Source: Verrucomicrobiota bacterium
GTDB lineage: Bacteria; Verrucomicrobiota; Verrucomicrobiia; Verrucomicrobiales; Akkermansiaceae
DNA length: 64,000 bases
Direction of reading: 5' to 3'
Assembly: GCA_017301995.1 (NCBI GenBank)
Contig: JAFLEH010000004.1
Coordinates: forward strand, 1 to 64,000
Shown piece after piece: positions 1 to 64,000 of this stretch. The notes below the pieces were generated by a model. The model was not told the origin of the DNA. It was given only the letters and a program-made list of their open reading frames with translations, and searched no databases. The position numbers were made by a program, and so were the translations under genes. The stretch's first letter is position 1. The number at the start of each line of letters is the position of its first letter.

Positions 1-16
1 TTGTAGCAAACACACC

Positions 17-160
17 ATGAACCGGATCGTCCGCCGGGTCAGCAACAACACCGCCACCACCACCCCCCGGTTGCAGGGCCTGCGGCCCGCACTCAACCGG
101 GAGAGGACAGATGTCCTAATCGTAAATACGCGCAAAAAAGCCAAATTTATGCTTAAATGA
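17..160 (+). CDS. Possible 47-residue Thr-rich leader peptide
   Basis: A 47-codon ORF starts at ATG 17 and stops at TGA 158-160. Residues 12-16 read T-A-T-T-T, mostly ACC codons, directly before a strong hairpin (66-101) that lies inside the ORF. A run of one amino acid in front of a hairpin is the layout of ribosome-mediated attenuator leaders such as the thr leader. No + strand gene follows: the next gene is the convergent 3' end of purL at 266. It may be an orphan or decayed leader, or chance. Low confidence. Confidence 0.2.
   Translation: MNRIVRRVSNNTATTTPRLQGLRPALNRERTDVLIVNTRKKAKFMLK
66..101 (+). promoter_or_regulatory. GC-rich hairpin after the Thr codons
   Basis: CCCGGTTG at 66-73 pairs perfectly with CAACCGGG at 94-101. 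Inside it GGGCC (76-80) pairs with GGCCC (84-88). No T-run follows, so it is not a classical intrinsic terminator. Its position inside the Thr-rich mini-ORF suggests an attenuator-like structure. Confidence 0.3.
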
Positions 161-191
161 GCAACTATTTACCTTAAATCGTCAACCTTTG

Positions 192-205
192 AGGCGAATT
201 CGCCT
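192..205. terminator. Perfect palindrome downstream of purL
   Basis: AGGCGAATTCGCCT is a perfect 14-base palindrome 60 bases past the purL stop. It lies in an AT-rich spacer, with GAGTTTT on its + side. It could act as a weak terminator, but there is no long T-run on the purL strand. Confidence 0.3.
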
Positions 206-265
206 GAGTTTTCCGAGTCGTCACGAATCGGCGGATTGCCGCATCCGGCCGAATGGAAAGCGTGA

Positions 266-3200
266 CTACGCGAAATAGTCGGTTCCGGCCTTGAAGATCG
301 GCTGGTGCTTGTTGCCGGGGATGTTTTTTGCGACGAGGCTTCCGGCCCGTTCCGAGTGGGCCATCTTGCCGAAGACTCGTCCGCAGGGGGAGGTGATGCC
401 TTCGATCGCGGCCAGCGAACCGTTCGGATTGATGAGCGGGTCCATCGAGGGAACGCCGTCCGCATCGCAGTACTGGGTGGCGACTTGTCCGGCTGTGGCG
501 AGGGAGTCTATCATTTCCGACGATGCGAAGAACCGGCCTTCGCCATGCGAGACCGGAACCGTGTGGAGATCGCCAGGTTGGCAAAGCGACAGCCACGGAG
601 ACTGGTTGGAAACGATCCGCGTGGTGGCGTAGCGCGAGACGTGGCGGCCGATGGTGTTGTGGACCAGCGTGGGCGCGTCGGGCGCGGGGTCGCGGATTTC
701 GCCGAAGGGGACCAGTCCGGTTTTGATGAGTGCCTGGAACCCGTTGCAGATGCCCAACACAAGGCCGTCGCGGTTTTTCAGCAAGTCCATGATAGCGTCC
801 GCCACCCGCGGGCTGCGGATGATGGTGGCGATGAACTTGGCCGAACCGTCGGGTTCGTCGCCCGCGCTGAATCCGCCCGGGAACATCAGGATTTGCGACC
901 GGCGGATCCGTTCGGCAAGGGCGGATAGGGATTCCTCGATGTGCGAGACGGTCAGGTTCCGGATCACCAGGATTTCAGCCTCCGCTCCGGCCTCGCGGAA
1001 GGCTTTGGCGGAATCGTACTCCGAATTGGTGCCGGGGAAGGCGGGGATCAAGACCTTCGGTTTTGAGACCTTGGATCGTGGATGGTGGATCGTGGAGGGT
1101 TGGAGGGAAACGCTGGCGCATCCGCCATCTCCGATCTTGGATCCACTATCTCCGATCTCAGTCGGATAGATCGGTTCCAGGGTGGATTCCCATGCCTGTT
1201 GCAGGTCGGTTAGGGAATGGGTTTCGCCGTTGATGGTTAGGACGGGATCAGACGTGGTTTGGCCGATCATGGTCGCGCCGAGGGCGGCGGGGAGTTCGTC
1301 CGTGTGTTCGATGAGGAAGGCGAAGTGGCGTTCGGAGTAGAGGTCGGGCGGACTGAAGTCCGCGCTCCGGGTGAAGCCGATCGTGTTGCCGAAGCAGCAC
1401 TTGGCGAGGGCGGCGGCGAGGCCGGGCGAGCCGATGTGATGCAGGGAGAGGATGGCGCCGGCTTGATTCAGTTGGTGGAGCGATTCCGCGATCTTCCTGA
1501 GGTGGTCGAAATCGGGCAGGCCGTCGGTATCGCGGCGGGTTTCCACCAGCGAGACGGTGGAGCCGGGTTGTTTGAACTCCGGAGAAAGCGCGAGGCTGGC
1601 CTTGCCCGGCGCGAGGGCGAACGAAACCAACGTGGGCGGGACATCGAGGTCGTTGAACGAACCGGACATCGAGTCCTTGCCCCCGATGGCCGCGAGGCGC
1701 AGCGCGTGCTGGGCATGGAACGCCCCTAACAGAGCGGCGAACGGCAGACCCCAGCGGGCGGGATCGGTGCCGAGCTTCGGGAAGTACTCCTGAAGCGTGA
1801 GCCGGATGTCAGGTAGGCGGGCACCGGCGGCCACCGCCTTGCAGACCGACTCGGCGACGGCGAAAACCGCGCCGTGGAACGGCGACGCCGAGGCGATGCG
1901 GGGATCGTAACCCCAGCTCATGTAGGTGCAGACATCCGTGTCGCCGTCCAACAGAGGAAGCTTGGCCACCATCGCGTCGGGAGGGGTGATCTGGTGTTTG
2001 CCTCCGAACGGCCACAGCACGGTGCCTGCGCCGACCGATCCGTCGAACATCTCGCCGAGGCCGCGCTGGGATGCGGTGGATAGAGACGCGAGATGGGCGG
2101 GGAGGGAGGACGGCTGAAGCCGGCGCTTTGTGAGAGGGGCAGGAACGGGGAGATCCGGCGGGCGCAGATAGATGACGGGGTCAATGAAGTGAAGGCTTTC
2201 GCCATCGATGTCCACCACCACATTTTCATCGTGTAGATCTTCGATGAAGAGATCCTCGGCAGGGAGATAGTAGTCGTCGTTGCGAACTCGGTATGCGCCA
2301 AGCCTCGCCATCAGGGCCTCGACTTGTTCGCGGGTGGCTCCGACAGGATAGCCCTCGGCGTCCTTTAGCGCGGTGACCGCAGGTTGGCTTACGACTATGG
2401 CCAATTCGCCTCCGTCATCGAGCAAGCCCAAGAAGGTGTACGCCGTATTCGGGAAAAGGAGACGGTGCAGATGCAACCGCTGGAAATACTGGAGCCAATG
2501 TCCGTGGTAGGAACCGTTGTTGGCCTTGATGAATGTGCTGCCGTCAGGCGACGGGAAAACCTTCTGCTCGGCCCCTCCCAAACAGCCTGCTGCGGTCCAG
2601 TCGTCATTGAATTTGGCCGATTGGACGAACAGGTCGGTCAGGCTGCGTCGAATTTGCCGCTCTTCAACGGAGCGTAAGGCTCTGTGGAGTTCGTGTCGCT
2701 GGCTTGCCGTTTGCGGGACCGGGATGCCAGCTTTTTCGTTTGCTCGATGCACTCCTCGTAGGACATCTTCGGTGCGTTCGCCGCTTGAGCCGAGGCTTTC
2801 GCGCAGTATTCCCGGTGTGCTTCGTTCAAGTAGGGGCGTTCGGTGCTCATGGTGACATTCTACACTGGCTGTCAAGTGGGGGGGGGAATCGGGACGTGCC
2901 ACATGGACGGTCGCGGATTGCTGGACGCCGTTGGTGTTGAGGAAGGCGCGGGAGAGATTGACGATGGTTTCGCCGCGCCAGGTCATGACGAGACGGCCGC
3001 TGTCGGTGACGGTGGCCACGCGGACACATTCGAGGTTTTCCTTGTCGGCCTCGTCGATAAAGTAGGGGATTTCGTTCGGATCGACACAGACCGCCATGCG
3101 TTCCTGGGATTCGGAAATGGCGAGTTCGGTACCGTCGAGACCGTCGTATTTCTTGGGAACCGCATCGAGGTTGATTTCGAGGGATGGGGCGATTTCGCCA

Positions 3201-4744
3201 ATGGCCACGGAGACTCCTCCGGCACCGAAGTCGTTGCAGATCTTGATTTTCCGGGCGAGTTCCGGGTTGCGGAAAAGGCGTTGGATCTTGCGTTCTGTGG
3301 GAGCGTCGCCCTTCTGGACCTCGGCGGAGTTTTCGAGCGCGGTGTCGGTGTGCTCTTTGGAGGATCCGGTGGCGCCGCCAACGCCGTCGCGGCCGGTGCG
3401 ACCGCCGATGAGGAGGATGGCATCGCCGGGAGCGGGAGTGCCGCGGAAAACCTGGGAACGCGGCGCGGCCGCCACCACCGCGCCGATTTCCATGCGCTTG
3501 GCGACGTAGCCGGGGTGATAGATTTCCGAGACCTGCCCGGTTGCCAGGCCGATCTGGTTGCCATAGGACGAATACCCGTGCGCGGCCACCTGACAGATCT
3601 TCTTTTGCGGAAGTTTGCCGGGAAGGGTTTCGGAGTACGGCGTGAGCGGATCGCCCGCGCCGGTGACCCGCATCGCCTGATAGACGTAGGAACGGCCGGA
3701 AAGCGGATCACGGATGCAGCCGCCGAGGCAGGTCGCAGCGCCGCCGAAGGGCTCGATCTCGGTCGGGTGGTTGTGCGTTTCGTTCTTGAACATCACCAGC
3801 CAGTCCTCCCTGCGGGAATTCGAAATTTCAGATTTGAGATTCGAAATTTCGACCGGGACGACGATACACGCGGCGTTGACTTCGTCCGACTCTTCCAAAT
3901 TGTCGAGTTCGCCGGTGGCGCGGAGTTCCCGCATGCCGCAAAGGGCGATGTCCATCAGGGTCACGGGTTTTCCGTCGCGACCGAGCTGTTTTCTAATGTC
4001 CTGATAGGTCTGCCACGCGCGAGCGACCGGTCCCGCTGGATCCTCGAAGGTGACGGACTCGATTTTTGTCAGAAACGTCGTGTGGCGGCAGTGGTCGGAC
4101 CAATAGGTGTCCAACATCCGGATTTCCGTTAGAGTGGGGTCGCGCCGTTCCTCATCGCGGAAGTAGGCCTGGCAAAACGCCACGTCGGCCGCGGACATGG
4201 CGAGGCCGAACCGCGCGCGCACGGCCGCCGGATCCATCTCCGAGAAGCCTTCGAGCACCGGCACGTCGGAGGGCGGATGGGGAGCTTGGATGCGGTAGGG
4301 GTCGGTGACCGGAACCTCGTGCGAATCGACCGCATTGATCACGCAGGCTTTGACCCGGGCGATTTCATCCGGGGACAGGGATCCGCCGAGGATGATGATT
4401 TTCGCCGATGCGACGAATGGCCGGTCTTTTCCGGTTAGGATTTGGACGCATTGGGCGGCCGAGTCCGCCCGCTGGTCGAACTGTCCGGGCAGATACTCCA
4501 CCCCGAAGGCGGTTTCGTTAGGAGTGAGATCGAGCGAGGATGAAATGTCGTCCACTTGCGGTTCCGAAAGGATCAGCCGGCAGGCGGTAGCGAATTCCGA
4601 GTCATCGAGGCCGTCCATGTCGTAGCGTTGGACGACCCGCAGGGAGGTTAGTCCCGGCAGGCCGAGCGACTCCCGGAGTTCATGGAGCAGGTGGCGCGCC
4701 TCGCTGCGGAAAGCGGCCTTTTTTTCGACGAAAATGCGGTTCAT
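266..4744 (-). CDS. purL: Phosphoribosylformylglycinamidine synthase with an internal kinase cassette
   Basis: Single-chain FGAM synthase: converts FGAR, glutamine and ATP to FGAM in purine synthesis. ATG 4744 (MNRIFVEKK) is chosen because the upstream codons look like leader. Visible parts are the linker with DTYWSDHCRHTTF (about residues 215-230), the first synthetase half (KNETHNHPTEIEPFGG, about 312-328), the second half (ASQRGLGEMFDGSVGAGT; IGGKDSMSG), and a C-terminal class-I glutamine amidotransferase from about 1228 (PAFPGTNSEYDS; LGICNGFQAL with the Cys near 1333; HGEGRFFAS). The 1492 residues exceed the family's usual ~1230-1300. About residues 620-865 are foreign to PurL and hold a kinase-like domain. 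Two more loops are repeat-derived (near 299-309 and 1200-1225). The frame is open throughout, so a working long enzyme is possible but unproven. Confidence 0.96.
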   Translation of the reverse strand: MNRIFVEKKAAFRSEARHLLHELRESLGLPGLTSLRVVQRYDMDGLDDSEFATACRLILSEPQVDDISSSLDLTPNETAFGVEYLPGQFDQRADSAAQCVQILTGKDRPFVASAKIIILGGSLSPDEIARVKACVINAVDSHEVPVTDPYRIQAPHPPSDVPVLEGFSEMDPAAVRARFGLAMSAADVAFCQAYFRDEERRDPTLTEIRMLDTYWSDHCRHTTFLTKIESVTFEDPAGPVARAWQTYQDIRKQLGRDGKPVTLMDIALCGMRELRATGELDNLEESDEVNAACIVVPVEISNLKSEISNSRREDWLVMFKNETHNHPTEIEPFGGAATCLGGCIRDPLSGRSYVYQAMRVTGAGDPLTPYSETLPGKLPQKKICQVAAHGYSSYGNQIGLATGQVSEIYHPGYVAKRMEIGAVVAAAPRSQVFRGTPAPGDAILLIGGRTGRDGVGGATGSSKEHTDTALENSAEVQKGDAPTERKIQRLFRNPELARKIKICNDFGAGGVSVAIGEIAPSLEINLDAVPKKYDGLDGTELAISESQERMAVCVDPNEIPYFIDEADKENLECVRVATVTDSGRLVMTWRGETIVNLSRAFLNTNGVQQSATVHVARPDSPPHLTASVECHHEHRTPLLERSTPGILRESLGSSGERTEDVLRGVHRANEKAGIPVPQTASQRHELHRALRSVEERQIRRSLTDLFVQSAKFNDDWTAAGCLGGAEQKVFPSPDGSTFIKANNGSYHGHWLQYFQRLHLHRLLFPNTAYTFLGLLDDGGELAIVVSQPAVTALKDAEGYPVGATREQVEALMARLGAYRVRNDDYYLPAEDLFIEDLHDENVVVDIDGESLHFIDPVIYLRPPDLPVPAPLTKRRLQPSSLPAHLASLSTASQRGLGEMFDGSVGAGTVLWPFGGKHQITPPDAMVAKLPLLDGDTDVCTYMSWGYDPRIASASPFHGAVFAVAESVCKAVAAGARLPDIRLTLQEYFPKLGTDPARWGLPFAALLGAFHAQHALRLAAIGGKDSMSGSFNDLDVPPTLVSFALAPGKASLALSPEFKQPGSTVSLVETRRDTDGLPDFDHLRKIAESLHQLNQAGAILSLHHIGSPGLAAALAKCCFGNTIGFTRSADFSPPDLYSERHFAFLIEHTDELPAALGATMIGQTTSDPVLTINGETHSLTDLQQAWESTLEPIYPTEIGDSGSKIGDGGCASVSLQPSTIHHPRSKVSKPKVLIPAFPGTNSEYDSAKAFREAGAEAEILVIRNLTVSHIEESLSALAERIRRSQILMFPGGFSAGDEPDGSAKFIATIIRSPRVADAIMDLLKNRDGLVLGICNGFQALIKTGLVPFGEIRDPAPDAPTLVHNTIGRHVSRYATTRIVSNQSPWLSLCQPGDLHTVPVSHGEGRFFASSEMIDSLATAGQVATQYCDADGVPSMDPLINPNGSLAAIEGITSPCGRVFGKMAHSERAGSLVAKNIPGNKHQPIFKAGTDYFA
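1073..1165. repeat. Degenerate GGATCGTGG / TCTCCGATC repeats inside purL
   Basis: Tandem copies of GGATCGTGGATGGT (1073-1100) and two copies of ATCTCCGATC near 1127-1160 lie in the purL coding frame. They encode a linker (TEIGDSGSKIGDGG, then STIHHPRSKVSKP) between the synthetase half and the amidotransferase domain. The same type of repeat occurs in the non-coding spacer at 20301-20325. Confidence 0.6.
2145..2641 (-). other. Kinase-like domain inserted in purL (polyvalent-protein kinase type)
   Basis: PurL residues 702 to about 865 form a compact kinase-like domain with no counterpart in PurL. Visible elements: FIKANN (Lys ~740), an IEDLHDEN loop matching the D-x4-N catalytic pattern (Asp 836, Asn 841), and HFIDP (Asp ~855) in the DFG position. 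From memory this pattern fits the small kinases found in polyvalent proteins of phages and conjugative elements. The frame begins at a CTG (2639-2641) that overlaps the stop of the preceding 70-residue ORF as CTGA. This mimics the ATGA overlap of coupled genes, so the ancestral start was probably ATG. It has no stop of its own and runs on into the PurL C-terminal half. Confidence 0.65.
2638..2850 (-). CDS. 70-residue ORF nested in purL, partner of the kinase-like domain
   Basis: An ATG-started ORF in a different frame from purL, on the same strand. It begins MSTERPYLNEAHREYC and includes MSYEECIEQTKKLASRSRK, which reads like a genuine soluble, charged helical protein rather than a shadow frame. 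The purL-frame translation of the same bases (about residues 632-701) is low-complexity and unlike PurL. Its stop overlaps the CTG that opens the kinase-like frame. An operator-like inverted repeat lies 2-24 bases upstream of its ATG. I do not recognise a family. The layout resembles the first gene of a two-gene toxin-antitoxin or defence cassette. Confidence 0.5.
   Translation of the reverse strand: MSTERPYLNEAHREYCAKASAQAANAPKMSYEECIEQTKKLASRSRKRQASDTNSTEPYAPLKSGKFDAA
2853..2874. promoter_or_regulatory. Operator-like inverted repeat before the nested ORF
   Basis: TGACA (2853-2857) and TGTCA (2870-2874) form an inverted repeat around 12 bases, just upstream of the nested ATG. On the - strand the region reads TTGACA then TAGAAT. 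The 7-base spacing is too short for a normal sigma-70 pair, so an operator is more likely than a complete promoter. Confidence 0.35.
2878..2886. repeat. Run of nine G (C9 on the purL strand)
   Basis: A homopolymer of nine bases lies inside purL at codons ~620-622, exactly where PurL-like sequence gives way to the cassette. A change of one base would break the link between the PurL N-terminal half and everything downstream. It could be a slippage switch or a site of sequencing error. Confidence 0.8.
3816..3851. repeat. AATTTCGA/AATCTGAA repeat translated inside purL
   Basis: Degenerate copies of GAAATTTCAGATT and TTCGAAATTTC encode an inserted loop, EISNLKSEISNSR, just before the conserved KNETHNHPTEIEPFGG motif. 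The same repeat family forms the long array at 43230-43302. Confidence 0.7.
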
Positions 4745-4838
4745 GGAGTGGATGGACGCGGCGGGAAACGGCAATGGTAGAGTCCCGGCACCGTAGCGCA
4801 AGCCGAATGGTTCCGTTGGGAAAAATGGCCGAGTTGCG

Positions 4839-5702
4839 TCACTCAGCCAACTCGCCGGAGAGGGGAGGGGCCGTGGCGGGGTCCAGCAGGCCCAGACCGG
4901 TGAGAAAACGACAGGCCGAGGCGATGGTCAGCTCGAAATAGTCCTGATTGACGTTGAAATTGAAGAAACTGTGATCGGCGCGCTCGAAATCGACCAATTC
5001 ACAGCGGTTCCTGCGCCACCAAAGGCGGCGGCGGAATTTTTTCACCTCCGAAAACGGCGCGGTGCGGTCCGCCTTTCCGTGGAAGAAGATCATCGGCGGG
5101 AGCTTCGAACGGACCAGTGATGACGGGCTGAGTTTTTTGGCGGTCTTTGTGTCCGGAAAGCGGCTGGCAAAGGGCGTGCCCGGCCGGGTGTTGACCACCG
5201 CGCTGAACAGCACCAGAGCCTGCGGGCGGCACGACACGCCATTCACGGGCGGCAAGGCCTTGTCCGTGGGCATGGCGGTGAGGAGGGCGAGCATGGCGCC
5301 GCCGGCGGACCCGCAGGCGATCACCCGCGCGGGGTCGATCTGCAGGGTTTCCGCGTGCTGGCGCAGCCACCGGATGAGTTCTCGGGCGTCTTCCACCGCC
5401 TCGACCGGGCCGGTGTTGTGTTTCGAGGCCAACCGGGTTTCGGCGACGACCGCGACCGCGCCGCGTTCGACCATGTGGTGGCATTGCGGGACGAACTGGG
5501 CGAGCATGGAGGCGTCCCAAAGCCCTCCATGGAAAAAAACCACCACCGGGCGCGGCGCGAACGCGGGTTCCTTCGGCTGGAACACGTGGGCGACGACATT
5601 GCCCTGGGGCGTTTGGTGATAGACATAGGCGGACGCATCCTCCAGCAACTTGCGGTCGCGGGATTCGCCGATAACGGGCAGCTTTTGCAGGATGTGGCTC
5701 AT
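4839..5702 (-). CDS. Alpha/beta hydrolase (carboxylesterase-like)
   Basis: 287 residues from ATG 5702 (MSHILQKLPV). It has the features of an esterase/lipase of the alpha/beta-hydrolase fold: an oxyanion-type HGG (VVVFFHGGLWDAS, about residues 75-87), a nucleophile elbow GSAGG (about 155), an Asp after FFHGKADRT and a His in ADHSFFNF. Substrate unknown; no signal peptide is seen, so probably cytoplasmic. It lies 94 bases upstream of purL on the same strand and starts 64 bases from a divergent gene, so the 5703-5766 gap should hold both promoters. Confidence 0.85.
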   Translation of the reverse strand: MSHILQKLPVIGESRDRKLLEDASAYVYHQTPQGNVVAHVFQPKEPAFAPRPVVVFFHGGLWDASMLAQFVPQCHHMVERGAVAVVAETRLASKHNTGPVEAVEDARELIRWLRQHAETLQIDPARVIACGSAGGAMLALLTAMPTDKALPPVNGVSCRPQALVLFSAVVNTRPGTPFASRFPDTKTAKKLSPSSLVRSKLPPMIFFHGKADRTAPFSEVKKFRRRLWWRRNRCELVDFERADHSFFNFNVNQDYFELTIASACRFLTGLGLLDPATAPPLSGELAE

Positions 5703-5766
5703 GGGGAAACGGCGGACGTTCCGGGGCGGTGCGATTTGTTTGTTGCGGAAACGGGGTATTTGTCCA

Positions 5767-6657
5767 ATGGTTTCGCTCGTGAAACGCCATATTTTCCTCG
5801 TCATGGCCCTGATGGCCACGCTGGTTCGCGCGCAGGATGACCTGCGCCCGGTTTTGGAACGCACCTATCAATCCTGGCGCGATGCGATCGTGCGCAAGGA
5901 CGCCGCGGCGTGGCAGGCCGTGACCGCCACCCACCGCCGGGTCGAGGTTCGCAACCGCATCGTTTCCGAGAAAAAGCCGTTCCCCGCGGCGGTGTTCGAG
6001 CTTCCGGCGGCTCCGCCGGCGCTGGGCGGTCTGAAGTTTCTCGAAACCGCGCAAAAGGGCCCCACCGCCAAGGCTTCGTATTTCGGAAAGATCGACTTCG
6101 GGGTGGGCGGCAGTCCCACCGAGAACCTGCTGGTGCTTTCGTTTGTGTCCGAGGGGGGCAAATGGCTCTACGACAGGGCGGATTTCGTAAGTTTGGAGGG
6201 CCTCAAGGATGTCCGCAAGGAGCTGGCGGGGGGCGATCTCAAGTACCTCCACGAAACACCCGAAGCCCAGCCGTCCGGCAAGATCCCCGACACGCCGATC
6301 CAAGCCAATCCGGCGAAATACATCGCCAAGGTCTATGTGTTCTCGCCCGGCCGGGAAGTGAAGGTGCAGGTGAACAAGATCAGTAGGCACCGGTTCGCCA
6401 ACGCCAAGGAGGCCGAGATCGTCATCGGCGGCGCGGTGGACGGCCCCAACGAGGTCCAATACGCCATCTCCAAACTCCCCGGCGGCACCGGCAAGGAAGC
6501 GCTCACGATCCGCGTCTATCTGTTTTCCGAAGTCCAGGGCGTGATGCCGGTCAAAGCCTTCGAATATCAGGTCCAGGAAGGCAAACCGGTGAAATCCTCT
6601 GACACGGGCATGTTCAACGTGGATGCCGATACGGTGAGGAAACTGATGGGTCGGTGA
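5767..6657 (+). CDS. Secreted protein of unknown function
   Basis: 296 residues from ATG 5767. The N-terminus is a signal peptide (MVSLVKRHIFLVMALMATLVRA, cleavage likely before QDD). The following ~120 residues (LERTYQSWRDAIVRKDAAAW ... FVSEGGKWLYDRADFV) look like an NTF2-type fold, and the C-terminal part (about 165-270) is beta-rich. No catalytic motif is seen. It is divergent from the hydrolase gene and 37 bases upstream of the sulfatase-modifying-factor-like gene, possibly as one unit. Confidence 0.75.
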   Translation: MVSLVKRHIFLVMALMATLVRAQDDLRPVLERTYQSWRDAIVRKDAAAWQAVTATHRRVEVRNRIVSEKKPFPAAVFELPAAPPALGGLKFLETAQKGPTAKASYFGKIDFGVGGSPTENLLVLSFVSEGGKWLYDRADFVSLEGLKDVRKELAGGDLKYLHETPEAQPSGKIPDTPIQANPAKYIAKVYVFSPGREVKVQVNKISRHRFANAKEAEIVIGGAVDGPNEVQYAISKLPGGTGKEALTIRVYLFSEVQGVMPVKAFEYQVQEGKPVKSSDTGMFNVDADTVRKLMGR

Positions 6658-6694
6658 CCGGACCGTTCTCTATCCTACCAGCCCCGATGCAGGC

Positions 6695-7708
6695 ATGAAG
6701 ATCGTCGCATTTGTCACCGGACTGTCCGGGTTGGCACTGGCGGTGCCGCCTCCGATCACAAGCGGTGAGTTGGCGGCTCCGGGAATTGCCTTGGTGGGAA
6801 ACCAGGTTAGGATCACGGTGGATCCATCGGTGGTTGGCAGGCGCTATCGGTTGGAGAAATCCGTTCCGCTAGGTGGGGCACCTTGGGTGCCGGTTTGGCC
6901 GGAATATGCCGGAAACGGAGGGGTGCTGGAGATCAGCCAGCCTGTGGCACCCGGCGAGCCAAGATGTTTTTACCGATTGGCGTTGGATCCGGCGGCTCTG
7001 CCTTCCGGTTTGGTGGATGTGCCGGGCGGCAGTTTGGTCTTGAGCACGGGCAACACCACGGTTGGGTCGTTCAGAATCGGCCGCCACGAAGTGACCTGGG
7101 GAGAATGGAAATCCGTGCGGGCGAACGCGCCCGGATTCGGCTATGATTTGTCACAATCGGTGGGGTTGGGTTGCGGTGATGACCATCCGGTCCGGGCGGT
7201 GAGTTGGTTTGACGCGCTCAAATGGTGCAACCTGAGGAGCGAAACCGAGGGGTTGCAGCCCGTTTATCTATCCGGAGGGAATGTCTTTCGCAGCGGAACC
7301 GCCCAGCCGTCGATGGACGCGGCGGCCAACGGCTACCGGTTGCCCACCGAACAGGAGTGGGAATTCGCCGCCCGAGGCGGACTTGGCAGCATGGGAACCC
7401 CGTTTAGCGGCGGCAGTGATGTGGATGCCGTGGCGTGGTATTATTTCAATGCCTCCGGGGCACCGTGTCCTGTGGATGAAGGAACGGGCACGTGGCCGGT
7501 GGGTCGCAAGGTGGCGAACGAACTCGGTCTGACCGACATGAGCGGCAACGTTTTCGAATGGTGCTGGAGCGGAGACTTCGCCACGAAACCGCTGCGGGGA
7601 GGATCGTTCAACGACCTGGCGGAAACCTGCGAGGTGACATTTTCATTTTCCACCGCCCCATCGGAACGGTACCTTGCGTACGGTTTTCGAGTTGCCAGAA
7701 CTCCATGA
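6695..7708 (+). CDS. Secreted formylglycine-generating-enzyme-like (SUMF1) protein
   Basis: 337 residues with an N-terminal hydrophobic segment (VAFVTGLSGLALAVP) and a beta-rich region to about residue 105. A SUMF1/FGE-type domain follows: HEVTWGEWKSV, AVSWFDALKWCNLRS, YRLPTEQEWEFAARGG, DMSGNVFEWCW and the ending YGFRVART. In true FGE the fold oxidises a sulfatase Cys to formylglycine. Many secreted verrucomicrobial members lack proof of this and may only bind ligands. No sulfatase gene lies nearby. Confidence 0.85.
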   Translation: MKIVAFVTGLSGLALAVPPPITSGELAAPGIALVGNQVRITVDPSVVGRRYRLEKSVPLGGAPWVPVWPEYAGNGGVLEISQPVAPGEPRCFYRLALDPAALPSGLVDVPGGSLVLSTGNTTVGSFRIGRHEVTWGEWKSVRANAPGFGYDLSQSVGLGCGDDHPVRAVSWFDALKWCNLRSETEGLQPVYLSGGNVFRSGTAQPSMDAAANGYRLPTEQEWEFAARGGLGSMGTPFSGGSDVDAVAWYYFNASGAPCPVDEGTGTWPVGRKVANELGLTDMSGNVFEWCWSGDFATKPLRGGSFNDLAETCEVTFSFSTAPSERYLAYGFRVARTP

Positions 7709-7880
7709 GACCAGCCTGCCTGAAATTGCCAAGGCGCATCTGTGGAAACCAACCATCACGAAACGCGGCAAGAAGCCGCCAACAATCGAAGCGCTTGGTC
7801 TGCCTCATGGAAGTCCTCCCGCGCGAGTCGCGGTGGCACAATGTCATATTGGGCGATAGCGCAGGCCGCGTATCCTTATT

Positions 7881-8555
7881 TCAATTTCTGCGACGGCGCA
7901 GCAGCGCCGCCAGACCGAGACCGGAGAGCGCCAAGGCGGAGGAGGTCTCAGGAACGACCTGCACGGCCACCAAACGTCCCTCATCCCAACCAGATTGGGA
8001 ATCAAAAGCCAGAAAGTTCCCCGATTGGCCGTCGGTGGGAATGGTCATCCCGTAGTCTGACCCCGAAGGCACGTGTGGGGCAGATTCGAAAAAACCTCCG
8101 ATGGAAAACGGCTGGGTAGTGTTGAGTGTGCTGCCGGGAGCTTGGTCGGGGAACCAATAAAAGGCGAACTTGCGGCCTGTCACTTCTTGGTTGGCACCTC
8201 CCCCGATGTCAAACGTGATGATCCAATCCAGAACTCCAGTCACCGGAACGGTGCCGATCTCCATGATCCGGTCACCATTGGCCAAGATCTTGTTATCGGT
8301 AAGTTCGAGATTTGAGAAGGCTGAAACGATTGCCGCTGAGTTAGCCAAGGTGAGAGAGGCTCCGTCTGCCACCCCGCCCGGTAGAACTCCATCGTTGTTT
8401 TGATCGTAAATCAGCGCCCAGGTTGCACCGGTTGCGGGGTTGTTGACACCGTCTGCGGTGTTGAGCTTGTCAACATACAACTGGGCAGTCGTGGCTGCAA
8501 CAACCGGCGACGCGCATGCGATGGAGAGGAGAATGATGTTGGATATGGATTTCAT
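7881..8555 (-). CDS. PEP-CTERM-like exported protein
   Basis: 224 residues: a signal peptide (MKSISNIILLSIACASPVVA), a Gly/Asp-rich beta domain, and a sorting-type tail VPETSSALALSGLGLAALLRRRRN. The tail has the VPE(P/T)-hydrophobic-Arg pattern of proteins handled by exosortase in Verrucomicrobiota, although the usual Pro of PEP is Thr here. Likely a surface protein of unknown function. It lies 35 bases downstream of the TIGR02597-like gene and may be its partner. Confidence 0.8.
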   Translation of the reverse strand: MKSISNIILLSIACASPVVAATTAQLYVDKLNTADGVNNPATGATWALIYDQNNDGVLPGGVADGASLTLANSAAIVSAFSNLELTDNKILANGDRIMEIGTVPVTGVLDWIITFDIGGGANQEVTGRKFAFYWFPDQAPGSTLNTTQPFSIGGFFESAPHVPSGSDYGMTIPTDGQSGNFLAFDSQSGWDEGRLVAVQVVPETSSALALSGLGLAALLRRRRN

Positions 8556-8590
8556 TGTCGGTTGGGTTTGGTTGGAGTTAGATTCATGTG

Positions 8591-9700
8591 TCAGTTGGAA
8601 GGATAGCTGGGGGTGTTTTGCCAGTAGGACGAAACGCCGCCGCTAGTATTGTATTTCCTAATAATGATTCCGGCACCGGCGGGAATAACGGTGTCGTCTT
8701 GGGATGCGTTGGTGGAATCTCCAGCCAAGACCCATTTGTCAGTCAGACCGGGATCCACGTAGTTGATGTAGTAATAGATTTTGTCAGCCGGTTTGTTGGT
8801 TTGCGCGACCCCGTTGTTGAACACGAGAATCTGGTCGCGCCTTGCGCCTGGCGAAGTGCCTGTACTGCTCATGAAGGCACCTGACTGGATTAAATTGAGG
8901 TCTTTCAGAGAGACGTCCACCGGTCGGAGCAAGGACACATGGTTGTCATTGTAGCCTTGGGTAAGCGGTCGGGAATTGAGAACCACGGTTTGGGAGGTGA
9001 GCAGAACCTCGCCAGAAACCCTGAACACCGTGGAAGCGGTCACGCTGGCGTTGTGACGGATGGTGAAACTCGAATCCGGATAGAGGATCGTTGCTCCGGG
9101 CGGTGTGGCGCTGCCTCCGGATTTCACCCATGCTCCGGAAACGATGTAGTAAAAGTCCACCGATGGGCGGTTGGTGCCCAGATAACTATTATTTGGAAGC
9201 AGGATCTGAGTGCGTCTGCCCGCAGGGGAACTGCTAAGCGAAGCGACAATCGCATGTCCTGTGGTAGTGGGATTGGTGGTGGCTGCCGCCGGAGGGAAAA
9301 GGGTGTCCAGCGTCCAGTACTCGGTAATGACCATCGTATCTCCAACTGTGGCTCCGATCACATTGGCGCCATTCAGATCGATCGTCACCGAGTCGGCTGT
9401 ATTCGATGTGATATCGAACCAAGCCCCGTCTTTCGCGCCGCTGGTGAATTTCACGTAGTGCTTCGTGAGTTCCCCTGCGGTCAGCGTGGCGGTGACGGGG
9501 AGGGTGATGGCGTCTCCCGTCCCGGTTGGCGCACCGGAGAGCTTGGTTGTCCGGCTCCCTTCTTTCCGCAACGGGACACCCACAATGGTGTCCGAATTGG
9601 CGAGGCAGGTGACTTTGTTGAACCCGATGGGTTCGGAAACGACGCTTTGGGCACCCAATGGGAGCGTGGTCGCGACGATGAGAACTGGCAGGAAGCGCAT
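8591..9700 (-). CDS. Secreted protein of a verrucomicrobial family (TIGR02597-like)
   Basis: 369 residues with a signal peptide (MRFLPVLIVATTLPLGAQ). SEPIGFNKVTCLANSDTIVGVPL resembles the N-terminus of TIGR02597 family proteins of Verrucomicrobiota, as recalled. The rest is beta-rich with repeated units (NNSYLGTNRPSVDFYYIVSG; FNNGVAQTNKPADKIYYYI). Function unknown; export to the envelope is likely. It lies between the M6 protease and the PEP-CTERM-like gene on the same strand. Confidence 0.75.
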   Translation of the reverse strand: MRFLPVLIVATTLPLGAQSVVSEPIGFNKVTCLANSDTIVGVPLRKEGSRTTKLSGAPTGTGDAITLPVTATLTAGELTKHYVKFTSGAKDGAWFDITSNTADSVTIDLNGANVIGATVGDTMVITEYWTLDTLFPPAAATTNPTTTGHAIVASLSSSPAGRRTQILLPNNSYLGTNRPSVDFYYIVSGAWVKSGGSATPPGATILYPDSSFTIRHNASVTASTVFRVSGEVLLTSQTVVLNSRPLTQGYNDNHVSLLRPVDVSLKDLNLIQSGAFMSSTGTSPGARRDQILVFNNGVAQTNKPADKIYYYINYVDPGLTDKWVLAGDSTNASQDDTVIPAGAGIIIRKYNTSGGVSSYWQNTPSYPSN

Positions 9701-9754
9701 GGCGAGGGCGAAACGTGGGTTTTTGCAGAACTGACGGGGAGGATTCCGGCCAAA

Positions 9755-12700
9755 TTAGGGCGGCGTGTCAACTTTTATTCGTAAGAATTTCCGAAATTCT
9801 CCGATTCCGAGGTTTCGGGTTGCTTTGATGGTCTGGATTCCGTTTGACGGAGGTCCTACCGGTTCCTCGGTGAGAGTGACAGGCTCCCATGGGTCGGTTA
9901 GTCCCATGTCATCGCTCTCTTCGTAGGAAATGGTGACATCGGTGGCAACGAGGTTTTTCGGGTAAATGAGTGAGATCGTCCCTGCGGATCCCTCGGTGGA
10001 GATGGGAAATGGGCTGTCTTCGTCCGGATCGAGGCCCAGCGCGTATTCGAAGAGGTTGGGCATCGAGTCGGAATCGGCGTTGGCACTGTTGGCGGTCTCA
10101 CCGGTGCCGGAATCCGTACCGAAATTCGCCTGACGCCAGGATTCGAGCGGGGTGCGGCCGTAGCCGGTCACGGAAATGTCGAACGGATTCTCGTCGGAGT
10201 CGTTGTTGGCAATGTGGATGGCCGCGGTGCGGGTGCCCGAGGCGGACGGGGTGAAGGTCACGCCGAAGGTGGTGCTGGCCCCGGGAGCCAAAGTGGTCGA
10301 TCCGAGTGCGCCGACCGCGAAGTCGGCGGCATGGCTGCCGTCCTTGGTCACGGCGAGTCCGGATAGATTGGCGGTGCCGGTATTGCGGACCGTGAAAACG
10401 ACGGAGGATGCGGGTGCGGAAATATCGGAGGACCCGCAGGAAACCACAGCCGTTCCGTCCGGGAGATCCGTTCCGGTTGGCTGCTCGACGGCGATTTCCG
10501 GCACCAGGCCGGATCCGGAGAGGGCGATATCGAAGGGGTTCTCATTGGCGTCGTTGCTGGCGATGTGGATGGCCGCGGAGCGGGTGCCAGCGGCGGATGG
10601 GGTGAAAGCCACATTGAAAGTGGTGCTGGCGCCGGGCGCGATGGTGGTCGATCCGATCGCGCTAACGGCAAAATCGGCGGCGTGACTGCCGTCCTTGGTG
10701 ACGGTGAGACCGGTTAGATCGGAGGTGCCCGTATTGCGGATGGTGAATGTGACGGCGGAGGTCGCTGCCCCGACTGCGGCCGACCCGCACGAAACGGACG
10801 CCGACCCGTCGGCCAGTTCCGTTCCGACCGGTTGTTCGACGGCGATCTCCGGTGTGATCGCGGTGGTTCCGTGGAGTGAGAGATTCATGCTGAGGTCCGA
10901 ACTGGTGGAATTGGCCTGATGGATTTCCACGGCGACCACGTTGTCGCCCGCGACGAGCAACGACGCGGGAATGTCGGATGTCGTGGTGACGGTGTCATCG
11001 ATCGCGGTGCCGCTGAAATAATCGTATGCCGGGTCGGTGGGAAGGTTGCCGGCGACGCGGGTTCCGTTCAGATAGACCGCGTAGGCGTCGTCGTATTCCG
11101 CCACGACGGTTAGGGCGGAATACCTGGTGGGATTGTCGATGGTGAAGTGCTTGCGGAAATAGGCGGTGGCGTAGCGTGGGGTCGGGCGGGTGATGGCCGT
11201 TGCTTCGTCGCCGTCGCCGTAGCCGATCTCGGCGGTGGCGTTGGTCCATGTGGTGTCGTTGAACGTCCGGTCGCGCCACGCGGTGCCTTGGTTGGTGTTG
11301 TTGTGGAGGTATTTCCAATTGGAGGCGCTCATCGGGACAAGGGCCACGTTGGCGGTGATGGTGAACGGGGCGTCGCTTGTGTCCGCATAGGCGGCGTTAT
11401 CCGTGCTGCTGATGCGGATGGCGTAGTCGTTGGCGACCGGAAGGCCGGAGGAAATGCTCCATGAGAAAACGCCGTCGTTGGCTTCGTTGGTGGCGAGGGA
11501 TGAGTGGAGGATGCCGCCCTTGTAGAGGTCGATGTTGACATTTCCGGTGATTGAGGCGCTCCAGGTGATCGATTGGGTGCTTCCCTGATAGAGAACCTCG
11601 CCTCCGTTCGGCCCGGCGACGGCGACGGTGTTCGCCGGGAGACCGAAACGCAGGGTCATCGAGGTGCTTGCGGCGCTGATATCGGAAACTCTCAGTCCGG
11701 AGTTGGTGCCATCCCACCAGTGGCTGTTGGGAGCCGTGGTGTCGGTGAGAGAGTTGGAATAGCCGGCGGCGGTGTTTCCCAGATAGTATAAGTCCTTTGA
11801 ATCGCCGGAGTTGGTGTTGCTTTGGAAATGCCAGAGGTTGTCGGCTTGGACGAGCGTGCATTCGTAATTGGCGTGGGTGGTGTTGGGGACGAGGCTCTGG
11901 TTGTCCTTGTTGCCGAGTTCGTCGATGTGCCAGATGGCGATCCCGGACGCGGCGATGTTGGCGTCGCGGCCGGTTTTCCGGCGGTTCTCGAACAGGTAAT
12001 ACTCGGTGGAAACTCCGGGTTTTTGATAGCGGTAGAGTTTGTTGAAGTCGGCGTGGCCCACGGTGGAGACGAGGGTTCCGGTCAGGTTGGAGGTGCTGGT
12101 TAGGTCGGTGGTGGTGGTCCATCCGGACGCGCGCCTCAGATAGCCGCAGATCAAAACCGGATTGGTGCCGTGGCCGCCGGAATTCATCAGGCAGAAGCCG
12201 CCCGCGCCGCCCACCGAGTCATAGTCGTAGTCGTAGATGTCCGGGTAGCCGCAGAGCATGTGGCCGTTTTCGTGGCAGAAGGTGCCGAGCGAGAGGGATG
12301 TTCCGAGGTTGGTGATCTGGTATTTGTAAACCTTCTTGCCGCCGGAGGAAAGTTCCTTGGCGGACGCCAGGGAGTAGGAATGCGGCCAGAGCCCGTAGGA
12401 CCAGACGCCGCCGTTGCCGCCGGCGTAGAACACGTTGCAGGCCACCACGCGGTTGCTGCCATCGACGGTTAGGGTGTCGAAGGTCGGCAGGATCTCGGTG
12501 GCGTAGTTGGGGAGGGCCTTGAGAATGTCGATGGCATCGTTGAGCAGCAGCCGTCCCTGGGGGCCGCAGGAGATGCTCGTGTCATTGTAGTAGGTTTTCG
12601 GCTGCGCCATCCGGATGTAGGCGGTGACCGTATTGGTATAGGTCAGGAGATTGTTGGAGTTGTCCTGATAGTATTTTTTGACCGATCCGTTGTTGCCGTA

Positions 12701-13294
12701 GCCGGTGTAGTTGTCGCCGTTGCAGAAGTCGATGATGCTGGCCTGCGGGATGGTGGCCGGATCATCGGAGAAGTCGATCAGCAGGGTGAGCCCCACCTTG
12801 TTTCCCAAAGTGGTGAACGAGGGTGGCGCCAGGGCAGGGCCTCCATCGGCGGCGGCTTGTTCGATGGCCTGGCGCTGCGCCTTGATGGCGCTCCAGGTGG
12901 CGCTGGTGCCGGTGGCCGCGTCCCATTCCTGACGGCGGGCGATGGCCTGGGCCTTGGCGACCGCCGGATCGATGTCCAGATGCTTGGCGAGGCCGGCGGG
13001 TGGTTGCGCGTCGGGAGCCACGCGGGTTGGCGTCCGGAGAAGTTGGGTGCCGTCGGCGGAAACGGTGGCGTAGTAGTAAGCCTTCTCTGCAGCATCGAAG
13101 GCCACGGTATAGCCATCCGCGGTCTCGGTACGGGCGTGAAAGTCGTCGCCGAAAACCCGTAGCGCCAGCACGGTTCCGTCGGGTTGGGTAAACTCGGTGG
13201 CCGCACCTTCCGGTCCATAGGGCGCGGCCCAGAGGCGCGCGGCGGCGAGGAGAGGCATGATGCAGACAAGCTGGCGAAAGATGCGGAATGTCAT
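9755..13294 (-). CDS. Secreted M6-type zinc metalloprotease with choice-of-anchor D repeats
   Basis: About 1179 residues from ATG 13294. A GTG at 13324 overlaps the upstream stop as GTGA and would add ten residues. Signal peptide MTFRIFRQLVCIMPLLAAARLWA. The protease domain carries the zinc motif HENGH (near residue 340, in TFCHENGHMLCGYPD), as in immune-inhibitor-A-like M6 enzymes. A Ser/Thr-rich Ig-like domain (about 555-650) and a lectin-like region (NWKYLHNNTNQGTAWRD) follow. Two nearly identical ~110-residue repeats each begin PEIAVEQP(V/T)GT, and the tail is DSDSMPNLFEYALGLDPD. Likely an extracellular protein degrader. Coupled to the M16 gene. Confidence 0.9.
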   Translation of the reverse strand: MTFRIFRQLVCIMPLLAAARLWAAPYGPEGAATEFTQPDGTVLALRVFGDDFHARTETADGYTVAFDAAEKAYYYATVSADGTQLLRTPTRVAPDAQPPAGLAKHLDIDPAVAKAQAIARRQEWDAATGTSATWSAIKAQRQAIEQAAADGGPALAPPSFTTLGNKVGLTLLIDFSDDPATIPQASIIDFCNGDNYTGYGNNGSVKKYYQDNSNNLLTYTNTVTAYIRMAQPKTYYNDTSISCGPQGRLLLNDAIDILKALPNYATEILPTFDTLTVDGSNRVVACNVFYAGGNGGVWSYGLWPHSYSLASAKELSSGGKKVYKYQITNLGTSLSLGTFCHENGHMLCGYPDIYDYDYDSVGGAGGFCLMNSGGHGTNPVLICGYLRRASGWTTTTDLTSTSNLTGTLVSTVGHADFNKLYRYQKPGVSTEYYLFENRRKTGRDANIAASGIAIWHIDELGNKDNQSLVPNTTHANYECTLVQADNLWHFQSNTNSGDSKDLYYLGNTAAGYSNSLTDTTAPNSHWWDGTNSGLRVSDISAASTSMTLRFGLPANTVAVAGPNGGEVLYQGSTQSITWSASITGNVNIDLYKGGILHSSLATNEANDGVFSWSISSGLPVANDYAIRISSTDNAAYADTSDAPFTITANVALVPMSASNWKYLHNNTNQGTAWRDRTFNDTTWTNATAEIGYGDGDEATAITRPTPRYATAYFRKHFTIDNPTRYSALTVVAEYDDAYAVYLNGTRVAGNLPTDPAYDYFSGTAIDDTVTTTSDIPASLLVAGDNVVAVEIHQANSTSSDLSMNLSLHGTTAITPEIAVEQPVGTELADGSASVSCGSAAVGAATSAVTFTIRNTGTSDLTGLTVTKDGSHAADFAVSAIGSTTIAPGASTTFNVAFTPSAAGTRSAAIHIASNDANENPFDIALSGSGLVPEIAVEQPTGTDLPDGTAVVSCGSSDISAPASSVVFTVRNTGTANLSGLAVTKDGSHAADFAVGALGSTTLAPGASTTFGVTFTPSASGTRTAAIHIANNDSDENPFDISVTGYGRTPLESWRQANFGTDSGTGETANSANADSDSMPNLFEYALGLDPDEDSPFPISTEGSAGTISLIYPKNLVATDVTISYEESDDMGLTDPWEPVTLTEEPVGPPSNGIQTIKATRNLGIGEFRKFLRIKVDTPP
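10140..10855. repeat. Two tandem coding repeats of about 340 bases in the M6 protease gene
   Basis: Two adjacent copies encode choice-of-anchor-D-type domains sharing runs such as VTKDGSHAADFAV, IAPGASTTF/LAPGASTTF and ENPFDI. Their similarity points to a recent duplication or gene conversion. Confidence 0.7.
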
Positions 13295-13320
13295 GGGTGC
13301 GGGCGGGTTTTCGGTGACAG

Positions 13321-14556
13321 TCACAGGGCGGGCGGAATCTCCGCGCGGGCGTGGGGTTTGTCAAAAAATATGGACTTCGCGGCGGCGGTGACGTCGGCGG
13401 ACGTTACCGCGTTCACGCGATCCCGCCAAGCGCCAATGGTGTCGATGTCGCCGAATTCCAGCAGTCCTTCGCCGACCCATGCCGCGTGGGCCGCGGTGGA
13501 CTCGAACGCCTGCTTGCTGTGGGAAATGGCGAGGCGTTTGGCGCGTTCGAGTTCGTCTGGACGGGGGCCGCGGGTGGTTAGGTCGTCGATTTCCCGGAAG
13601 ACGCAGGCCAGAGCCTCGTCGCGGGCGGCGGGGTCCAGCCCGGCGCTGATCTCAAACGCTCCGGTTTCCCCGAAGAACGTCACGTCGCTGGAAATCTGAT
13701 AGCAAAGCCCGCGCTCCTCGCGGAGTTCCAGAAAGAGCCGCGAGCTGGACGCCTCGCCCAACAGCAGGCTCAGCAGCCGCAGCGCGTGGCGCGACGCGTG
13801 GTGCCGGCCGGGCGTGTGCCAGGCCAGCGCGAGCTGGAGTTGGTCGGTGTCGCGCGGCTCGGTCAGATGCCGAGGCGCGATCTTCGGATCGAAGGGCAGC
13901 GGCGGCCTTCCTATCCGAAAATCTCCCGGAAGGCGCGGCGCGAGGAGTTTTTCCGCCTCCCCGAAGCCGAATGGGCCGGATATGGCGATCACCAAGTCAT
14001 CCCGGAAATGATGGAGGTCGCGGAAGTTGGTTAGGGTGGCGCGGTCGATTGACGCGATGGATTCCAGTGTGCCGGAAACCGGCCTGCCTAACGGATGATC
14101 GCCCCACAGTGCGGCGGAAACCAGATCGCCGATGTGGTCGGCCGGGTTCTCGCGATACATGGTGATTTCCTCGCCGATCACCTCGCGTTCGAGGGCGATT
14201 TCGGGGTCCGGGAAGGCCGCGCGCCAGACCATATCCGACATCACATCCAGCAGTACCGGCAGCATGTCCGCATCGCCGCGGCCTTCGTAAACCGTGTGGT
14301 CTTCGGTGGTGCAGGCATTGAGCTGGCAGCCGGCATTCTCGATCGCAACGCTCAATTCGCGGGCGTTGCGGGTGGCGGTGCCTTTGAAAACCATGTGCTC
14401 CACGAAGTGGGCCAACCCGCACGGTATCCCGGATTCGTCGCGGGAACCGGCGGGCACATAGATCGATACCGCCGCGCATTCGGAGTCCGGCAGGGTGGCC
14501 ACCGCCAACCTCGGACCGCCGGGCAATTGCCGCCAGTTGTGGGTGGCGGACTTCAT
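13321..14556 (-). CDS. M16-family zinc peptidase (pitrilysin/processing-peptidase type)
   Basis: 411 residues from ATG 14556 (MKSATHNWRQLPGG). It has the inverted zinc motif HFVEH (HxxEH, near residue 50) followed by MVFKGT, then the downstream Glu region (EREVIGEEITMYRENP). The second domain has the R/Y pair region (LREERGLCYQISS). Length fits single-chain bacterial M16 enzymes. The start overlaps the ispD stop as ATGA and its own stop overlaps an upstream GTG of the M6 gene as GTGA, so the three are probably translated together. Confidence 0.92.
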   Translation of the reverse strand: MKSATHNWRQLPGGPRLAVATLPDSECAAVSIYVPAGSRDESGIPCGLAHFVEHMVFKGTATRNARELSVAIENAGCQLNACTTEDHTVYEGRGDADMLPVLLDVMSDMVWRAAFPDPEIALEREVIGEEITMYRENPADHIGDLVSAALWGDHPLGRPVSGTLESIASIDRATLTNFRDLHHFRDDLVIAISGPFGFGEAEKLLAPRLPGDFRIGRPPLPFDPKIAPRHLTEPRDTDQLQLALAWHTPGRHHASRHALRLLSLLLGEASSSRLFLELREERGLCYQISSDVTFFGETGAFEISAGLDPAARDEALACVFREIDDLTTRGPRPDELERAKRLAISHSKQAFESTAAHAAWVGEGLLEFGDIDTIGAWRDRVNAVTSADVTAAAKSIFFDKPHARAEIPPAL

Positions 14557-15218
14557 GCGCGGGCAAGGATCGCCTCCGCCAGCATGAAATCCGCGGGACG
14601 GGTGATCTTCGGGTTCGGGTGGAGGGACTCGACAAACCGGACGGGATGGCCGGTTTCCTGGATTGCGGAGACCTCGTCGGTTACGGTTAGGCCGCGGGCA
14701 AGCACGCCGGCATAGGCTTCGCGGAGCAGGGGAATCTCGAATACCTGCGGGGTTTCCATCAGCCAGAGATTCTCGCGGGACACCGATCCGGTACAGAGGC
14801 CGGAATCGTCCGAGCGTTTCAGGGTTTCCGCCACGCGCCGGGCGAGGGCGGCGGCTCCGCAGGCCGCGGCGGCCTCCACGCAACGCGCGAAATCCTCCGC
14901 ATGCAGCAACGGCCGTGCGCCGTCGTGGACGGCCACATGCGTGGCATCGGGGGATAGGGTGGCGAGACCGTTGGCCACCGAATGATGGCGGTCGCTCCCA
15001 CCGTCGGCGCGTCGGATAGGAAGGGGAGAGCCGGGAATCTCCAACATCCCGAATCGCTCGGGCGGACACACCGCCACGATTTCCGCCACCTCCGGAAACG
15101 ACGCGAAAAGCTCAAGGCTGTGCCGCAACACCGGCTTGCCCGCCAAAGGTGCGGCGAGCTTGTCGAAGCCCATGCGGACGCTGGACCCGGCGGCGACGAT
15201 GATGACGGAAAGACGCAT
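14553..15218 (-). CDS. ispD: 2-C-methyl-D-erythritol 4-phosphate cytidylyltransferase
   Basis: 221 residues from ATG 15218. IspD transfers CMP from CTP to MEP in the non-mevalonate isoprenoid pathway; cytoplasmic. Visible motifs: the nucleotide-binding AAGSSVRMG with the Lys of FDKLAAPLAGKPV (residues 9-30), VAVHDGARPL, and TDEVSAIQ near the C-terminus. Full length for the family. It heads a run with an M16 and an M6 protease and overlaps the former by four bases, an unusual partnership for an essential housekeeping gene. Confidence 0.94.
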   Translation of the reverse strand: MRLSVIIVAAGSSVRMGFDKLAAPLAGKPVLRHSLELFASFPEVAEIVAVCPPERFGMLEIPGSPLPIRRADGGSDRHHSVANGLATLSPDATHVAVHDGARPLLHAEDFARCVEAAAACGAAALARRVAETLKRSDDSGLCTGSVSRENLWLMETPQVFEIPLLREAYAGVLARGLTVTDEVSAIQETGHPVRFVESLHPNPKITRPADFMLAEAILARA

Positions 15219-15702
15219 GGGAAACAAACCGGGCCGGATTCGCCCGTCCGCAGCCGTTCTAGCCCGATCCGGCGGGCCGACAAGGGAAATCCGACATCCG
15301 CCGCAACATGTGCGGCCATAGGGAGGCGAACTTCCGGACCGCAACGGAGACGGATGACGCAGGGCTGCTTGGCCAGGTGCTCGGCCGCACGAGGATTCGG
15401 TTCGTGCGTGGGCATTGGCGCGACGGTAGGGCGTGGCGGCCTCGCCGCGCCGTGACTGGCCTCGTGGCCGGAGATGACCGGGGTGAAGCGAATGGCGAAA
15501 CGCGTGGACTTTCTCCCATTAATCGCTCTCCATTAGCATCGCCATGAGGCGGACATGATCACAACCGGAGGATGGGCTTCCAACCCATCACGGAAGGCGG
15601 GCTTCCAGCCTGCCGAAACGACCTACGTAACCTTCTGTGAATCCAATTCCGGTGGGGGGCAGCGCGCACTGTTTGACCGCTGAAGCACAATACATGCGCA
15701 AT
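15219..15702. other. Spacer upstream of ispD with REP-like hairpins
   Basis: 484 bases. I see no convincing gene; short open frames here are Arg-rich shadows. The part next to ispD should hold its promoter. The part near 15571-15614 carries two related hairpins, described separately. Confidence 0.5.
15571..15614. repeat. Pair of REP-like hairpins with a common CTTCCA loop
   Basis: GATGGG/CCCATC around CTTCCAA (15571-15589) and GGCGGGC/GCCTGCC around TTCCA (15596-15614, one mismatch) are two versions of one hairpin with a shared loop. Such 'GGCTTCCAGCC' hairpins are typical of scattered repeats in large bacterial genomes. Confidence 0.6.
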
Positions 15703-16167
15703 TTAGAGTTTTCCATATAAATCCGGATTTGGTGGGCCAGGCACCGGCTGCCCCTCACGGGCAAATGGGCGGCATTGGCAGTAATAGCCGTGCCAATATC
15801 GCCCGTCAGATGTCTTGAACATGACCGCACAGGGTTTGTTTAGATCAATTCGGTCTCCGTGGCGGGCGCTTCGCAGATAATACGATTCTTCTATCTGGTG
15901 CGATTTCAGAACTCGCACCAAGTCGCGATCCGTGACAAACGCCGGGCCGTTCCCGCCGAGCGAGGATTTGTCCGCATCAAACGTAAGTTCCGCGATCCCG
16001 ATGGATACGCTCAAGTGTTGTGCTGCTCCTACGGCGTGGTCATGTGCGGTGCGGCGATGACTCACATACCACCAACACTCGACCAATAGGCCCATTGTGG
16101 CAAGAACGCCAAGCACCATGGCAATGCCAACCAGTAAGCGCTTGAAATTTTGGTTTCCATCATTCAT
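15703..16167 (-). CDS. Small membrane-anchored protein, unknown
   Basis: 154 residues from ATG 16167 (MNDGNQNFKRL). One membrane segment near the N-terminus (LVGIAMVLGVLATMGLLVECWWYV) is followed by a soluble part with AFVTDRDLVRVLKSHQIEESYY and a Cys pair in HGYYCQCRPF. No family recognised. It is less GC-rich than its neighbours and sits beside a transposase remnant, so it may be acquired. A start farther upstream (16260) is possible. Confidence 0.55.
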   Translation of the reverse strand: MNDGNQNFKRLLVGIAMVLGVLATMGLLVECWWYVSHRRTAHDHAVGAAQHLSVSIGIAELTFDADKSSLGGNGPAFVTDRDLVRVLKSHQIEESYYLRSARHGDRIDLNKPCAVMFKTSDGRYWHGYYCQCRPFAREGQPVPGPPNPDLYGKL

Positions 16168-16919
16168 ATATGGTTCCACGGGTGTCCGGCTAACTGAGGG
16201 TTCTGCATTCCCAAAGCGAAGAAAATGAATAGCTTGCATGAAATTCTCGATGTCACGCATTTGAACTTTCGAGTGAGATTTTCCATACTCCGCGGCGATG
16301 AACTCCGGCTGCTATTGATTGCGGTCTGCACCTACCTGATGATTGCGATCCTCCACAAGCAGATCAAGCTGCCCGGCACACTCCACAGAACTTTGCAGAT
16401 TTTGAGCGTCCATCCGTTCGAAAAAGTCACTCTAAATGAACTACTTATGGAAACCGAGCACAGAACCATGCATAACGCGAATCCTAATCAATTGATGTTC
16501 AATAACTTATAACCGGACACTTGTGATATGGTTCTGAAAAGTCCCGAGACTGCGAAATGGTGTGCGCGTTTGAACGAAGAAGATACGGTCCCCTTTTCAT
16601 TCAGCGGCTCGTATCCAAAATGAACGGCTACGGTGTCCGAGTCGGTTGGATATTCGGAAATGTCGCCGATTCCGTCTGATGCGTGAGGTGCATAGACATC
16701 GTAGACGGGCGGGCGGGAGCGGAACATGGCGGGCGGACCGGTGGGGGTGCCGGTTCGGCTGAGGGTTGCTCGCAGGCCTATCGCGTTCACGGCTCGTTTC
16801 TAGCGCGGATCGGGATCCTCCGCAAGATTGATGTTGGATTTACGATTAAACGTCTCAAGTTAGCTTCGGCAAGATGGCCTACTCACCACCCGCCCGCTCC
16901 CGGTTTCGGACATCGGGTT
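16168..16919. other. Lower-GC region around the transposase remnant
   Basis: About 750 bases without a convincing complete gene. Besides the transposase relic it holds a - strand open frame at 16488-16790 (100 residues, including VYDVYAPHASDGIGDISEYP) with no recognised family; it may be a decayed gene. Probably a degenerate mobile-element landing site. Confidence 0.45.
16309..16512 (+). pseudogene. C-terminal remnant of an IS4-type transposase
   Basis: The frame ending at 16512 reads LIAVCTYLMIAILHKQIKLP, then LQILSVHPFEKVTLNELL and finally NPNQLMFNNL. This is the usual C-terminus of IS4-type DDE transposases (pattern IWIAV..YL..AI..K, LQILSV..FEK, NQL.LF.L). The catalytic part is absent and the upstream bases do not continue the family, so this is a relic of about 68 codons. 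Confidence 0.7.
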
Positions 16920-19900
16920 TCAATCGGTCGTGGGTGGTTCCCGCTTGGGCGGTGTTTCGATCCGCTCCAGTAGGTCCCGTGCGAACGTTTGGTCCTTGCC
17001 GGGGGGCGCGGCGCTCTCGCGGAGGACGGCGAGCGTGGCAGCGGGCTCGGGGTTATCGATGATCGTGCGGGCGAGCTTTGTGAGAAGGGCGGGGTGGCGC
17101 TGGAATTGGAGTCCCAACTGGGAATTGCGCTTCGCGGCGTCGGGCGGCTCAACAGACGAGGTGCTATCTGCGAGGAGCCAGTTGGTCACGAGAATCGCGC
17201 GGGCGCCGTCGCTGGATTTGATAGGCGCTAGGTTGGGGTTCTCCCGTAGACAGGGCAGTTGATCGGTCATAGGGAGCAGTTCGCGGGCCGCCTCACGGAT
17301 CTGCGAGGGAACGGTCAGCCATTGCGACGTGGCAAGCCGTTCCGGCAGGGAGGCCTCCGGGTTCAGGGCGTATTGGGCAAGCGCTTTCTGGATTCGGGAT
17401 TCCTTCCAGGAAATTGGGTGGGGTTTTTCCCGGTCGTAGCGCTTTTTCACGGAATGGAATGCTTGTGTTCTAACGCGCGCGGATGGATCCTGCCACAAAG
17501 CGACAAGCCGGTCGAGATCGTCTCGGGTACCGTGGTTGCCCAACATCCGGGCGGCTGCCGCCCTGACCAACGGAGAGGAATCATGGGTCGCCGCGCGGAT
17601 CGTTTCCAGCAGGGACTCCCGGTCGGATCCCCGGGGAGACAATGCAAAAATGGCCCTCTCCCTAACAGATGGGTCGGCGTGGCGGACGAGAACGAGCGCG
17701 ACAGCCACCACCTCCGGATCGGAGGGATATTGGTCGAAGAGTTGCCTCAGTCTGAGGTAGGTATTAGCCGCATTCGAGGTGCGGGCGGCCTGATCCAGCA
17801 GAAACGCTTTTTCTTCAGGGAGATTCCCGAGAATTTGCCAAGCCGCATAGCCGAGTTCCGGAACCGGGTCGTTCACCGCGTCGCGGAGTATCCGCAGTTC
17901 TTCCACTGTGAAGTTGGTTAGCATGTCCCGGTTTTCGGACATCAACGGCAGCATGGCCCCCGCGTAGCGGTTCTGAAGATCGGGATCACGGATAAGGTCG
18001 AAAAACAGCCTACGGACGGTCTGTCGGGGCCAGCGTTCCGTCCACTTTCCGAGTGTCATTGTGGATGCGATCCGGAATCCTTCCGGCAGGGTGGCGGTAG
18101 AGGTGACGAGAACCCTTGCCAGCCAAAGCGGTGGGGAAAAGATGGCCAACGCGCCCAGCCCGACTAGTGCGATGGAGATCCCTGCCACAGCAAGCAAACG
18201 GGTGCGCCAGCGCCTGCTCCGCCACCATCGCCATGCCGCCCAGCCGGTGGCTAACACAAAAATCCCGGCCACAAGCCATGGCCAGTGCCGGTGAGAAGCG
18301 GTGACCAAACGCGGCGGCTCCTGCCCGAACCAGCGGCAGAGCGCGGCAACATCGGTCTGGGCGTCGCATTGCTTGCGGAAATCGGTTAGATCGGGAGCCG
18401 TGTGAGTGGTTAGCGTGGCGGAAATCGGCGATGCAAGCCAGAGGCGCGTGGAAACGAAAGTGGGATCGACGTTTTCGCCGACAGTGGGTTCCTCCGCCCA
18501 TGCGTATTCAACCGGTTCCAGCCTGATACCGAGAATGGCGGGACAGCGGAGAGAGCCATGGCCATTATCGGCCAATGGGACCACCGTCCGGGCATCGCCG
18601 ATGATTCCCGGATCGGCCTCGATGTTCGCGATCCAATCGGTGGCGGATTTTTCCGCGGCGGGTCGATCGGTTGCGGACTCGGCTTCAGTTAGTGGGATGG
18701 GGTGGCCGGTTTCGCGATAGACGATGGACGCCAAACCCAGCAATCTGGCGGATTTCAGCCGGAGTGAATCGGTGATCCGGGAAAGGCCGGGGTAATCCGA
18801 TTCCCGCGCGCGGTCGATGCCCTCCGCGAGCATCCGGTAGGCGCGGGACATCCTCAGATAGACGATGGGCGACGGTTCGGCCGTGAAACGCGGGGCGATG
18901 TCGAGTGGAATGGGGCCTGCTACCGAACCGCCAAGGGTGAGGATAGGCAGGCGTTTGATGAAGCCGGAGCGGCCCTCGGTGAAACCGGCGGCGAATGCCC
19001 TTTGCCAGCGGCGTTCGTAGTCGGTACTGAGCTGGAGCTTGTGGCATTCCGGGGCTTTGGCCGGAGCGGCGAGAGTTTCCAGAGCGAACCAGCGGTGGCG
19101 GTAGAATCCGTCGTCGGGACCGGGTGCCAGTGAAACCGTGCCATCGCGCACTGCGGCGATCAGCGCGGTCATGGGGTCGTCCCACGCGCGCATGCCCAGC
19201 GGTTCGAGAATTTCCTGCTCTGGGCTGGAGGCGAACGCGAGGGCTGCGGGAACAACAGGCCGATCCGGAACCGTCAGCACCTGCCGGACGACGGCAGCGG
19301 CGGCGGGATCGGTGGGATTGTTGGAAAATCCGGAGAGCTTCGCGGACAGTGACTCAAAGGTGGGTTCCATCGGTTTTCCGTGGAGCACGCGGGCTATGGC
19401 GTCGTGCGTTTTCCAACCGTTAGGAAATGTCAGCGCGAGAATGGCCGCCGCCGATGCATGGATGTCGTCGTTGGCGGAGATGCCGTTTGCCAGATACCGG
19501 TCACGGTGCCAGATGGGTGCCAGTTCCGGTGTCGCGGCCCACGGTCCCAGCGGTGGATCGTTTGTGGGGTTAGGTGGCTCCGGTAGCGTGAAACCCGGCG
19601 GAAGCGTCGGTTGTTCGCCCTGCAAACATAGGGCGGTGGCGAGATAGGTCAGAGCCGTGTCGCATGCCGGGCGCGCGGAATCCGTGGCGGCGGTACGGAT
19701 TTTCGCGACCGATTCGAACCACTGCCGAAGCAAAGCCCGCCTGCCGGTTACCGGATGGGAGTCCAGCGCGAGTTCGAGCGCGGTCTGGCATTCGGTATCG
19801 GTCGCCGAACAGGTGGCGAGGATCATCGGGGTGGAAGGGATGCTGGCGAGCCCGCGCTCGCGGGTGTAGCGCACCGCATCCGCGTAGGACCGAAACACCA

Positions 19901-20165
19901 GACGCGAATGCGAATCCTCCGGGCGCATCGAAAGCTGATAGACGGCTCCGGTGGTATCGACCACATAACGGGTGCCGTCCGGCGCGGTGTATTCACACCG
20001 GGCGGGCGACATGGAGTCGGTTCGATAGAACGACTCGATTCCGCTGATCGCTCCCATCGGCGGCTGATTGGCCACCTTCCAGAGCAATATCCCTCCCCAG
20101 ACCGCTCCTGCCACGCCGATGAGCAGGACGAGGTAGGAAATGGCTTTCCACGCGGATTTCAACAT
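16920..20165 (-). CDS. Large membrane protein with C-terminal HEAT-like repeats
   Basis: 1081 residues from ATG 20165 (MLKSAWKAISYL). A membrane segment lies at residues ~8-30 (YLVLLIGVAGAVWGGILLWKV). A long, probably periplasmic region follows. A second hydrophobic pair comes near residues 620-680 (WPWLVAGIFVLATGWAAW; LLAVAGISIALVGLGALAIF). The C-terminal ~350 residues form helical HEAT-type repeats (DPSVRERAIFAL; SPLVRAAAARMLGNHG; SARVRTQAFHSV). No enzyme motif is seen. Perhaps a scaffold for a membrane complex; function unknown. Confidence 0.75.
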   Translation of the reverse strand: MLKSAWKAISYLVLLIGVAGAVWGGILLWKVANQPPMGAISGIESFYRTDSMSPARCEYTAPDGTRYVVDTTGAVYQLSMRPEDSHSRLVFRSYADAVRYTRERGLASIPSTPMILATCSATDTECQTALELALDSHPVTGRRALLRQWFESVAKIRTAATDSARPACDTALTYLATALCLQGEQPTLPPGFTLPEPPNPTNDPPLGPWAATPELAPIWHRDRYLANGISANDDIHASAAAILALTFPNGWKTHDAIARVLHGKPMEPTFESLSAKLSGFSNNPTDPAAAAVVRQVLTVPDRPVVPAALAFASSPEQEILEPLGMRAWDDPMTALIAAVRDGTVSLAPGPDDGFYRHRWFALETLAAPAKAPECHKLQLSTDYERRWQRAFAAGFTEGRSGFIKRLPILTLGGSVAGPIPLDIAPRFTAEPSPIVYLRMSRAYRMLAEGIDRARESDYPGLSRITDSLRLKSARLLGLASIVYRETGHPIPLTEAESATDRPAAEKSATDWIANIEADPGIIGDARTVVPLADNGHGSLRCPAILGIRLEPVEYAWAEEPTVGENVDPTFVSTRLWLASPISATLTTHTAPDLTDFRKQCDAQTDVAALCRWFGQEPPRLVTASHRHWPWLVAGIFVLATGWAAWRWWRSRRWRTRLLAVAGISIALVGLGALAIFSPPLWLARVLVTSTATLPEGFRIASTMTLGKWTERWPRQTVRRLFFDLIRDPDLQNRYAGAMLPLMSENRDMLTNFTVEELRILRDAVNDPVPELGYAAWQILGNLPEEKAFLLDQAARTSNAANTYLRLRQLFDQYPSDPEVVAVALVLVRHADPSVRERAIFALSPRGSDRESLLETIRAATHDSSPLVRAAAARMLGNHGTRDDLDRLVALWQDPSARVRTQAFHSVKKRYDREKPHPISWKESRIQKALAQYALNPEASLPERLATSQWLTVPSQIREAARELLPMTDQLPCLRENPNLAPIKSSDGARAILVTNWLLADSTSSVEPPDAAKRNSQLGLQFQRHPALLTKLARTIIDNPEPAATLAVLRESAAPPGKDQTFARDLLERIETPPKREPPTTD

Positions 20166-20672
20166 CCGTTTCACGGTTGCCAGACTGGATGGGAGGGCCG
20201 GGCACGTCAATCCGAAACCGTTTCCGATAGATGACCTCCGCTCCAGAAGGCCGGCTGTCACCGCGCCAAAACGGAAGCGGTTTCCCGCGAGCGCCAAGGA
20301 GATGGTGGATCGTGGATCGGAGATTGTATTTGCCGTGGAGCAAAGGGGAGCACACGCGCCCTCGCGTGTTCCGGAGCTCGACCTCGCGCTCCGGTGGCTC
20401 CGAAGGCCTGACACCGTTCCCTTCCGGGAGGAAACTCCCTGGGTTGCCCCCCGCAATTCTCCCGCCCGATCTGAAAAGCCCCTGTCGGGAATCTCCTTGC
20501 AAGATCAAGTAAGATCATTCACCTTCCTTTCCGAACACAGTCCGAGTATCGATTTCCGGGATGTTTTGACTTCCACGGATGACGAAGATTGCGAGCCGCG
20601 AATTGAGCAGCGAATAAAAAGATCCAGAAACACAATCTTGCCCGCACGCGGACCCAAATCCATCAAGATCCG
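20166..20672. other. Divergent spacer with repeats
   Basis: 507 bases between two divergent genes; both promoters should lie here. It contains a GGTGGATCGTGGATCGGAG repeat (20301-20325), the same type found inside purL, and a double hairpin at 20352-20394. No gene is seen. Confidence 0.5.
20352..20394. repeat. Double hairpin, REP-like
   Basis: ACACGCG (20352-20358) pairs with CGCGTGT (20363-20369), and CCGGAGC (20371-20377) pairs with GCTCCGG (20388-20394). Two adjacent perfect stems in a non-coding spacer suggest a REP-type element. Confidence 0.5.
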
Positions 20673-21875
20673 ATGAGGCGCTTCATAACAATACTTCTCG
20701 CCGCCATAGGCCTAAGCCACGCCGCGGAAACGCTGCGGATTTCCGCTGTCGTCGATCCAGACAGCCCGGACGCAAAACCTATGACTTGCAAATTCCCGGA
20801 TGGCGAAAGGAGTGTCTGGGTCAGCAACAATGCGATCATCACCGAGAAGGACGTGAAGATCGCCCACCCCGATGTGGGGCGGGAGAAGGCCATCGCCGTA
20901 AGCCTGACGGAAAAGGGCACCGCCGCCATGATCGCCGCGACCACCCCGATGCGTCCCGGTTTCGACCGCATGGCCATCATCGTTGAAGGAAAGTTGCATG
21001 CCGCCCCCGTCATCAGCAGCGTTCCGCTCGGGGCTTCGTTCATCATCGAGGGTCTGACCGAGTACGACGACCGCCAGTTAGCCAATCTTATTCGGGTAAT
21101 GATGGGCCAGGCACCATTGGAAGCGCAGGAGGCCGCGCCGAATCCGCCCCCGGCTGAGCCGAAGCGGGTGCCCTATACCGAGGAAGAAATCAAAGCCATC
21201 AAGCAGCAGCGCGAGCGAATGGGTATCTATCAACTCGACCGACTTCCCGATCAGGCGGAACTCGATAAGACCCTGCGGCAGGGAATGACCGCCGACGAAG
21301 TGATCGCCATTTTCGGAAAGCCGAGCCGCCACAATCGGAAGCCGGACCGAACGGATTTCTATCTGGAATACGAAATCGCCCCGGAGCGCCGGCCTGACAA
21401 GCCTGCGGGCACCATGGCTCCGGAGAGCTTCAAGGTCGAATTCCGTGACGGCAAGGCTGCGAGCTGGCACTTCAGCCTTTGGAGTGGTGCCCCCCGCGAG
21501 TTGAAGAATGAGAACTCGGCAACGGGCATGTTGAAAGGGACTTTTCCCGCAATCGACCTCGCCGACGAGGATGTGAACTTCGTTGCATGGATCGAGGGCA
21601 TTCGAATTCCGGACCTCAACCAACCGGTGTCACAGAACGATCTCGCCGCTTTGCTGGTAATGCTAGGCATGCCAATCGACGCCAACAAGCACGACACCAT
21701 CCGGGCTGACTGCGACGTTCTCAGGATCCTTGCAAAATACGTGCCGGAGGTCGCCAAACTGACCGCCGCCGCCAAGGACGGAAAGATTTCTCTCCCCGAC
21801 CTTCGCGCGGTGGTCACACCGTTCATGATTGGAAAAACGCCGATTCCCGATCCGAAGCCCTCTGCCGAGAGGTAA
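20673..21875 (+). CDS. Exported protein with SecD P1-head-like and OmlA/SmpA-like segments
   Basis: 400 residues with a signal peptide (MRRFITILLAAIGLSHA). Residues ~55-145 (DVGREKAIAVSLTEKG, AATTPM, AIIVEGKLHAAPVISSVP, FIIEGL) closely follow the P1 head pattern of SecD. No membrane segments of a real SecD follow. Next come a Pro-rich linker and LRQGMTADEVIAIFGKPSR, the motif of OmlA/SmpA-type outer-membrane assembly lipoproteins. The remaining ~180 residues are unassigned. A periplasmic role is likely; the combination is unusual. Confidence 0.75.
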   Translation: MRRFITILLAAIGLSHAAETLRISAVVDPDSPDAKPMTCKFPDGERSVWVSNNAIITEKDVKIAHPDVGREKAIAVSLTEKGTAAMIAATTPMRPGFDRMAIIVEGKLHAAPVISSVPLGASFIIEGLTEYDDRQLANLIRVMMGQAPLEAQEAAPNPPPAEPKRVPYTEEEIKAIKQQRERMGIYQLDRLPDQAELDKTLRQGMTADEVIAIFGKPSRHNRKPDRTDFYLEYEIAPERRPDKPAGTMAPESFKVEFRDGKAASWHFSLWSGAPRELKNENSATGMLKGTFPAIDLADEDVNFVAWIEGIRIPDLNQPVSQNDLAALLVMLGMPIDANKHDTIRADCDVLRILAKYVPEVAKLTAAAKDGKISLPDLRAVVTPFMIGKTPIPDPKPSAER

Positions 21876-21943
21876 GTCGGAGTTATTCCGCTTGAGACCT
21901 CGAATCGGATTTCCGGGGGCGGCACACCTCCGGACCGCCCGGA

Positions 21944-23440
21944 TCACGGCAGGTTGGTGTAGCCCATCAGGAAGCGGTCGCACTCGCGGGCGGCGCCGCG
22001 GCCTTCGTTGATGGCCCAGACGACGAGTGACTGTCCGCGGCGCATGTCGCCGGCGGCGAAGATGCCGGGCACGCTGGTGGTGAAGGTTCCGTGGTCGGCC
22101 TTCACGTTGGTGCGGGCGTCGGTCTCGAGGTCGAACTGGCGGATGATTTCCTGTTCGGGTCCGAGGAAGCCCATGGCAAGCAGAACCAACTGCGCGGGGA
22201 TGACGCGGGCGCTGCCGGCCTTTTCCTTGGGCGCGAATCGGCCCTGGGCGTCCTTGGTCCATTCGATCTCACAGATTTCCAAACCGGATAGGTCGCCGTT
22301 GGCGTCCTTGATGAAGCGCTTGGTTTGGACCAGATACTGGCGCGGATCGCCGCCCTGGACGGCGGCGGCCTCTTCCTGGCCGTAGTCCATCTTGTAAACC
22401 TTTGGCCATTCCGGCCACGGGTTGTCCGCGGCGCGCTCCTCGGGCGGCATGGGCATGATTTCCAACTGCACCACGCTCTTGCACCCGTGGCGGAGGCTGG
22501 TGCCCACACAGTCGGTGCCGGTGTCGCCGCCGCCGATCACCACCACGTCCTTGCCGGTGGCATTGAGCGCGGGGGTGGTGCCATCGAATTTGTGATCCAA
22601 CTGATAGCGGGTGTTCTCGGTTAGGAATTCCATCGCCAGATGGACGCCTTTGGCATCGCGGCCTTCGATCGGCAGGTCGCGGCCGAGCGTGGCGCCGCAG
22701 CAGAGGATCACCGCGTCGAAATCCGACCGGAGCCGGGCCGGCGTCCATTCGGCGTCGCGGCCGATGGCGACGCCGGTCTTGAAGACCACGCCTTCCGCGG
22801 TCAGCAGGTCAACGCGGCGCTGGACCACGCGTTCCTTGTCGAGTTTCATGTTGGGGATGCCATACATCAGGAGGCCGCCGACGCGGTCCTCGCGTTCGAA
22901 GACGGTCACCAAGTGGCCCGCCTGGTTGAGTTGGTCCGCCGCGGCCAAGCCTGCCGGGCCTGAGCCGACGACCGCGACTTTCTTGCCGGTGCGCGCGGCG
23001 GGGACGCGCGGGGTCACCCAGCCTTCCTCCCACCCTTTGTCGATGATGGCGCACTCGTTGTTTTTGATAGTTACGGGCGGCTTGATCACGCCGAGCACGC
23101 ACGAGCCTTCGCAGGGAGCGGGGCAGACGCGGCCGGTGAATTCCGGGAAATTGTTGGTCTTGTGGAGGCGGTCGAGCGCCTCATGCCAGCGTCCGCGGAA
23201 GATCAGGTCGTTCCATTCCGGAATCAGGTTGTTGATCGGGCAACCGCTGGCCATGCCGGAAACGATGTGGCCGGTGTGGCAGAACGGCGTGCCGCAGTCC
23301 ATGCAGCGCGCGCCTTGGGTGCGGCGTTCCTTGTCATCGCCATGAATCTTGAACTCGCGCCAATGCTTGAGCCGCTCCAGCGGTGCGGTCTCGCTGTCGG
23401 TCTGGCGGGGGAACTCTTTGAAGCCGGTTGGTTTGCCCAT
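21944..23440 (-). CDS. gltD: Glutamate synthase (NADPH) small subunit
   Basis: 498 residues. GltD takes electrons from NADPH through FAD and passes them via Fe-S clusters to GltB for glutamate synthesis from glutamine and 2-oxoglutarate. Visible: an N-terminal Cys cluster ([28 protein letters not shown]; residues ~47-110), an FAD-binding [13 protein letters not shown] (~155), an NADPH-binding [14 protein letters not shown] (~305) and a C-terminal GDMRRGQSL. Full length. Lies 205 bases downstream of gltB. Confidence 0.96.
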
Positions 23441-23469
23441 GGTGGTGGAAGTTTGCAGGTGTTCGTGGA

Positions 23470-23645
23470 TTAGAGAAAGAAGACTGAAGGCTTGAAGTCA
23501 GAAGACAGAAGACTGGAATAGATAAAGGACAGATGATGAATTCCTGCGGATGCGATGCTTCGGGTGGCAGTTGCTGGCTGCGATGCGTTAGTGCGGCTCA
23601 TATTCTTGTCTTCAGTCTTCTGTCTCCATGTCTTCTGTCTTACCA
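23470..23645. repeat. Opposed AGAAGAC repeats between gltB and gltD
   Basis: Degenerate AGAAGAC/GAAGTC copies at about 23476-23516 face GTCTTC/CTTCTGTC copies at about 23607-23642, so the transcript can fold back over ~90 bases. The array fills the gltB-gltD gap. Confidence 0.7.
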
Positions 23646-26600
23646 TCAGTTGCCGCCGACGCGGGAGAGGTCCTTGAGGTTTTCCTCGAAGGCCGCCATG
23701 GCCGCTTCGTCGCCGGAGAGGCCCTGTTCCTCGACCTTCTTGAAACAGGCGAGCATGCGTTCGTAATCGCGGGGAAGGATTTTGAAGAACTTCGGCAGTT
23801 CGGCATCCCAGTGGTCGAGGATGAACCGTCCGCGGGACGAGCAGGTGAGAAGAACATGGCGTTCGATCTCGGCCTTGACCGCGGCGATATCCTCGTCCGC
23901 GCACTCGATGAGCCGATAAAGGTTCACCATTTCCTTGTTGAGGCGTTTTTCGAACAGTCCGTCGATGTCATACACGTAGGCGGTGCCGCCGGACATGCCG
24001 GCCGCGAAATTGCGCCCGGTCTCCCCGAGAACGATCACCTGGCCGCCGGTCATGTATTCGCATCCGTGGTCGCCCACTCCCTCGACGACCGCCCTGACGC
24101 CCGAGTTGCGGACGCAGAAGCGCTCGCCGGCGATGCCGTTGATATAGGCGTTTCCGGCGGTGGCCCCGTAGAAAGCCACATTGCCGATGAGGATGTTTTC
24201 CTCCGCCTTGAACAGCGATCCGGCGGGCGGGAAAATGATAACTTTCGATCCCGACATTCCTTTTCCGACATAATCGTTCGCATCACCTTCGAGGATGAAG
24301 GTCATGCCCGGCGGAGTGAATGCCGCGAACGATTGGCCGGCCGATCCGGTGAAGCGCAGCTCGATGGTGTCCTCCGGCAGGCCCTTGCCGCCGTGGGCGC
24401 GCGTGACTTCGCTGCCGGTGATGGTGCCCACCACGCGGTTGACGTTGGTGATCGGCAGTTCGATGCGGACCTTCTCGCCGCGCTTGATCGCGGGCCGGCA
24501 CAGGGCCAGCAGGTGGGTGTTGTCGAGCGCCTTGTCGAGGCCGTGATCCTGGATCCTGGTGCAATAGGTGCCCACTTCATCGCCCACATCGGGCCGGTGG
24601 AACACGGAGATGAGATCCACGCCAGCGGCCTTCCAGTGGTCGGTGGCCTCCTGCATGTCGAGACATTCGGAGTGGCCCACCATCTCGTTGACCGAGCGGA
24701 ACCCGAGTTCGGCCATGATCTCGCGCATTTCCATGGCGATGAAGCGCATGAAATTGACCACGTGTTCCGGCTTGCCGGTGAAGTTCTTGCGGAGTTCCGG
24801 ATCCTGGGTGGCGACGCCGACCGGGCAGGTGTTTTTCTGGCAGACGCGCATCATCAGGCAGCCCATGGTGACCAGCGGTGCGGTCGCGAAACCGTATTCC
24901 TCGGCCCCTAACAGCGTGGCGACCGCCACGTCGCGTCCGGTCTTGAGCTGGCCGTCGGTTTCCAACACCACGCGGGAGCGCAGGTCGTTGAGCAACAGGA
25001 TCTGGTTGGTTTCCGCGAGGCCGAGTTCCCACGGGGCGCCGGCGTTGTAGATCGACGACGTGGGCGAGGCGCCCGTGCCACCGTCGTGACCGGAAATCAG
25101 GATCACATCGGCGTGCGCCTTGGCGACGCCCGCGGCGATGGTGCCCACACCGACTTCGGCCACGAGCTTCACGTTGATGCGCGCTTTCGGGTTGGCGTTC
25201 TTGAGGTCATGAATCAGCTCAGCAAGGTCTTCGATCGAATAGATATCATGATGCGGCGGCGGGGAAACGAGGCCCACGCCGGGAGTCGAGTGGCGGACCT
25301 TTGCGACCCATGGATAGACCTTGGAACCGGGGAGTTCACCGCCTTCGCCGGGCTTGGCGCCCTGGGAGATCTTGATTTGGATTTCGTCGGAGTTGACGAG
25401 GTATTCGGAGGTCACGCCGAAGCGGCCGGACGCCACCTGCTTGATGGCGGAACGCTTGCTGTCGCCGTTTTCCATCGGCACAAAGCGCGACGGATCCTCG
25501 CCGCCTTCGCCGGTGTTCGATTTGCCGCCCACGCGGTTCATCGCGATGGCGAGGGTTTCGTGAGCCTCCTGCGAGATCGATCCGAAGGACATCGCGCCGG
25601 TCTTGAATCGCCTGGTGATGTCCTCGATGGATTCCACTTCCTCGAGTGGCACCGGCTTGCGCTTGTGGCGGAAGCGCATCAGGCTGCGCAGGGTGGATAG
25701 GTTTTCGCTCTGCTCGTTGATCTTGCGGGCGTATTGCCTGTAAACATCGTAGGAACCGGTGCGGACCGCCTTCTGGAGCAGATGGATCGTTTCCGGGTTG
25801 AACAGATGGAACTCGCCATCCTTGCGCCATTGATAGACGCCGCCCGATTCGAGGGCCTGCTCGGCCGTCGGCAGATGGCGCTCGGGAAACGCGGCGCGGT
25901 GGCGGATGAGCGTCTCCTCGGCAATCTCGTCGAGCCCGGAGCCTTCGCAGCGGCTGGAGGTTCCGGAGAAATACTTGTTCACCAGCGAGGTCGCCAGGCC
26001 GATGGTTTCGAAAATCTGCGCGCCGCGGTAGGAGGCCACGGTGGAAATGCCCATCTTGGCCATGGTCTTGACCACACCCTTGATCGATCCTTTCAGGAAG
26101 TTGTAAACCGCCTTGTCGAAGTCGATATCGATCACGTTTTCCTCGATCATGCGGTGGATCGAATCGAAAGCCATGTAGGGATTGATCGCGTCGGCGCCGT
26201 GCCCGATGAGGGTGGAGAAATGATGCACCTCGCGGGCCTCGCCGGTTTCCAGGACGATCGACACCTTGGTGCGGGTGCCGGAGCGGACCAGATGGTGGTG
26301 GATGCCGCCGGCCACCAGCAGGGTGGGCATGGCCGCGCGGAACTCGGACAGATTCCGGTCGGTTAGAATAATGATATTCGCGCCGCGGGCGATCTGCTGG
26401 TCCACCTGGGCGCACAGCGCGTCGAACGCGTTGTCCAGCCCCTTTCCGCCGAGATGGATGGGGAACAGCGCGTCAAGGGTCACGGATTTGAATCCGGGCC
26501 GGTCGATCTCGCGGAGGCGGGCGAGCTGCTTGTTATCGATCAGCGGGCTGTCCAGGCGGATCATCCGGCAGCTTTCCGGCTTGGGATCGAGCAGGTTGCC

Positions 26601-28316
26601 CTCCGATCCGATGAAGGTCTCGGTGGCGGTGACGAGTTCCTCGCGAATGCAGTCGAGAGCCGGGTTGGTAACCTGGGCGAAGATCTGTTTGAAATACTGA
26701 TAGAGATGCTTCGGTTTCTGGGACAGCACCGCGAGCGGCGTGTCGTTGCCCATCGAGGCGATCGGTTGGACGCCACTGGTGGCGGTGGGCGAGATCACCA
26801 TCCGCAGGTCTTCGAAGGTATAACCGAACGCGATCTGGCGTTCCTGGATGCGGTCCGGCTCCACGGTTGCCGGATTCTTCGGCTCGGGCAGGTCCTTGAG
26901 CAGCAGGCGGTTCTCATCGAGCCACTTCTGATAGGGTTTTGCGGAATAGACCCGGTGCTTGACTTCGTCGTCCGGGATGATCCTGCCCTCGTTCATGTCC
27001 ACGAGGAACATGCGGCCGGGGCGCAGGCGGCCTTTCTCGACGACGGTGAGCGGATCGAGATCCGGGATGACGCCCACTTCGGAGGCCATGATGACGAGGT
27101 CGTCATTGGTGACATAATACCGGCTCGGGCGCAGGCCGTTGCGGTCGAGCACCGCTCCGATGAGCTTGCCATCGGAGAAGGTGATGGATGCCGGGCCGTC
27201 CCAGGGCTCCATCAGGCAGGCGTGGTATTCGTAGAACGCCTTCTTGTCCGGCGGCATGAGAGTGTGGCGCTCCCACGGTTCGGGGATCATCATCATCACC
27301 GCGTGGACCAGGTCGTAGCCGCCCAGGTGCATGAATTCCAGCACGTTGTCGAAGCGCGCGGAGTCCGAACCGTCCTCATCGACGATCGGGAAAATATCGC
27401 GGATGTTGTCGCCGAACTTGTCGCTCTGGCAGAGTGACTCGCGGGCTTTCATCAGGTTGGCGTTGCCCATCACCGTGTTGATTTCGCCGTTGTGGGCGAT
27501 GAAACGGTTGGGATGCGCGCGCGACCACGAGGGGAAGGTGTTGGTGGAGAAACGGGTGTGCATCAGCGCCAGCGCGCTTTCGAAATCCGGGTCGTGGAGG
27601 TCCGGGAAATACTGCCCTAACTGGCAAGGCGTGAGCATGCCCTTGTAAACCATCGTCCGCGCGGAGAGGTTGGTCACATAATGGTACTCCGCGCCGGGGA
27701 AGGTGTTGGATTTCAGACCGTGGACGCTCTTGAATTTGTTAGGCATCTCGTTGTCGCGGATCCACGCGCGCACCCGTTTGCGGATGATGAACAGCTTGCG
27801 CTCGAACTCCATCGGGTCGGTGATTGCCGGATTCTTCCCGATGAACACCTGGCGGATGGCCGGCTCGAAACGGCCCGACATTTTCCCAAGAATCTCGCTG
27901 CGCACCGGCACCGAGCGCCAGCCGAGGAACGTCTGCTCCTCATCGTGGATGATGTGCTCGAACACCTGCATCGCCGCCTCGCGGGCGGACGCTTCCGGCG
28001 AGAAAAACACCAGACCGGAGCCGTATTCGCCCTCCGGCGGCAGCTCGATGCCCTTCCTCGCCATCTCGCGGCGGAGGAATTTGTCGGGCATCTGGACGAA
28101 CAACCCCGCGCCGTCTCCGGTGGCCGGGTCGGATCCGCTGGCGCCGCGATGATCCATCTGCTCGTTCATCGTGAGCGTTTTCAGGATGATGTCGTGCGAA
28201 CGTTTCCCTTTCAGATGGGCGATGAAGCCGACGCCACAGCCGTCCTTTTCGCGGGACGGATGCCAAAGGCCCTGGGGTTCGGGCCAGCCAAGCGGGGATT
28301 TGAACGTGTCAGACAT
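23646..28316 (-). CDS. gltB: Glutamate synthase large subunit
   Basis: 1556 residues from ATG 28316 (MSDTFKS). GltB releases ammonia from glutamine and adds it to 2-oxoglutarate. The N-terminal amidotransferase Cys lies in [13 protein letters not shown] after a ~26-residue propeptide, which is normally removed. FMN-domain motifs include [11 protein letters not shown] and the 3Fe-4S cluster motif [13 protein letters not shown] (about residue 1165). The C-terminal beta-helix ([11 protein letters not shown]) is complete. First gene of the gltBD unit; the leader lacks a Shine-Dalgarno sequence. Confidence 0.97.
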
Positions 28317-28822
28317 GGACGGGTCAGTGTGAGGTGTGTGGATCAGGGAAGGAAAACGTGGACGAATCGGGGGAAAAGGCAAGCACGGACGTTTGCCGGT
28401 GATAACGGGCAACCGGGGGGCGAAACTGCGATTCCATCCGGGGTCCGGACGGGTGAACGCTGATTTGATGGGAGTGAACCGGGATTTTGAATCAAATTGG
28501 TTTCTTGAAGTGCTAAAGTTGAGGCTGAAAACGCGATTTTCACGCGGGCGCGGCGAGATTAGGGGATGATTTCATGGATTCAAGTGCAAATTTCAGGAAT
28601 CTTGCCTCTCGGATACCCCAAAATGGGTTATTACAAGCAGAATTCATGCCAGGTGAATCGTCGCTCCGGCGGGTTTGGCTCGCACCGGCCGGAAATCTCC
28701 ACCGCAAGGACGCGATGCTGCCATGGGGATCGCGGATGGCGGGTGGGCGCCTGCGGGATGAATGCACTGCCCAGCCTGCGCGACCGCGAGGCGGTTTGGT
28801 GAATATCCTTTGTTTGCCGAAA
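28317..28822. other. Spacer upstream of gltB
   Basis: 506 bases between gltB and the 3' end of the macroglobulin-like gene. A GC-poorer stretch at about 28480-28650 may hold the gltB promoter, but I could not define -35/-10 or sigma-54 boxes. Short open frames here have no protein-like features. Confidence 0.4.
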
Positions 28823-31800
28823 TCAGGGATTCCGGATGGATTCGACCTTCACGCTAGCCGACCGGGCCATGAACTCGGGGGCATACATGCACCGGATGGT
28901 GGCGGGTCCGGTTTGATAGGTGCCGGCGTGTTGGACTCGTGAGACATGCTCGAAAACGTGCGTGCCTTTCGGCAGGGAGTCGATGAAGATGTGCGTGGCG
29001 GAGTCGCGGGTGCTTTCGTAGTAGCCCACGCCGTTGTTCCAGCGGTAGCCGCTCAGCACATTGGCCGGCTCGGTGCCGCTGCCGCGGTCGTCCTTGAGGT
29101 GGACGAATTCCAGCTCGCGCGCGCTGGTTACCACCAGGCGGGTGATGAGTTCGTCGCCGGGATGCAATTGGCCGGCCACAGGTTCCTCCTTGGGACCGGC
29201 CGGCGTCTGGCGGCGAACCAGCAGATGCTTTTCGATTTTCAGTCCGCCGGACTCGTGGCTGGCAAGCTTGGCGGGGTCCTCGAAATACCGCCAGTGGAGG
29301 TTCACCCATGCCACGCCGGGATCGGGATTGGTTAGGGTGAGCGAGGCCATTTCCGGTTTCACCTCGGTTCCGGGAATCCGATGCTCATAGTAGCCGGTGC
29401 CGGGTTCCGGTTTGCCGGGATCGAGCGGCCTGCCGCCGAGGGCGACACGGACGAGTGCGTCCGAGGCCAGCGGGCTGGGGCCGACCGGGCCGACGAGCAG
29501 AGCGTGAATGGCGGCGGCGGTGGCGGTGGTGGTTTGCCAATCGCCATCGCGGTGCTGGTGGATGATCCAGGCGCGGCAGTCGTCCACGGCTTTGGCGTCG
29601 CCGTCAATCTCACCGAAGGCGGCGATCATCGCGGCTTGGGTTTCGACCGGCGCGTCCCACCACCAGCCGCTGCCGGGAGGCGCGGGCCATGACATGCCGG
29701 TTTGCGGGTGGTTGACGGCGGTTTCTCGGAACGCGCGGGTGATGAGGCGAGCGGTGTCTTTTTCGCCATGCCGCCACAGGGCAAGCGCGAGTTGGGCGGT
29801 GGTTAGGCGTGAGTTGAGTTTGTTCCAATGTTGTTTGCCTTGGGCGATGAAATAGGCGAGGGAATCCTGGTCCCATTCGGCGGTCTTGCGGTCGTTGAGA
29901 AAGAACGATCGGCTGTAGAGGGCATGAACGATGAACGGAGAAAGGTGGTTTTCATTCAGTGTTCCGGGAGCCTTTCTTTCGGCATGGATGAGCTGGCGAT
30001 GGACCTCGGTTAGGCTGCCGTCGAGGGCCGTCGCGCCTTTGATTGCCGGTTCGGTGTCCACTTCGACACCCGCGGCGCGCAGTTCGCCGTAGCCAGCCAC
30101 GATGTGGGCGGTGATGGATTCGGATGCAAGTCCGCCGGGAAACCACGGCCACATGCCATTGGATAGTTGCATTTCCTTGAGCTTGGCGCGGGCCTTGGCG
30201 ATTTCGTCCGCCATGCGGTTGTCGTCAAACAGCAGCGCCACGCGCTGGCGGCGGGCGGTGTCGTCCCCCGCGTCGCGCAGCCACGGGGTTTCTTCTAACA
30301 TCATATTGGCGAGTTCCTGGTTTTTCCGCAACGGACTATCGGGTGTGCCGGTGGCGCGCCAGACCTCGAACACGCGGCGGACTTTCGGATCGGAGGTGAC
30401 GATTTTGTGGCCCATGGCGTTGGCATAGAGGCGCGAGAAGGTTTGTTCGGCGCATTCGTGCGGGAACTCCATTAGATAGGGCAGAGCCATCACCGCATAC
30501 CACGCGGGGCGCGAGACCACCTGCACCTGCAGCGAATCATGGCGCAGGGTGTCCGATTTTCCGCTGGCGGCGAGCGAGGCGAAGTCGCACTTCGTTTCGC
30601 CCGCGGTGCGGAGGGTGATTGCCATCGAGTCGGTGGCCGGCACAAGGCGCGGCAGGACCGGCAGCCAGCCCTCCTCGCCGTCGGTTAGATCACCGCAGGC
30701 GGCGCGCGCCTGATAACGGAGAAAGCCGCAGCCGTCCGGCACGGTGAGACGCCAGGCGAGCGTGCGGGATTGCTTGGCGGGAATGGCGAAGGCCTGCTCC
30801 GGAGAGGCCACGCCGAGCGCGGCGGTGAGATCGGCGGCGCCGGCGACATCGGATAGAGTGAACTTGGCCAGTCCGGATTGTTCGCGGTCGCTTTGGTTGG
30901 AGAGGCGCACGGTGAAATCGAGCGTGTCGCCCTCGCGCAGGAAGCGCGGCGGGTTCGGCTGGACCATCAGATCCTTGGCGGTGACCGTTTCGCCTTCCAG
31001 ATGGCCGGAGCGCAGTTCCTTGTCGTGTGCGAAGCCGAGAAACTTCCACCGGCCAAGGCCCTCTGGCATGGTAAAAGTCATGCGGATCTTCCCGTCCTTG
31101 TCGGTGGCAAGCTGCGGATAGAAGAAGGCGGTCTCATCGAGTTTCCTGCGACTTGCCACCTTTGCCAGCTCCCGCCGCAGGGCTTCGAGCCGCAGGTTTT
31201 CACGCTTTTCCTCGGGCGATGTGGGACCAGAGGGAGTGGCAGGGGTGACGGGAAAGCCGAAACCGTTGCCAGCCAGGGAGTTGGCCGAGGTTCCTACCGA
31301 GTTTGGAAGTTCCGGAGGTTCGTAGAAATTGAGAACCGTGGTGTCCAAAGTCGTCACATGCCTGAATCTGGAGATCACCCTTCGTCCATCTGATGAGACT
31401 AAAATGGTGGATCCCTCCGACGATTCATCCAATCCGGCCAACAAATCGCGAAACGGGTGACAGATTTCATCGGGTCGGTAACCAAGTCCCGATTGGTTGC
31501 TCTCTCCGCTTGCAAAGTCCCACCAGTTCCGCTCGTCGTAGCCTCGCTCCCAACCGGCATCTCGCAGCAAGCTGTGCACCCCCGCGAAAGCGTGGCTTGT
31601 GAGATCGTCCAGCGACGCATCGTAGAGAGTTGCCACCATTTCCGCGGAAGCCGGCTTCCCGTCCGGTCCCGTGATCACCGCTGTCCAGGTTTCGTTGGCA
31701 CCGGGTTGCAGCTTGGAGGTGTTGTGTTCCCACTTCACGGAAAGTTCCTTGTTGGACCATGGAATTTCAACAACACCGGCCCACGAGTGCCGGCGGTTGT

Positions 31801-34800
31801 TGGAATATTGATGGACCCGAACCTCGACTCCTCCCCGCAGCGACTCGGCGGTGGGGAGTGAGAATATCTGTTGGGTAGTGCCCGGGCGTGACCATTCGCG
31901 TTTCAGCAGGGTGTCATCCCGATACCATTCGACGAGAGCATGGGCCGTTTCGTATCCGCTTCCCCATACCAAGTTGGCAGGCCGACCGGGTTCCAGGGGG
32001 CCATCCGGCACGGCCACAAAGAACGGGGTTTTTGTTGGAAACCGGGTGGCTTCCAGATCGAAGACATGGACATTACGGATGGCGGTTACCTTGTTATGCC
32101 CCGCATCGGCGGCTTCGAACACCAGACGGTAGCATCCCGCCGGAAGGTCCACCGGAACGATGGCGAAGGATTCATCGCCCTTGCGCTCGGTGGCGACCGC
32201 GGTTTTGCGGATGGCTTCGCCGGTCTTCCAGCCTGCCGGACCGGGGCGGGAGGTTTCCGTGAGTGAGAAATACCCATCGCCGGTGAATTCGTCGCGCGGG
32301 CAGGTTTCGGGCTGGACTAGTTGATAGACCCGCAGGGTGCCAGTGGCTGGAAATGGCGCGGCATTCACGGTGGCGGTCGTTATTTTCACGGAAACGGGCT
32401 TTCCGGCTTCCTGCCAATCCGCCACTTCCATTTCGGCGGCGAAGCGGGAGTAAGCCGCGCTGGCGCTGGCACCCGCGTGCTGGGTTTCTCCGGTGGCATC
32501 GGTGACCTTTGCCCCGATGGTGTATTCGAACACCGGATCTTTGTCGGAGGGAAGCCAGGCATCGGGTTCGGCGATGAAAGTGATGGTGAATGAGCCATCG
32601 GCTCCAGTGACGGTCTTTCCCAACGCAATGGTCTTGGTGTCCAGCGAGTTTTGGTTCCATCCGAGCCAGTCGCCGATCCCTGCGAAGTAGCTGAAACGAT
32701 CGACCGCCCATTCGACCTCCGCGCCGTCCAAGGGAGCGCCGGTATAGGTTTTCGCGGTTCCTTTCACTGTCATTTTGGCTCCAAGCTCCACCGGTTCGTC
32801 CGGCGGGATCAGCGAAACCTCGAACTTGGGACGCTTGTATTCCTCCACTCTGATCGTCTCCTTTCCCAGATCTTCCGCTTCGAGCGTGAACTGGCCCAAC
32901 AGGGCGGCTGTCGGCGCTGTGAACGATCCAGCGAACGATCCCATGTCATTGGTCCTGAATTTCGTGCTGGCGACCTTGTTTTCGTTGGATCCGGTCAGGG
33001 TCACCGTGACATCCCGATTGGCTAGGGTGTGGTATTCGTTCCTGGTGTCGTCGGCATGAGCGAGGATGCCTTTGAACTGGATCTGCTGTCCCGGCCGGTA
33101 AATCGAGCGGTCGGTATGAAAAATGACCGCCTCATGGTGATCGGGATCCGTGTTGTTGTAGTCTAACTGACCTGTGAAGGTTGAATACACGATCGCACGG
33201 TCGTTTTCGCGCGTTGCCTGGATGAGAATGGTCCGCTCGCCATGTTGTGTTTTGAAGTTGAACCTGCCGTCATTGTCGGTTTTGAGAACCTGATGGATGA
33301 CCGGTTCGCCTTTGGCTTTCTGCCAAACATCAATCCTCACGTCCGGCTTGGGGGCGCCAGTCGTGGAGTCCATCACCAAGGAATCATCCTCGATGCGAAG
33401 ATTTGAAACCCAAACGGGCGCATAGTTGACAAGATCTCGTTTTTCGAAGCCGGGAGCGCAGGAAACAAGCAGGACATAGGATCCTGGTGCCAGATTCTCC
33501 GGAGTGCGCACCCTGTGGAAATGGGGCGAGTAGTCGGTGGGGGAGTCCAGAACCGCATCCCATTGGTATGTGGGTTCCCGGTTGAGCCACTTGGCGATGT
33601 CGATTCGCTCGTAATCCCTGGGATCCCGTTCGAGTTTTTTCAGATCGGGTTTCCATTCTCTACGGCAGAGCCGGAACCAGAGATGAGGGCTGTTTCGCTG
33701 GGTGACGGAGATTTCATCGCCGGTGGGGGGCCATGACCTCGGGGTTTCGACTTTAAGTTCCTGTTGTTCCATTTCACGCATCAGCCCCATGCAAACTTTG
33801 CCGGCGGGATGTTTCGGAAATGCTTCCGCGCCGGCCTTGGCGCTGGCGTGGGCTTCGATGGCGCGACCGCCCATTTGGAGCAGGAGGACTTCGTCGTGGC
33901 GAGCATCGGCGCTGAGCGGATGCCCGATGTTTTCCCGGATGAAGGACTGGAACGCGGCGAGTTGGCGTTTGGGCTTTTCAGTCCCGCATGCGAAGCGGCC
34001 GGCCCACCGGAGGCGCTCGAGGTCGCAGTGCAGAAATGCCGTGCGGTCTTTGTCGTCCCGATGGAACATCATTAGGTCCTGATAGATCGCGAGCGCGCGG
34101 GTTTCCGCAGGGAGGGAGTCGGAAGGCGCCGGTTTCCAGGCTAGGAATTCGGCGGCGATGCCGAAAATCGGCGCGGTGGCGGGAATGTCGGATAGAGGAT
34201 GGTTCCACGGGGACCCAAACAACCCGGATGTTAGAAAATCGGCAAGAGCATGCGCGGCGATGTCGTAGAGCGTCGGGCGCGGCAAATCGCCATAGGCGCC
34301 GGGCGGGCCGAGGATTTCGCGAAACGCGGCGACCGGTGTGGTGCGGAGTGATGGAGCCTCCAGCGCTTGGCGGAAATGCCGTTCGATCTCGGCGTGGATT
34401 CGCGGGGCGTTCCAGCGCTCGATCCGATCCAGTTCCTGTTGGGGAATATGCTTCCTTTCGAGGATTTCGCGTTCATCCGCTTCGGCGTAGGACATCAGCC
34501 AGCGGGCTTGGAATAGGCGGAGGATCGGCTTCACGGGGTCGGGAGCGAGTGGAATCTCCTTCTCCAATTGGCGGACGCCGCCGGGTAGGCCGCCCGGTTC
34601 GGATGGGTCGGAATCAAGTTGGTCCTGATCGTCGAAGCGGTTGGCGAATGGGTCCTGTTCGATACTCGCTGAAGGGACTCTCGTTTCTCCCTCCACAAAC
34701 ACCGCCTCCGGAAAGCCCAGGCCGTTTTCGATGCGGACGCGCATCAGGACAGCCTTGGCGCCCTCGCCCCAGGCTTGGTCGGCGAAGGCGGCGGCTTCGA

Positions 34801-34957
34801 GGGGTTTGAGGAGTTCGACGGTGGTCTTGGCCTGTTTGCTTTCGACGGCATCGCGGACTTTTTTCCAATCGGCCGAGCGGTCGGCCGCGCGCACGAGTGG
34901 AGGCATGCCGATGGTTAGAACGGCGAGCGCGGGAAGGAGAAAATTACGAAATGGCAT
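28823..34957 (-). CDS. Alpha-2-macroglobulin-like protein with thioester motif
   Basis: 2044 residues from ATG 34957, with a signal peptide (PFRNFLLPALAVLTIGMPPLVRA). The architecture is that of large bacterial macroglobulins: an N-terminal helical region, MG-type beta domains (HTDRSIYRPGQQIQFKGIL; EEYKRPKFEVSL), an A2M domain (TFTMPEGLGRWKFLGFAH), and a thioester site with CAEQ (PHECAEQTFSRLYAN) followed by an alpha-alpha toroid. Such proteins trap proteases through the Cys-Gln thioester in the periplasm. Bacterial A2M is often paired with pbpC, which is absent here. It follows a secreted companion by 29 bases. Confidence 0.9.
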   Translation of the reverse strand: MPFRNFLLPALAVLTIGMPPLVRAADRSADWKKVRDAVESKQAKTTVELLKPLEAAAFADQAWGEGAKAVLMRVRIENGLGFPEAVFVEGETRVPSASIEQDPFANRFDDQDQLDSDPSEPGGLPGGVRQLEKEIPLAPDPVKPILRLFQARWLMSYAEADEREILERKHIPQQELDRIERWNAPRIHAEIERHFRQALEAPSLRTTPVAAFREILGPPGAYGDLPRPTLYDIAAHALADFLTSGLFGSPWNHPLSDIPATAPIFGIAAEFLAWKPAPSDSLPAETRALAIYQDLMMFHRDDKDRTAFLHCDLERLRWAGRFACGTEKPKRQLAAFQSFIRENIGHPLSADARHDEVLLLQMGGRAIEAHASAKAGAEAFPKHPAGKVCMGLMREMEQQELKVETPRSWPPTGDEISVTQRNSPHLWFRLCRREWKPDLKKLERDPRDYERIDIAKWLNREPTYQWDAVLDSPTDYSPHFHRVRTPENLAPGSYVLLVSCAPGFEKRDLVNYAPVWVSNLRIEDDSLVMDSTTGAPKPDVRIDVWQKAKGEPVIHQVLKTDNDGRFNFKTQHGERTILIQATRENDRAIVYSTFTGQLDYNNTDPDHHEAVIFHTDRSIYRPGQQIQFKGILAHADDTRNEYHTLANRDVTVTLTGSNENKVASTKFRTNDMGSFAGSFTAPTAALLGQFTLEAEDLGKETIRVEEYKRPKFEVSLIPPDEPVELGAKMTVKGTAKTYTGAPLDGAEVEWAVDRFSYFAGIGDWLGWNQNSLDTKTIALGKTVTGADGSFTITFIAEPDAWLPSDKDPVFEYTIGAKVTDATGETQHAGASASAAYSRFAAEMEVADWQEAGKPVSVKITTATVNAAPFPATGTLRVYQLVQPETCPRDEFTGDGYFSLTETSRPGPAGWKTGEAIRKTAVATERKGDESFAIVPVDLPAGCYRLVFEAADAGHNKVTAIRNVHVFDLEATRFPTKTPFFVAVPDGPLEPGRPANLVWGSGYETAHALVEWYRDDTLLKREWSRPGTTQQIFSLPTAESLRGGVEVRVHQYSNNRRHSWAGVVEIPWSNKELSVKWEHNTSKLQPGANETWTAVITGPDGKPASAEMVATLYDASLDDLTSHAFAGVHSLLRDAGWERGYDERNWWDFASGESNQSGLGYRPDEICHPFRDLLAGLDESSEGSTILVSSDGRRVISRFRHVTTLDTTVLNFYEPPELPNSVGTSANSLAGNGFGFPVTPATPSGPTSPEEKRENLRLEALRRELAKVASRRKLDETAFFYPQLATDKDGKIRMTFTMPEGLGRWKFLGFAHDKELRSGHLEGETVTAKDLMVQPNPPRFLREGDTLDFTVRLSNQSDREQSGLAKFTLSDVAGAADLTAALGVASPEQAFAIPAKQSRTLAWRLTVPDGCGFLRYQARAACGDLTDGEEGWLPVLPRLVPATDSMAITLRTAGETKCDFASLAASGKSDTLRHDSLQVQVVSRPAWYAVMALPYLMEFPHECAEQTFSRLYANAMGHKIVTSDPKVRRVFEVWRATGTPDSPLRKNQELANMMLEETPWLRDAGDDTARRQRVALLFDDNRMADEIAKARAKLKEMQLSNGMWPWFPGGLASESITAHIVAGYGELRAAGVEVDTEPAIKGATALDGSLTEVHRQLIHAERKAPGTLNENHLSPFIVHALYSRSFFLNDRKTAEWDQDSLAYFIAQGKQHWNKLNSRLTTAQLALALWRHGEKDTARLITRAFRETAVNHPQTGMSWPAPPGSGWWWDAPVETQAAMIAAFGEIDGDAKAVDDCRAWIIHQHRDGDWQTTTATAAAIHALLVGPVGPSPLASDALVRVALGGRPLDPGKPEPGTGYYEHRIPGTEVKPEMASLTLTNPDPGVAWVNLHWRYFEDPAKLASHESGGLKIEKHLLVRRQTPAGPKEEPVAGQLHPGDELITRLVVTSARELEFVHLKDDRGSGTEPANVLSGYRWNNGVGYYESTRDSATHIFIDSLPKGTHVFEHVSRVQHAGTYQTGPATIRCMYAPEFMARSASVKVESIRNP

Positions 34958-34986
34958 AAACCGTTGGGACGAATGCGGGATCGGAC

Positions 34987-36276
34987 TTATTCGGAGGACT
35001 TTGCCCAGCGCGGGACCGCGATGCAGGGGTCGTTGCCTTGCATGAACGCGCCGACATCCGGCTTGGGGGATGCGCCGGGTTCCGGTGTATCGTGTTTTCC
35101 ATCGATTCCCCTGCAGCGGATGACGCGCGCTTGGATGTCCAATTCGAGCGGTTTGCCGTCGGCTGGATCGGTTAGGTCGGCGAATGCCTCCGGTGTGATC
35201 GGTTTTCCGTCCCGTTCGAGTTCCAGCCAGCGGATGCATGCGGTAATGAGAAGATCGTGGCTGATAAGGGAGGCCAGCATGGTGTAGGTTGGAGAGGTGC
35301 CGTACTCCGCAAGGAGGTCTCCCAAACCGTTGGGGCGGTTGGCGTAGTCCGCGAGGGTGTGTCCGGTGGGTTTGGGATTGAGGGTGGGCCACTTCATCAT
35401 GGGAGTCCCGGCCTTGAGGCAGGCGATGTCCTGAATTGTGTGCTCGATGATCCTCTTGGACTCCGCGGCATCGTCGGACGGCAGACCGCGCAGGTCATCC
35501 GCGGTGAGTTTGTCGAAGGGCGGTTTGAGCGACGCGGCGGCGAATTTCAGATTCAGCTCGGATTCTTCCTTGGTTTCTTCTCTTTGGAGATAGGCCAGTG
35601 CCCAGCGGGCGTCACTTTTGAGAGATTCGATACGGGCGGCGGTGTCCGGGGGATAGTCGCTGGCGAACTTCGCGATTTGTGAGAGTCGGACCACCGGTTC
35701 CGGATGACGCTTCAGGTCGCAAAAAAGAAACTCGAAGGCCCGCTTGCGTCCGTTATTGGCGATCACGAATTCCACGAAGATCGGGTTGGCGTTGGATAGA
35801 TCGCGTGACCAGCGTAGCAGATCGCCAACGATCTTGTCGGCGGTTTGGCGGTCGCCATCCATGCGGGCCTGAAGGGCGAGGATCTTACAGCCGTCGTATA
35901 GGTATGGGAGCGTCACCACCTGGCTATCATGGGCCGACCATTCGGGGAACGCCAGGGGTGGCTGGAGGATGCGGTTGGCTGCCTGATGCCAGGTCCGAAG
36001 TTTCCCAAGGAGTTCGGTGTCGGTGACCGGCTTGCCTGTAAGGAGTGAGAGTCGGGCCTCGCGTAGCGTTGCGGTGAGTTTCGGGTTGGGCTCGTCGAGG
36101 GCTTCCTTCAACCGGCGCAGTTTCGTTTCGCTGCCTGCCGGAGCCGTGACGGCGGGTTTCAGTTCGTCCGGAATCGCGGGCGGAGCGGCACCGTTTTCCG
36201 GAGCCGCGTGGATGAGACCGTATGCACCGAAAGTTAGAAAAACCAGCGGGGCGGATAGGATGCCGCGGATGTTCAT
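34987..36276 (-). CDS. Secreted protein preceding the macroglobulin
   Basis: 429 residues with a signal peptide (NIRGILSAPLVFLTFGAYGLIHA). The mature part is mostly helical and charged (LLGKLRTWHQAANRI; IVGDLLRWSRDLSNANPI). It has no recognised family or catalytic motif. It sits between kdpE (34-base gap) and the macroglobulin gene (29-base gap), so co-expression with the macroglobulin is likely. Confidence 0.7.
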   Translation of the reverse strand: MNIRGILSAPLVFLTFGAYGLIHAAPENGAAPPAIPDELKPAVTAPAGSETKLRRLKEALDEPNPKLTATLREARLSLLTGKPVTDTELLGKLRTWHQAANRILQPPLAFPEWSAHDSQVVTLPYLYDGCKILALQARMDGDRQTADKIVGDLLRWSRDLSNANPIFVEFVIANNGRKRAFEFLFCDLKRHPEPVVRLSQIAKFASDYPPDTAARIESLKSDARWALAYLQREETKEESELNLKFAAASLKPPFDKLTADDLRGLPSDDAAESKRIIEHTIQDIACLKAGTPMMKWPTLNPKPTGHTLADYANRPNGLGDLLAEYGTSPTYTMLASLISHDLLITACIRWLELERDGKPITPEAFADLTDPADGKPLELDIQARVIRCRGIDGKHDTPEPGASPKPDVGAFMQGNDPCIAVPRWAKSSE

Positions 36277-36310
36277 GGTGGCGGGAGCCTAACCTGCCGG
36301 TGGGCGGCGG

Positions 36311-36991
36311 TCAAGGCGCGGATGCCTGCCGGATTTCCAAGCGGTAGCCGATGCCCGGTTCGTTGACCACGCGGACGCCGCGGTCGCCGAGTTTCCGGCG
36401 CAGGTGGCTGATGTGGACGCGCAGGCCCTCGGCGGGGTCGCTTTGTTGGACCGGCCAGACGTGTTTGACGATCTGGTTCTGGGTCACGATCCGCCCGGCA
36501 TGCTCGGTTAGAATGGATAGAATGGAGAACTCGGTGGGGGTGAGCCTGAGCGGTTCGCCATCGAGGTCCGCCTCGTGGCGGAGGAGGTCGAGCTTGAGTG
36601 CGCCTGCGGTGATTTCCGGGGTGTGGCGGGGTCCGCGCCGGCGCTGGATCACCTCCAGCCGTGCCAGCAGTTCCGCCGAGCCGAACGGCTTGGTGACGTA
36701 GTCGTCGGCCCCGGTTTCCAATGCCTGAACTTTCACGGTTTCCTGGTCGCGCACGCTGAGGACGAGCACCGGGACATCGCTCCACTCGCGGAGGCGGGCG
36801 AGGGTTTCGATGCCGCCCATTCCCGGCAGGCCCAGATCCAACAGCACGACGTCCGGGCGGTGAAACGCGGCTTCCTGGAGGCCGCGCAAGCCTTCGTCCG
36901 CCTCGCAGACCTCATAACCGCGCGACTCCAGCACCATGCGCAGCAGGCGGCGCATTTGCGGTTCGTCGTCGATGATGAGTGCTTTGCCCAT
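36311..36991 (-). CDS. kdpE: OmpR-type response regulator, KdpE-like
   Basis: 226 residues. Receiver domain: acidic pair in IIDDEPQMRR, phospho-acceptor Asp in VVLLDLGLPG (about residue 52), Lys in YVTKPFGSAELLARL. The winged-helix DNA-binding domain (LTPTEFSILSILTEHAGRIV; VHISHLRRKLGD) is of OmpR type. Eight bases downstream of the sensor kinase. No kdpFABC genes are in the window; the neighbour kup is the likely target. Confidence 0.9.
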   Translation of the reverse strand: MGKALIIDDEPQMRRLLRMVLESRGYEVCEADEGLRGLQEAAFHRPDVVLLDLGLPGMGGIETLARLREWSDVPVLVLSVRDQETVKVQALETGADDYVTKPFGSAELLARLEVIQRRRGPRHTPEITAGALKLDLLRHEADLDGEPLRLTPTEFSILSILTEHAGRIVTQNQIVKHVWPVQQSDPAEGLRVHISHLRRKLGDRGVRVVNEPGIGYRLEIRQASAP

Positions 36992-36999
36992 GGTTGGTG

Positions 37000-38097
37000 T
37001 CAGTCGGGATGGACGCGGACCGGGAGTGTTAGAGTGAAGATCGCGCCGCCGTGCGGGTGGTTGGCCGCAGTGATATCGCCTTGCATCGCCCGCATCAAGC
37101 CCCGTGAGATTGCCAGTCCCAGGCCGGTGCCGCCGGTCGGCGAGCCTTCGGCCCGATAGAATTTCTCGAAAAGATGGGGCACGGCGTCCTCGGGGATGCC
37201 CGGTCCGTGGTCGCGGATGTCGATTTCGAGAACCCGGTCGTTGAGGCGGGCGCGGATGTCGATGACCGATCCGTGGGGGGCGTGGAGGGTGGCGTTGTGG
37301 AGGATGTTAGAGAGTGCCTGGGCGACGAGGCGTCCGTCGAGCTTGAGGAGCGGCAGGGCGTCGGCACCGGCGATGACGGTGTGGAATGGGGCGAGTTCGC
37401 GTTGGAACGGCGCGACTGCGGCTTCCAGCACGTCGCTGACTTCACACCAGTCCGGGGTGGGCTTGACGGCGTCGGCCTCGACGCGGGTGATCTCCAGCAG
37501 GTTTTCGACGATCCGTTGGAGTCGGCGCGAGGCGGTATCGATTTCCGCGGCGTAGGGATTTCCGGTGCCGATGCCTTCGAGGGCGGTGCGGATGATGGTG
37601 ATGGGGGTTTTCAGCTCGTGGGAGACGCTATCGAGGAGGGTGCGGTGGAGCCGTTCGGCTTCGGCGGAGAGTTCGGCGCGGTGTTTTTCCGCGAGGAGGC
37701 GTTCGCGTTCGAGGTGGTGTTGTTCGAGGGCCGCCTCCCGGGCGCGCAGGCGGGTGATGAGGTGTCCCATGCCCAGCGCCACCACGAAGAACAGCGCGAA
37801 CATCACGCCGTCCGCCGGTTTTTCGATGTGGAAGGTGAATTGCGGGGGGATGAACAGGAAATTCCAAACCAGCGCGCCGATCACCGCCATGGTTAGAACG
37901 GGTCCGCGGTTCCAGCGGGTTCCGGCGAGCACCAGGGCTAGCAGAAACACCAGCGCCGCGAACATGTGCCCGGTGTAGGGCAGCACGCCCCAACAGGCGG
38001 ACGCCAGCACGAACAGCACCGCGATTCCCACACCAAGCTGGCCCTCGGGCGACGGCGGGGCGGGGGAGGGGTGGTTCGGTTGGGTTGGCGGGTTCAT
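37000..38097 (-). CDS. kdpD: Short KdpD-like sensor histidine kinase
   Basis: 365 residues. It has four hydrophobic segments of the DUF4118 type found in KdpD (about 23-125, ending FFVVALGMGHLITRLRAREA), a dimerisation domain with the phosphorylated His in SVSHELKTP, and an ATPase domain (NILHNATLHAPHG, DHGPGIPE, GGTGLGLAISRG). The large N-terminal KdpD/Usp sensor domains of E. coli KdpD (894 residues) are missing, so only the membrane sensor half remains. Lies 32 bases after kup and 8 before kdpE. Confidence 0.88.
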   Translation of the reverse strand: MNPPTQPNHPSPAPPSPEGQLGVGIAVLFVLASACWGVLPYTGHMFAALVFLLALVLAGTRWNRGPVLTMAVIGALVWNFLFIPPQFTFHIEKPADGVMFALFFVVALGMGHLITRLRAREAALEQHHLERERLLAEKHRAELSAEAERLHRTLLDSVSHELKTPITIIRTALEGIGTGNPYAAEIDTASRRLQRIVENLLEITRVEADAVKPTPDWCEVSDVLEAAVAPFQRELAPFHTVIAGADALPLLKLDGRLVAQALSNILHNATLHAPHGSVIDIRARLNDRVLEIDIRDHGPGIPEDAVPHLFEKFYRAEGSPTGGTGLGLAISRGLMRAMQGDITAANHPHGGAIFTLTLPVRVHPD

Positions 38098-38129
38098 GGT
38101 ATCCGGATGGCCCGGCAGGCGGGTGTTGG

Positions 38130-40076
38130 TTAGATTTCGACTTGCTGGCCGAGTTCGATCACCCGGCCCGCGGGGATTTGGAAGTACGAAGCGGGTTGCT
38201 GGGCGAGCTTGCTGGCGCAGGAGAACAGGTGTTCGCGCCAGCGAGCCATGCCGGGAGTGCGGGATGGGATGATGATTTCACGTCCGAGGAAGAAGGTAGC
38301 CTGTTCGATGTCCACCGCAAGCCCGTGTGCGGTGGCTTGCCGCAACAATCGCCGGACATCGGGTTTCTGCATGAATCCGAAACGGCCGGTGAGCCGCCAG
38401 AAACCGGTGGCCAGACAGGTGACCTCCAGTCTTCTGCTAGGCGGGACCCACGGTTCGTCGGTGGTTGTTAGTGTCATGAAAACCACCCGTTCGTGGATGG
38501 CGCGGTAGTGTTTCAGGCTGTGGAGCAGCGCCACCGGCGTGCGGCCGGGCATGCTGGTCAGAAAGACCGCGGTGCCGGGGACTCTGAGCGTTTGCCCGCG
38601 GCCGAGGCTGGTGATGAGTTCTTCCTGGGACAGCGCGCTTTTCTCCAGCGACGCGCGCACGAGGCGGCGTCCGGTCGCCCAGGTGGTCATCAGGGTGAAC
38701 ACCAGCGCGCCCGCCGCCAGCGGAAACCATCCGCCATCGAAAAACTTCGCCAGGTTGGCTCCGAGAAACGCCATTTCGAGGAACGCGAAGACCGCGCACA
38801 GCGGCAGCGTCCGCAGAACCGACCAGCGCCACAGGTGCCGCGCCACGAAATAGAACAGGATCGTGGTGATCAGCATGGTCATGGTGACGGCCACGCCGTA
38901 AGCCGCCGCCAGATTGCCGGAAGTGCGGAACGCGAGCACCAGCGTCACGCACGCCGCCATCAGGCAGCGGTTGACGAACGGGATGTAGATCTGGCCGCGG
39001 GTGTGCTCGGACGTGTGCCGGATCGCGATGCGGGGGAGATAACCTAACTGAACAGCGCTCAGCGTGAGCGAATAAGTGCCGCTGATGAGCGCCTGAGAGG
39101 CGATCACCGTGGCCGCCGTGGCCAGCACGACGAGGGGCAGCGCTGCCCAGCCGGGGGCCATTTGGAAAAACGGCGCGTTGGCGAGGTCCGGTTGTCTCAG
39201 AAGCAAAGCGCCTTGGCCCAGGTAGTTCAGCGCAAGGGCGGGAAACACCAGGGCGAACCACGCGCGGCGGATCGGTCCGGCGCCGAAGTGGCCCATATCG
39301 GCGTAAAGCGCCTCGCCGCCGGTCACCGCCAGAAACACGCTGCCCAGAATGACAAAGCCCGCGTGGCCGCCGGTGGTTAGAAAATGCCAGCCGTGCCAGG
39401 GATTGAAGGCAGCCAGGATTTCCGGAGCGCGGACCAGATGGACGAGACCCAGTACGCCGATGGCGGCGAACCATAGGCCGGTGATGGGACCGAAAAAGCG
39501 CCCGACTTTCGCCGTGCCGAGGAACTGGAAGGAAAACAGCGCGATCAGGATCACGATGGTGATCCCCATGATGAGCCATTGCATGTGATGTTCCCATGAG
39601 GCCAGCGCCTCCGTGCCGGTGGGCCTGGTGCCTAGCAAGCCGCCTTCTTTCAATCCCTCCACCGCGCTGAGCACCGAGATGGCCGGGGTGATGATACCGT
39701 CGCCGAACAACAGCGCCGCTCCGAACAGACCCAGCAACACCACCGCTTTCCGGATCCGCCCGTCCGCGGGCATGCCCTGGGAGGCCAGCGCCATCAGCGA
39801 GAGCACCCCGCCCTCGCCGCGGTTGTCGGCGCGCAGGATGAAGGCGAGGTATTTCAGGCAGATCAGCGCGATCAATGCCCAGAGAATCAGCGAGACCACC
39901 CCCAGCAGATTGGCCGACGTGGCCGCCACATGGTGCGCGCTGTGCGGGCTGAAGCATTCCTTCAGCGTGTAGATCGGGCTCGTCCCGATGTCTCCGAACA
40001 CCACGCCGAGGGCGCCGATGACCAGGGTGGTGGTGGATAGTTTGTGCAGGCCGTGCCGTTCTTGAGCGCCATTCAT
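38130..40076 (-). CDS. kup: Potassium transporter of the Kup family
   Basis: 648 residues from ATG 40076. Kup carries K+ into the cell with protons. The N-terminus shows the family signature (LGVVFGDIGTSPIYTLKECF, ~20-40), about 12 membrane segments follow (GLFGAALLFGDGIITPAISV; TAATVIASQALISGTYSL), and a cytoplasmic C-terminal domain ends in GRVIELGQQVEI. Full length. It heads the run kup-kdpD-kdpE. Confidence 0.95.
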   Translation of the reverse strand: MNGAQERHGLHKLSTTTLVIGALGVVFGDIGTSPIYTLKECFSPHSAHHVAATSANLLGVVSLILWALIALICLKYLAFILRADNRGEGGVLSLMALASQGMPADGRIRKAVVLLGLFGAALLFGDGIITPAISVLSAVEGLKEGGLLGTRPTGTEALASWEHHMQWLIMGITIVILIALFSFQFLGTAKVGRFFGPITGLWFAAIGVLGLVHLVRAPEILAAFNPWHGWHFLTTGGHAGFVILGSVFLAVTGGEALYADMGHFGAGPIRRAWFALVFPALALNYLGQGALLLRQPDLANAPFFQMAPGWAALPLVVLATAATVIASQALISGTYSLTLSAVQLGYLPRIAIRHTSEHTRGQIYIPFVNRCLMAACVTLVLAFRTSGNLAAAYGVAVTMTMLITTILFYFVARHLWRWSVLRTLPLCAVFAFLEMAFLGANLAKFFDGGWFPLAAGALVFTLMTTWATGRRLVRASLEKSALSQEELITSLGRGQTLRVPGTAVFLTSMPGRTPVALLHSLKHYRAIHERVVFMTLTTTDEPWVPPSRRLEVTCLATGFWRLTGRFGFMQKPDVRRLLRQATAHGLAVDIEQATFFLGREIIIPSRTPGMARWREHLFSCASKLAQQPASYFQIPAGRVIELGQQVEI

Positions 40077-40276
40077 GCCGCCACAAGGAAAACACAGGCC
40101 TACCATACCCGCCAGTGAACGCCCCCGCCCCTGGCGTTAAGAATGTGTGAAGAACGAGATGGAAAACAGGTGGATCAATCCGACGATGCGGCCGGAAACG
40201 AAGGGAGAATGAATGGATTTTCGCTATCAATTGTTCTCCCGTTCAATCGCGTGCGGTCCCGCCGAGAGCGCGCGAC

Positions 40277-40321
40277 CTCCGGGGATGGCACGCACCCCTT
40301 GGGAAGTGTGGATCCCCGGAG
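40277..40321. terminator. Long hairpin downstream of the TPR gene
   Basis: CTCCGGGGAT (40277-40286) pairs perfectly with ATCCCCGGAG (40312-40321), 16 bases past the TPR-gene stop. Partial pairing continues inside. No T-run follows on the gene strand, so it may stop transcription only weakly or protect the 3' end. Confidence 0.45.
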
Positions 40322-40337
40322 AACACCCCGGCCTCGT

Positions 40338-41726
40338 TCAATGATAGGACGATTCCACGCGCTGGGCGACATCGCGGTAGCCGTAGTCCACTTCGTAGAT
40401 CTGTTTGAAGCATTCCAGCGCGTTCACCTTGTCGCCCATTTCGTCGTGGATGATGCCCTTTTCGTAGAGCACTTCCTTCTTGGTGTTGTCCATGGCGTGG
40501 AGGTCGGCGATGGCATCGGAGAGCTGTTTGATGGAGAGGTCGAACATGCCCTTGGCCTTGAAGGTGCGGCCCAGCAGCAAGAGCACCTTGGTGCGGATGT
40601 GCGGGCTGCGGGTGGCTTGCTGGAGCTGCGGGATTGCGGCCGAGTAGTCGCCGGCATTGTAGTAGGCGGATCCAAGTTCGAAGCGGAGCTGCGGATCGGT
40701 CGGGTTCACCTCGACGCGTTTTTTCGCTTCCTCGACGACGATGGCCATCCGTTCCGCGCGGTGTGCGGCGAGTGCGGCCTGGAGTTCCTCGTTATCGGGG
40801 TCCGCGGCGGCGGAGGCTTCGAGTTGTTTGAGGTGGGCGTCAGCGGCGCGGTCCTTCATGTGGCCGGCCTTGGTGGCGAGTGCGACGTCGCCGTTGGAAA
40901 GGGTGTGGGCCCATTCGTAGAAGGTGCGGGCGTTTTCCCAATCTTCGAGCTGCTCGTAGATGGCGGCAAGGTCCTTGACTGTTAGAAGGTGGTTGGGGTC
41001 GGCGTTGTATTTCTCGATGATCCGGTCGCGGCGTTCCTCGAGTTGTTCCTTGGTGAGGCCGGTGCGGCTGGCGCGTTCGAGTTCCTCCATTTCCGCCTGG
41101 TTGCGGATCAGGGCGCGCATGTCGGTGTTTTCGTCCCATTTCTGCTTCTGCATCGAAGCGCGGGCTGAGGCGTCCTTTGAGCCCTTGATGGCGGCGGAGT
41201 CGGCCGGGTGGTGCTTGATGATGTCGTTATAGACTTCCGAGGCGGTGAGGGGCTGGTTGTGGGTCAGATAGAACTCGGCCAGCTTGTGCATCAGCTTGGC
41301 GTTTTCCGGGCAGCCTTTGCGGATGGTTTCGAGGGCGAACGCGGCGGAATCGTGCAACTCCAATTTCATGAAGATGTCGAAAAGCAATTCGGCGGCCGCT
41401 TCGTTGTAGGGCTCCTTTTCCAGTTCCTTTTCGATCAGCGGCAGGGTACCCGCGGGATCTTTCTTGGCCTGGCTGGCCAGTTTCATCATGCCCACGCCGC
41501 CGGTCTGGATGCCGAAAAGCCCGCCCTTTTTCTTCGGCGGGCCGACGAGTTGGATTTCACAGGAACGCAGCGCCTTGCGACCATCGAGGAATCCCGGAGC
41601 GTCCTTGACGACGGCCTGCAGCAGGCTGATGGCGTACGCCAGATTGTTGGTCTGGATGGCGCTGAGGCCTTTGAGCCATAGGGCTTTGAGGTTTTGCGGA
41701 AGGTCTTTTTCGGCGATCTCGGGCAT
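40338..41726 (-). CDS. Cytoplasmic TPR-repeat protein
   Basis: 462 residues from ATG 41726 (MPEIAEKDLPQNL). No signal peptide. Tetratricopeptide-like helices fill the protein, for example PYNEAAAELLFDIFMKLE, AYYNAGDYSAAIPQLQQA and LLLLGRTFKAKGMFDLSIKQL. A charged helix near the middle (LERASRTGLTKEQLEERRD) may be coiled. Probably a protein-protein scaffold; no enzyme motif. Divergent from the M20 peptidase gene, whose start is 184 bases away. Confidence 0.82.
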   Translation of the reverse strand: MPEIAEKDLPQNLKALWLKGLSAIQTNNLAYAISLLQAVVKDAPGFLDGRKALRSCEIQLVGPPKKKGGLFGIQTGGVGMMKLASQAKKDPAGTLPLIEKELEKEPYNEAAAELLFDIFMKLELHDSAAFALETIRKGCPENAKLMHKLAEFYLTHNQPLTASEVYNDIIKHHPADSAAIKGSKDASARASMQKQKWDENTDMRALIRNQAEMEELERASRTGLTKEQLEERRDRIIEKYNADPNHLLTVKDLAAIYEQLEDWENARTFYEWAHTLSNGDVALATKAGHMKDRAADAHLKQLEASAAADPDNEELQAALAAHRAERMAIVVEEAKKRVEVNPTDPQLRFELGSAYYNAGDYSAAIPQLQQATRSPHIRTKVLLLLGRTFKAKGMFDLSIKQLSDAIADLHAMDNTKKEVLYEKGIIHDEMGDKVNALECFKQIYEVDYGYRDVAQRVESSYH

Positions 41727-41909
41727 GGCAGGGAAAAATGGGCTGGGGATTTTCTGAGTGGCCCCGGCGGGCGAGGCGCGGGAGTATGGTTTCGGGATCG
41801 GGGCTTGGCAAGTCCGGTTTTTCGGGAATGGAGGATTTGCGCGGGGGGGCTGTTGGCGTGCCGCGAATTCCGCTTGCCATGCGGGATTGTCCGCACGCAC
41901 CATCGGCGC

Positions 41910-43253
41910 GTGACTCCCCAGCTAGCTGATCTCTTCGAATTTCTCCGTTTTCCCAGCATTTCCACCGACTCCCGGCATGCCGGGGACGTGCGCGCCTGCG
42001 CCGAATGGCTGGTGGACAAGCTGACCGGCATGGGCTTGGCCGCGGAACTGCACCCGACGCCCGGCCATCCGGTGGTGGTGGCGCGCAATGCCCACGTTTC
42101 CGGCCGCCGGACGGTGCTGATTTACGGCCACTACGATGTGCAGCCCGTCGATCCGCTTCCGCTGTGGAAAAGCGCTCCGTTCGAGCCGGAAATCCGGGAC
42201 GGAAAGATTTGGGCGCGCGGTTCCGCCGACAACAAGGGTCAGATGCTCGCCCACGTGCTCGGCGTGGAGAAGACGCTCCGCGAGCAGGGTGATCTGCCGC
42301 TGAACCTGATCTTCCTGTTCGAGGGCGAGGAGGAAATCGGCAGTCCGAATCTGGGGCCGTTTCTGCTGGCCCACCGCGATGAGCTGCGCTGTGACGTGAT
42401 CGCCATTTCCGATACCGGGATGGTGGCTCCGGGCATGCCGACCATGGGCTACGGTCTGCGCGGGATTTCCTGCTGCGAGGTGATCGTGCGCGGGCCGAAA
42501 GGGGACCTTCACTCCGGTCTGTTTGGCGGTGCGGTGGCCAATCCGGCCACGGCCGTGGCGCGGTTGGTGGCCAGCCTCCACGACGCGAACGGCAAGGTGG
42601 CGGTGGATGGGTTTTACGAAGACGTCCGCCCGCTCGAATCGTGGGAACGCGACATGTGGGCCAAGGTGCCGGGTGTCAGCGAGGCGGACTTCCTGAAAGG
42701 CACCGGATCGCCCGGTCTGTTTGGCGAGCCGGGGTATTCGCCGGCCGAGCGCACTTGGGCACGGCCGACCGCGGAGGTGAACGGGATCGGCGGAGGATAC
42801 CAGGGGGAAGGTTCGAAAACCGTGCTGCCCGCCGAGGCGTTCGTGAAACTCTCGTTCCGTCTGGTTCCCGATCAGGAGCCCTCCAAGGTCATGGCCTGCG
42901 TGGTCAGCCATCTGGAGCGGCATTGCCCGCCCGGCGTCACGCTGGAAGTGGTCCATGGACACGATGGAAAACCCTACGCCACCGATCCGCATTCGCCCTT
43001 CGGCAAAGCGGCGCAGGACGCGCTTCGCGAGGTTTTCGGAAAAGAACCGGTGCTGATCCGCGAGGGCGGCAGCATCCCGATCGTCCAAACGTTCCGCGAG
43101 ATCCTCGGCGCGGACACCTTGTTGCTAGGTCTGGCGCTTTCCGACGCGCAGGTCCACGCGCCCAACGAGAATTTCCCGGTGGAGAATTTCGAGGCGGGCA
43201 TCCGGCTCAACCAGGCGCTGCTGAGGTGCCTGAGTGTGAAATCTGAAATCTGA
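41910..43253 (+). CDS. M20-family metallopeptidase (dipeptidase type)
   Basis: 447 residues from GTG 41910 (VTPQLADLFEFLRF). Metal-binding residues are visible in YGHYDVQPVD, GSADNKGQML and EGEEEIGS, with the dimerisation domain (PKGDLHSGLFGG) in the middle and HAPNENF near the end. This pattern fits M20 dipeptidases/acylases that cut short peptides in the cytoplasm. The last residues (SVKSEI) and the stop codon are formed by the AATCTGAA repeat array that follows, so the natural C-terminus may have been rewritten by the repeat. Confidence 0.9.
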   Translation: MTPQLADLFEFLRFPSISTDSRHAGDVRACAEWLVDKLTGMGLAAELHPTPGHPVVVARNAHVSGRRTVLIYGHYDVQPVDPLPLWKSAPFEPEIRDGKIWARGSADNKGQMLAHVLGVEKTLREQGDLPLNLIFLFEGEEEIGSPNLGPFLLAHRDELRCDVIAISDTGMVAPGMPTMGYGLRGISCCEVIVRGPKGDLHSGLFGGAVANPATAVARLVASLHDANGKVAVDGFYEDVRPLESWERDMWAKVPGVSEADFLKGTGSPGLFGEPGYSPAERTWARPTAEVNGIGGGYQGEGSKTVLPAEAFVKLSFRLVPDQEPSKVMACVVSHLERHCPPGVTLEVVHGHDGKPYATDPHSPFGKAAQDALREVFGKEPVLIREGGSIPIVQTFREILGADTLLLGLALSDAQVHAPNENFPVENFEAGIRLNQALLRCLSVKSEI

Positions 43254-43302
43254 AATCTGAAATTCGAAATCTGAAATTCGAAATTCGAAATTCGAAATTC
43301 GA
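43230..43302. repeat. AATCTGAA/AATTCGAA tandem array
   Basis: About nine degenerate 8-base units (TGAAATC, TGAAATTC, CGAAATTC) run from the end of the peptidase gene into the spacer before glnS. Related units are translated inside purL at 3816-3851. Confidence 0.85.
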
Positions 43303-43372
43303 CATACCCTCCCCCGTCCTCATCTCCTCCCGCTAGATCGCGTCTTCCGTTCCAACTTCCTCCGTCTTCCCC

Positions 43373-45052
43373 ATGTCCGACGAATCCATCCCCAAATCCG
43401 ACTTCATCCGCGATATCATTGCCGCCGATCTGGCCTCCGGCAAGCACGCGACGACCATCACCCGGTTTCCCCCGGAGCCTAACGGTTATCTGCACGTCGG
43501 CCACGCGAAGTCGATCTGCCTGAACTTCGGAATTGCCCAGGAAAACGCGGGCACCGGCGCGCGCTGTCACCTCCGGTTCGACGACACCAACCCGGAAAAG
43601 GAAGAGGTGGAATACGTCGAGAGCATCAAGACCGATGTGCGGTGGCTCGGATTCGATTGGGGCGGGCATCTTTACTACGCCAGCGATTATTTCCAGTTCT
43701 ACTACGACTGTGCGATTCACCTGATCGAAAAGGGCCTGGCCTATATCGAGCAGCAGTCGGCCGAGGAAATGCGCGCCAACCGCGGCAACCTGACCACGCC
43801 CGGCACGCCGTCGCCATATCGCGACCGCCCGGTGGCGGAGAACCTCGATTTGTTCGCGCGGATGCGTGCCGGCGAGTTCAATGAAGGCGAATGCGTGTTG
43901 CGCGCGAAGATCGACCTCGCGTCGTCCAACATGAACATGCGCGACCCGGTGATCTATCGGATTCTGAAATCCGACCACCACAACACCGGCGGCGCGTGGT
44001 GCATCTATCCGATGTATGATTTCGCCCATCCGCTGGAGGATGCGCTGGAGCACATCACCCACTCGCTTTGCACGCTGGAGTTCGAGAACCACCGCCCGCT
44101 TTACGACTGGTTCATCGAGAACTGCCCGGTGCCGTCCCGTCCGCGGCAGATCGAGTTCGCGCGGCTCAATCTGAGCTACACGATCATGAGCAAGCGCAAG
44201 CTGCTCCAACTGGTGCAGGAAGGCCATGTGGGCGGCTGGGACGATCCCCGGTTGCCGACGATTTCCGGAATCCGCAGGCGCGGCTATCCGGCGGCGGCGG
44301 TGCGGCATTTCTGCAGGCGCGTGGGAATCACCAAGTTCAACGGCACCACCGATGTGGCGCTGTTGGAGTTCGACGTGCGCGACCATCTGAATGAATCCGC
44401 GCCCCGGCGCATGGCGGTGCTCGATCCGGTGAAAGTGGTGATCGAAAACTGGCCGGCCGGCACCGTCGAACCGATCGAACTGGCCAACCATCCGCAGAAT
44501 CCGGACATGGGTGTTAGATCCACGCCGCAGGGCGGGGAAGTGTGGATCGAGCGGGACGATTTCATGGAGGATCCGCCGAAGAAATATTTCCGCTTGGGGC
44601 CGGGAAGGCATGTCCGTTTGCGTGGCGGCCACATCATCCGCTGCACCGGCTACGAGAAGGACGCCGACGGCCGCGTCACGCTGATCCGCGCCGAATTTCT
44701 GCCGGGAACGATGAACGCACCGACTCCCGAAGGCGTGGAATGCAAGGCGGCGATCCACTGGGTGGACGTGGCCACCGCCGGCACCGCCGAGGTGAGGCTT
44801 TACGACCGCTTGTTCACGGTGGAGGACCCGGATGGAGCCGAGGGAGGCTTCCTCTCCGTGCTGAATCCGGAGTCGCTCAAAACCGTGACCGCCATGGTGG
44901 AGCCGGATCTAACCATGGTGGCCGCCGGGACTTCCTATCAGTTCGAGCGTCTCGGGTATTTCGTCGCCGATGCCGTCGATCACCAGCCGGGAACCCGCCC
45001 GGTCTTCAACCGCACCGTCGCCCTGCGCGACTCGTGGGCGAAGAAGGGATAG
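43373..45052 (+). CDS. glnS: Glutaminyl-tRNA synthetase
   Basis: 559 residues. Charges tRNA-Gln with glutamine. Class-I signature HVGH in FPPEPNGYLHVGHAKSI (residues ~32-48), KMSKS-type loop in TIMSKRKL (~270), family motif RFDDTNPEKE and a C-terminal anticodon-binding beta-barrel region. Full length. The leader before the ATG is pyrimidine-rich (TTCCCC) with no Shine-Dalgarno sequence. Confidence 0.97.
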   Translation: MSDESIPKSDFIRDIIAADLASGKHATTITRFPPEPNGYLHVGHAKSICLNFGIAQENAGTGARCHLRFDDTNPEKEEVEYVESIKTDVRWLGFDWGGHLYYASDYFQFYYDCAIHLIEKGLAYIEQQSAEEMRANRGNLTTPGTPSPYRDRPVAENLDLFARMRAGEFNEGECVLRAKIDLASSNMNMRDPVIYRILKSDHHNTGGAWCIYPMYDFAHPLEDALEHITHSLCTLEFENHRPLYDWFIENCPVPSRPRQIEFARLNLSYTIMSKRKLLQLVQEGHVGGWDDPRLPTISGIRRRGYPAAAVRHFCRRVGITKFNGTTDVALLEFDVRDHLNESAPRRMAVLDPVKVVIENWPAGTVEPIELANHPQNPDMGVRSTPQGGEVWIERDDFMEDPPKKYFRLGPGRHVRLRGGHIIRCTGYEKDADGRVTLIRAEFLPGTMNAPTPEGVECKAAIHWVDVATAGTAEVRLYDRLFTVEDPDGAEGGFLSVLNPESLKTVTAMVEPDLTMVAAGTSYQFERLGYFVADAVDHQPGTRPVFNRTVALRDSWAKKG

Positions 45053-45070
45053 TCCATTCCGGCTTGCGGC

Positions 45071-45676
45071 GTGAGGCTGGTGTGGCTTGAATCCGGCATG
45101 GCAGAGTTGGAAATGACGCGCGGTTTGTCCGCACTAACGGATCTGGTCGATGACGTCCAGCGGTATTTCATGCTGGAGTTGGAGGGTGGAATCGCGGCCC
45201 ACCGCGGTCGTCCGGAGTCGTGGGCGTTTGTGGGGATGGAAACGGCCGTGGCGCTGGAGCAGTTGGAGTTCGCGCTCGGGTGTTTGGGAGGCATGCGATC
45301 GCCTCTGTTGGTGGACTGCGGCGCGGGGTTGGGTTTCATCGGCATGCTGGCGCGCGGGCTGGGCTTTCGGCCGGTGGGGATCGAGATCAGCCCGCGTTAC
45401 GTCGAACTTGCGGGCAAACTGCTGCCGTGGGCGGGCGTGGCGGAGGGCGATGTGTTGGAATACGGCTCCTATGGCGAGGCCGACGTGATTTTCTACTACG
45501 GGCCGTTCAAGGATGAGGCGCTGCAGGAACGGTTCGAACTCAAGGTCGAGCGGGACGCGAAACCCGGCGCGGTTATCGTCGCCAACCGCAAGGTTTCCGA
45601 TGCATGGCGCGCGTCGCCCGGTTTCGAGTTGCTCCGGGACGGCGGCGCGGGAAGCTGGATTTTTCGGAAATGTTAG
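45071..45676 (+). CDS. SAM-dependent methyltransferase-like protein
   Basis: 201 residues from GTG 45071; ATG 45098 (MAELEMTRG) is an alternative. The SAM-binding motif I is VDCGAGLGFIGMLA (~80-93), followed by PVGIEISPRYVELA (motif II) and ADVIFYYGPFKDE. The substrate is not evident. It lies 18 bases after glnS, so it is probably co-transcribed. Confidence 0.75.
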   Translation: MRLVWLESGMAELEMTRGLSALTDLVDDVQRYFMLELEGGIAAHRGRPESWAFVGMETAVALEQLEFALGCLGGMRSPLLVDCGAGLGFIGMLARGLGFRPVGIEISPRYVELAGKLLPWAGVAEGDVLEYGSYGEADVIFYYGPFKDEALQERFELKVERDAKPGAVIVANRKVSDAWRASPGFELLRDGGAGSWIFRKC

Positions 45677-45753
45677 AAGACGGATGTAAACGGAAACGCC
45701 GGAGCGCGGACAAACCGGCCCCGGCGTGGGATTGGAGTTTTGATCGGTGCGGA

Positions 45754-46035
45754 TCAGCCCTGCGGCTGGGAACCCGCGTTGCGGATTTGCTCGAAGGTGC
45801 CTTCGACGAGGGCCTTGCCCTGGTCGCCGATGTGATAGAGATTGGCCATCGTCTGGATGGTGCTGGCGGCCGGTCCGGCGAAGTGGAAGGTGCAGTTGGT
45901 CACTTCGCACTTGTTGAGGACGAACGGCCCGTAACCGAGCACGACGAAGCGGCAGTCGCGGAACTCGCAGGAGTCGTATTCATGGAAATCCAGCACGACT
46001 TCTTCGTTGGCGAACGTGTATTTGGCGATTTTCAT
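45754..46035 (-). CDS. Small conserved protein, unknown
   Basis: 93 residues from ATG 46035 (MKIAKYTFANEEV). It begins with a beta-rich part of pentapeptide-like rhythm (YDSCEFRDCRFVVLGYGPF, CEVTNCTFHF) and ends in a helical tail (AASTIQTMANLYHIGDQGK). It resembles a family of short 'CxFxxC' proteins seen in many bacteria without known function. Confidence 0.65.
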   Translation of the reverse strand: MKIAKYTFANEEVVLDFHEYDSCEFRDCRFVVLGYGPFVLNKCEVTNCTFHFAGPAASTIQTMANLYHIGDQGKALVEGTFEQIRNAGSQPQG

Positions 46036-46165
46036 AGGGGGTTTGTTGGTATGGGATGGGGTTCCGTGCGGACGGTGGGCGGTTTCACCTGAAACCCGCT
46101 CCGTCGTTCGTGGACGGCGACCATAGCGGCGAGGGCCGCGGCGCGCAATCCCTTTTTTGAAGTCG

Positions 46166-46813
46166 TCAGGGGGCGGGCCGGGAATCGAGCTGGAAGACTT
46201 GGCCGGACGTGTGCGGCAGGCGTTCGTGGAGAAACCGGATGAAATCGGCCACGGCGGCGGGCGTGTTGAAGGCACCGAGGCAGTGTTCGGCGAGCGCGGC
46301 TTCCCGGCGTTGGGGCGGTACGTCGCGGGTCATGCGGGTTTCGAGAAATCCGGGGAGAATGGCGTTCACCCGGATACCTTGGCGGCCATGGCGGTCGGCA
46401 AGCTCGCGGGTCAGGCCGAGTAGTGCCGCCTTGGCGGTGGCGTAGGCGCTGATCCCCACGGGTGGATGGAGGGCCGCATGGCTGGAAATGAACACAATAT
46501 GGCCGCTACCCTGCCCGATCATGCCGGGAATCACCGCCTTGGCACACGCGGCAGATCCGGTGAAATTGACCGCCATCACCGCGTCCCAATCGGTTTCGGA
46601 AAGGCGACCGAGAACGCCGTCACGGCTCATTCCGGCCGCGCATACGAGCAGATCGACGGGACGTTCGGCGAAAAACCGGCTGATCGCGGAGGGGTCGGTA
46701 ACATCCAGAGCCGCGCTGCCCGGAGCCGCGACCGTCCAGTCCGGGCCGGAAAACGCCGTGGCGATGGCCTTCCCAAGCCCGCCCGTGCCTCCGGTGACGA
46801 CCAAATGCCGCAT
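46166..46813 (-). CDS. Short-chain dehydrogenase/reductase
   Basis: 215 residues from ATG 46813 (MRHLVVTGG). NAD(P)-binding TGGTGGLGKA, then CAAGMS, the catalytic Ser in FISSHAALH and the Y-x3-K pair in SAYATAKAAL. It ends with a typical SDR tail (TSGQVFQLDSR). FabG-like; substrate unknown. Confidence 0.9.
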   Translation of the reverse strand: MRHLVVTGGTGGLGKAIATAFSGPDWTVAAPGSAALDVTDPSAISRFFAERPVDLLVCAAGMSRDGVLGRLSETDWDAVMAVNFTGSAACAKAVIPGMIGQGSGHIVFISSHAALHPPVGISAYATAKAALLGLTRELADRHGRQGIRVNAILPGFLETRMTRDVPPQRREAALAEHCLGAFNTPAAVADFIRFLHERLPHTSGQVFQLDSRPAP

Positions 46814-46871
46814 GCATGGAGCTTGGCCCGTAGCCGGGACATTTTGCAAGAACGGATGCGGGGAAACCTCG

Positions 46872-48473
46872 CTACCGGGTGCTCCGCGGATTGGCGAGGT
46901 GCAGTTTCAGGATCCGCTTGATTTCCTCGTTGGTAGCCGGATGGCTCTGGACACTGTGGCCGGACGAAACGATCTTTTCCGACGCCACCGGGCCGATGTG
47001 GGACGACCAGTAGGGCACCACACCGTCCGAACTTTGCGGCGTGTCGCCCCGACCCCGGTCGCCGATGACCGAGTGGAAAACGATCCCCTTTGGCAGAGGC
47101 CGCGTGTTCAGCGCCAGGGTGGCTCGGTTCGCGGGGGAGAGAGTGCCAATGGATGTTCCAAACGGATTGTCGCCGGATCCGGGCTTCGCCATTTCCTCCA
47201 TCGTGGCCAAGGTGTTGTCCAAAAGCTGCACCGTGAGAGTCTTCGGAAGCCGGATCAGCCGCGAGATCCAAAGTGCCGGACGAAGTTCCGCCATCGGACT
47301 TCCCCGGTGGGGGGTGGCCAGAAATACGACACGCTTGGGTTCACTCAATGGCTTGTAAATGAATGATTCACGAAGATATTCACGGGTTGTTGAGGAAACG
47401 GGAAGAGAGTCAATCGGTCGCTTAAAATACTCGTCATAAACGGCCATTCCCGGATCGGTGACGCTCGCGTGGGTGATTAGGCCTCCCATCGAATGGCCGA
47501 TGATCACCATTTGATCAAGCTTGCGCGAATGACCCTTCGTTCGGGCGTAGGCGCAGAGTTCGCGGGTCAGTTGCCTGAACCGGCAGGCGCTGTAGGTCCA
47601 CGGGTTTCCGGTTGGGTAATTGTAGAGCCAGATCTGGTAGTTTTTCCGGAACCACGGTTCGGGAACGAGCGTATTAATCGTATGCTTGAACGCGTCCGGA
47701 CTCGATACCAGCCCGTGGACGAGAATCACCGGGATCTTTTCCGGGTCATAGGGTTGGAGAAAATAAAACCCGGTCTCCTCGGAAAACCGGTCGGGCAAAA
47801 GGACGTTCTGGATCGCGAGATTGTCCAGGTTGCTCATGCCCCAGAAAAACGCGTTCGGGGCGGACCAATCGGCGGCCAGCGTGTGTGTGGTGGAGCCGAT
47901 CCGGGTATCGTCGCGGTAGAACCGCTTGTGGATGTGCCAGACCGGGCGCGTGGCCTGATCGAAATCCAGCGTGGCGGTGGCGAGGTAGGGCAGGCCGGTC
48001 GGCAGGGTGTGTGGTGCGCGGTGCTGTCCCACCGGTGCGGTCTTTTTCCAACCCACCAGCGGGACGCCCACGCCGGGGGTGGTTTTGCTCTCGACGATAC
48101 CTTTGGTAGGCACGAGAACGGCGGGAAACAGGTTGTCGATCTGGGAGGGATCGATGTGATTCGGATCGGCCGGGGTGATTTCCGAGCCGAGGGCGGAGGC
48201 GCGCTCCTGCCAGGTGCCGGGGCCGCAGCGGAGTTGGTCGAACAATTTCGCCACCGCCGCATTGTAGGTGGTGGTCGCCGCCGGCCACGCGTTTTTCCGG
48301 GATGGATCGGCCAGAGTCCGCCAGGCACCGCGCGCTTCCGCGAGCAGGGTAGGGGCCGGAACCCGCGATGCCGCCGGAACGCGCGCGCACTGCGGTGGCT
48401 GGGGCGCGCCGCAGTGGCAAAGCAGCATCACGGCCAGCAGACCGGTTGGAAACATGGGTGAAAAGCGGATCAT
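46872..48473 (-). CDS. Exported lipase-like alpha/beta hydrolase
   Basis: 533 residues from ATG 48473. The N-terminus is hydrophobic (MFPTGLLAVMLLCHCGAP) and Cys-containing but not a classic lipobox, so either a lipoprotein or an anchored protein. The lipase core has IPVILVHGLVSSPDAF, the nucleophile elbow GHSMGG and a late His in SSGHSVQSHP. VVFLATPHRGSP is typical of GPI-inositol-deacylase/triacylglycerol-lipase-like proteins. Starts 60 bases after the ruvC stop. Confidence 0.85.
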   Translation of the reverse strand: MIRFSPMFPTGLLAVMLLCHCGAPQPPQCARVPAASRVPAPTLLAEARGAWRTLADPSRKNAWPAATTTYNAAVAKLFDQLRCGPGTWQERASALGSEITPADPNHIDPSQIDNLFPAVLVPTKGIVESKTTPGVGVPLVGWKKTAPVGQHRAPHTLPTGLPYLATATLDFDQATRPVWHIHKRFYRDDTRIGSTTHTLAADWSAPNAFFWGMSNLDNLAIQNVLLPDRFSEETGFYFLQPYDPEKIPVILVHGLVSSPDAFKHTINTLVPEPWFRKNYQIWLYNYPTGNPWTYSACRFRQLTRELCAYARTKGHSRKLDQMVIIGHSMGGLITHASVTDPGMAVYDEYFKRPIDSLPVSSTTREYLRESFIYKPLSEPKRVVFLATPHRGSPMAELRPALWISRLIRLPKTLTVQLLDNTLATMEEMAKPGSGDNPFGTSIGTLSPANRATLALNTRPLPKGIVFHSVIGDRGRGDTPQSSDGVVPYWSSHIGPVASEKIVSSGHSVQSHPATNEEIKRILKLHLANPRSTR

Positions 48474-48532
48474 GGCGGCCGGAAGCCGGAGTGTGGAGCA
48501 GGTTGGAGCCGGTTGCAAGCACGGTCGCGGGG

Positions 48533-49036
48533 TCACACCATCCGGCGGTCCAGCAGCCGGGCCTTTAGCGGGTCGGACGCCTGCAAGTGGGCCAACGCGA
48601 TCGCCAACGCGTCCGCCGCGTCGGGCGGCGGAGTCTCGGCCAAGCCCAGCAGCGCGCGCACCATGAACGCCACCTGCGACTTGTCCGCCGTGCCTTTGCC
48701 CACCACCGCCATTTTGACCTTGCGCGGGGCGTACTCGTAAACCGGCAGCCCGCTATCGGCCGCGGCGATCAGCGCGGCGGCACGGGCGGCGCCCATGGAA
48801 ATCGCGGTTCTGTGGGATTGCACGTAGATGATGCCCTCCACCGCCACCTCGTCGGGTTGGAACTGGCTGATCACCCGCGCGAGATGTCCCCGCACGGCCG
48901 CCAAAGCCGCGGATTGCGGCAGACGGTCGGGGATGGAAATCACCTCGTAGCCGAGTACCACCGGTTTGCGTGCGTCGCCCTCCACCACCGCATAACCGGT
49001 GTTTCTCACAGCAGGATCGATCGCCAGAACGCGCAT
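48533..49036 (-). CDS. ruvC: Holliday junction resolvase
   Basis: 167 residues from ATG 49036. RuvC cuts Holliday junctions with RuvAB. Active-site acids are visible: Asp 7 in LAIDPAVRNTGYAV, Glu in VAVEGIIY, and the DAADALAIALAH pair near the end. YAPRKVKMAVVGKGTADK is also family-typical. Full length; ruvA and ruvB are not adjacent. Confidence 0.95.
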   Translation of the reverse strand: MRVLAIDPAVRNTGYAVVEGDARKPVVLGYEVISIPDRLPQSAALAAVRGHLARVISQFQPDEVAVEGIIYVQSHRTAISMGAARAAALIAAADSGLPVYEYAPRKVKMAVVGKGTADKSQVAFMVRALLGLAETPPPDAADALAIALAHLQASDPLKARLLDRRMV

Positions 49037-49091
49037 GACCGCCAACCTGCCCCCCTGCTCCGCAGCGGGCAAGGTCAAACTGGAGGGAGAG

Positions 49092-49132
49092 ACAAGAATC
49101 AAGAATCAAGAATCAAGAGACGAGAGTCAGGA
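49092..49132. repeat. AAGAATC tandem repeat upstream of ruvC
   Basis: Three exact AAGAATC units and degenerate continuations lie in the spacer between ruvC and the next gene. This is a fourth short-repeat family in the window. Confidence 0.8.
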
Positions 49133-49302
49133 GGGGAACCCAACCGGCCACCTAGCGAGGGTGGCTCCGTTGAATCTTCCTGATAGGCGCAAAACGGGCG
49201 GGAATGTCGTTGCCAAACCAAGGGGATCGGCACATCTTTTCTCCCGGGGGCAGTCCGGATTTCAATTCCCGACATGTCGCGAATGCAACTGCTGGCATGT
49301 AA

Positions 49303-49704
49303 ATGGTCTCTCGACCGATCATCATTTCTGGAGTCGCCGTTCTCGTCGGAGTGTCGGCGTGGTTTCTTTGGTCCTTCGCTAGGCTGACGACAGTTCCAAG
49401 TGCTCAATTTGAAGATACGCTACGGATGCCGTCGACGTTTACGATGCACTCTCTGACGTCCCAGGCTCCCCAAACCCTTCCCATGGTGCTTCGGATGCGA
49501 TTCCCGAAGCTAGCGGCTCAAGGTTCTACAGGTATATTGGACAGGTCGGACGTCTATGTTCTGAGTTCGGGGAGTGGCGATATCGAATGCACAGCGCATG
49601 TGCGAGGGGACAGGGTTTGCCATGTCACCTTGAAAGGGAAAGCCGGTGCCGAGACGATGAGGACCACCATCCGGGCTTTGTTCCCGGGATTGTCAGTCGA
49701 TTGA
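49303..49704 (+). CDS. Small membrane-anchored protein, unknown
   Basis: 133 residues from ATG 49303. An N-terminal membrane segment (PIIISGVAVLVGVSAWFLWSF) is followed by a beta-rich domain (SDVYVLSSGSGDIECTAHV). No family recognised. Codon use is less GC-rich than its neighbours. Flanked by repeat-rich spacers. Confidence 0.5.
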   Translation: MVSRPIIISGVAVLVGVSAWFLWSFARLTTVPSAQFEDTLRMPSTFTMHSLTSQAPQTLPMVLRMRFPKLAAQGSTGILDRSDVYVLSSGSGDIECTAHVRGDRVCHVTLKGKAGAETMRTTIRALFPGLSVD

Positions 49705-49951
49705 CCGCCACGAAAACACCGGCATACGAATAAGGCATGGCGGGGCGGGCCGGTGACGCGCCCCGGACGGAGGCCAATGTGAGGCGTCCGCGCCACGACC
49801 GCCTTTCTGGTAACCGGCGGGAGTGCCGGAGGGACGCCGGCAATCCGGAAGAATCCGCGTTTACCGAATCTTTACAATTTTCCGCTTTTGCGACATACGG
49901 GTTTTACACAGCCGTGCCACGGTTTTGCCGAACCTCAACCCCAACCGATCC
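49705..49951. other. GC-rich structured spacer before the PqqD/ATP-grasp cluster
   Basis: Several short stems, such as CCGGC/GCCGG (49814-49829) and GGACG/CGTCC near 49766-49790, are followed by an AT-rich stretch (49860-49915) that probably holds the cluster promoter. No riboswitch class was recognised. Confidence 0.4.
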
Positions 49952-50584
49952 ATGAAACGAACCTTACTACTGTTAGTCCCGGTCATCGCCCTCGCCGCCA
50001 CCGGCGCGGATAACGAGCGGAAATCCAAGGAAGAGGCGCTTGGCGCTCTGTGGCAGGAGTCGGTTAGCAAGGAGAGTTCCGGCGAGCACGCGGAGGCCTT
50101 GCGGCTGGCGAGCCAATACCTGAAGGACGGAGGCGATTCCTATCTGGCGACGATGCGTGCGGCATGGCTGAATTACGGCCAGAAGAACTACGACGAGGCT
50201 GCGCGATACTATGCCAATGCGATGCGGATCCAACCCGGCGCGCTGAGCCCCAGACTGGGCCTGTTGACTGTGGCGAAGGACAAGCAGGACCCTCAGGGGG
50301 TGAGCAAGGCCGCGGAACTGGTGCTGGCGCTGGAGCCCTCCAACTACCGTGCGCTGTATGCCGTGGCATCGGCGGCGTTTGAGGCGAAGAGTTACGCCAA
50401 GGCCGGATCGGTTTACCGGCAGATCCTGAAATTCTATCCGGAGGAAATGGACGCGCTGAGCGGCGCGGCGTGGTCGTCGTTCTATCAGGGGCAGAAAATG
50501 GAGGCCCGTTCCGGTTTCCGCCGGCTGGTGAGCGTGAACCCGGACTATCCGTACGCGCGGCAGGGGATCGACGCCTGCAAGTGA
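49952..50584 (+). CDS. Exported TPR-repeat protein
   Basis: 210 residues from ATG 49952, with a signal peptide (MKRTLLLLVPVIALAATGA). TPR helices: RAAWLNYGQKNYDEAARYYANAM, YRALYAVASAAFEAKSYAKA and YPEEMDALSGAAWSSFYQGQ. Probably periplasmic, a scaffold. Its stop is directly adjacent to the PqqD-like ORF, so it is likely the first gene of that operon. Confidence 0.82.
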   Translation: MKRTLLLLVPVIALAATGADNERKSKEEALGALWQESVSKESSGEHAEALRLASQYLKDGGDSYLATMRAAWLNYGQKNYDEAARYYANAMRIQPGALSPRLGLLTVAKDKQDPQGVSKAAELVLALEPSNYRALYAVASAAFEAKSYAKAGSVYRQILKFYPEEMDALSGAAWSSFYQGQKMEARSGFRRLVSVNPDYPYARQGIDACK

Positions 50585-50611
50585 ATGGAACCACCCTATC
50601 CGATTCCGGCC

Positions 50612-50860
50612 ATGAACACCCAATCCACCCGTCTTGACGATCTGATGCTCAACGACCGCGGGTTCGTCTTCGATCCGAACACCGGCGAGAGCTATCAACT
50701 GAGCGCCACCGGACTGCAATGCCTGCGGGCGCTGCAGCGCGGCGCCACCACCGCCGCCGTGCTGGCGGAATTGTTGGAAACGCGCGAGGTGGACGCCTTG
50801 ACCGCCCGCGCCGACCTCGACGCATTCCTCTGGGAACTCAACCAACTCGGCTGGCTATGA
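50612..50860 (+). CDS. PqqD-like protein (RiPP recognition element fold)
   Basis: 82 residues from ATG 50612 (MNTQSTRLDD); ATG 50585, touching the previous stop, would add nine. LMLNDRGFVFDPNTGESYQL then LSATGLQCLRALQRGAT and FLWELNQLGWL follow the PqqD pattern of a small winged-helix that holds a precursor peptide for a modifying enzyme. Its stop overlaps the ATP-grasp start as ATGA, so the two are coupled. No precursor peptide gene was found beside it. It may instead serve as a carrier protein. Confidence 0.75.
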   Translation: MNTQSTRLDDLMLNDRGFVFDPNTGESYQLSATGLQCLRALQRGATTAAVLAELLETREVDALTARADLDAFLWELNQLGWL

Positions 50861-51897
50861 AACCACTTCGCATTGCGGTAAGCGGCATGCACCGCGGAGA
50901 CAACCCCCAGCCCGGCGGATCGATCGTGGCGGACATCCGGCGGGAATGGCCGGACGCGGAGGTCGTCGGGCTGGTTTACAACGCCTACGAAAGCGCGATT
51001 TACGCCGCCGACGGGCCACAGGTTTGCCACACCATGCCCTATCCGACGGCCGGGCTGCCGATCTATCTGGAGCGGCTGGCGGAGGTGCGGGCGGCGACAC
51101 CGTTCGACTGGCTGATCCCGACGCTGGATGCCGAGATCACGATGCTGGCGGGTGCCACCGAGCGGCTTGCCGCGCTGGGAATCCAGGTGAGACTGCCATC
51201 CGCTGGGCTGCTCGCGCGATGTGGCAAGGCCAAGCTGCCCGCGCTGGCGGAATCATGTGGCGTGGAAGTGCCGGAAACGGCGGTGGCGCGCGATCTATCC
51301 GAGGCGATGGAGCACGCCGGGCGGATGGGCTATCCGGTATTTGTGAAAGGCGCGTTCTACGACGCCTCGCTGGCGCGCGACGCGGCGGCGGTGGCGGCCG
51401 CGGGCGGCGCGATCCTGGCCGACTGGGGGCCGCCGCTCATCATCCAGGAGCCGAGCGTGGGCACCGAATTCAACGTGATGGGAATCGGCGATGGCGATGG
51501 GGGTTTGTTAGGATATTGTGCCGTGCGCAAGCTGATCATCAGCGACAAAGGCAAGGGCAACGGTTCGGTGGTGGTCCAGGATCCGCGGTTGGATGAAATC
51601 ACGCGGCGGGTGATCGCCCACACCCGGTGGCCGGGGCCGTTCGAGCTGGAATTCGTCCGAGACGCGCGCGACGACGGTTATCGGCTGATAGAAATCAACC
51701 CGCGGTTTCCGGCGTGGGTCGGGTTTCCGGCGCTTTCGGGCGCGAATTTCTCCGCGGCGGCGGTGGAGTGGATGGTTTCCGGCCGTTGCCGGGAACTGCC
51801 GCTACCCGAGCCGGGAACGTTTTTCCTCCGCCACCAGATCGAAGTCTGCGGGCGGATGGATCAGATCTCCGGGCTGCTGGTGCAGCATGTTGGTTAG
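50857..51897 (+). CDS. ATP-grasp ligase
   Basis: 346 residues from ATG 50857. The N-terminal pre-ATP-grasp domain (RIAVSGMHRGDNPQPGGS) is followed by an ATP-grasp fold: GYPVFVKGAFYDA (Lys for ATP), IIQEPSVGTEFNVMG and the metal site YRLIEINPRFPAW. Such enzymes join a carboxylate to an amine through an acyl phosphate. Overlaps the PqqD-like gene and precedes a PLP decarboxylase by 22 bases. Substrate unknown. Confidence 0.88.
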   Translation: MKPLRIAVSGMHRGDNPQPGGSIVADIRREWPDAEVVGLVYNAYESAIYAADGPQVCHTMPYPTAGLPIYLERLAEVRAATPFDWLIPTLDAEITMLAGATERLAALGIQVRLPSAGLLARCGKAKLPALAESCGVEVPETAVARDLSEAMEHAGRMGYPVFVKGAFYDASLARDAAAVAAAGGAILADWGPPLIIQEPSVGTEFNVMGIGDGDGGLLGYCAVRKLIISDKGKGNGSVVVQDPRLDEITRRVIAHTRWPGPFELEFVRDARDDGYRLIEINPRFPAWVGFPALSGANFSAAAVEWMVSGRCRELPLPEPGTFFLRHQIEVCGRMDQISGLLVQHVG

Positions 51898-51919
51898 AAA
51901 ACTTCTTTAGAACAACCCC

Positions 51920-53407
51920 ATGAGCAAACAACCTTACATCGTGCCGGCGATCCGGCGAGTTTCCCAATCCTCCGCCAACCCGCAACGGCTCGGCCGCACG
52001 CCGGTGATCGACGTGATCGACGGCGTGCCGGTGGCCGGGCTGCTGGCGCGATTCGGCGGTCCGCTGTTCGTGTTTTCCGAAGCGGGCCTGCGGGCGAAAA
52101 TCCGCGATGCCAAACGCGCGTTCGCGGCGGTCTATCCGGATGTCACGTTCGCGTGGTCGTACAAGACGAACTACCTCGACGCCGTGTGCCGGGTTTTCCA
52201 CCAGGAAGGCTCGATGGCCGAGGTGGTTTCTGGTTTCGAATACGAAAAGGCGCGTGCCAACGGCGTGCCGGGTGCCAGGATCATTTTCAACGGCCCCTAC
52301 AAGACCACCGCCGAACTGCGCCGCGCCGTGGACGAAGGCGCGATGATCCAGGTGGACAACCGCGATGAGGTGGTGGCGCTCGCCAGGCTGGCGGCGGAAA
52401 TGGATCGCGACCTCAAAGTGGGCATGCGGGTGCATGTCGATACCGGAACGCACGCGGTGTGGAGCAAGTTCGGCTTCTCGGTGGAGGGCGGCGAGGCGCT
52501 GCGGATGATCCGCTGGATGACCGAAAACACCCGGCTGCGGGTGTGCGGACTGCACTGCCATGTGGGTACCTTCATGCTGGACGCCGGCGCGTATGCCACG
52601 GCGGCGCGCGCGGTGACCGAACTCGCACTCGAAGCGGAGGAGGCCGGATGTCCGCCGGTGTCGTATCTGAACCTGGGCGGCGGATTCGCGTCGCGGGCGC
52701 GGCTGCACGGCCAATACCTGCCTCCGGAGCAGGCGACTCCGTCGTTCGACGACTACGCGAGGGAATTGTCCGGGACGATCAAGGACTGCTGGCCGCAGGG
52801 ACGGACTCTGCCGAAACTCTATCTGGAAACCGGCCGCGCGCTGGTGGACGAGGCGGGCTATTTGTTAGCAAGCGTGGTCGCCGTGAAACAGCGGACGGTC
52901 AAGGATGCCGGGGCGGCGCTGGCGGCCTACGGCAAAGGCGGTGCCGGCGGCGCTTTGGCCGCATACGGCAAGGGCGGGAGCGTGGTCGCCGCGGTCGGCG
53001 GCCGCCGCAACGCGGTGGTGTTGGACGCCGGGATCCAGATCCTCTACACGACCGCGTGGTATCAGCCGTCGATCTATCCGGCGGCCGAGCCGCGGACCGG
53101 CGTGCAGCCGACCACGGTGTATGGTTGCCTGTGCATGAACATCGATGTGATCCGGGAGGAGGCGGCGCTGCCGGACCTGCGGCCGGGGGACGCGGTGGTG
53201 ATCCATCCGGTGGGCGCCTACAACATCACCCAGTCGATGCAGTTCATTTCCTACCGGCCGGCGGTGGTGATGGTGGGTACGGACGGTCATGCGCACCTGA
53301 TCCGGCGGCGCGAAACGCTGGAGGACGTGCGCGGGCCCGAGGTGGTCCCCGGATTTCTATCGGAAATCAACGGAACCGCGGGGGAGGCGCGGGTTGATAG
53401 GCAATGA
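51920..53407 (+). CDS. Fold-type-III PLP-dependent decarboxylase
   Basis: 495 residues. It has the alanine-racemase-type barrel of diaminopimelate/ornithine decarboxylases: PLP Lys in FAWSYKTNYL, GLHCHVGTFM, the phosphate-binding LNLGGGFASR, LYLETGRALVDEAGYLLASV, and the Cys of YGCLCMNIDV near the C-terminus. A Gly/Ala-rich segment near residues 335-355 holds two copies of AAYGKGG, not normal for the family. It could be a lysA-type enzyme, but the context (PqqD, ATP-grasp, M23) suggests a specialised substrate. Confidence 0.87.
   Translation: MSKQPYIVPAIRRVSQSSANPQRLGRTPVIDVIDGVPVAGLLARFGGPLFVFSEAGLRAKIRDAKRAFAAVYPDVTFAWSYKTNYLDAVCRVFHQEGSMAEVVSGFEYEKARANGVPGARIIFNGPYKTTAELRRAVDEGAMIQVDNRDEVVALARLAAEMDRDLKVGMRVHVDTGTHAVWSKFGFSVEGGEALRMIRWMTENTRLRVCGLHCHVGTFMLDAGAYATAARAVTELALEAEEAGCPPVSYLNLGGGFASRARLHGQYLPPEQATPSFDDYARELSGTIKDCWPQGRTLPKLYLETGRALVDEAGYLLASVVAVKQRTVKDAGAALAAYGKGGAGGALAAYGKGGSVVAAVGGRRNAVVLDAGIQILYTTAWYQPSIYPAAEPRTGVQPTTVYGCLCMNIDVIREEAALPDLRPGDAVVIHPVGAYNITQSMQFISYRPAVVMVGTDGHAHLIRRRETLEDVRGPEVVPGFLSEINGTAGEARVDRQ
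52919..52977. repeat. Internal coding duplication in the decarboxylase gene
   Basis: Two imperfect copies of a ~33-base unit each encode ALAAYGKGG. The duplication adds a flexible Gly/Ala loop. Confidence 0.65.
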
Positions 53408-55590
53408 TCCCGCTGCGCCAGGAAATCCATGTGGGCGAGGCCGGTCCCGGCTTCTGGCGGGTGCTGTGCGAGGCTGTGCCGCGGACTTATGCGATCGTGT
53501 TTTACTCGGCGGACGCCCGATTCGGTTGGGCGATGCTGGCGTTGAGCCTGTGTCTTCCGTGGGTGGCGCTGGCCGGTGTGGCTGGCGTGGCGCTGGCCTT
53601 GGCAGCGGGCTGGTGGATCGGCGTGGACCGCGGCTGGCTGCGTGGAGGCTTCGCGTTGTTCAACCCGTTGCTGGCCTGCAGCGCCGTGGTTCTAACCGGA
53701 CGGGCGTCCGGATGGGACACCGGTGTGATCGTGCTGCTGTGGGCGGCTGCGGCGCTGCTGACCCTGGCGCTCACGGTCGGTCTGCAAGGTTGGGTGGCGT
53801 CGCGGATCGGGCTATCGGTGCAAAGCGTGCCGGCGGTGATCGTGGTGGCCCTGTTGGGATGGTGCGGCGGAGTTTCGGGAGGGCAGGGGCTGCCGGTGGC
53901 GGAGGTGTATTTGTTAGGCGGTTCGCTGGAAGCGCTTCCGGATTGCCTGAGGGCGTTTTTCACCGCATTCGGAGCGATGGTTTTCCAACCGAATGAAACG
54001 GTCGGGCTGTTGGTTTATGCGGCGCTGGTGTTGAGTTCGCCGTTGGGCGCTCTAACCGCCACGGTGGGGTTTGCCGCCGGAGCGGCGGTGATGCACGTGC
54101 TGGGTTGGCCGGTCACCGCGCTGGGAACGGCCTGGTGCGGATTCAATTTCCTGCTGGCGGGCGTGGCGCTGGGCGCGGGCTATCAGGTTCCTAACAGAAC
54201 AAGCCTGGTGCTGGCCGCGTTCGGTGGCGGGTTGGTGGCGGTGGCGGCGGTGGGTCTATCCGTCGGGATGGGGCGGCTGGGGCTGGCGCCCGGCGCGCTG
54301 CCCTACAATCTGGTGGTGCTTGGCGTGATGGCCGGCCTGCGCTGGCTTCCGCAGCCGCGAGGTCTTCTGCGGTCGCCGTGGACCACCCTGCAACCCGAGG
54401 CCACGGCGCGGGTGATGCAGATCAACGCGCTGCGGTTTACGGATTTCCTCAAACCCGCGCTGTTTCTGCCGTGGACCGGCACGCGGGTGGTGACGCAGGG
54501 TTTCGACGGTGATCTAACACACCGCGGCGCGTGGCGGCACGGGCTGGATTTCGAGGCACCCGGCGGCGCGGGATCATGGGACGCGGGCAGCGGAGACCTC
54601 CGGGAGTTCGCGGTGTTCGGGACACCGGTTTATTCCCCGGTGGATGGCACGGTGGTTGCTGTGGAAAACACGGTCGCCGACAACCCCGTGGGCACCAACA
54701 ACCCGGAGCAAAACTGGGGAAACCATGTGATCGTCCGGAGCGATCTCGGCCACCACGTGATGCTGGCGCATTTCCAACAAGGCAGCATCGTGGTGGCGGC
54801 GCACCAGCGGGTGGCCGCGGGAATGCTGTTAGGAAGCTGCGGAAATTCCGGTCGCTCGCCGGTGCCGCACCTGCACGTGCACGTTCAGGAAAGCGCGTTT
54901 CGCGGCGCGGCGACCCTGCCTTTCGTGCTCAAACATTTCATCGCGCCCGACCCGGAAACCGGCCGTGAGCACTACCACCTCTCCGGCGTACCCGGCCAGG
55001 GCGCGCTGTTGCGTCCCACCCGGCCGGCGGCGGAAATCCATGCCGGAATCGCGGGGTGGCTGCCGGGGGAAATGGTCTTCGTCGATGACCACGGTCGCGA
55101 GGAGCGGGTGGTGTTGGATTTCGACGAGTCCGGACGTTTCCGCTTCGAGTCACCGCGCCGCATGGAACGGCTCACCGCGTTTCTCGCCGAGGGCGTGCTT
55201 TATGCCTCGCCATTCACCGGTCGGGCCGGTGGGGCGCTGGGGTGGCTGGGCATCCTGCTGGCCCGCATCCCCTGTATGGACGAACCCGGCGTGGCGTGGG
55301 ACGACAAGGTGGCCGCCGCGCCGTTTTTCGGGCCGGCCAGGCGCGCGTTACACGACCTCTGCGACCCCTTTGCGGGGCCGGAAGTCCTTCATTATGAATA
55401 CACTCTGCTAGAACGTGATGGCGATACCGCGGAAATCGTGGCGCGTCTGGCACCCGGCGATCTCAAACGCGCCCAGGCCGCCCCCCGGCTGATCCGGGGC
55501 AAACTGCGCGGACGCGAGGGCGTGGTCGAGGTCAGCGGGGAAACCTGCGGTGGAGAAAAATTCCGGATTTCTCGCGAAATCGGAAAATAA
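53404..55590 (+). CDS. Urea-transporter-like membrane domain fused to an M23 peptidase
   Basis: 728 residues; ATG overlaps the decarboxylase stop as ATGA. Residues ~30-315 contain ten or so hydrophobic segments with urea-transporter features (GGFALFNPLLACSAVVL; GTAWCGFNFLLAGVALG, a repeated pore-type motif; QPNETVGLLVYAALVL). Residues ~360-510 form an M23/LytM-type zinc peptidase: HGLDFEAP (HxxxD), PVYSPVDGTVVAV and HLHVHV (HxH). The ~220-residue C-terminus is unassigned. All metal ligands are present. M23 enzymes cut peptidoglycan peptides, so the fusion links a small-solute channel to wall-peptide cleavage. Confidence 0.85.
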   Translation: MIPLRQEIHVGEAGPGFWRVLCEAVPRTYAIVFYSADARFGWAMLALSLCLPWVALAGVAGVALALAAGWWIGVDRGWLRGGFALFNPLLACSAVVLTGRASGWDTGVIVLLWAAAALLTLALTVGLQGWVASRIGLSVQSVPAVIVVALLGWCGGVSGGQGLPVAEVYLLGGSLEALPDCLRAFFTAFGAMVFQPNETVGLLVYAALVLSSPLGALTATVGFAAGAAVMHVLGWPVTALGTAWCGFNFLLAGVALGAGYQVPNRTSLVLAAFGGGLVAVAAVGLSVGMGRLGLAPGALPYNLVVLGVMAGLRWLPQPRGLLRSPWTTLQPEATARVMQINALRFTDFLKPALFLPWTGTRVVTQGFDGDLTHRGAWRHGLDFEAPGGAGSWDAGSGDLREFAVFGTPVYSPVDGTVVAVENTVADNPVGTNNPEQNWGNHVIVRSDLGHHVMLAHFQQGSIVVAAHQRVAAGMLLGSCGNSGRSPVPHLHVHVQESAFRGAATLPFVLKHFIAPDPETGREHYHLSGVPGQGALLRPTRPAAEIHAGIAGWLPGEMVFVDDHGREERVVLDFDESGRFRFESPRRMERLTAFLAEGVLYASPFTGRAGGALGWLGILLARIPCMDEPGVAWDDKVAAAPFFGPARRALHDLCDPFAGPEVLHYEYTLLERDGDTAEIVARLAPGDLKRAQAAPRLIRGKLRGREGVVEVSGETCGGEKFRISREIGK

Positions 55591-55632
55591 TCCGTGCATT
55601 TTCGGTGTATCCATGTTGTATTTGTTTCAGCC

Positions 55633-56538
55633 ATGCAAGCGACACTGTTGCCACCGCGAAATCCGGCGTTGTGTATGCCGATTACCGCGAACCGCGAACT
55701 CGGTTCCTGTCTGATTGCCAACGTTCCCATGCGCGATCTCCTGGCCGCCGATCTCTCCCGCGCGGGTTTTCAATTGGTTGATCCTTCGGAAGCCTGCTCC
55801 CGGACCATCCGGGTGCCGGTGGACAACTGGATCGAGTTGGGCGCCCTGCTCCTGCTAGGGCGCAATCCGAATTCCGCACGCCTCTGCGATCCGGACGGAC
55901 ACACGCTCGCCTGGAAAGGCGGATGCGATCCCGAGGAATGCATCGACCGCATCGTTACCGACGCCGATTGTTTCCCCGTGGTCTATCCCTGGGATCTGCT
56001 CCGGCTTCACGAGGAGGTGCTCGCGATGATGGACGAAACCTCGCTGCTTGGCGAGGTCAGCCCGCTCGCCACGATCAACGGCTGCGTCCGCCTGGGCAAG
56101 GGCTCGGTGATCCACCCCGGCACGGTGATCGAAGGTCCGGTGCTGATCGGTCCTAACAGTCAGATCGGCCCCAACGCCTACATCCGCGGCGCCACCAGCA
56201 TCGGCGCGAACTGCTACGTCGGCAACGGCGCGGAGGTCAAGAACTCGATCGTCTATAACAATTCCTACATTTCCAGGCAATGTTACGTGGGCGACTCGAT
56301 CATCGGCACCCACGTCACGCTCGGCGCCGGGACCTGCACCGAAAACCACCGTCACGACGGCCGCCACCACACCTCGATGGTCCAGGGCAAACCGGTCAAC
56401 ACCGGGCGCCTGAAATTCGGCGCGGTGCTTGGAGACGGCGTGAAAACCGGCGTCAACACCTCGATCGAGGCCGGCGTGAAAATCGGCATCGCCCGGACCA
56501 CCAAGCCGGGAGCGTATGTTTCGAAGGACATGCTGTGA
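55633..56538 (+). CDS. Left-handed beta-helix (hexapeptide-repeat) protein
   Basis: 301 residues from ATG 55633 (MQATLLPPRN). The C-terminal half consists of hexapeptide turns (VSPLATINGCVRLGKGSVIHPGT, IGPNSQIGPNAYI, GVKTGVNTSIEAGVKIG) as in acyl- and nucleotidyl-transferases of sugars (GlmU/LpxD type). The N-terminal ~120 residues are not a nucleotidyltransferase I recognise. Lies 42 bases after the transporter/peptidase gene, so it probably belongs to the cluster. Confidence 0.8.
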   Translation: MQATLLPPRNPALCMPITANRELGSCLIANVPMRDLLAADLSRAGFQLVDPSEACSRTIRVPVDNWIELGALLLLGRNPNSARLCDPDGHTLAWKGGCDPEECIDRIVTDADCFPVVYPWDLLRLHEEVLAMMDETSLLGEVSPLATINGCVRLGKGSVIHPGTVIEGPVLIGPNSQIGPNAYIRGATSIGANCYVGNGAEVKNSIVYNNSYISRQCYVGDSIIGTHVTLGAGTCTENHRHDGRHHTSMVQGKPVNTGRLKFGAVLGDGVKTGVNTSIEAGVKIGIARTTKPGAYVSKDML

Positions 56539-56656
56539 CGGGATGGTTGTGTTAGGTTGAGGTTGTGGGAATTTCGTGGGCACCTCCGAAGATTGCCACA
56601 ATCCGCCCGATTTTTATCGAGTTTTCCGGAATTCCGGTGCAGGCTGCGGGCCGCCC

Positions 56657-57838
56657 ATGTATGTGATTTCCCTAGCAGCGTTGAAGCGCAACACCTCCGT
56701 TCTGCGGGAGGTGAAGGAGGCCGCCGGTTGCCGATTGGTGCTGGCGCTGAAGGGATTTTCCTGTTGGAGGACGTTTCCGGCAATCCGCGACGATTTGGAC
56801 GGCTGCTGTGCCTCGGGGCTGTGGGAGGCGATGCTGGCTCGGAAACACTTCGGGAAACAGGTCATCACCTATTCCCCGGCTTACGACGCGGCCGATGTCG
56901 CGGCGCTGTGTGAGTTCACCCATCATCTCGATTTCAACTCGCTTTCGCAGTGGTTCCGGTTCCGGGAATCGGTGATGGCGCATCCGCGTTTCCTCAACGG
57001 CGAACTGCATTGTGGGTTGCGGATCAATCCCCAGCATTCCACCGGCCACACGCCCCTCTACGATCCCTGCGTGGCCGGATCGCGGCTGGGCGTCACGGCG
57101 GACCAGTTGGCCGGAGCGGATCTAACCGGCATCTCCGGCCTGCATATTCATACGCTTTGCGAGCAGAATTCCGACGACCTCGAAACCACCCTCGCCGCCG
57201 TGGACGAGCGCTTCGGCGGCCTGCTGCGGTCCGGCCAAATCCGCTATCTGAACATGGGAGGCGGCCATTGGATCACCAAGCCGTTCTACGACCGTGACCG
57301 TTTGGTTAGGTTGGTCCGTGAAACCGCTTCGCGCTATGGTGTGGAAGTGTGGCTGGAGCCCGGCGAGGCGGTGGCGATTCATACCGGCGTGCTGCGCGCG
57401 GAAGTGATGGACGTGTTCGAATCCGCGGGCCACCGGCTGGCGATCCTGAGTGTTTCCGCCACGGCGCACATGCCGGATGTGTTGGAAATGCCCTATCGGC
57501 CGGATGTTTTCCTGGTGGATTCCGAGCCAGGCGACGGGCGGCCGGCGGTGGTGCTGGAAGGCGAGCACTATCATCCCGCGACGGAGTCCGGCGAATGGAT
57601 CTATCGGTTGGGCGGACCGACCTGTCTGGCGGGGGATGTGGTCGGCGACTTCGCGTTTCCGCGTCCGCTGTTGGTCGGGGATGTGCTGGTGTTTGATGAC
57701 ATGGCCCATTACACCATGGTGAAAACCACGATGTTCAACGGGGTGAAGCATCCGCCGGTGGCGCTCCAGCATCCGGACGGAACGCTGGAGATCGTCCGGG
57801 AGTTCGGTTTCGGGGATTTCGAAAACCGACTTGCGTGA
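56657..57838 (+). CDS. nspC: Carboxynorspermidine decarboxylase
   Basis: 393 residues from ATG 56657 (MYVISLAALKRNT); GTG 56576 would add 27. NspC removes CO2 from carboxy(nor)spermidine, the last step of the alternative spermidine route. Visible: PLP Lys in LVLALKGFSCW, GLHIHTLCEQN, YLNMGGGHWIT, WLEPGEAV, and the C-terminal GPTCLAGDVVGDF and FDDMAHYTMVKTTMFNG motifs. The partner carboxyspermidine dehydrogenase is not in the window. Second fold-III decarboxylase in this stretch. Confidence 0.9.
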   Translation: MYVISLAALKRNTSVLREVKEAAGCRLVLALKGFSCWRTFPAIRDDLDGCCASGLWEAMLARKHFGKQVITYSPAYDAADVAALCEFTHHLDFNSLSQWFRFRESVMAHPRFLNGELHCGLRINPQHSTGHTPLYDPCVAGSRLGVTADQLAGADLTGISGLHIHTLCEQNSDDLETTLAAVDERFGGLLRSGQIRYLNMGGGHWITKPFYDRDRLVRLVRETASRYGVEVWLEPGEAVAIHTGVLRAEVMDVFESAGHRLAILSVSATAHMPDVLEMPYRPDVFLVDSEPGDGRPAVVLEGEHYHPATESGEWIYRLGGPTCLAGDVVGDFAFPRPLLVGDVLVFDDMAHYTMVKTTMFNGVKHPPVALQHPDGTLEIVREFGFGDFENRLA

Positions 57839-57937
57839 AACTCCAAAGAGCGATCTGCGTAGAGCGCGCGGCTTGCTGCCGAAGCAACCATCCGGATGGA
57901 AGATGGACCGCCCCCTTCGCGTCCGTTCAAAATCCGG

Positions 57938-58360
57938 TTAGGAATTGGTGGTGAGCCAGCGATCCGGCAACACCGCGCCGGCACGGCGGACGTGTTCCTT
58001 ATCCCACGAAACGAGTTGACAGCCGAGCATCTCCGCCGTTGCGGCATAGATGGCATCGGCACCCCTGAGAAATCCGGTGGTTCCGGTAGAGAGAGCGTTG
58101 GCAAGCAGCGCGGCGCTCATCGGGTGCTCTTTGGCACCGGCGGTCGAGAGCAGAAGATTGGCCAGACGGAGACCTTCTGCGGAATCCCTGAGCCTACGGG
58201 CCAGGGCACATGCCACTTCAACCCGTGCGATCGCCGGCACATGGAGGGTGATCCGATGGACAAGCGCATGCGTCAGAAAGGCCCTGCTCGCGGTGCAGAA
58301 CGGATCGGTGGGGTCTTGGGCCGCAACCCAAACACTGGCGTCCACAGCTAACGCACTCAT
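57938..58360 (-). CDS. vapC: PIN-domain toxin
   Basis: 140 residues. Metal-binding acids of the PIN fold are visible: Asp in LAVDASVWVAA, Glu in IARVEVACAL, Asp in RGADAIYAATAE and SWDKEHVRR. VapC toxins cleave tRNA or rRNA. Starts within the vapB stop (ATGA overlap). Confidence 0.92.
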   Translation of the reverse strand: MSALAVDASVWVAAQDPTDPFCTASRAFLTHALVHRITLHVPAIARVEVACALARRLRDSAEGLRLANLLLSTAGAKEHPMSAALLANALSTGTTGFLRGADAIYAATAEMLGCQLVSWDKEHVRRAGAVLPDRWLTTNS

Positions 58361-58629
58361 GGTCTTTCAAGCCGGTTGCGAGCCTGGCCGAGATGACGCC
58401 GGGCGGCGGGACCGGGTTGGGCCGCATGGACCAGCCGGTCGGCCTCCGCAAAGCAGGCTGCCAGTTGCTTGATCGGCGTAGTCGGGCCGGAAACCTGGGT
58501 GGCCGCCGCAGCTTGCAGGGACAAACGCAACCCCTCGGTCACCAGGTCCTTCATTTTGCGACCGGTCAGCGAAGCGTAGGCCTTCGCCTCGCGATATAGG
58601 GTGTCGTCAATCTCAAGTGTCGTCTTCAC
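58357..58629 (-). CDS. vapB: VapB-type antitoxin
   Basis: 90 residues. The N-terminus is ribbon-helix-helix-like (MKTTLEIDDTLYREAKAYAS, then TGRKMKDLVTEGLRLSL), which binds DNA and represses the operon. The C-terminal tail should neutralise VapC. Coupled to vapC. Confidence 0.88.
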   Translation of the reverse strand: MKTTLEIDDTLYREAKAYASLTGRKMKDLVTEGLRLSLQAAAATQVSGPTTPIKQLAACFAEADRLVHAAQPGPAARRHLGQARNRLERP

Positions 58630-59018
58630 AGGTCCATTTTCCCAGAATTCCAGATCCGAGTCAATAGGGGAGCCCTGAAATTATTCGTCTTTAACCCGAA
58701 ATCGGAAGTTGGCATGACCCGTGCATCCATTTTTTTCACTGAGAAACTGAAAATCACTGGTTCCACTGAAGTGATCTTTGATTTTTGGGAAATCCTTCCC
58801 ATTCATCGAACGGTACTTCCCCATTTCCCTCCAAAAAAACAGTTTCCTCAGTGGATCCCAGTCTCTCAGTGGTAAATCGAGCGTCCAAACTGCCCTAAAC
58901 TTCGGATTTCGGGTTCAGTATAGGCCGTCTTGCAGAAGGCAATCGTAGCCGAAACCGTCATGTGGAATGCCCGGCGTTAGGGGCGGGCTGGAACCCTGTC
59001 CTCCGGTTAGGGATGGAT
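58630..59018. other. AT-richer spacer between vapBC and korB
   Basis: 389 bases without a gene. It holds the vapBC promoter region and an imperfect long inverted repeat (58737-58853). Confidence 0.5.
58737..58853. repeat. Long-range inverted repeat upstream of vapBC
   Basis: CACTGAGAAACTG (58737-58749) is the reverse complement of CAGTTTCCTCAGTG (58840-58853) apart from one extra C. Further CTCAGTGG and CACTGG copies lie nearby. It may be a mobile-element end or a regulatory fold. Confidence 0.5.
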
Positions 59019-60038
59019 CTACGCCACCGACCAGGTCGAGTCGCCGTGGAGCAGTTCGTGCCAGGAGCCGGGGCCTTTTTTGGCGGCGGTTTCCATTTGG
59101 GAGGCGAAGAGCTGTTCGTAGGTCGGCTTGGCGACGCGGCGGATCACGCCGATGGGCATCGGGAAATGGGGCGGGCTCAGGGTGGCGAGGAGCTGCGAGT
59201 AGAGCGGGCTTTCCTGATCGGGGTCGTGGACGAGGATGCCATCGGTGCCGGCTGGGACGACTTCCGGGGTAAGGCCGTTGAGGCGGATTCCCTTGGACTT
59301 GTCCTTGCCGAACAGCAACGGCTTGCCGGGTTCGAGGACCAGCATCTGGTCGTCGCGGTTTTCCTTGCCGTAGATCGAATCCCAGGTGGCGTCGTTGAAG
59401 ATCACGCAGTTTTGGAAAACCTCGATGAACGACACGCCTTGGTGGGCCTGGGCGGCCTTGAAGGTTTCCACCATGTGCTTGGGATTGTTATCGGCGGTGC
59501 GGGCGACGAACGTGGCCTCGGCACCGAGCGCGAAGAGCACCGGGTTGAGCGGGTGCTCGAGCGATCCTTGGGGCGAGGTTTTGGTCTTGGTTCCGACCGG
59601 CGAGGTGGGGCTGAACTGGCCTTTGGTGAGGCCGTAGATCCGGTTGTTGAACAGCAGGATGTTGACGTTCAGGTTGCGCCGCAGGACGTGGAGCAGGTGG
59701 TTTCCGCCGATCGACAGGCCGTCGCCGTCGCCGGTGATGATCCACACGGACAGATCCGGGTTGGCGAGTTTGACACCGGTGGCCACGGTGGGGGCGCGGC
59801 CGTGGATCGAGTGGAACCCGTAGGTGTTCATGTAGAACGGGAACCGGCTGGAGCAGCCGATGCCGGACACCATGACGAAGTCCTCGCGCTTGATGCCGAG
59901 TTCGGGCAGCGTGCGCTGGAGCGAGTTGAGGATGGCGTAATCGCCGCAGCCGGGACACCAGCGGACTTCGTTGGACGGGGTGAAGTCCTTCTTGGTGAGG
60001 GTGGGAAGCGGCGGGACGTTCTGGATTTCGGTGGCCAT
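59019..60038 (-). CDS. korB: 2-oxoacid:ferredoxin oxidoreductase, beta subunit
   Basis: 339 residues. Binds thiamine diphosphate (GDGDGLSIGGNHLLHVLRRN ... NNRIYGLTKGQ) and carries the WCPGCGDYAI motif near the N-terminus. With KorA it forms a two-subunit enzyme oxidising 2-oxoglutarate (or a related 2-oxoacid) to the acyl-CoA with reduction of ferredoxin. Eight bases after korA. Confidence 0.94.
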   Translation of the reverse strand: MATEIQNVPPLPTLTKKDFTPSNEVRWCPGCGDYAILNSLQRTLPELGIKREDFVMVSGIGCSSRFPFYMNTYGFHSIHGRAPTVATGVKLANPDLSVWIITGDGDGLSIGGNHLLHVLRRNLNVNILLFNNRIYGLTKGQFSPTSPVGTKTKTSPQGSLEHPLNPVLFALGAEATFVARTADNNPKHMVETFKAAQAHQGVSFIEVFQNCVIFNDATWDSIYGKENRDDQMLVLEPGKPLLFGKDKSKGIRLNGLTPEVVPAGTDGILVHDPDQESPLYSQLLATLSPPHFPMPIGVIRRVAKPTYEQLFASQMETAAKKGPGSWHELLHGDSTWSVA

Positions 60039-60046
60039 GGCGTGAA

Positions 60047-61891
60047 TCAGGCGTTGAGGAGTTCGAGGATGCGTTCGCGGATTTCGCTGACTTTGAAGGG
60101 ACGGCCCTTGACCTTGGACATGGTCTGGGCATCCACCAGGTATTTGGAGCGGATGATCATGGCCAGTTGTCCGAGGTTGAGTTCGGGAATGAGGACTTTA
60201 TCGAAGCCTTTGATGATTTCGCCGAGGTCCTTTGGCAGCGGGTTGAGGTAGCGCAGGTGGGCGCTGCTGACGCTGTGGCCTTCCGCGCGGAGTTGCTCGA
60301 CGGCGGTGGTGATGGCGCCGTAGGTGCCGCCCCAGCCGAGAACGAGGACCTTGCCGGCGCGCTCGCCGTTGACGGGTTGCGGCGGCAGATCTTTGGCGAT
60401 GCCTTCCACTTTCGCGGCGCGGAGGCCGGTCATGACTTCGTGGTTGTCGGGATCGTAGGAGATCGCGCCCCGTTCGTTTTTCTCAAGACCACCAATGCGG
60501 TGTTCGAGGCCCTTCTGGCCGGGAATAGCCTGGGTTCTGGCCAGGGTTTCCGGATTCCTTTTGAAAGCGACGTAGGGTTCGTCTTCCGGCGCGAACGGTT
60601 TGGAAATGTCCGGCAGGGTGCTTTCGTCGATCACGCGCCAGGGTTCGGATCCGTTGGCAAGGTAGCCGTCGGTCAGGAGGATCACCGGGGTGGAGTATTT
60701 CAGCGCGATTCGCGCGGCTTCGAACGCGGCGCTGAAGCAATCGGACGGCGAGTTGGCCGCGACGATCGGCATCGGGCTTTCGCCGTGGCGGCCGTAGAGC
60801 GCCTGGAGGAGGTCGGACTGCTCGGTCTTGGTGGGAAGCCCGGTGGACGGACCGCCGCGCTGGACGTTGACGATGACCACGGGAAGTTCGGTGGTGATGG
60901 CGAGGCCGAAGAACTCGCTCTTGAGGCACATGCCGGGGCCGGAGGTGGCGGTGACACCGAGGTCGCCCGCGTAGCTGGCTCCGAGCGCCACGCCCATCGC
61001 CGCGATCTCATCCTCGGCCTGGAAGGTCTTCACGCCGAAATGCTTGAGCGGGGCCAGCGTTTCCAACACCGAAGTGGCCGGGGTGATCGGGTAGCCGGCG
61101 AAGAACAACTGGCGGTTGGCGCGCATCGAGGCGGCCACCAGGCCGAGGGCGGTCGCCTCGTTGCCGGAAACCTTCCGATAGATGCCGGGCGCCACATCCG
61201 CGCTGGCCACGGCGTAGCGGTTGCGCATCGTCTCGGTGGTCTCGCCCACGTAGTAGCCCGCCTTGAGCACCCGGATGTTGGCATCGGCCACATCGGGCAG
61301 CTTTTTGGCCCACTTTTCGTTGATGTAGTCGATGGTCGGCTCGATCGGCCGGCTATACACCCAGCACATGAAGCCGAGGGCGAAGAAATTCTTGCAGCGG
61401 AGCTTGTCGCGGTTGGTCAGCGGGCTGTCCTTGAGCGCCTCAAGGGCCATGCCGGTGATGTCGAGCGCGACGAGTTGGTATTTCGACTTGAGCCCCGGAT
61501 CGTCGAGCGGATTGGTGGCGAAGCCGGCCATCTTGAGGTTTTCCTCGGTGAAGGCGGCGGTGTTGGCGACGATAAGCCCGCCCTTTGCCAAGTCGCACAA
61601 ATGCACGGCCAGCGCGGCGGGGTTCATGGCGACCAGCGCGTCCGGTTCGTCGCCGGGGGTCAGCACTTTGTCCGATCCGAAGTGGACCTGGAACGCGGAA
61701 ACGCCGCCGATGGTGCCGGCTGGGGCGCGGATTTCCGCCGGGAAATCGGGAAACGTCGCGACCGCGTTGGGAACGGTGACGCTGATATCGGTGAAGCGCT
61801 CGCCGACGATTTGCATGCCGTCGCCGGAGTCACCGGCGAATCGGACGACCACGGATTTCATCTCGCGCAGACCGGAGTTGGATTCGGACAT
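60047..61891 (-). CDS. korA: 2-oxoacid:ferredoxin oxidoreductase, fused gamma-alpha subunit
   Basis: 614 residues. The N-terminal ~190 residues are the gamma domain (RFAGDSGDGMQIVGERF; PDFPAEIRAPAGTIGG). The alpha pyrimidine-binding part follows (GYPITPATSVLETLA; VTATSGPGMCLKSEF; NVQRGGPSTGLPTKTEQSDL). This fused form is typical of the two-subunit Kor enzymes. Divergent from clpB. Confidence 0.94.
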   Translation of the reverse strand: MSESNSGLREMKSVVVRFAGDSGDGMQIVGERFTDISVTVPNAVATFPDFPAEIRAPAGTIGGVSAFQVHFGSDKVLTPGDEPDALVAMNPAALAVHLCDLAKGGLIVANTAAFTEENLKMAGFATNPLDDPGLKSKYQLVALDITGMALEALKDSPLTNRDKLRCKNFFALGFMCWVYSRPIEPTIDYINEKWAKKLPDVADANIRVLKAGYYVGETTETMRNRYAVASADVAPGIYRKVSGNEATALGLVAASMRANRQLFFAGYPITPATSVLETLAPLKHFGVKTFQAEDEIAAMGVALGASYAGDLGVTATSGPGMCLKSEFFGLAITTELPVVIVNVQRGGPSTGLPTKTEQSDLLQALYGRHGESPMPIVAANSPSDCFSAAFEAARIALKYSTPVILLTDGYLANGSEPWRVIDESTLPDISKPFAPEDEPYVAFKRNPETLARTQAIPGQKGLEHRIGGLEKNERGAISYDPDNHEVMTGLRAAKVEGIAKDLPPQPVNGERAGKVLVLGWGGTYGAITTAVEQLRAEGHSVSSAHLRYLNPLPKDLGEIIKGFDKVLIPELNLGQLAMIIRSKYLVDAQTMSKVKGRPFKVSEIRERILELLNA

Positions 61892-62253
61892 AAGGTTGGT
61901 GGATGGAGTTGCTCGGGCGCGAAGCTAGGAGGCGGGGCGGGGGGTGTCAACCTCGCCGGACCAAAATGCGGAGGAAATTTTCACGGACCCGCGAGGAAGG
62001 TGATGCGGGCGTGGTCGGAGCGGTCAGTTGCAAGCCGGGTGCCCAACCTACCCTGCGTTTCGAATTAAGGGTTGAACAATCGCAATCCGTCAGTAGCTCC
62101 GGCGCCATCCGGTCCTTGCAAAAAAATTGTGAAAAAATTTGAATAATCTTATTGCAAGGACAATCTTACCGGCGGAACGAAGCTTCAGGAAGCCTGGCTG
62201 GCGTGCGGCCGGTTCCGTACTACCTTTCCGCAAGACACCAACCCCTAACGACC
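61892..62253. other. Divergent korA-clpB promoter region
   Basis: 362 bases with no gene. GC-rich near korA and AT-rich at 62118-62160, where the clpB promoter probably lies inside a perfect inverted repeat. Confidence 0.5.
62112..62161. promoter_or_regulatory. Perfect 10-base inverted repeat around an AT-rich clpB promoter region
   Basis: GTCCTTGCAA (62112-62121) and TTGCAAGGAC (62152-62161) are exact inverse copies flanking 30 AT-rich bases that include AATAAT (62142-62147), a possible -10. The repeat is not the CIRCE or HAIR heat-shock operator. It may be a repressor site for clpB. Confidence 0.5.
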
Positions 62254-64000
62254 ATGGGACTCGAAAAGATCACACAGAAACTCCAGGAAGCCCTGCAGAA
62301 CGCGCAGAGCCTGGCCGCGAAATCGGCGCATCCCGAGCTGAAAAGCCTGCATGTGCTATTCGCCCTGCTCCAACAGGAGGGCGGGGTGGCGGTGCCGGTG
62401 CTGCAGAAGGCCGGGGTGGATATCGCGCGCCTCAAGGCGGCCACGGCGGCGGCGCTGGCACGCGAGCCGCGGGTCCAGGGCGCGGGCAGTCAGCCGCAAT
62501 TGAGCGTGGGGCTGCGGGCCACCTTGGAGGCCGCCGATGCCGCGCGGCAGGAGTTGGGCGACGACTATCTGAGCGTGGAACATTTTCTGTTAGGATCGCT
62601 GTCGGGCGATTCTCCGGCTGGGAAAGTGCTCAAGGAATCCGGCCTGGACGAAACCAAGGCCCGCGAGGCGATCAAGAGCGTGCGCGGTTCCCAGAAGGTC
62701 ACCGACGACAATCCGGAGGGAAAATACCAGGCGCTCGAGAAATACGGCACCGATCTAACCGCCAGAGCGCGCGAGGGGAAAATCGACCCGGTGATCGGCC
62801 GCGACCATGAGATCCGGCGGGTGTTGCAGGTGCTCTCGCGGCGCACCAAGAACAACCCGGTGCTCATCGGCGAACCGGGCGTCGGCAAGACCGCGATCGT
62901 CGAAGGCCTCGCGCGGCGGATCGTTTCCGGCGACGTGCCGGACGCGATGAAAAGCAAGCGGGTGATCACGCTGGACCTCGGCGGCATGCTGGCGGGCGCG
63001 AAGTACCGCGGCGAGTTCGAGGACCGGCTCAAGGCGTTTCTCAAGGAAGTCACCGACTCCCAAGGGCAGATCATCCTGTTCATCGACGAGCTGCACACCA
63101 TCGTCGGCGCGGGAGCCAGCGAGGGCGCGGTGGACGCGTCCAATCTGCTCAAGCCGCAGCTTGCGCGCGGCGAGTTGCATACCATCGGCGCCACCACCCT
63201 CGATGAATATCGCAAGCACATTGAAAAGGACGCCGCGCTCGAACGGCGGTTCCAGCCGGTGATGGTGGGCGAACCGTCGGTGGAAGATGCGATCGCCATT
63301 TTGCGCGGGCTCAAGGAGCGCTACGAAGTGCATCATGGCGTGCGCATTCAGGATGGCGCGCTGGTGGCCGCCGCCACTCTATCTGACAGATATATTTCCG
63401 GACGGTTTCTTCCGGACAAGGCGGTGGATCTGGTGGACGAGGCGGCGTCGCGGCTCAAGATCGAGCTGGATTCGATGCCGACCGAAATCGACGTGCTGGA
63501 GCGGCAGATCCTCCAGTTGGAAATGGAGAAGAAGGCGCTGGAAAAGGAAACCGACAAGGCATCCGCGGCGCGGCTCGACAAGGTGCGCGAGGAACAGGCC
63601 AATCTCCGCGAGCAATCTGCCGCCCTAATGGCACGCTGGCGCAATGAAAAGGCGGTGATCGACGAGGTTAGGGCGGCCCAGGAACGGATCGAGAATCTCA
63701 AGGTGGAGGCCGAGCGCGCCCAGCGGATCGGCGATCTGACGCGGGCCTCACAGATCACCTACGGCGACCTGCCATCGCTCAACAAGGAGTTGGATGCCGC
63801 GAAAGACCGTCTGGAGGAACTCCAGCATGACGGCGCGATGCTCAAGGAGGAGGTCACCGAGGACGACATCGCCCGCGTGGTTTCCTCGTGGACGGGAATT
63901 CCGGTGAACCGCCTGCAGGAAAGCGAAAAGCAGAAACTGGTGGGCATGGAAGGGCGGTTGGGTGCGCGCGTGATCGGCCAGACACGTGCGATCAAGGCGG
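62254..64000 (+). CDS. clpB: ClpB disaggregase, 5' part (cut by the window end)
   Basis: 582 codons are present from ATG 62254. ClpB is the AAA+ ATPase that rescues aggregated proteins with DnaK. Visible: the N domain ([16 protein letters not shown]), the first ATPase domain with Walker [14 protein letters not shown] (~207), pore-loop [14 protein letters not shown] and Walker [15 protein letters not shown]. The coiled-coil middle domain (~410-520) follows, then [20 protein letters not shown], the entry to the second ATPase domain, which is cut off. No Shine-Dalgarno sequence before the ATG. Confidence 0.96.

Follow-up and report, generated by a model that had tools for sequence, protein, structure and literature searches.

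A conserved five-gene set with a PqqD-like protein, an ATP-grasp ligase, a PLP decarboxylase and a urea-transporter/M23 fusion: a possible biosynthesis-and-transport operon

Introduction

What would a bacterium do with a urea-transporter fold, an M23 peptidase, a ligase and a decarboxylase encoded side by side? The question is raised by a contig of a Verrucomicrobiota bacterium (Akkermansiaceae), of which we analysed a stretch of 64,000 nucleotides (hereafter the window). Positions 49952-55590 hold five plus-strand ORFs lying head to tail, which encode a TPR protein, a PqqD-like protein, an ATP-grasp ligase, a fold-III PLP decarboxylase (DC) and a fusion of a urea-transporter (UT) domain with an M23 domain. 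A preliminary description of this DNA had read the five as one functional unit and as a pathway in which a substrate held by the PqqD-like protein is ligated, decarboxylated, and then transported or used in wall cleavage by the fusion. The parts belong to known families, and the literature searched, outside which lie most subscription journals, gave no description of the gene set, of the fusion or of the DC subfamily. Nor is the set described in surveys of RREs (PMC12710340), of Bacteroidales RiPPs (PMC10352776) or of graspetides (PMC8939145). Here, we ask by computational comparison how firmly these genes belong together and what they may do.

Results

Layout and identity of the five genes

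The first gene encodes the TPR protein (49952-50584, + strand; Pfam TPR_16, 49.5 bits), and the second the PqqD/RRE-like protein of 82 aa (50612-50860, +; Pfam PqqD PF05402, 40.8 bits against a gathering score of 23.4). The longest ORF of the latter starts at 50585, directly after the TPR gene (0 bp), but a start at 50612, which leaves 27 bp, is likelier because the relatives begin there. An ATGA overlap (50857-50860) leads into the ATP-grasp carboxylate-amine ligase (346 aa, 50857-51897, +; Pfam ATPgrasp_Ter, model fold and conserved residues), and a gap of 22 bp separates this from the DC, a 495-aa enzyme of the alanine-racemase fold (51920-53407, +; Pfam Orn_Arg_deC_N and Orn_DAP_Arg_deC). 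A second ATGA overlap (53404-53407) joins the DC to the UT/M23 fusion (53404-55590, +; Pfam UT and Peptidase_M23), in which the UT domain (residues 1-345, 53404-54438) is followed by a LytM-type M23 metallopeptidase domain that is predicted to be cytoplasmic (residues 350-510, 54451-54933) and by a conserved, beta-rich C-terminal region (residues 511-728, 54934-55590), all on the + strand. Pfam agrees with the family assignment of each gene, and the five ORFs and their junctions, described earlier as ATGA overlaps or gaps of 0-22 bases, are confirmed.

Conservation and distribution of the gene set

A contig scan with the single UT/M23 protein as query gave no matches, and an alignment of the DC served as query instead. 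Searching GTDB genomes with this alignment alone yielded at least 557 confirmed relatives, of which the best 80 loci, selected by DC similarity only, were analysed. Among these best 80 of at least 557 loci, the ATP-grasp and UT/M23 genes lie beside the DC in 79, the PqqD gene is present in 77 and a TPR gene lies within 8 kb in 71; the missing members are mostly at contig ends. The order PqqD-ATP-grasp-DC-UT/M23-TPR is found at 59 of the 80 loci and a TPR-first order at 10, while 10 more miss one end gene and one, in a member of the Planctomycetaceae (L052), is a lone DC. TPR is a conserved first or last gene, and at none of the 80 loci is any of the five genes fused to another. The hosts belong to Verrucomicrobiota, Planctomycetota, Bacteroidota and Hydrogenedentota.

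Closer to the window, 10 loci in its genus and order carry all five genes complete, either as TPR-PqqD-ATP-grasp-DC-UT/M23 or with TPR shifted to the end (family f4), and at two further loci (G012, G028) a contig end truncates the set. In a survey of 289 Verrucomicrobiota genomes, the seven that have the DC (E below 1e-60) are also the seven that have the full-length fusion (E below 1e-80), and eight more genomes hold a separate M23 relative only. Conservation of the set across the genus, the order and other phyla is far beyond chance, which upholds the preliminary description's view of one functional unit; the genes are not scattered in relatives, the lone DC of L052 aside. The set is patchy among genomes and thus accessory. 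A tree of the DC keeps the phyla mostly apart, which suggests that the set is old; one bin labelled 'Melainabacteria' falls within Bacteroidota, perhaps because its contig was mis-binned. Spread by plasmids was also considered, and the plasmid collection gave no match. In one relative (G035, locus L036) the set has apparently been lost: all that is left is 74 aa of the UT/M23 C-terminus (C102, 9674-9898) beside an LbH gene, and the other operon genes are absent.

Neighbouring genes

The window's TPR protein begins with a signal-like sequence, MKRTLLLLVPVIALAA, and is predicted to be periplasmic; by a crude pattern applied to uncurated starts, 46 of 88 separate TPR proteins have such a beginning. 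At 56 Bacteroidota loci, an outer-membrane TPR/beta-barrel-like gene (the barrel being judged from sequence) lies between UT/M23 and TPR. In Verrucomicrobiaceae and at locus L043, the operon extends with an AMP-binding ligase and a second UT protein, described below.

Regulators upstream of the set vary, and include AraC-type, LytTR two-component and ECF sigma types, the last with a Metal_resist protein. At L055, L057, L058, L070, L078 and L080, an ECF sigma factor, an anti-sigma-like ORF and the Metal_resist protein precede PqqD; in other Bacteroidota, the N-terminal part of the AraC-type regulator resembles an HMA domain. Insertions are also seen: in a Cryomorphaceae bin, a multicopper-oxidase-like gene separates PqqD from ATP-grasp (L109:5213-6916), and elsewhere a sensor kinase and an aminotransferase-like gene stand between DC and UT/M23 (L098:9531-12468).

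Two genes downstream of the set were considered as members and rejected. A carboxynorspermidine decarboxylase gene, nspC (56576-57838, about 1 kb downstream; above its curated cut-off), lies beside the set in none of the relatives examined, and an LbH acyltransferase gene adjoins it only in part of the genus and is kept in the operon-less G035. Further on, at 57938-58629 on the minus strand, are overlapping small genes resembling a PIN-domain toxin and its antitoxin.

The ATP-grasp ligase

The ligase only just passes the Pfam cut-off (29.3 against 29.1 bits), and such marginal family scores do not identify a substrate. In an AlphaFold2 model built on a 63-sequence alignment (pLDDT 91.8), the best fold match is the CPS-like protein 2pn1 (Z 29.2), followed by biotin carboxylases, purine ATP-grasps, the amino-acid ligases RizA and YwfE, and PylC. 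The ATP-grasp fold and its Mg/ATP-binding residues are present, with K124, K164, E265, E279 and N281 conserved.

The decarboxylase

The residues of a fold-III PLP decarboxylase are intact in the DC, in that the PLP lysine (K82), the stacking histidine (H214) and the catalytic cysteine (C405, in a CMNID motif) occur in 88 of 88 homologues. Equally invariant is M406, adjoining the catalytic cysteine, where DAP decarboxylase (DAPDC) has an acidic residue. The enzyme reaches 228 bits against the LysA equivalog TIGR01048, below the cut-off of 297.9 (a Mucilaginibacter homologue reaches 221.6), and 196.2 bits against the FslC model NF041039 of NCBIfam, below the cut-off of 500. A canonical LysA with a CESGD motif is encoded on another contig of the same genome (474.4 bits against TIGR01048).

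The nearest solved relative is the N-citrylornithine decarboxylase FigC (7kh2, 170 bits), ahead of the best DAPDC (140). FigC has been grouped with SbnH, AcsE, MccE and BtrK, which take part in making siderophores and antibiotics and use as substrates amino acids that already carry another group; MccE acts on a peptide product of ribosomal origin, and in FigC, too, the Asp adjoining the catalytic cysteine is replaced by Met (PMC7857480). In a sequence alignment, the citrate contacts H357, R387 and N389 of FigC correspond to I408, Q438 and M440 of the DC, and these are held by Ile in 88, Gln in 88 and Met in 87 of the 88 homologues. From M406 and these three residues it may therefore be argued that the distal group of the substrate is neither DAP nor citrate. 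On its sequence, the DC is a separate subfamily related to FigC and DAPDC, and we infer that its substrate is a ligated amino acid delivered by the neighbouring ATP-grasp enzyme. Its pocket residues, the missed cut-offs and the separate LysA rule against a lysine or polyamine role, the assignment that would have spoken against the preliminary description. Residues 334-353 (52919-52978) form a loop with a doubled LAAYGKGG motif, which is shared or varied within the genus and absent in Bacteroidota.

The UT/M23 fusion and its topology

UT proteins are passive pores that normally pass urea and small amides. The UT domain of the fusion (98.3 bits in Pfam; model pLDDT 90.7) has the whole urea-transporter fold, with a Z of 35.4 (about 35 to each of dvUT, UT-A and UT-B). 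The filter of dvUT is formed by E187, T130 and T294 (PMC4357013). Mapped by alignment onto 82 fusion homologues, this filter is altered: E187 is replaced by Ala, Thr or Ser and T130 by Ser, and at the T294 position most homologues have Ser, Ala or Pro. The M23 domain (Pfam 49.5 bits) matches EnpA (Z 14.9) and LytM (Z 14.7), and its metal ligands H373, D382 and H491 and catalytic H456 and H489 are intact in 82 of 82 homologues; the structure comparison barely covers residues 529-728.

On which side of the membrane does the peptidase lie? In the model, M23 follows UT without an extra TM helix between them. The linker after the last UT helix carries a net positive charge in 72 of the 82 homologues and a negative charge in none, and the UT central loop is net negative in 68. 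Cysteine makes up 1.29% of the M23 and C-terminal part, versus 0.76 and 0.93% of the cytoplasmic enzymes of the set; the values for TPR and outer-membrane proteins are 0.33 and 0.32%. A second UT protein, found in Verrucomicrobiaceae and a planctomycete, bears TPR repeats in the central loop, between its two UT halves (L043:9929-11374, beside the AMP-binding ligase; also at L044 and L046-L050), and separate TPR proteins, the window's included, have the signal-like start noted above. Because of these charge biases, the cysteine content and the UT-TPR protein, which are all statistical or comparative indications, a cytoplasmic M23 domain is strongly suggested. Cleavage of the wall by the fusion, as first envisaged, sits poorly with this topology.

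The PqqD-like protein and the search for a precursor

The PqqD-like protein is the only PqqD match in its genome. It passes the cut-off of TIGR04353 (HPr-rel-A PqqD; 37.9 against 35), and three matching relatives fall below it; a search of the same genome for the HprK-related kinase A gave no match, with the control likewise silent. The C-terminus varies among homologues and the conserved positions look structural, and the protein is therefore unlikely to be a LysW-like carrier, contrary to the suggestion that it might itself be the carrier.

That no standard RiPP precursor accompanies the genes was borne out by a search for small conserved ORFs: around 90 loci, within about 2 kb on each side, we found no conserved precursor peptide gene. 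Antisense and overlap artefacts apart, PqqD alone is widely recurrent among the 1212 small ORFs in these regions; an anti-sigma-like small ORF recurs in 7 of the 90 loci.

Discussion

We tentatively propose, with confidence somewhat short of even, that the set is a conserved biosynthesis-and-transport operon in which a small amine-ended derivative of an amino acid or peptide is ligated, decarboxylated, trimmed and moved through the membrane. The ATP-grasp enzyme, acting in the cytoplasm, would join an amino acid, via its side chain, to an acceptor by an amide (or ester) bond, with the PqqD-like protein perhaps serving as its recognition adaptor. The DC would then strip the alpha-carboxyl group from the ligated amino acid to leave an amine-ended compound, an order that we infer by analogy with FigC, BtrK and MccE. 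The UT domain would be the membrane pore for the small product, presumably for export rather than import, and the M23 domain on its cytoplasmic side would make a proteolytic cut before or during passage. From there the TPR protein could take the product across the periplasm, and in Bacteroidota the TPR/outer-membrane barrel could take it across the outer membrane. Of the pathway drawn in the preliminary description, the single unit, the placing of the enzymes outside lysine and polyamine pathways and the ligation-decarboxylation order are retained, the last in keeping with the action of FigC, the nearest characterised relative, on a ligated amino acid; wall cleavage and a covalent carrier role for PqqD are not. 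We may be looking at an undescribed natural-product or cofactor system of at least four phyla, in which a UT-type pore with a cytoplasmic M23 domain finishes a ligated, decarboxylated compound on its way out, a possibility that we consider real but would not yet rely on.

The same genes could run in the opposite direction, with an amide- or peptide-like nutrient entering through the outer-membrane barrel and the UT pore, being cut by the cytoplasmic M23 domain and having its pieces converted by the ATP-grasp enzyme and the DC. The customary cargo of UT proteins, a predicted cytoplasmic peptidase tethered to a pore, the outer-membrane barrel with a periplasmic TPR protein, and the sensor-type regulators upstream in Bacteroidota would all suit import. 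An ATP-consuming ligase with an RRE-type adaptor suits synthesis better, however, and further catabolic gene families do not recur in the neighbourhood, and we regard uptake and breakdown as unlikely. Rather improbable, in our judgement, is the maturation of a RiPP whose precursor is encoded elsewhere, in which PqqD would be a discrete RRE bringing a leader to the ATP-grasp enzyme and the DC, M23 would cut the leader and UT would export the core. Its appeal lies in the PqqD fold, in an M23 active site predicted on the cytoplasmic side, where a leader peptidase is needed, and in the ribosomal-peptide substrate of the DC relative MccE (PMC7857480), but PqqD is the one conserved small ORF within about 2 kb at 90 loci and a peptide would be a tight fit for a UT pore.

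Modification of the cell wall, with M23 cutting peptidoglycan cross-links and the ATP-grasp enzyme and DC acting on muropeptides or DAP, would make use of the intact M23 residues, a fold near LytM and ShyA, and the kinship of the DC with DAP decarboxylase. The predicted cytoplasmic position of M23 (charge bias, cysteine content and the UT-TPR protein), the Met in place of the acidic residue of DAPDC and the patchy, accessory distribution of the set speak against this, and we think it quite improbable. That the set is an established lysine or polyamine pathway placed next to transport genes by chance can practically be set aside, since nspC about 1 kb downstream in the window and the Pfam superfamily of the DC are outweighed by the canonical LysA elsewhere in the genome (474 bits, CESGD), the sub-cut-off LysA score (228 versus 297.9) and differing pocket residues of the DC, and the lack of conservation of nspC beside the set.

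Returning to the proposed biosynthesis-and-transport operon, the set predicts a urea-channel fold that serves something other than urea, an M23 peptidase at work inside the cell and a new decarboxylase specificity. The DC subfamily is encoded by hundreds of genomes, mostly of Bacteroidota, and those sampled share one fixed gene set; the named isolates Chthoniobacter flavus and Mucilaginibacter gossypiicola make the system testable.

Comparison with known systems

Like the discrete RREs of RiPP clusters, the PqqD-like protein is small, free-standing and built on the PqqD Pfam domain, but a precursor peptide, a radical SAM enzyme or a lasso enzyme is not seen beside it. In its complete 10-helix fold, the fusion matches the urea transporters dvUT, UT-A and UT-B (Z 35 across some 310 residues), and it differs from them in its altered filter, the fused M23 domain and the biosynthetic enzymes alongside. 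With the M23/LytM peptidases LytM, EnpA and ShyA it has in common the fold (Z 14.9) and the metal and catalytic residues; its M23 domain, however, sits on a polytopic pore and is predicted to be cytoplasmic, and its first metal His precedes the Asp by nine residues (H373, D382).

For the enzymes, the side-chain module BtrJ/BtrK/BtrI of butirosin offers a parallel, as it too combines an ATP-grasp ligase, BtrJ, with a DAPDC-related decarboxylase. PqqD, UT/M23 and TPR are without counterpart there, and in place of an acyl carrier protein, which is not seen here, the sole conserved small ORF is PqqD. FigC and FslC differ in that their partner ligase is an NIS synthetase rather than an ATP-grasp enzyme, that the citrate-reading positions H357, R387 and N389 hold I, Q and M in the DC, and that the DC misses the FslC cut-off (196 versus 500 bits). 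Yet it is with FigC, its nearest solved relative, that the DC shares the Met beside the catalytic cysteine and, if our reading is right, decarboxylation after ligation.
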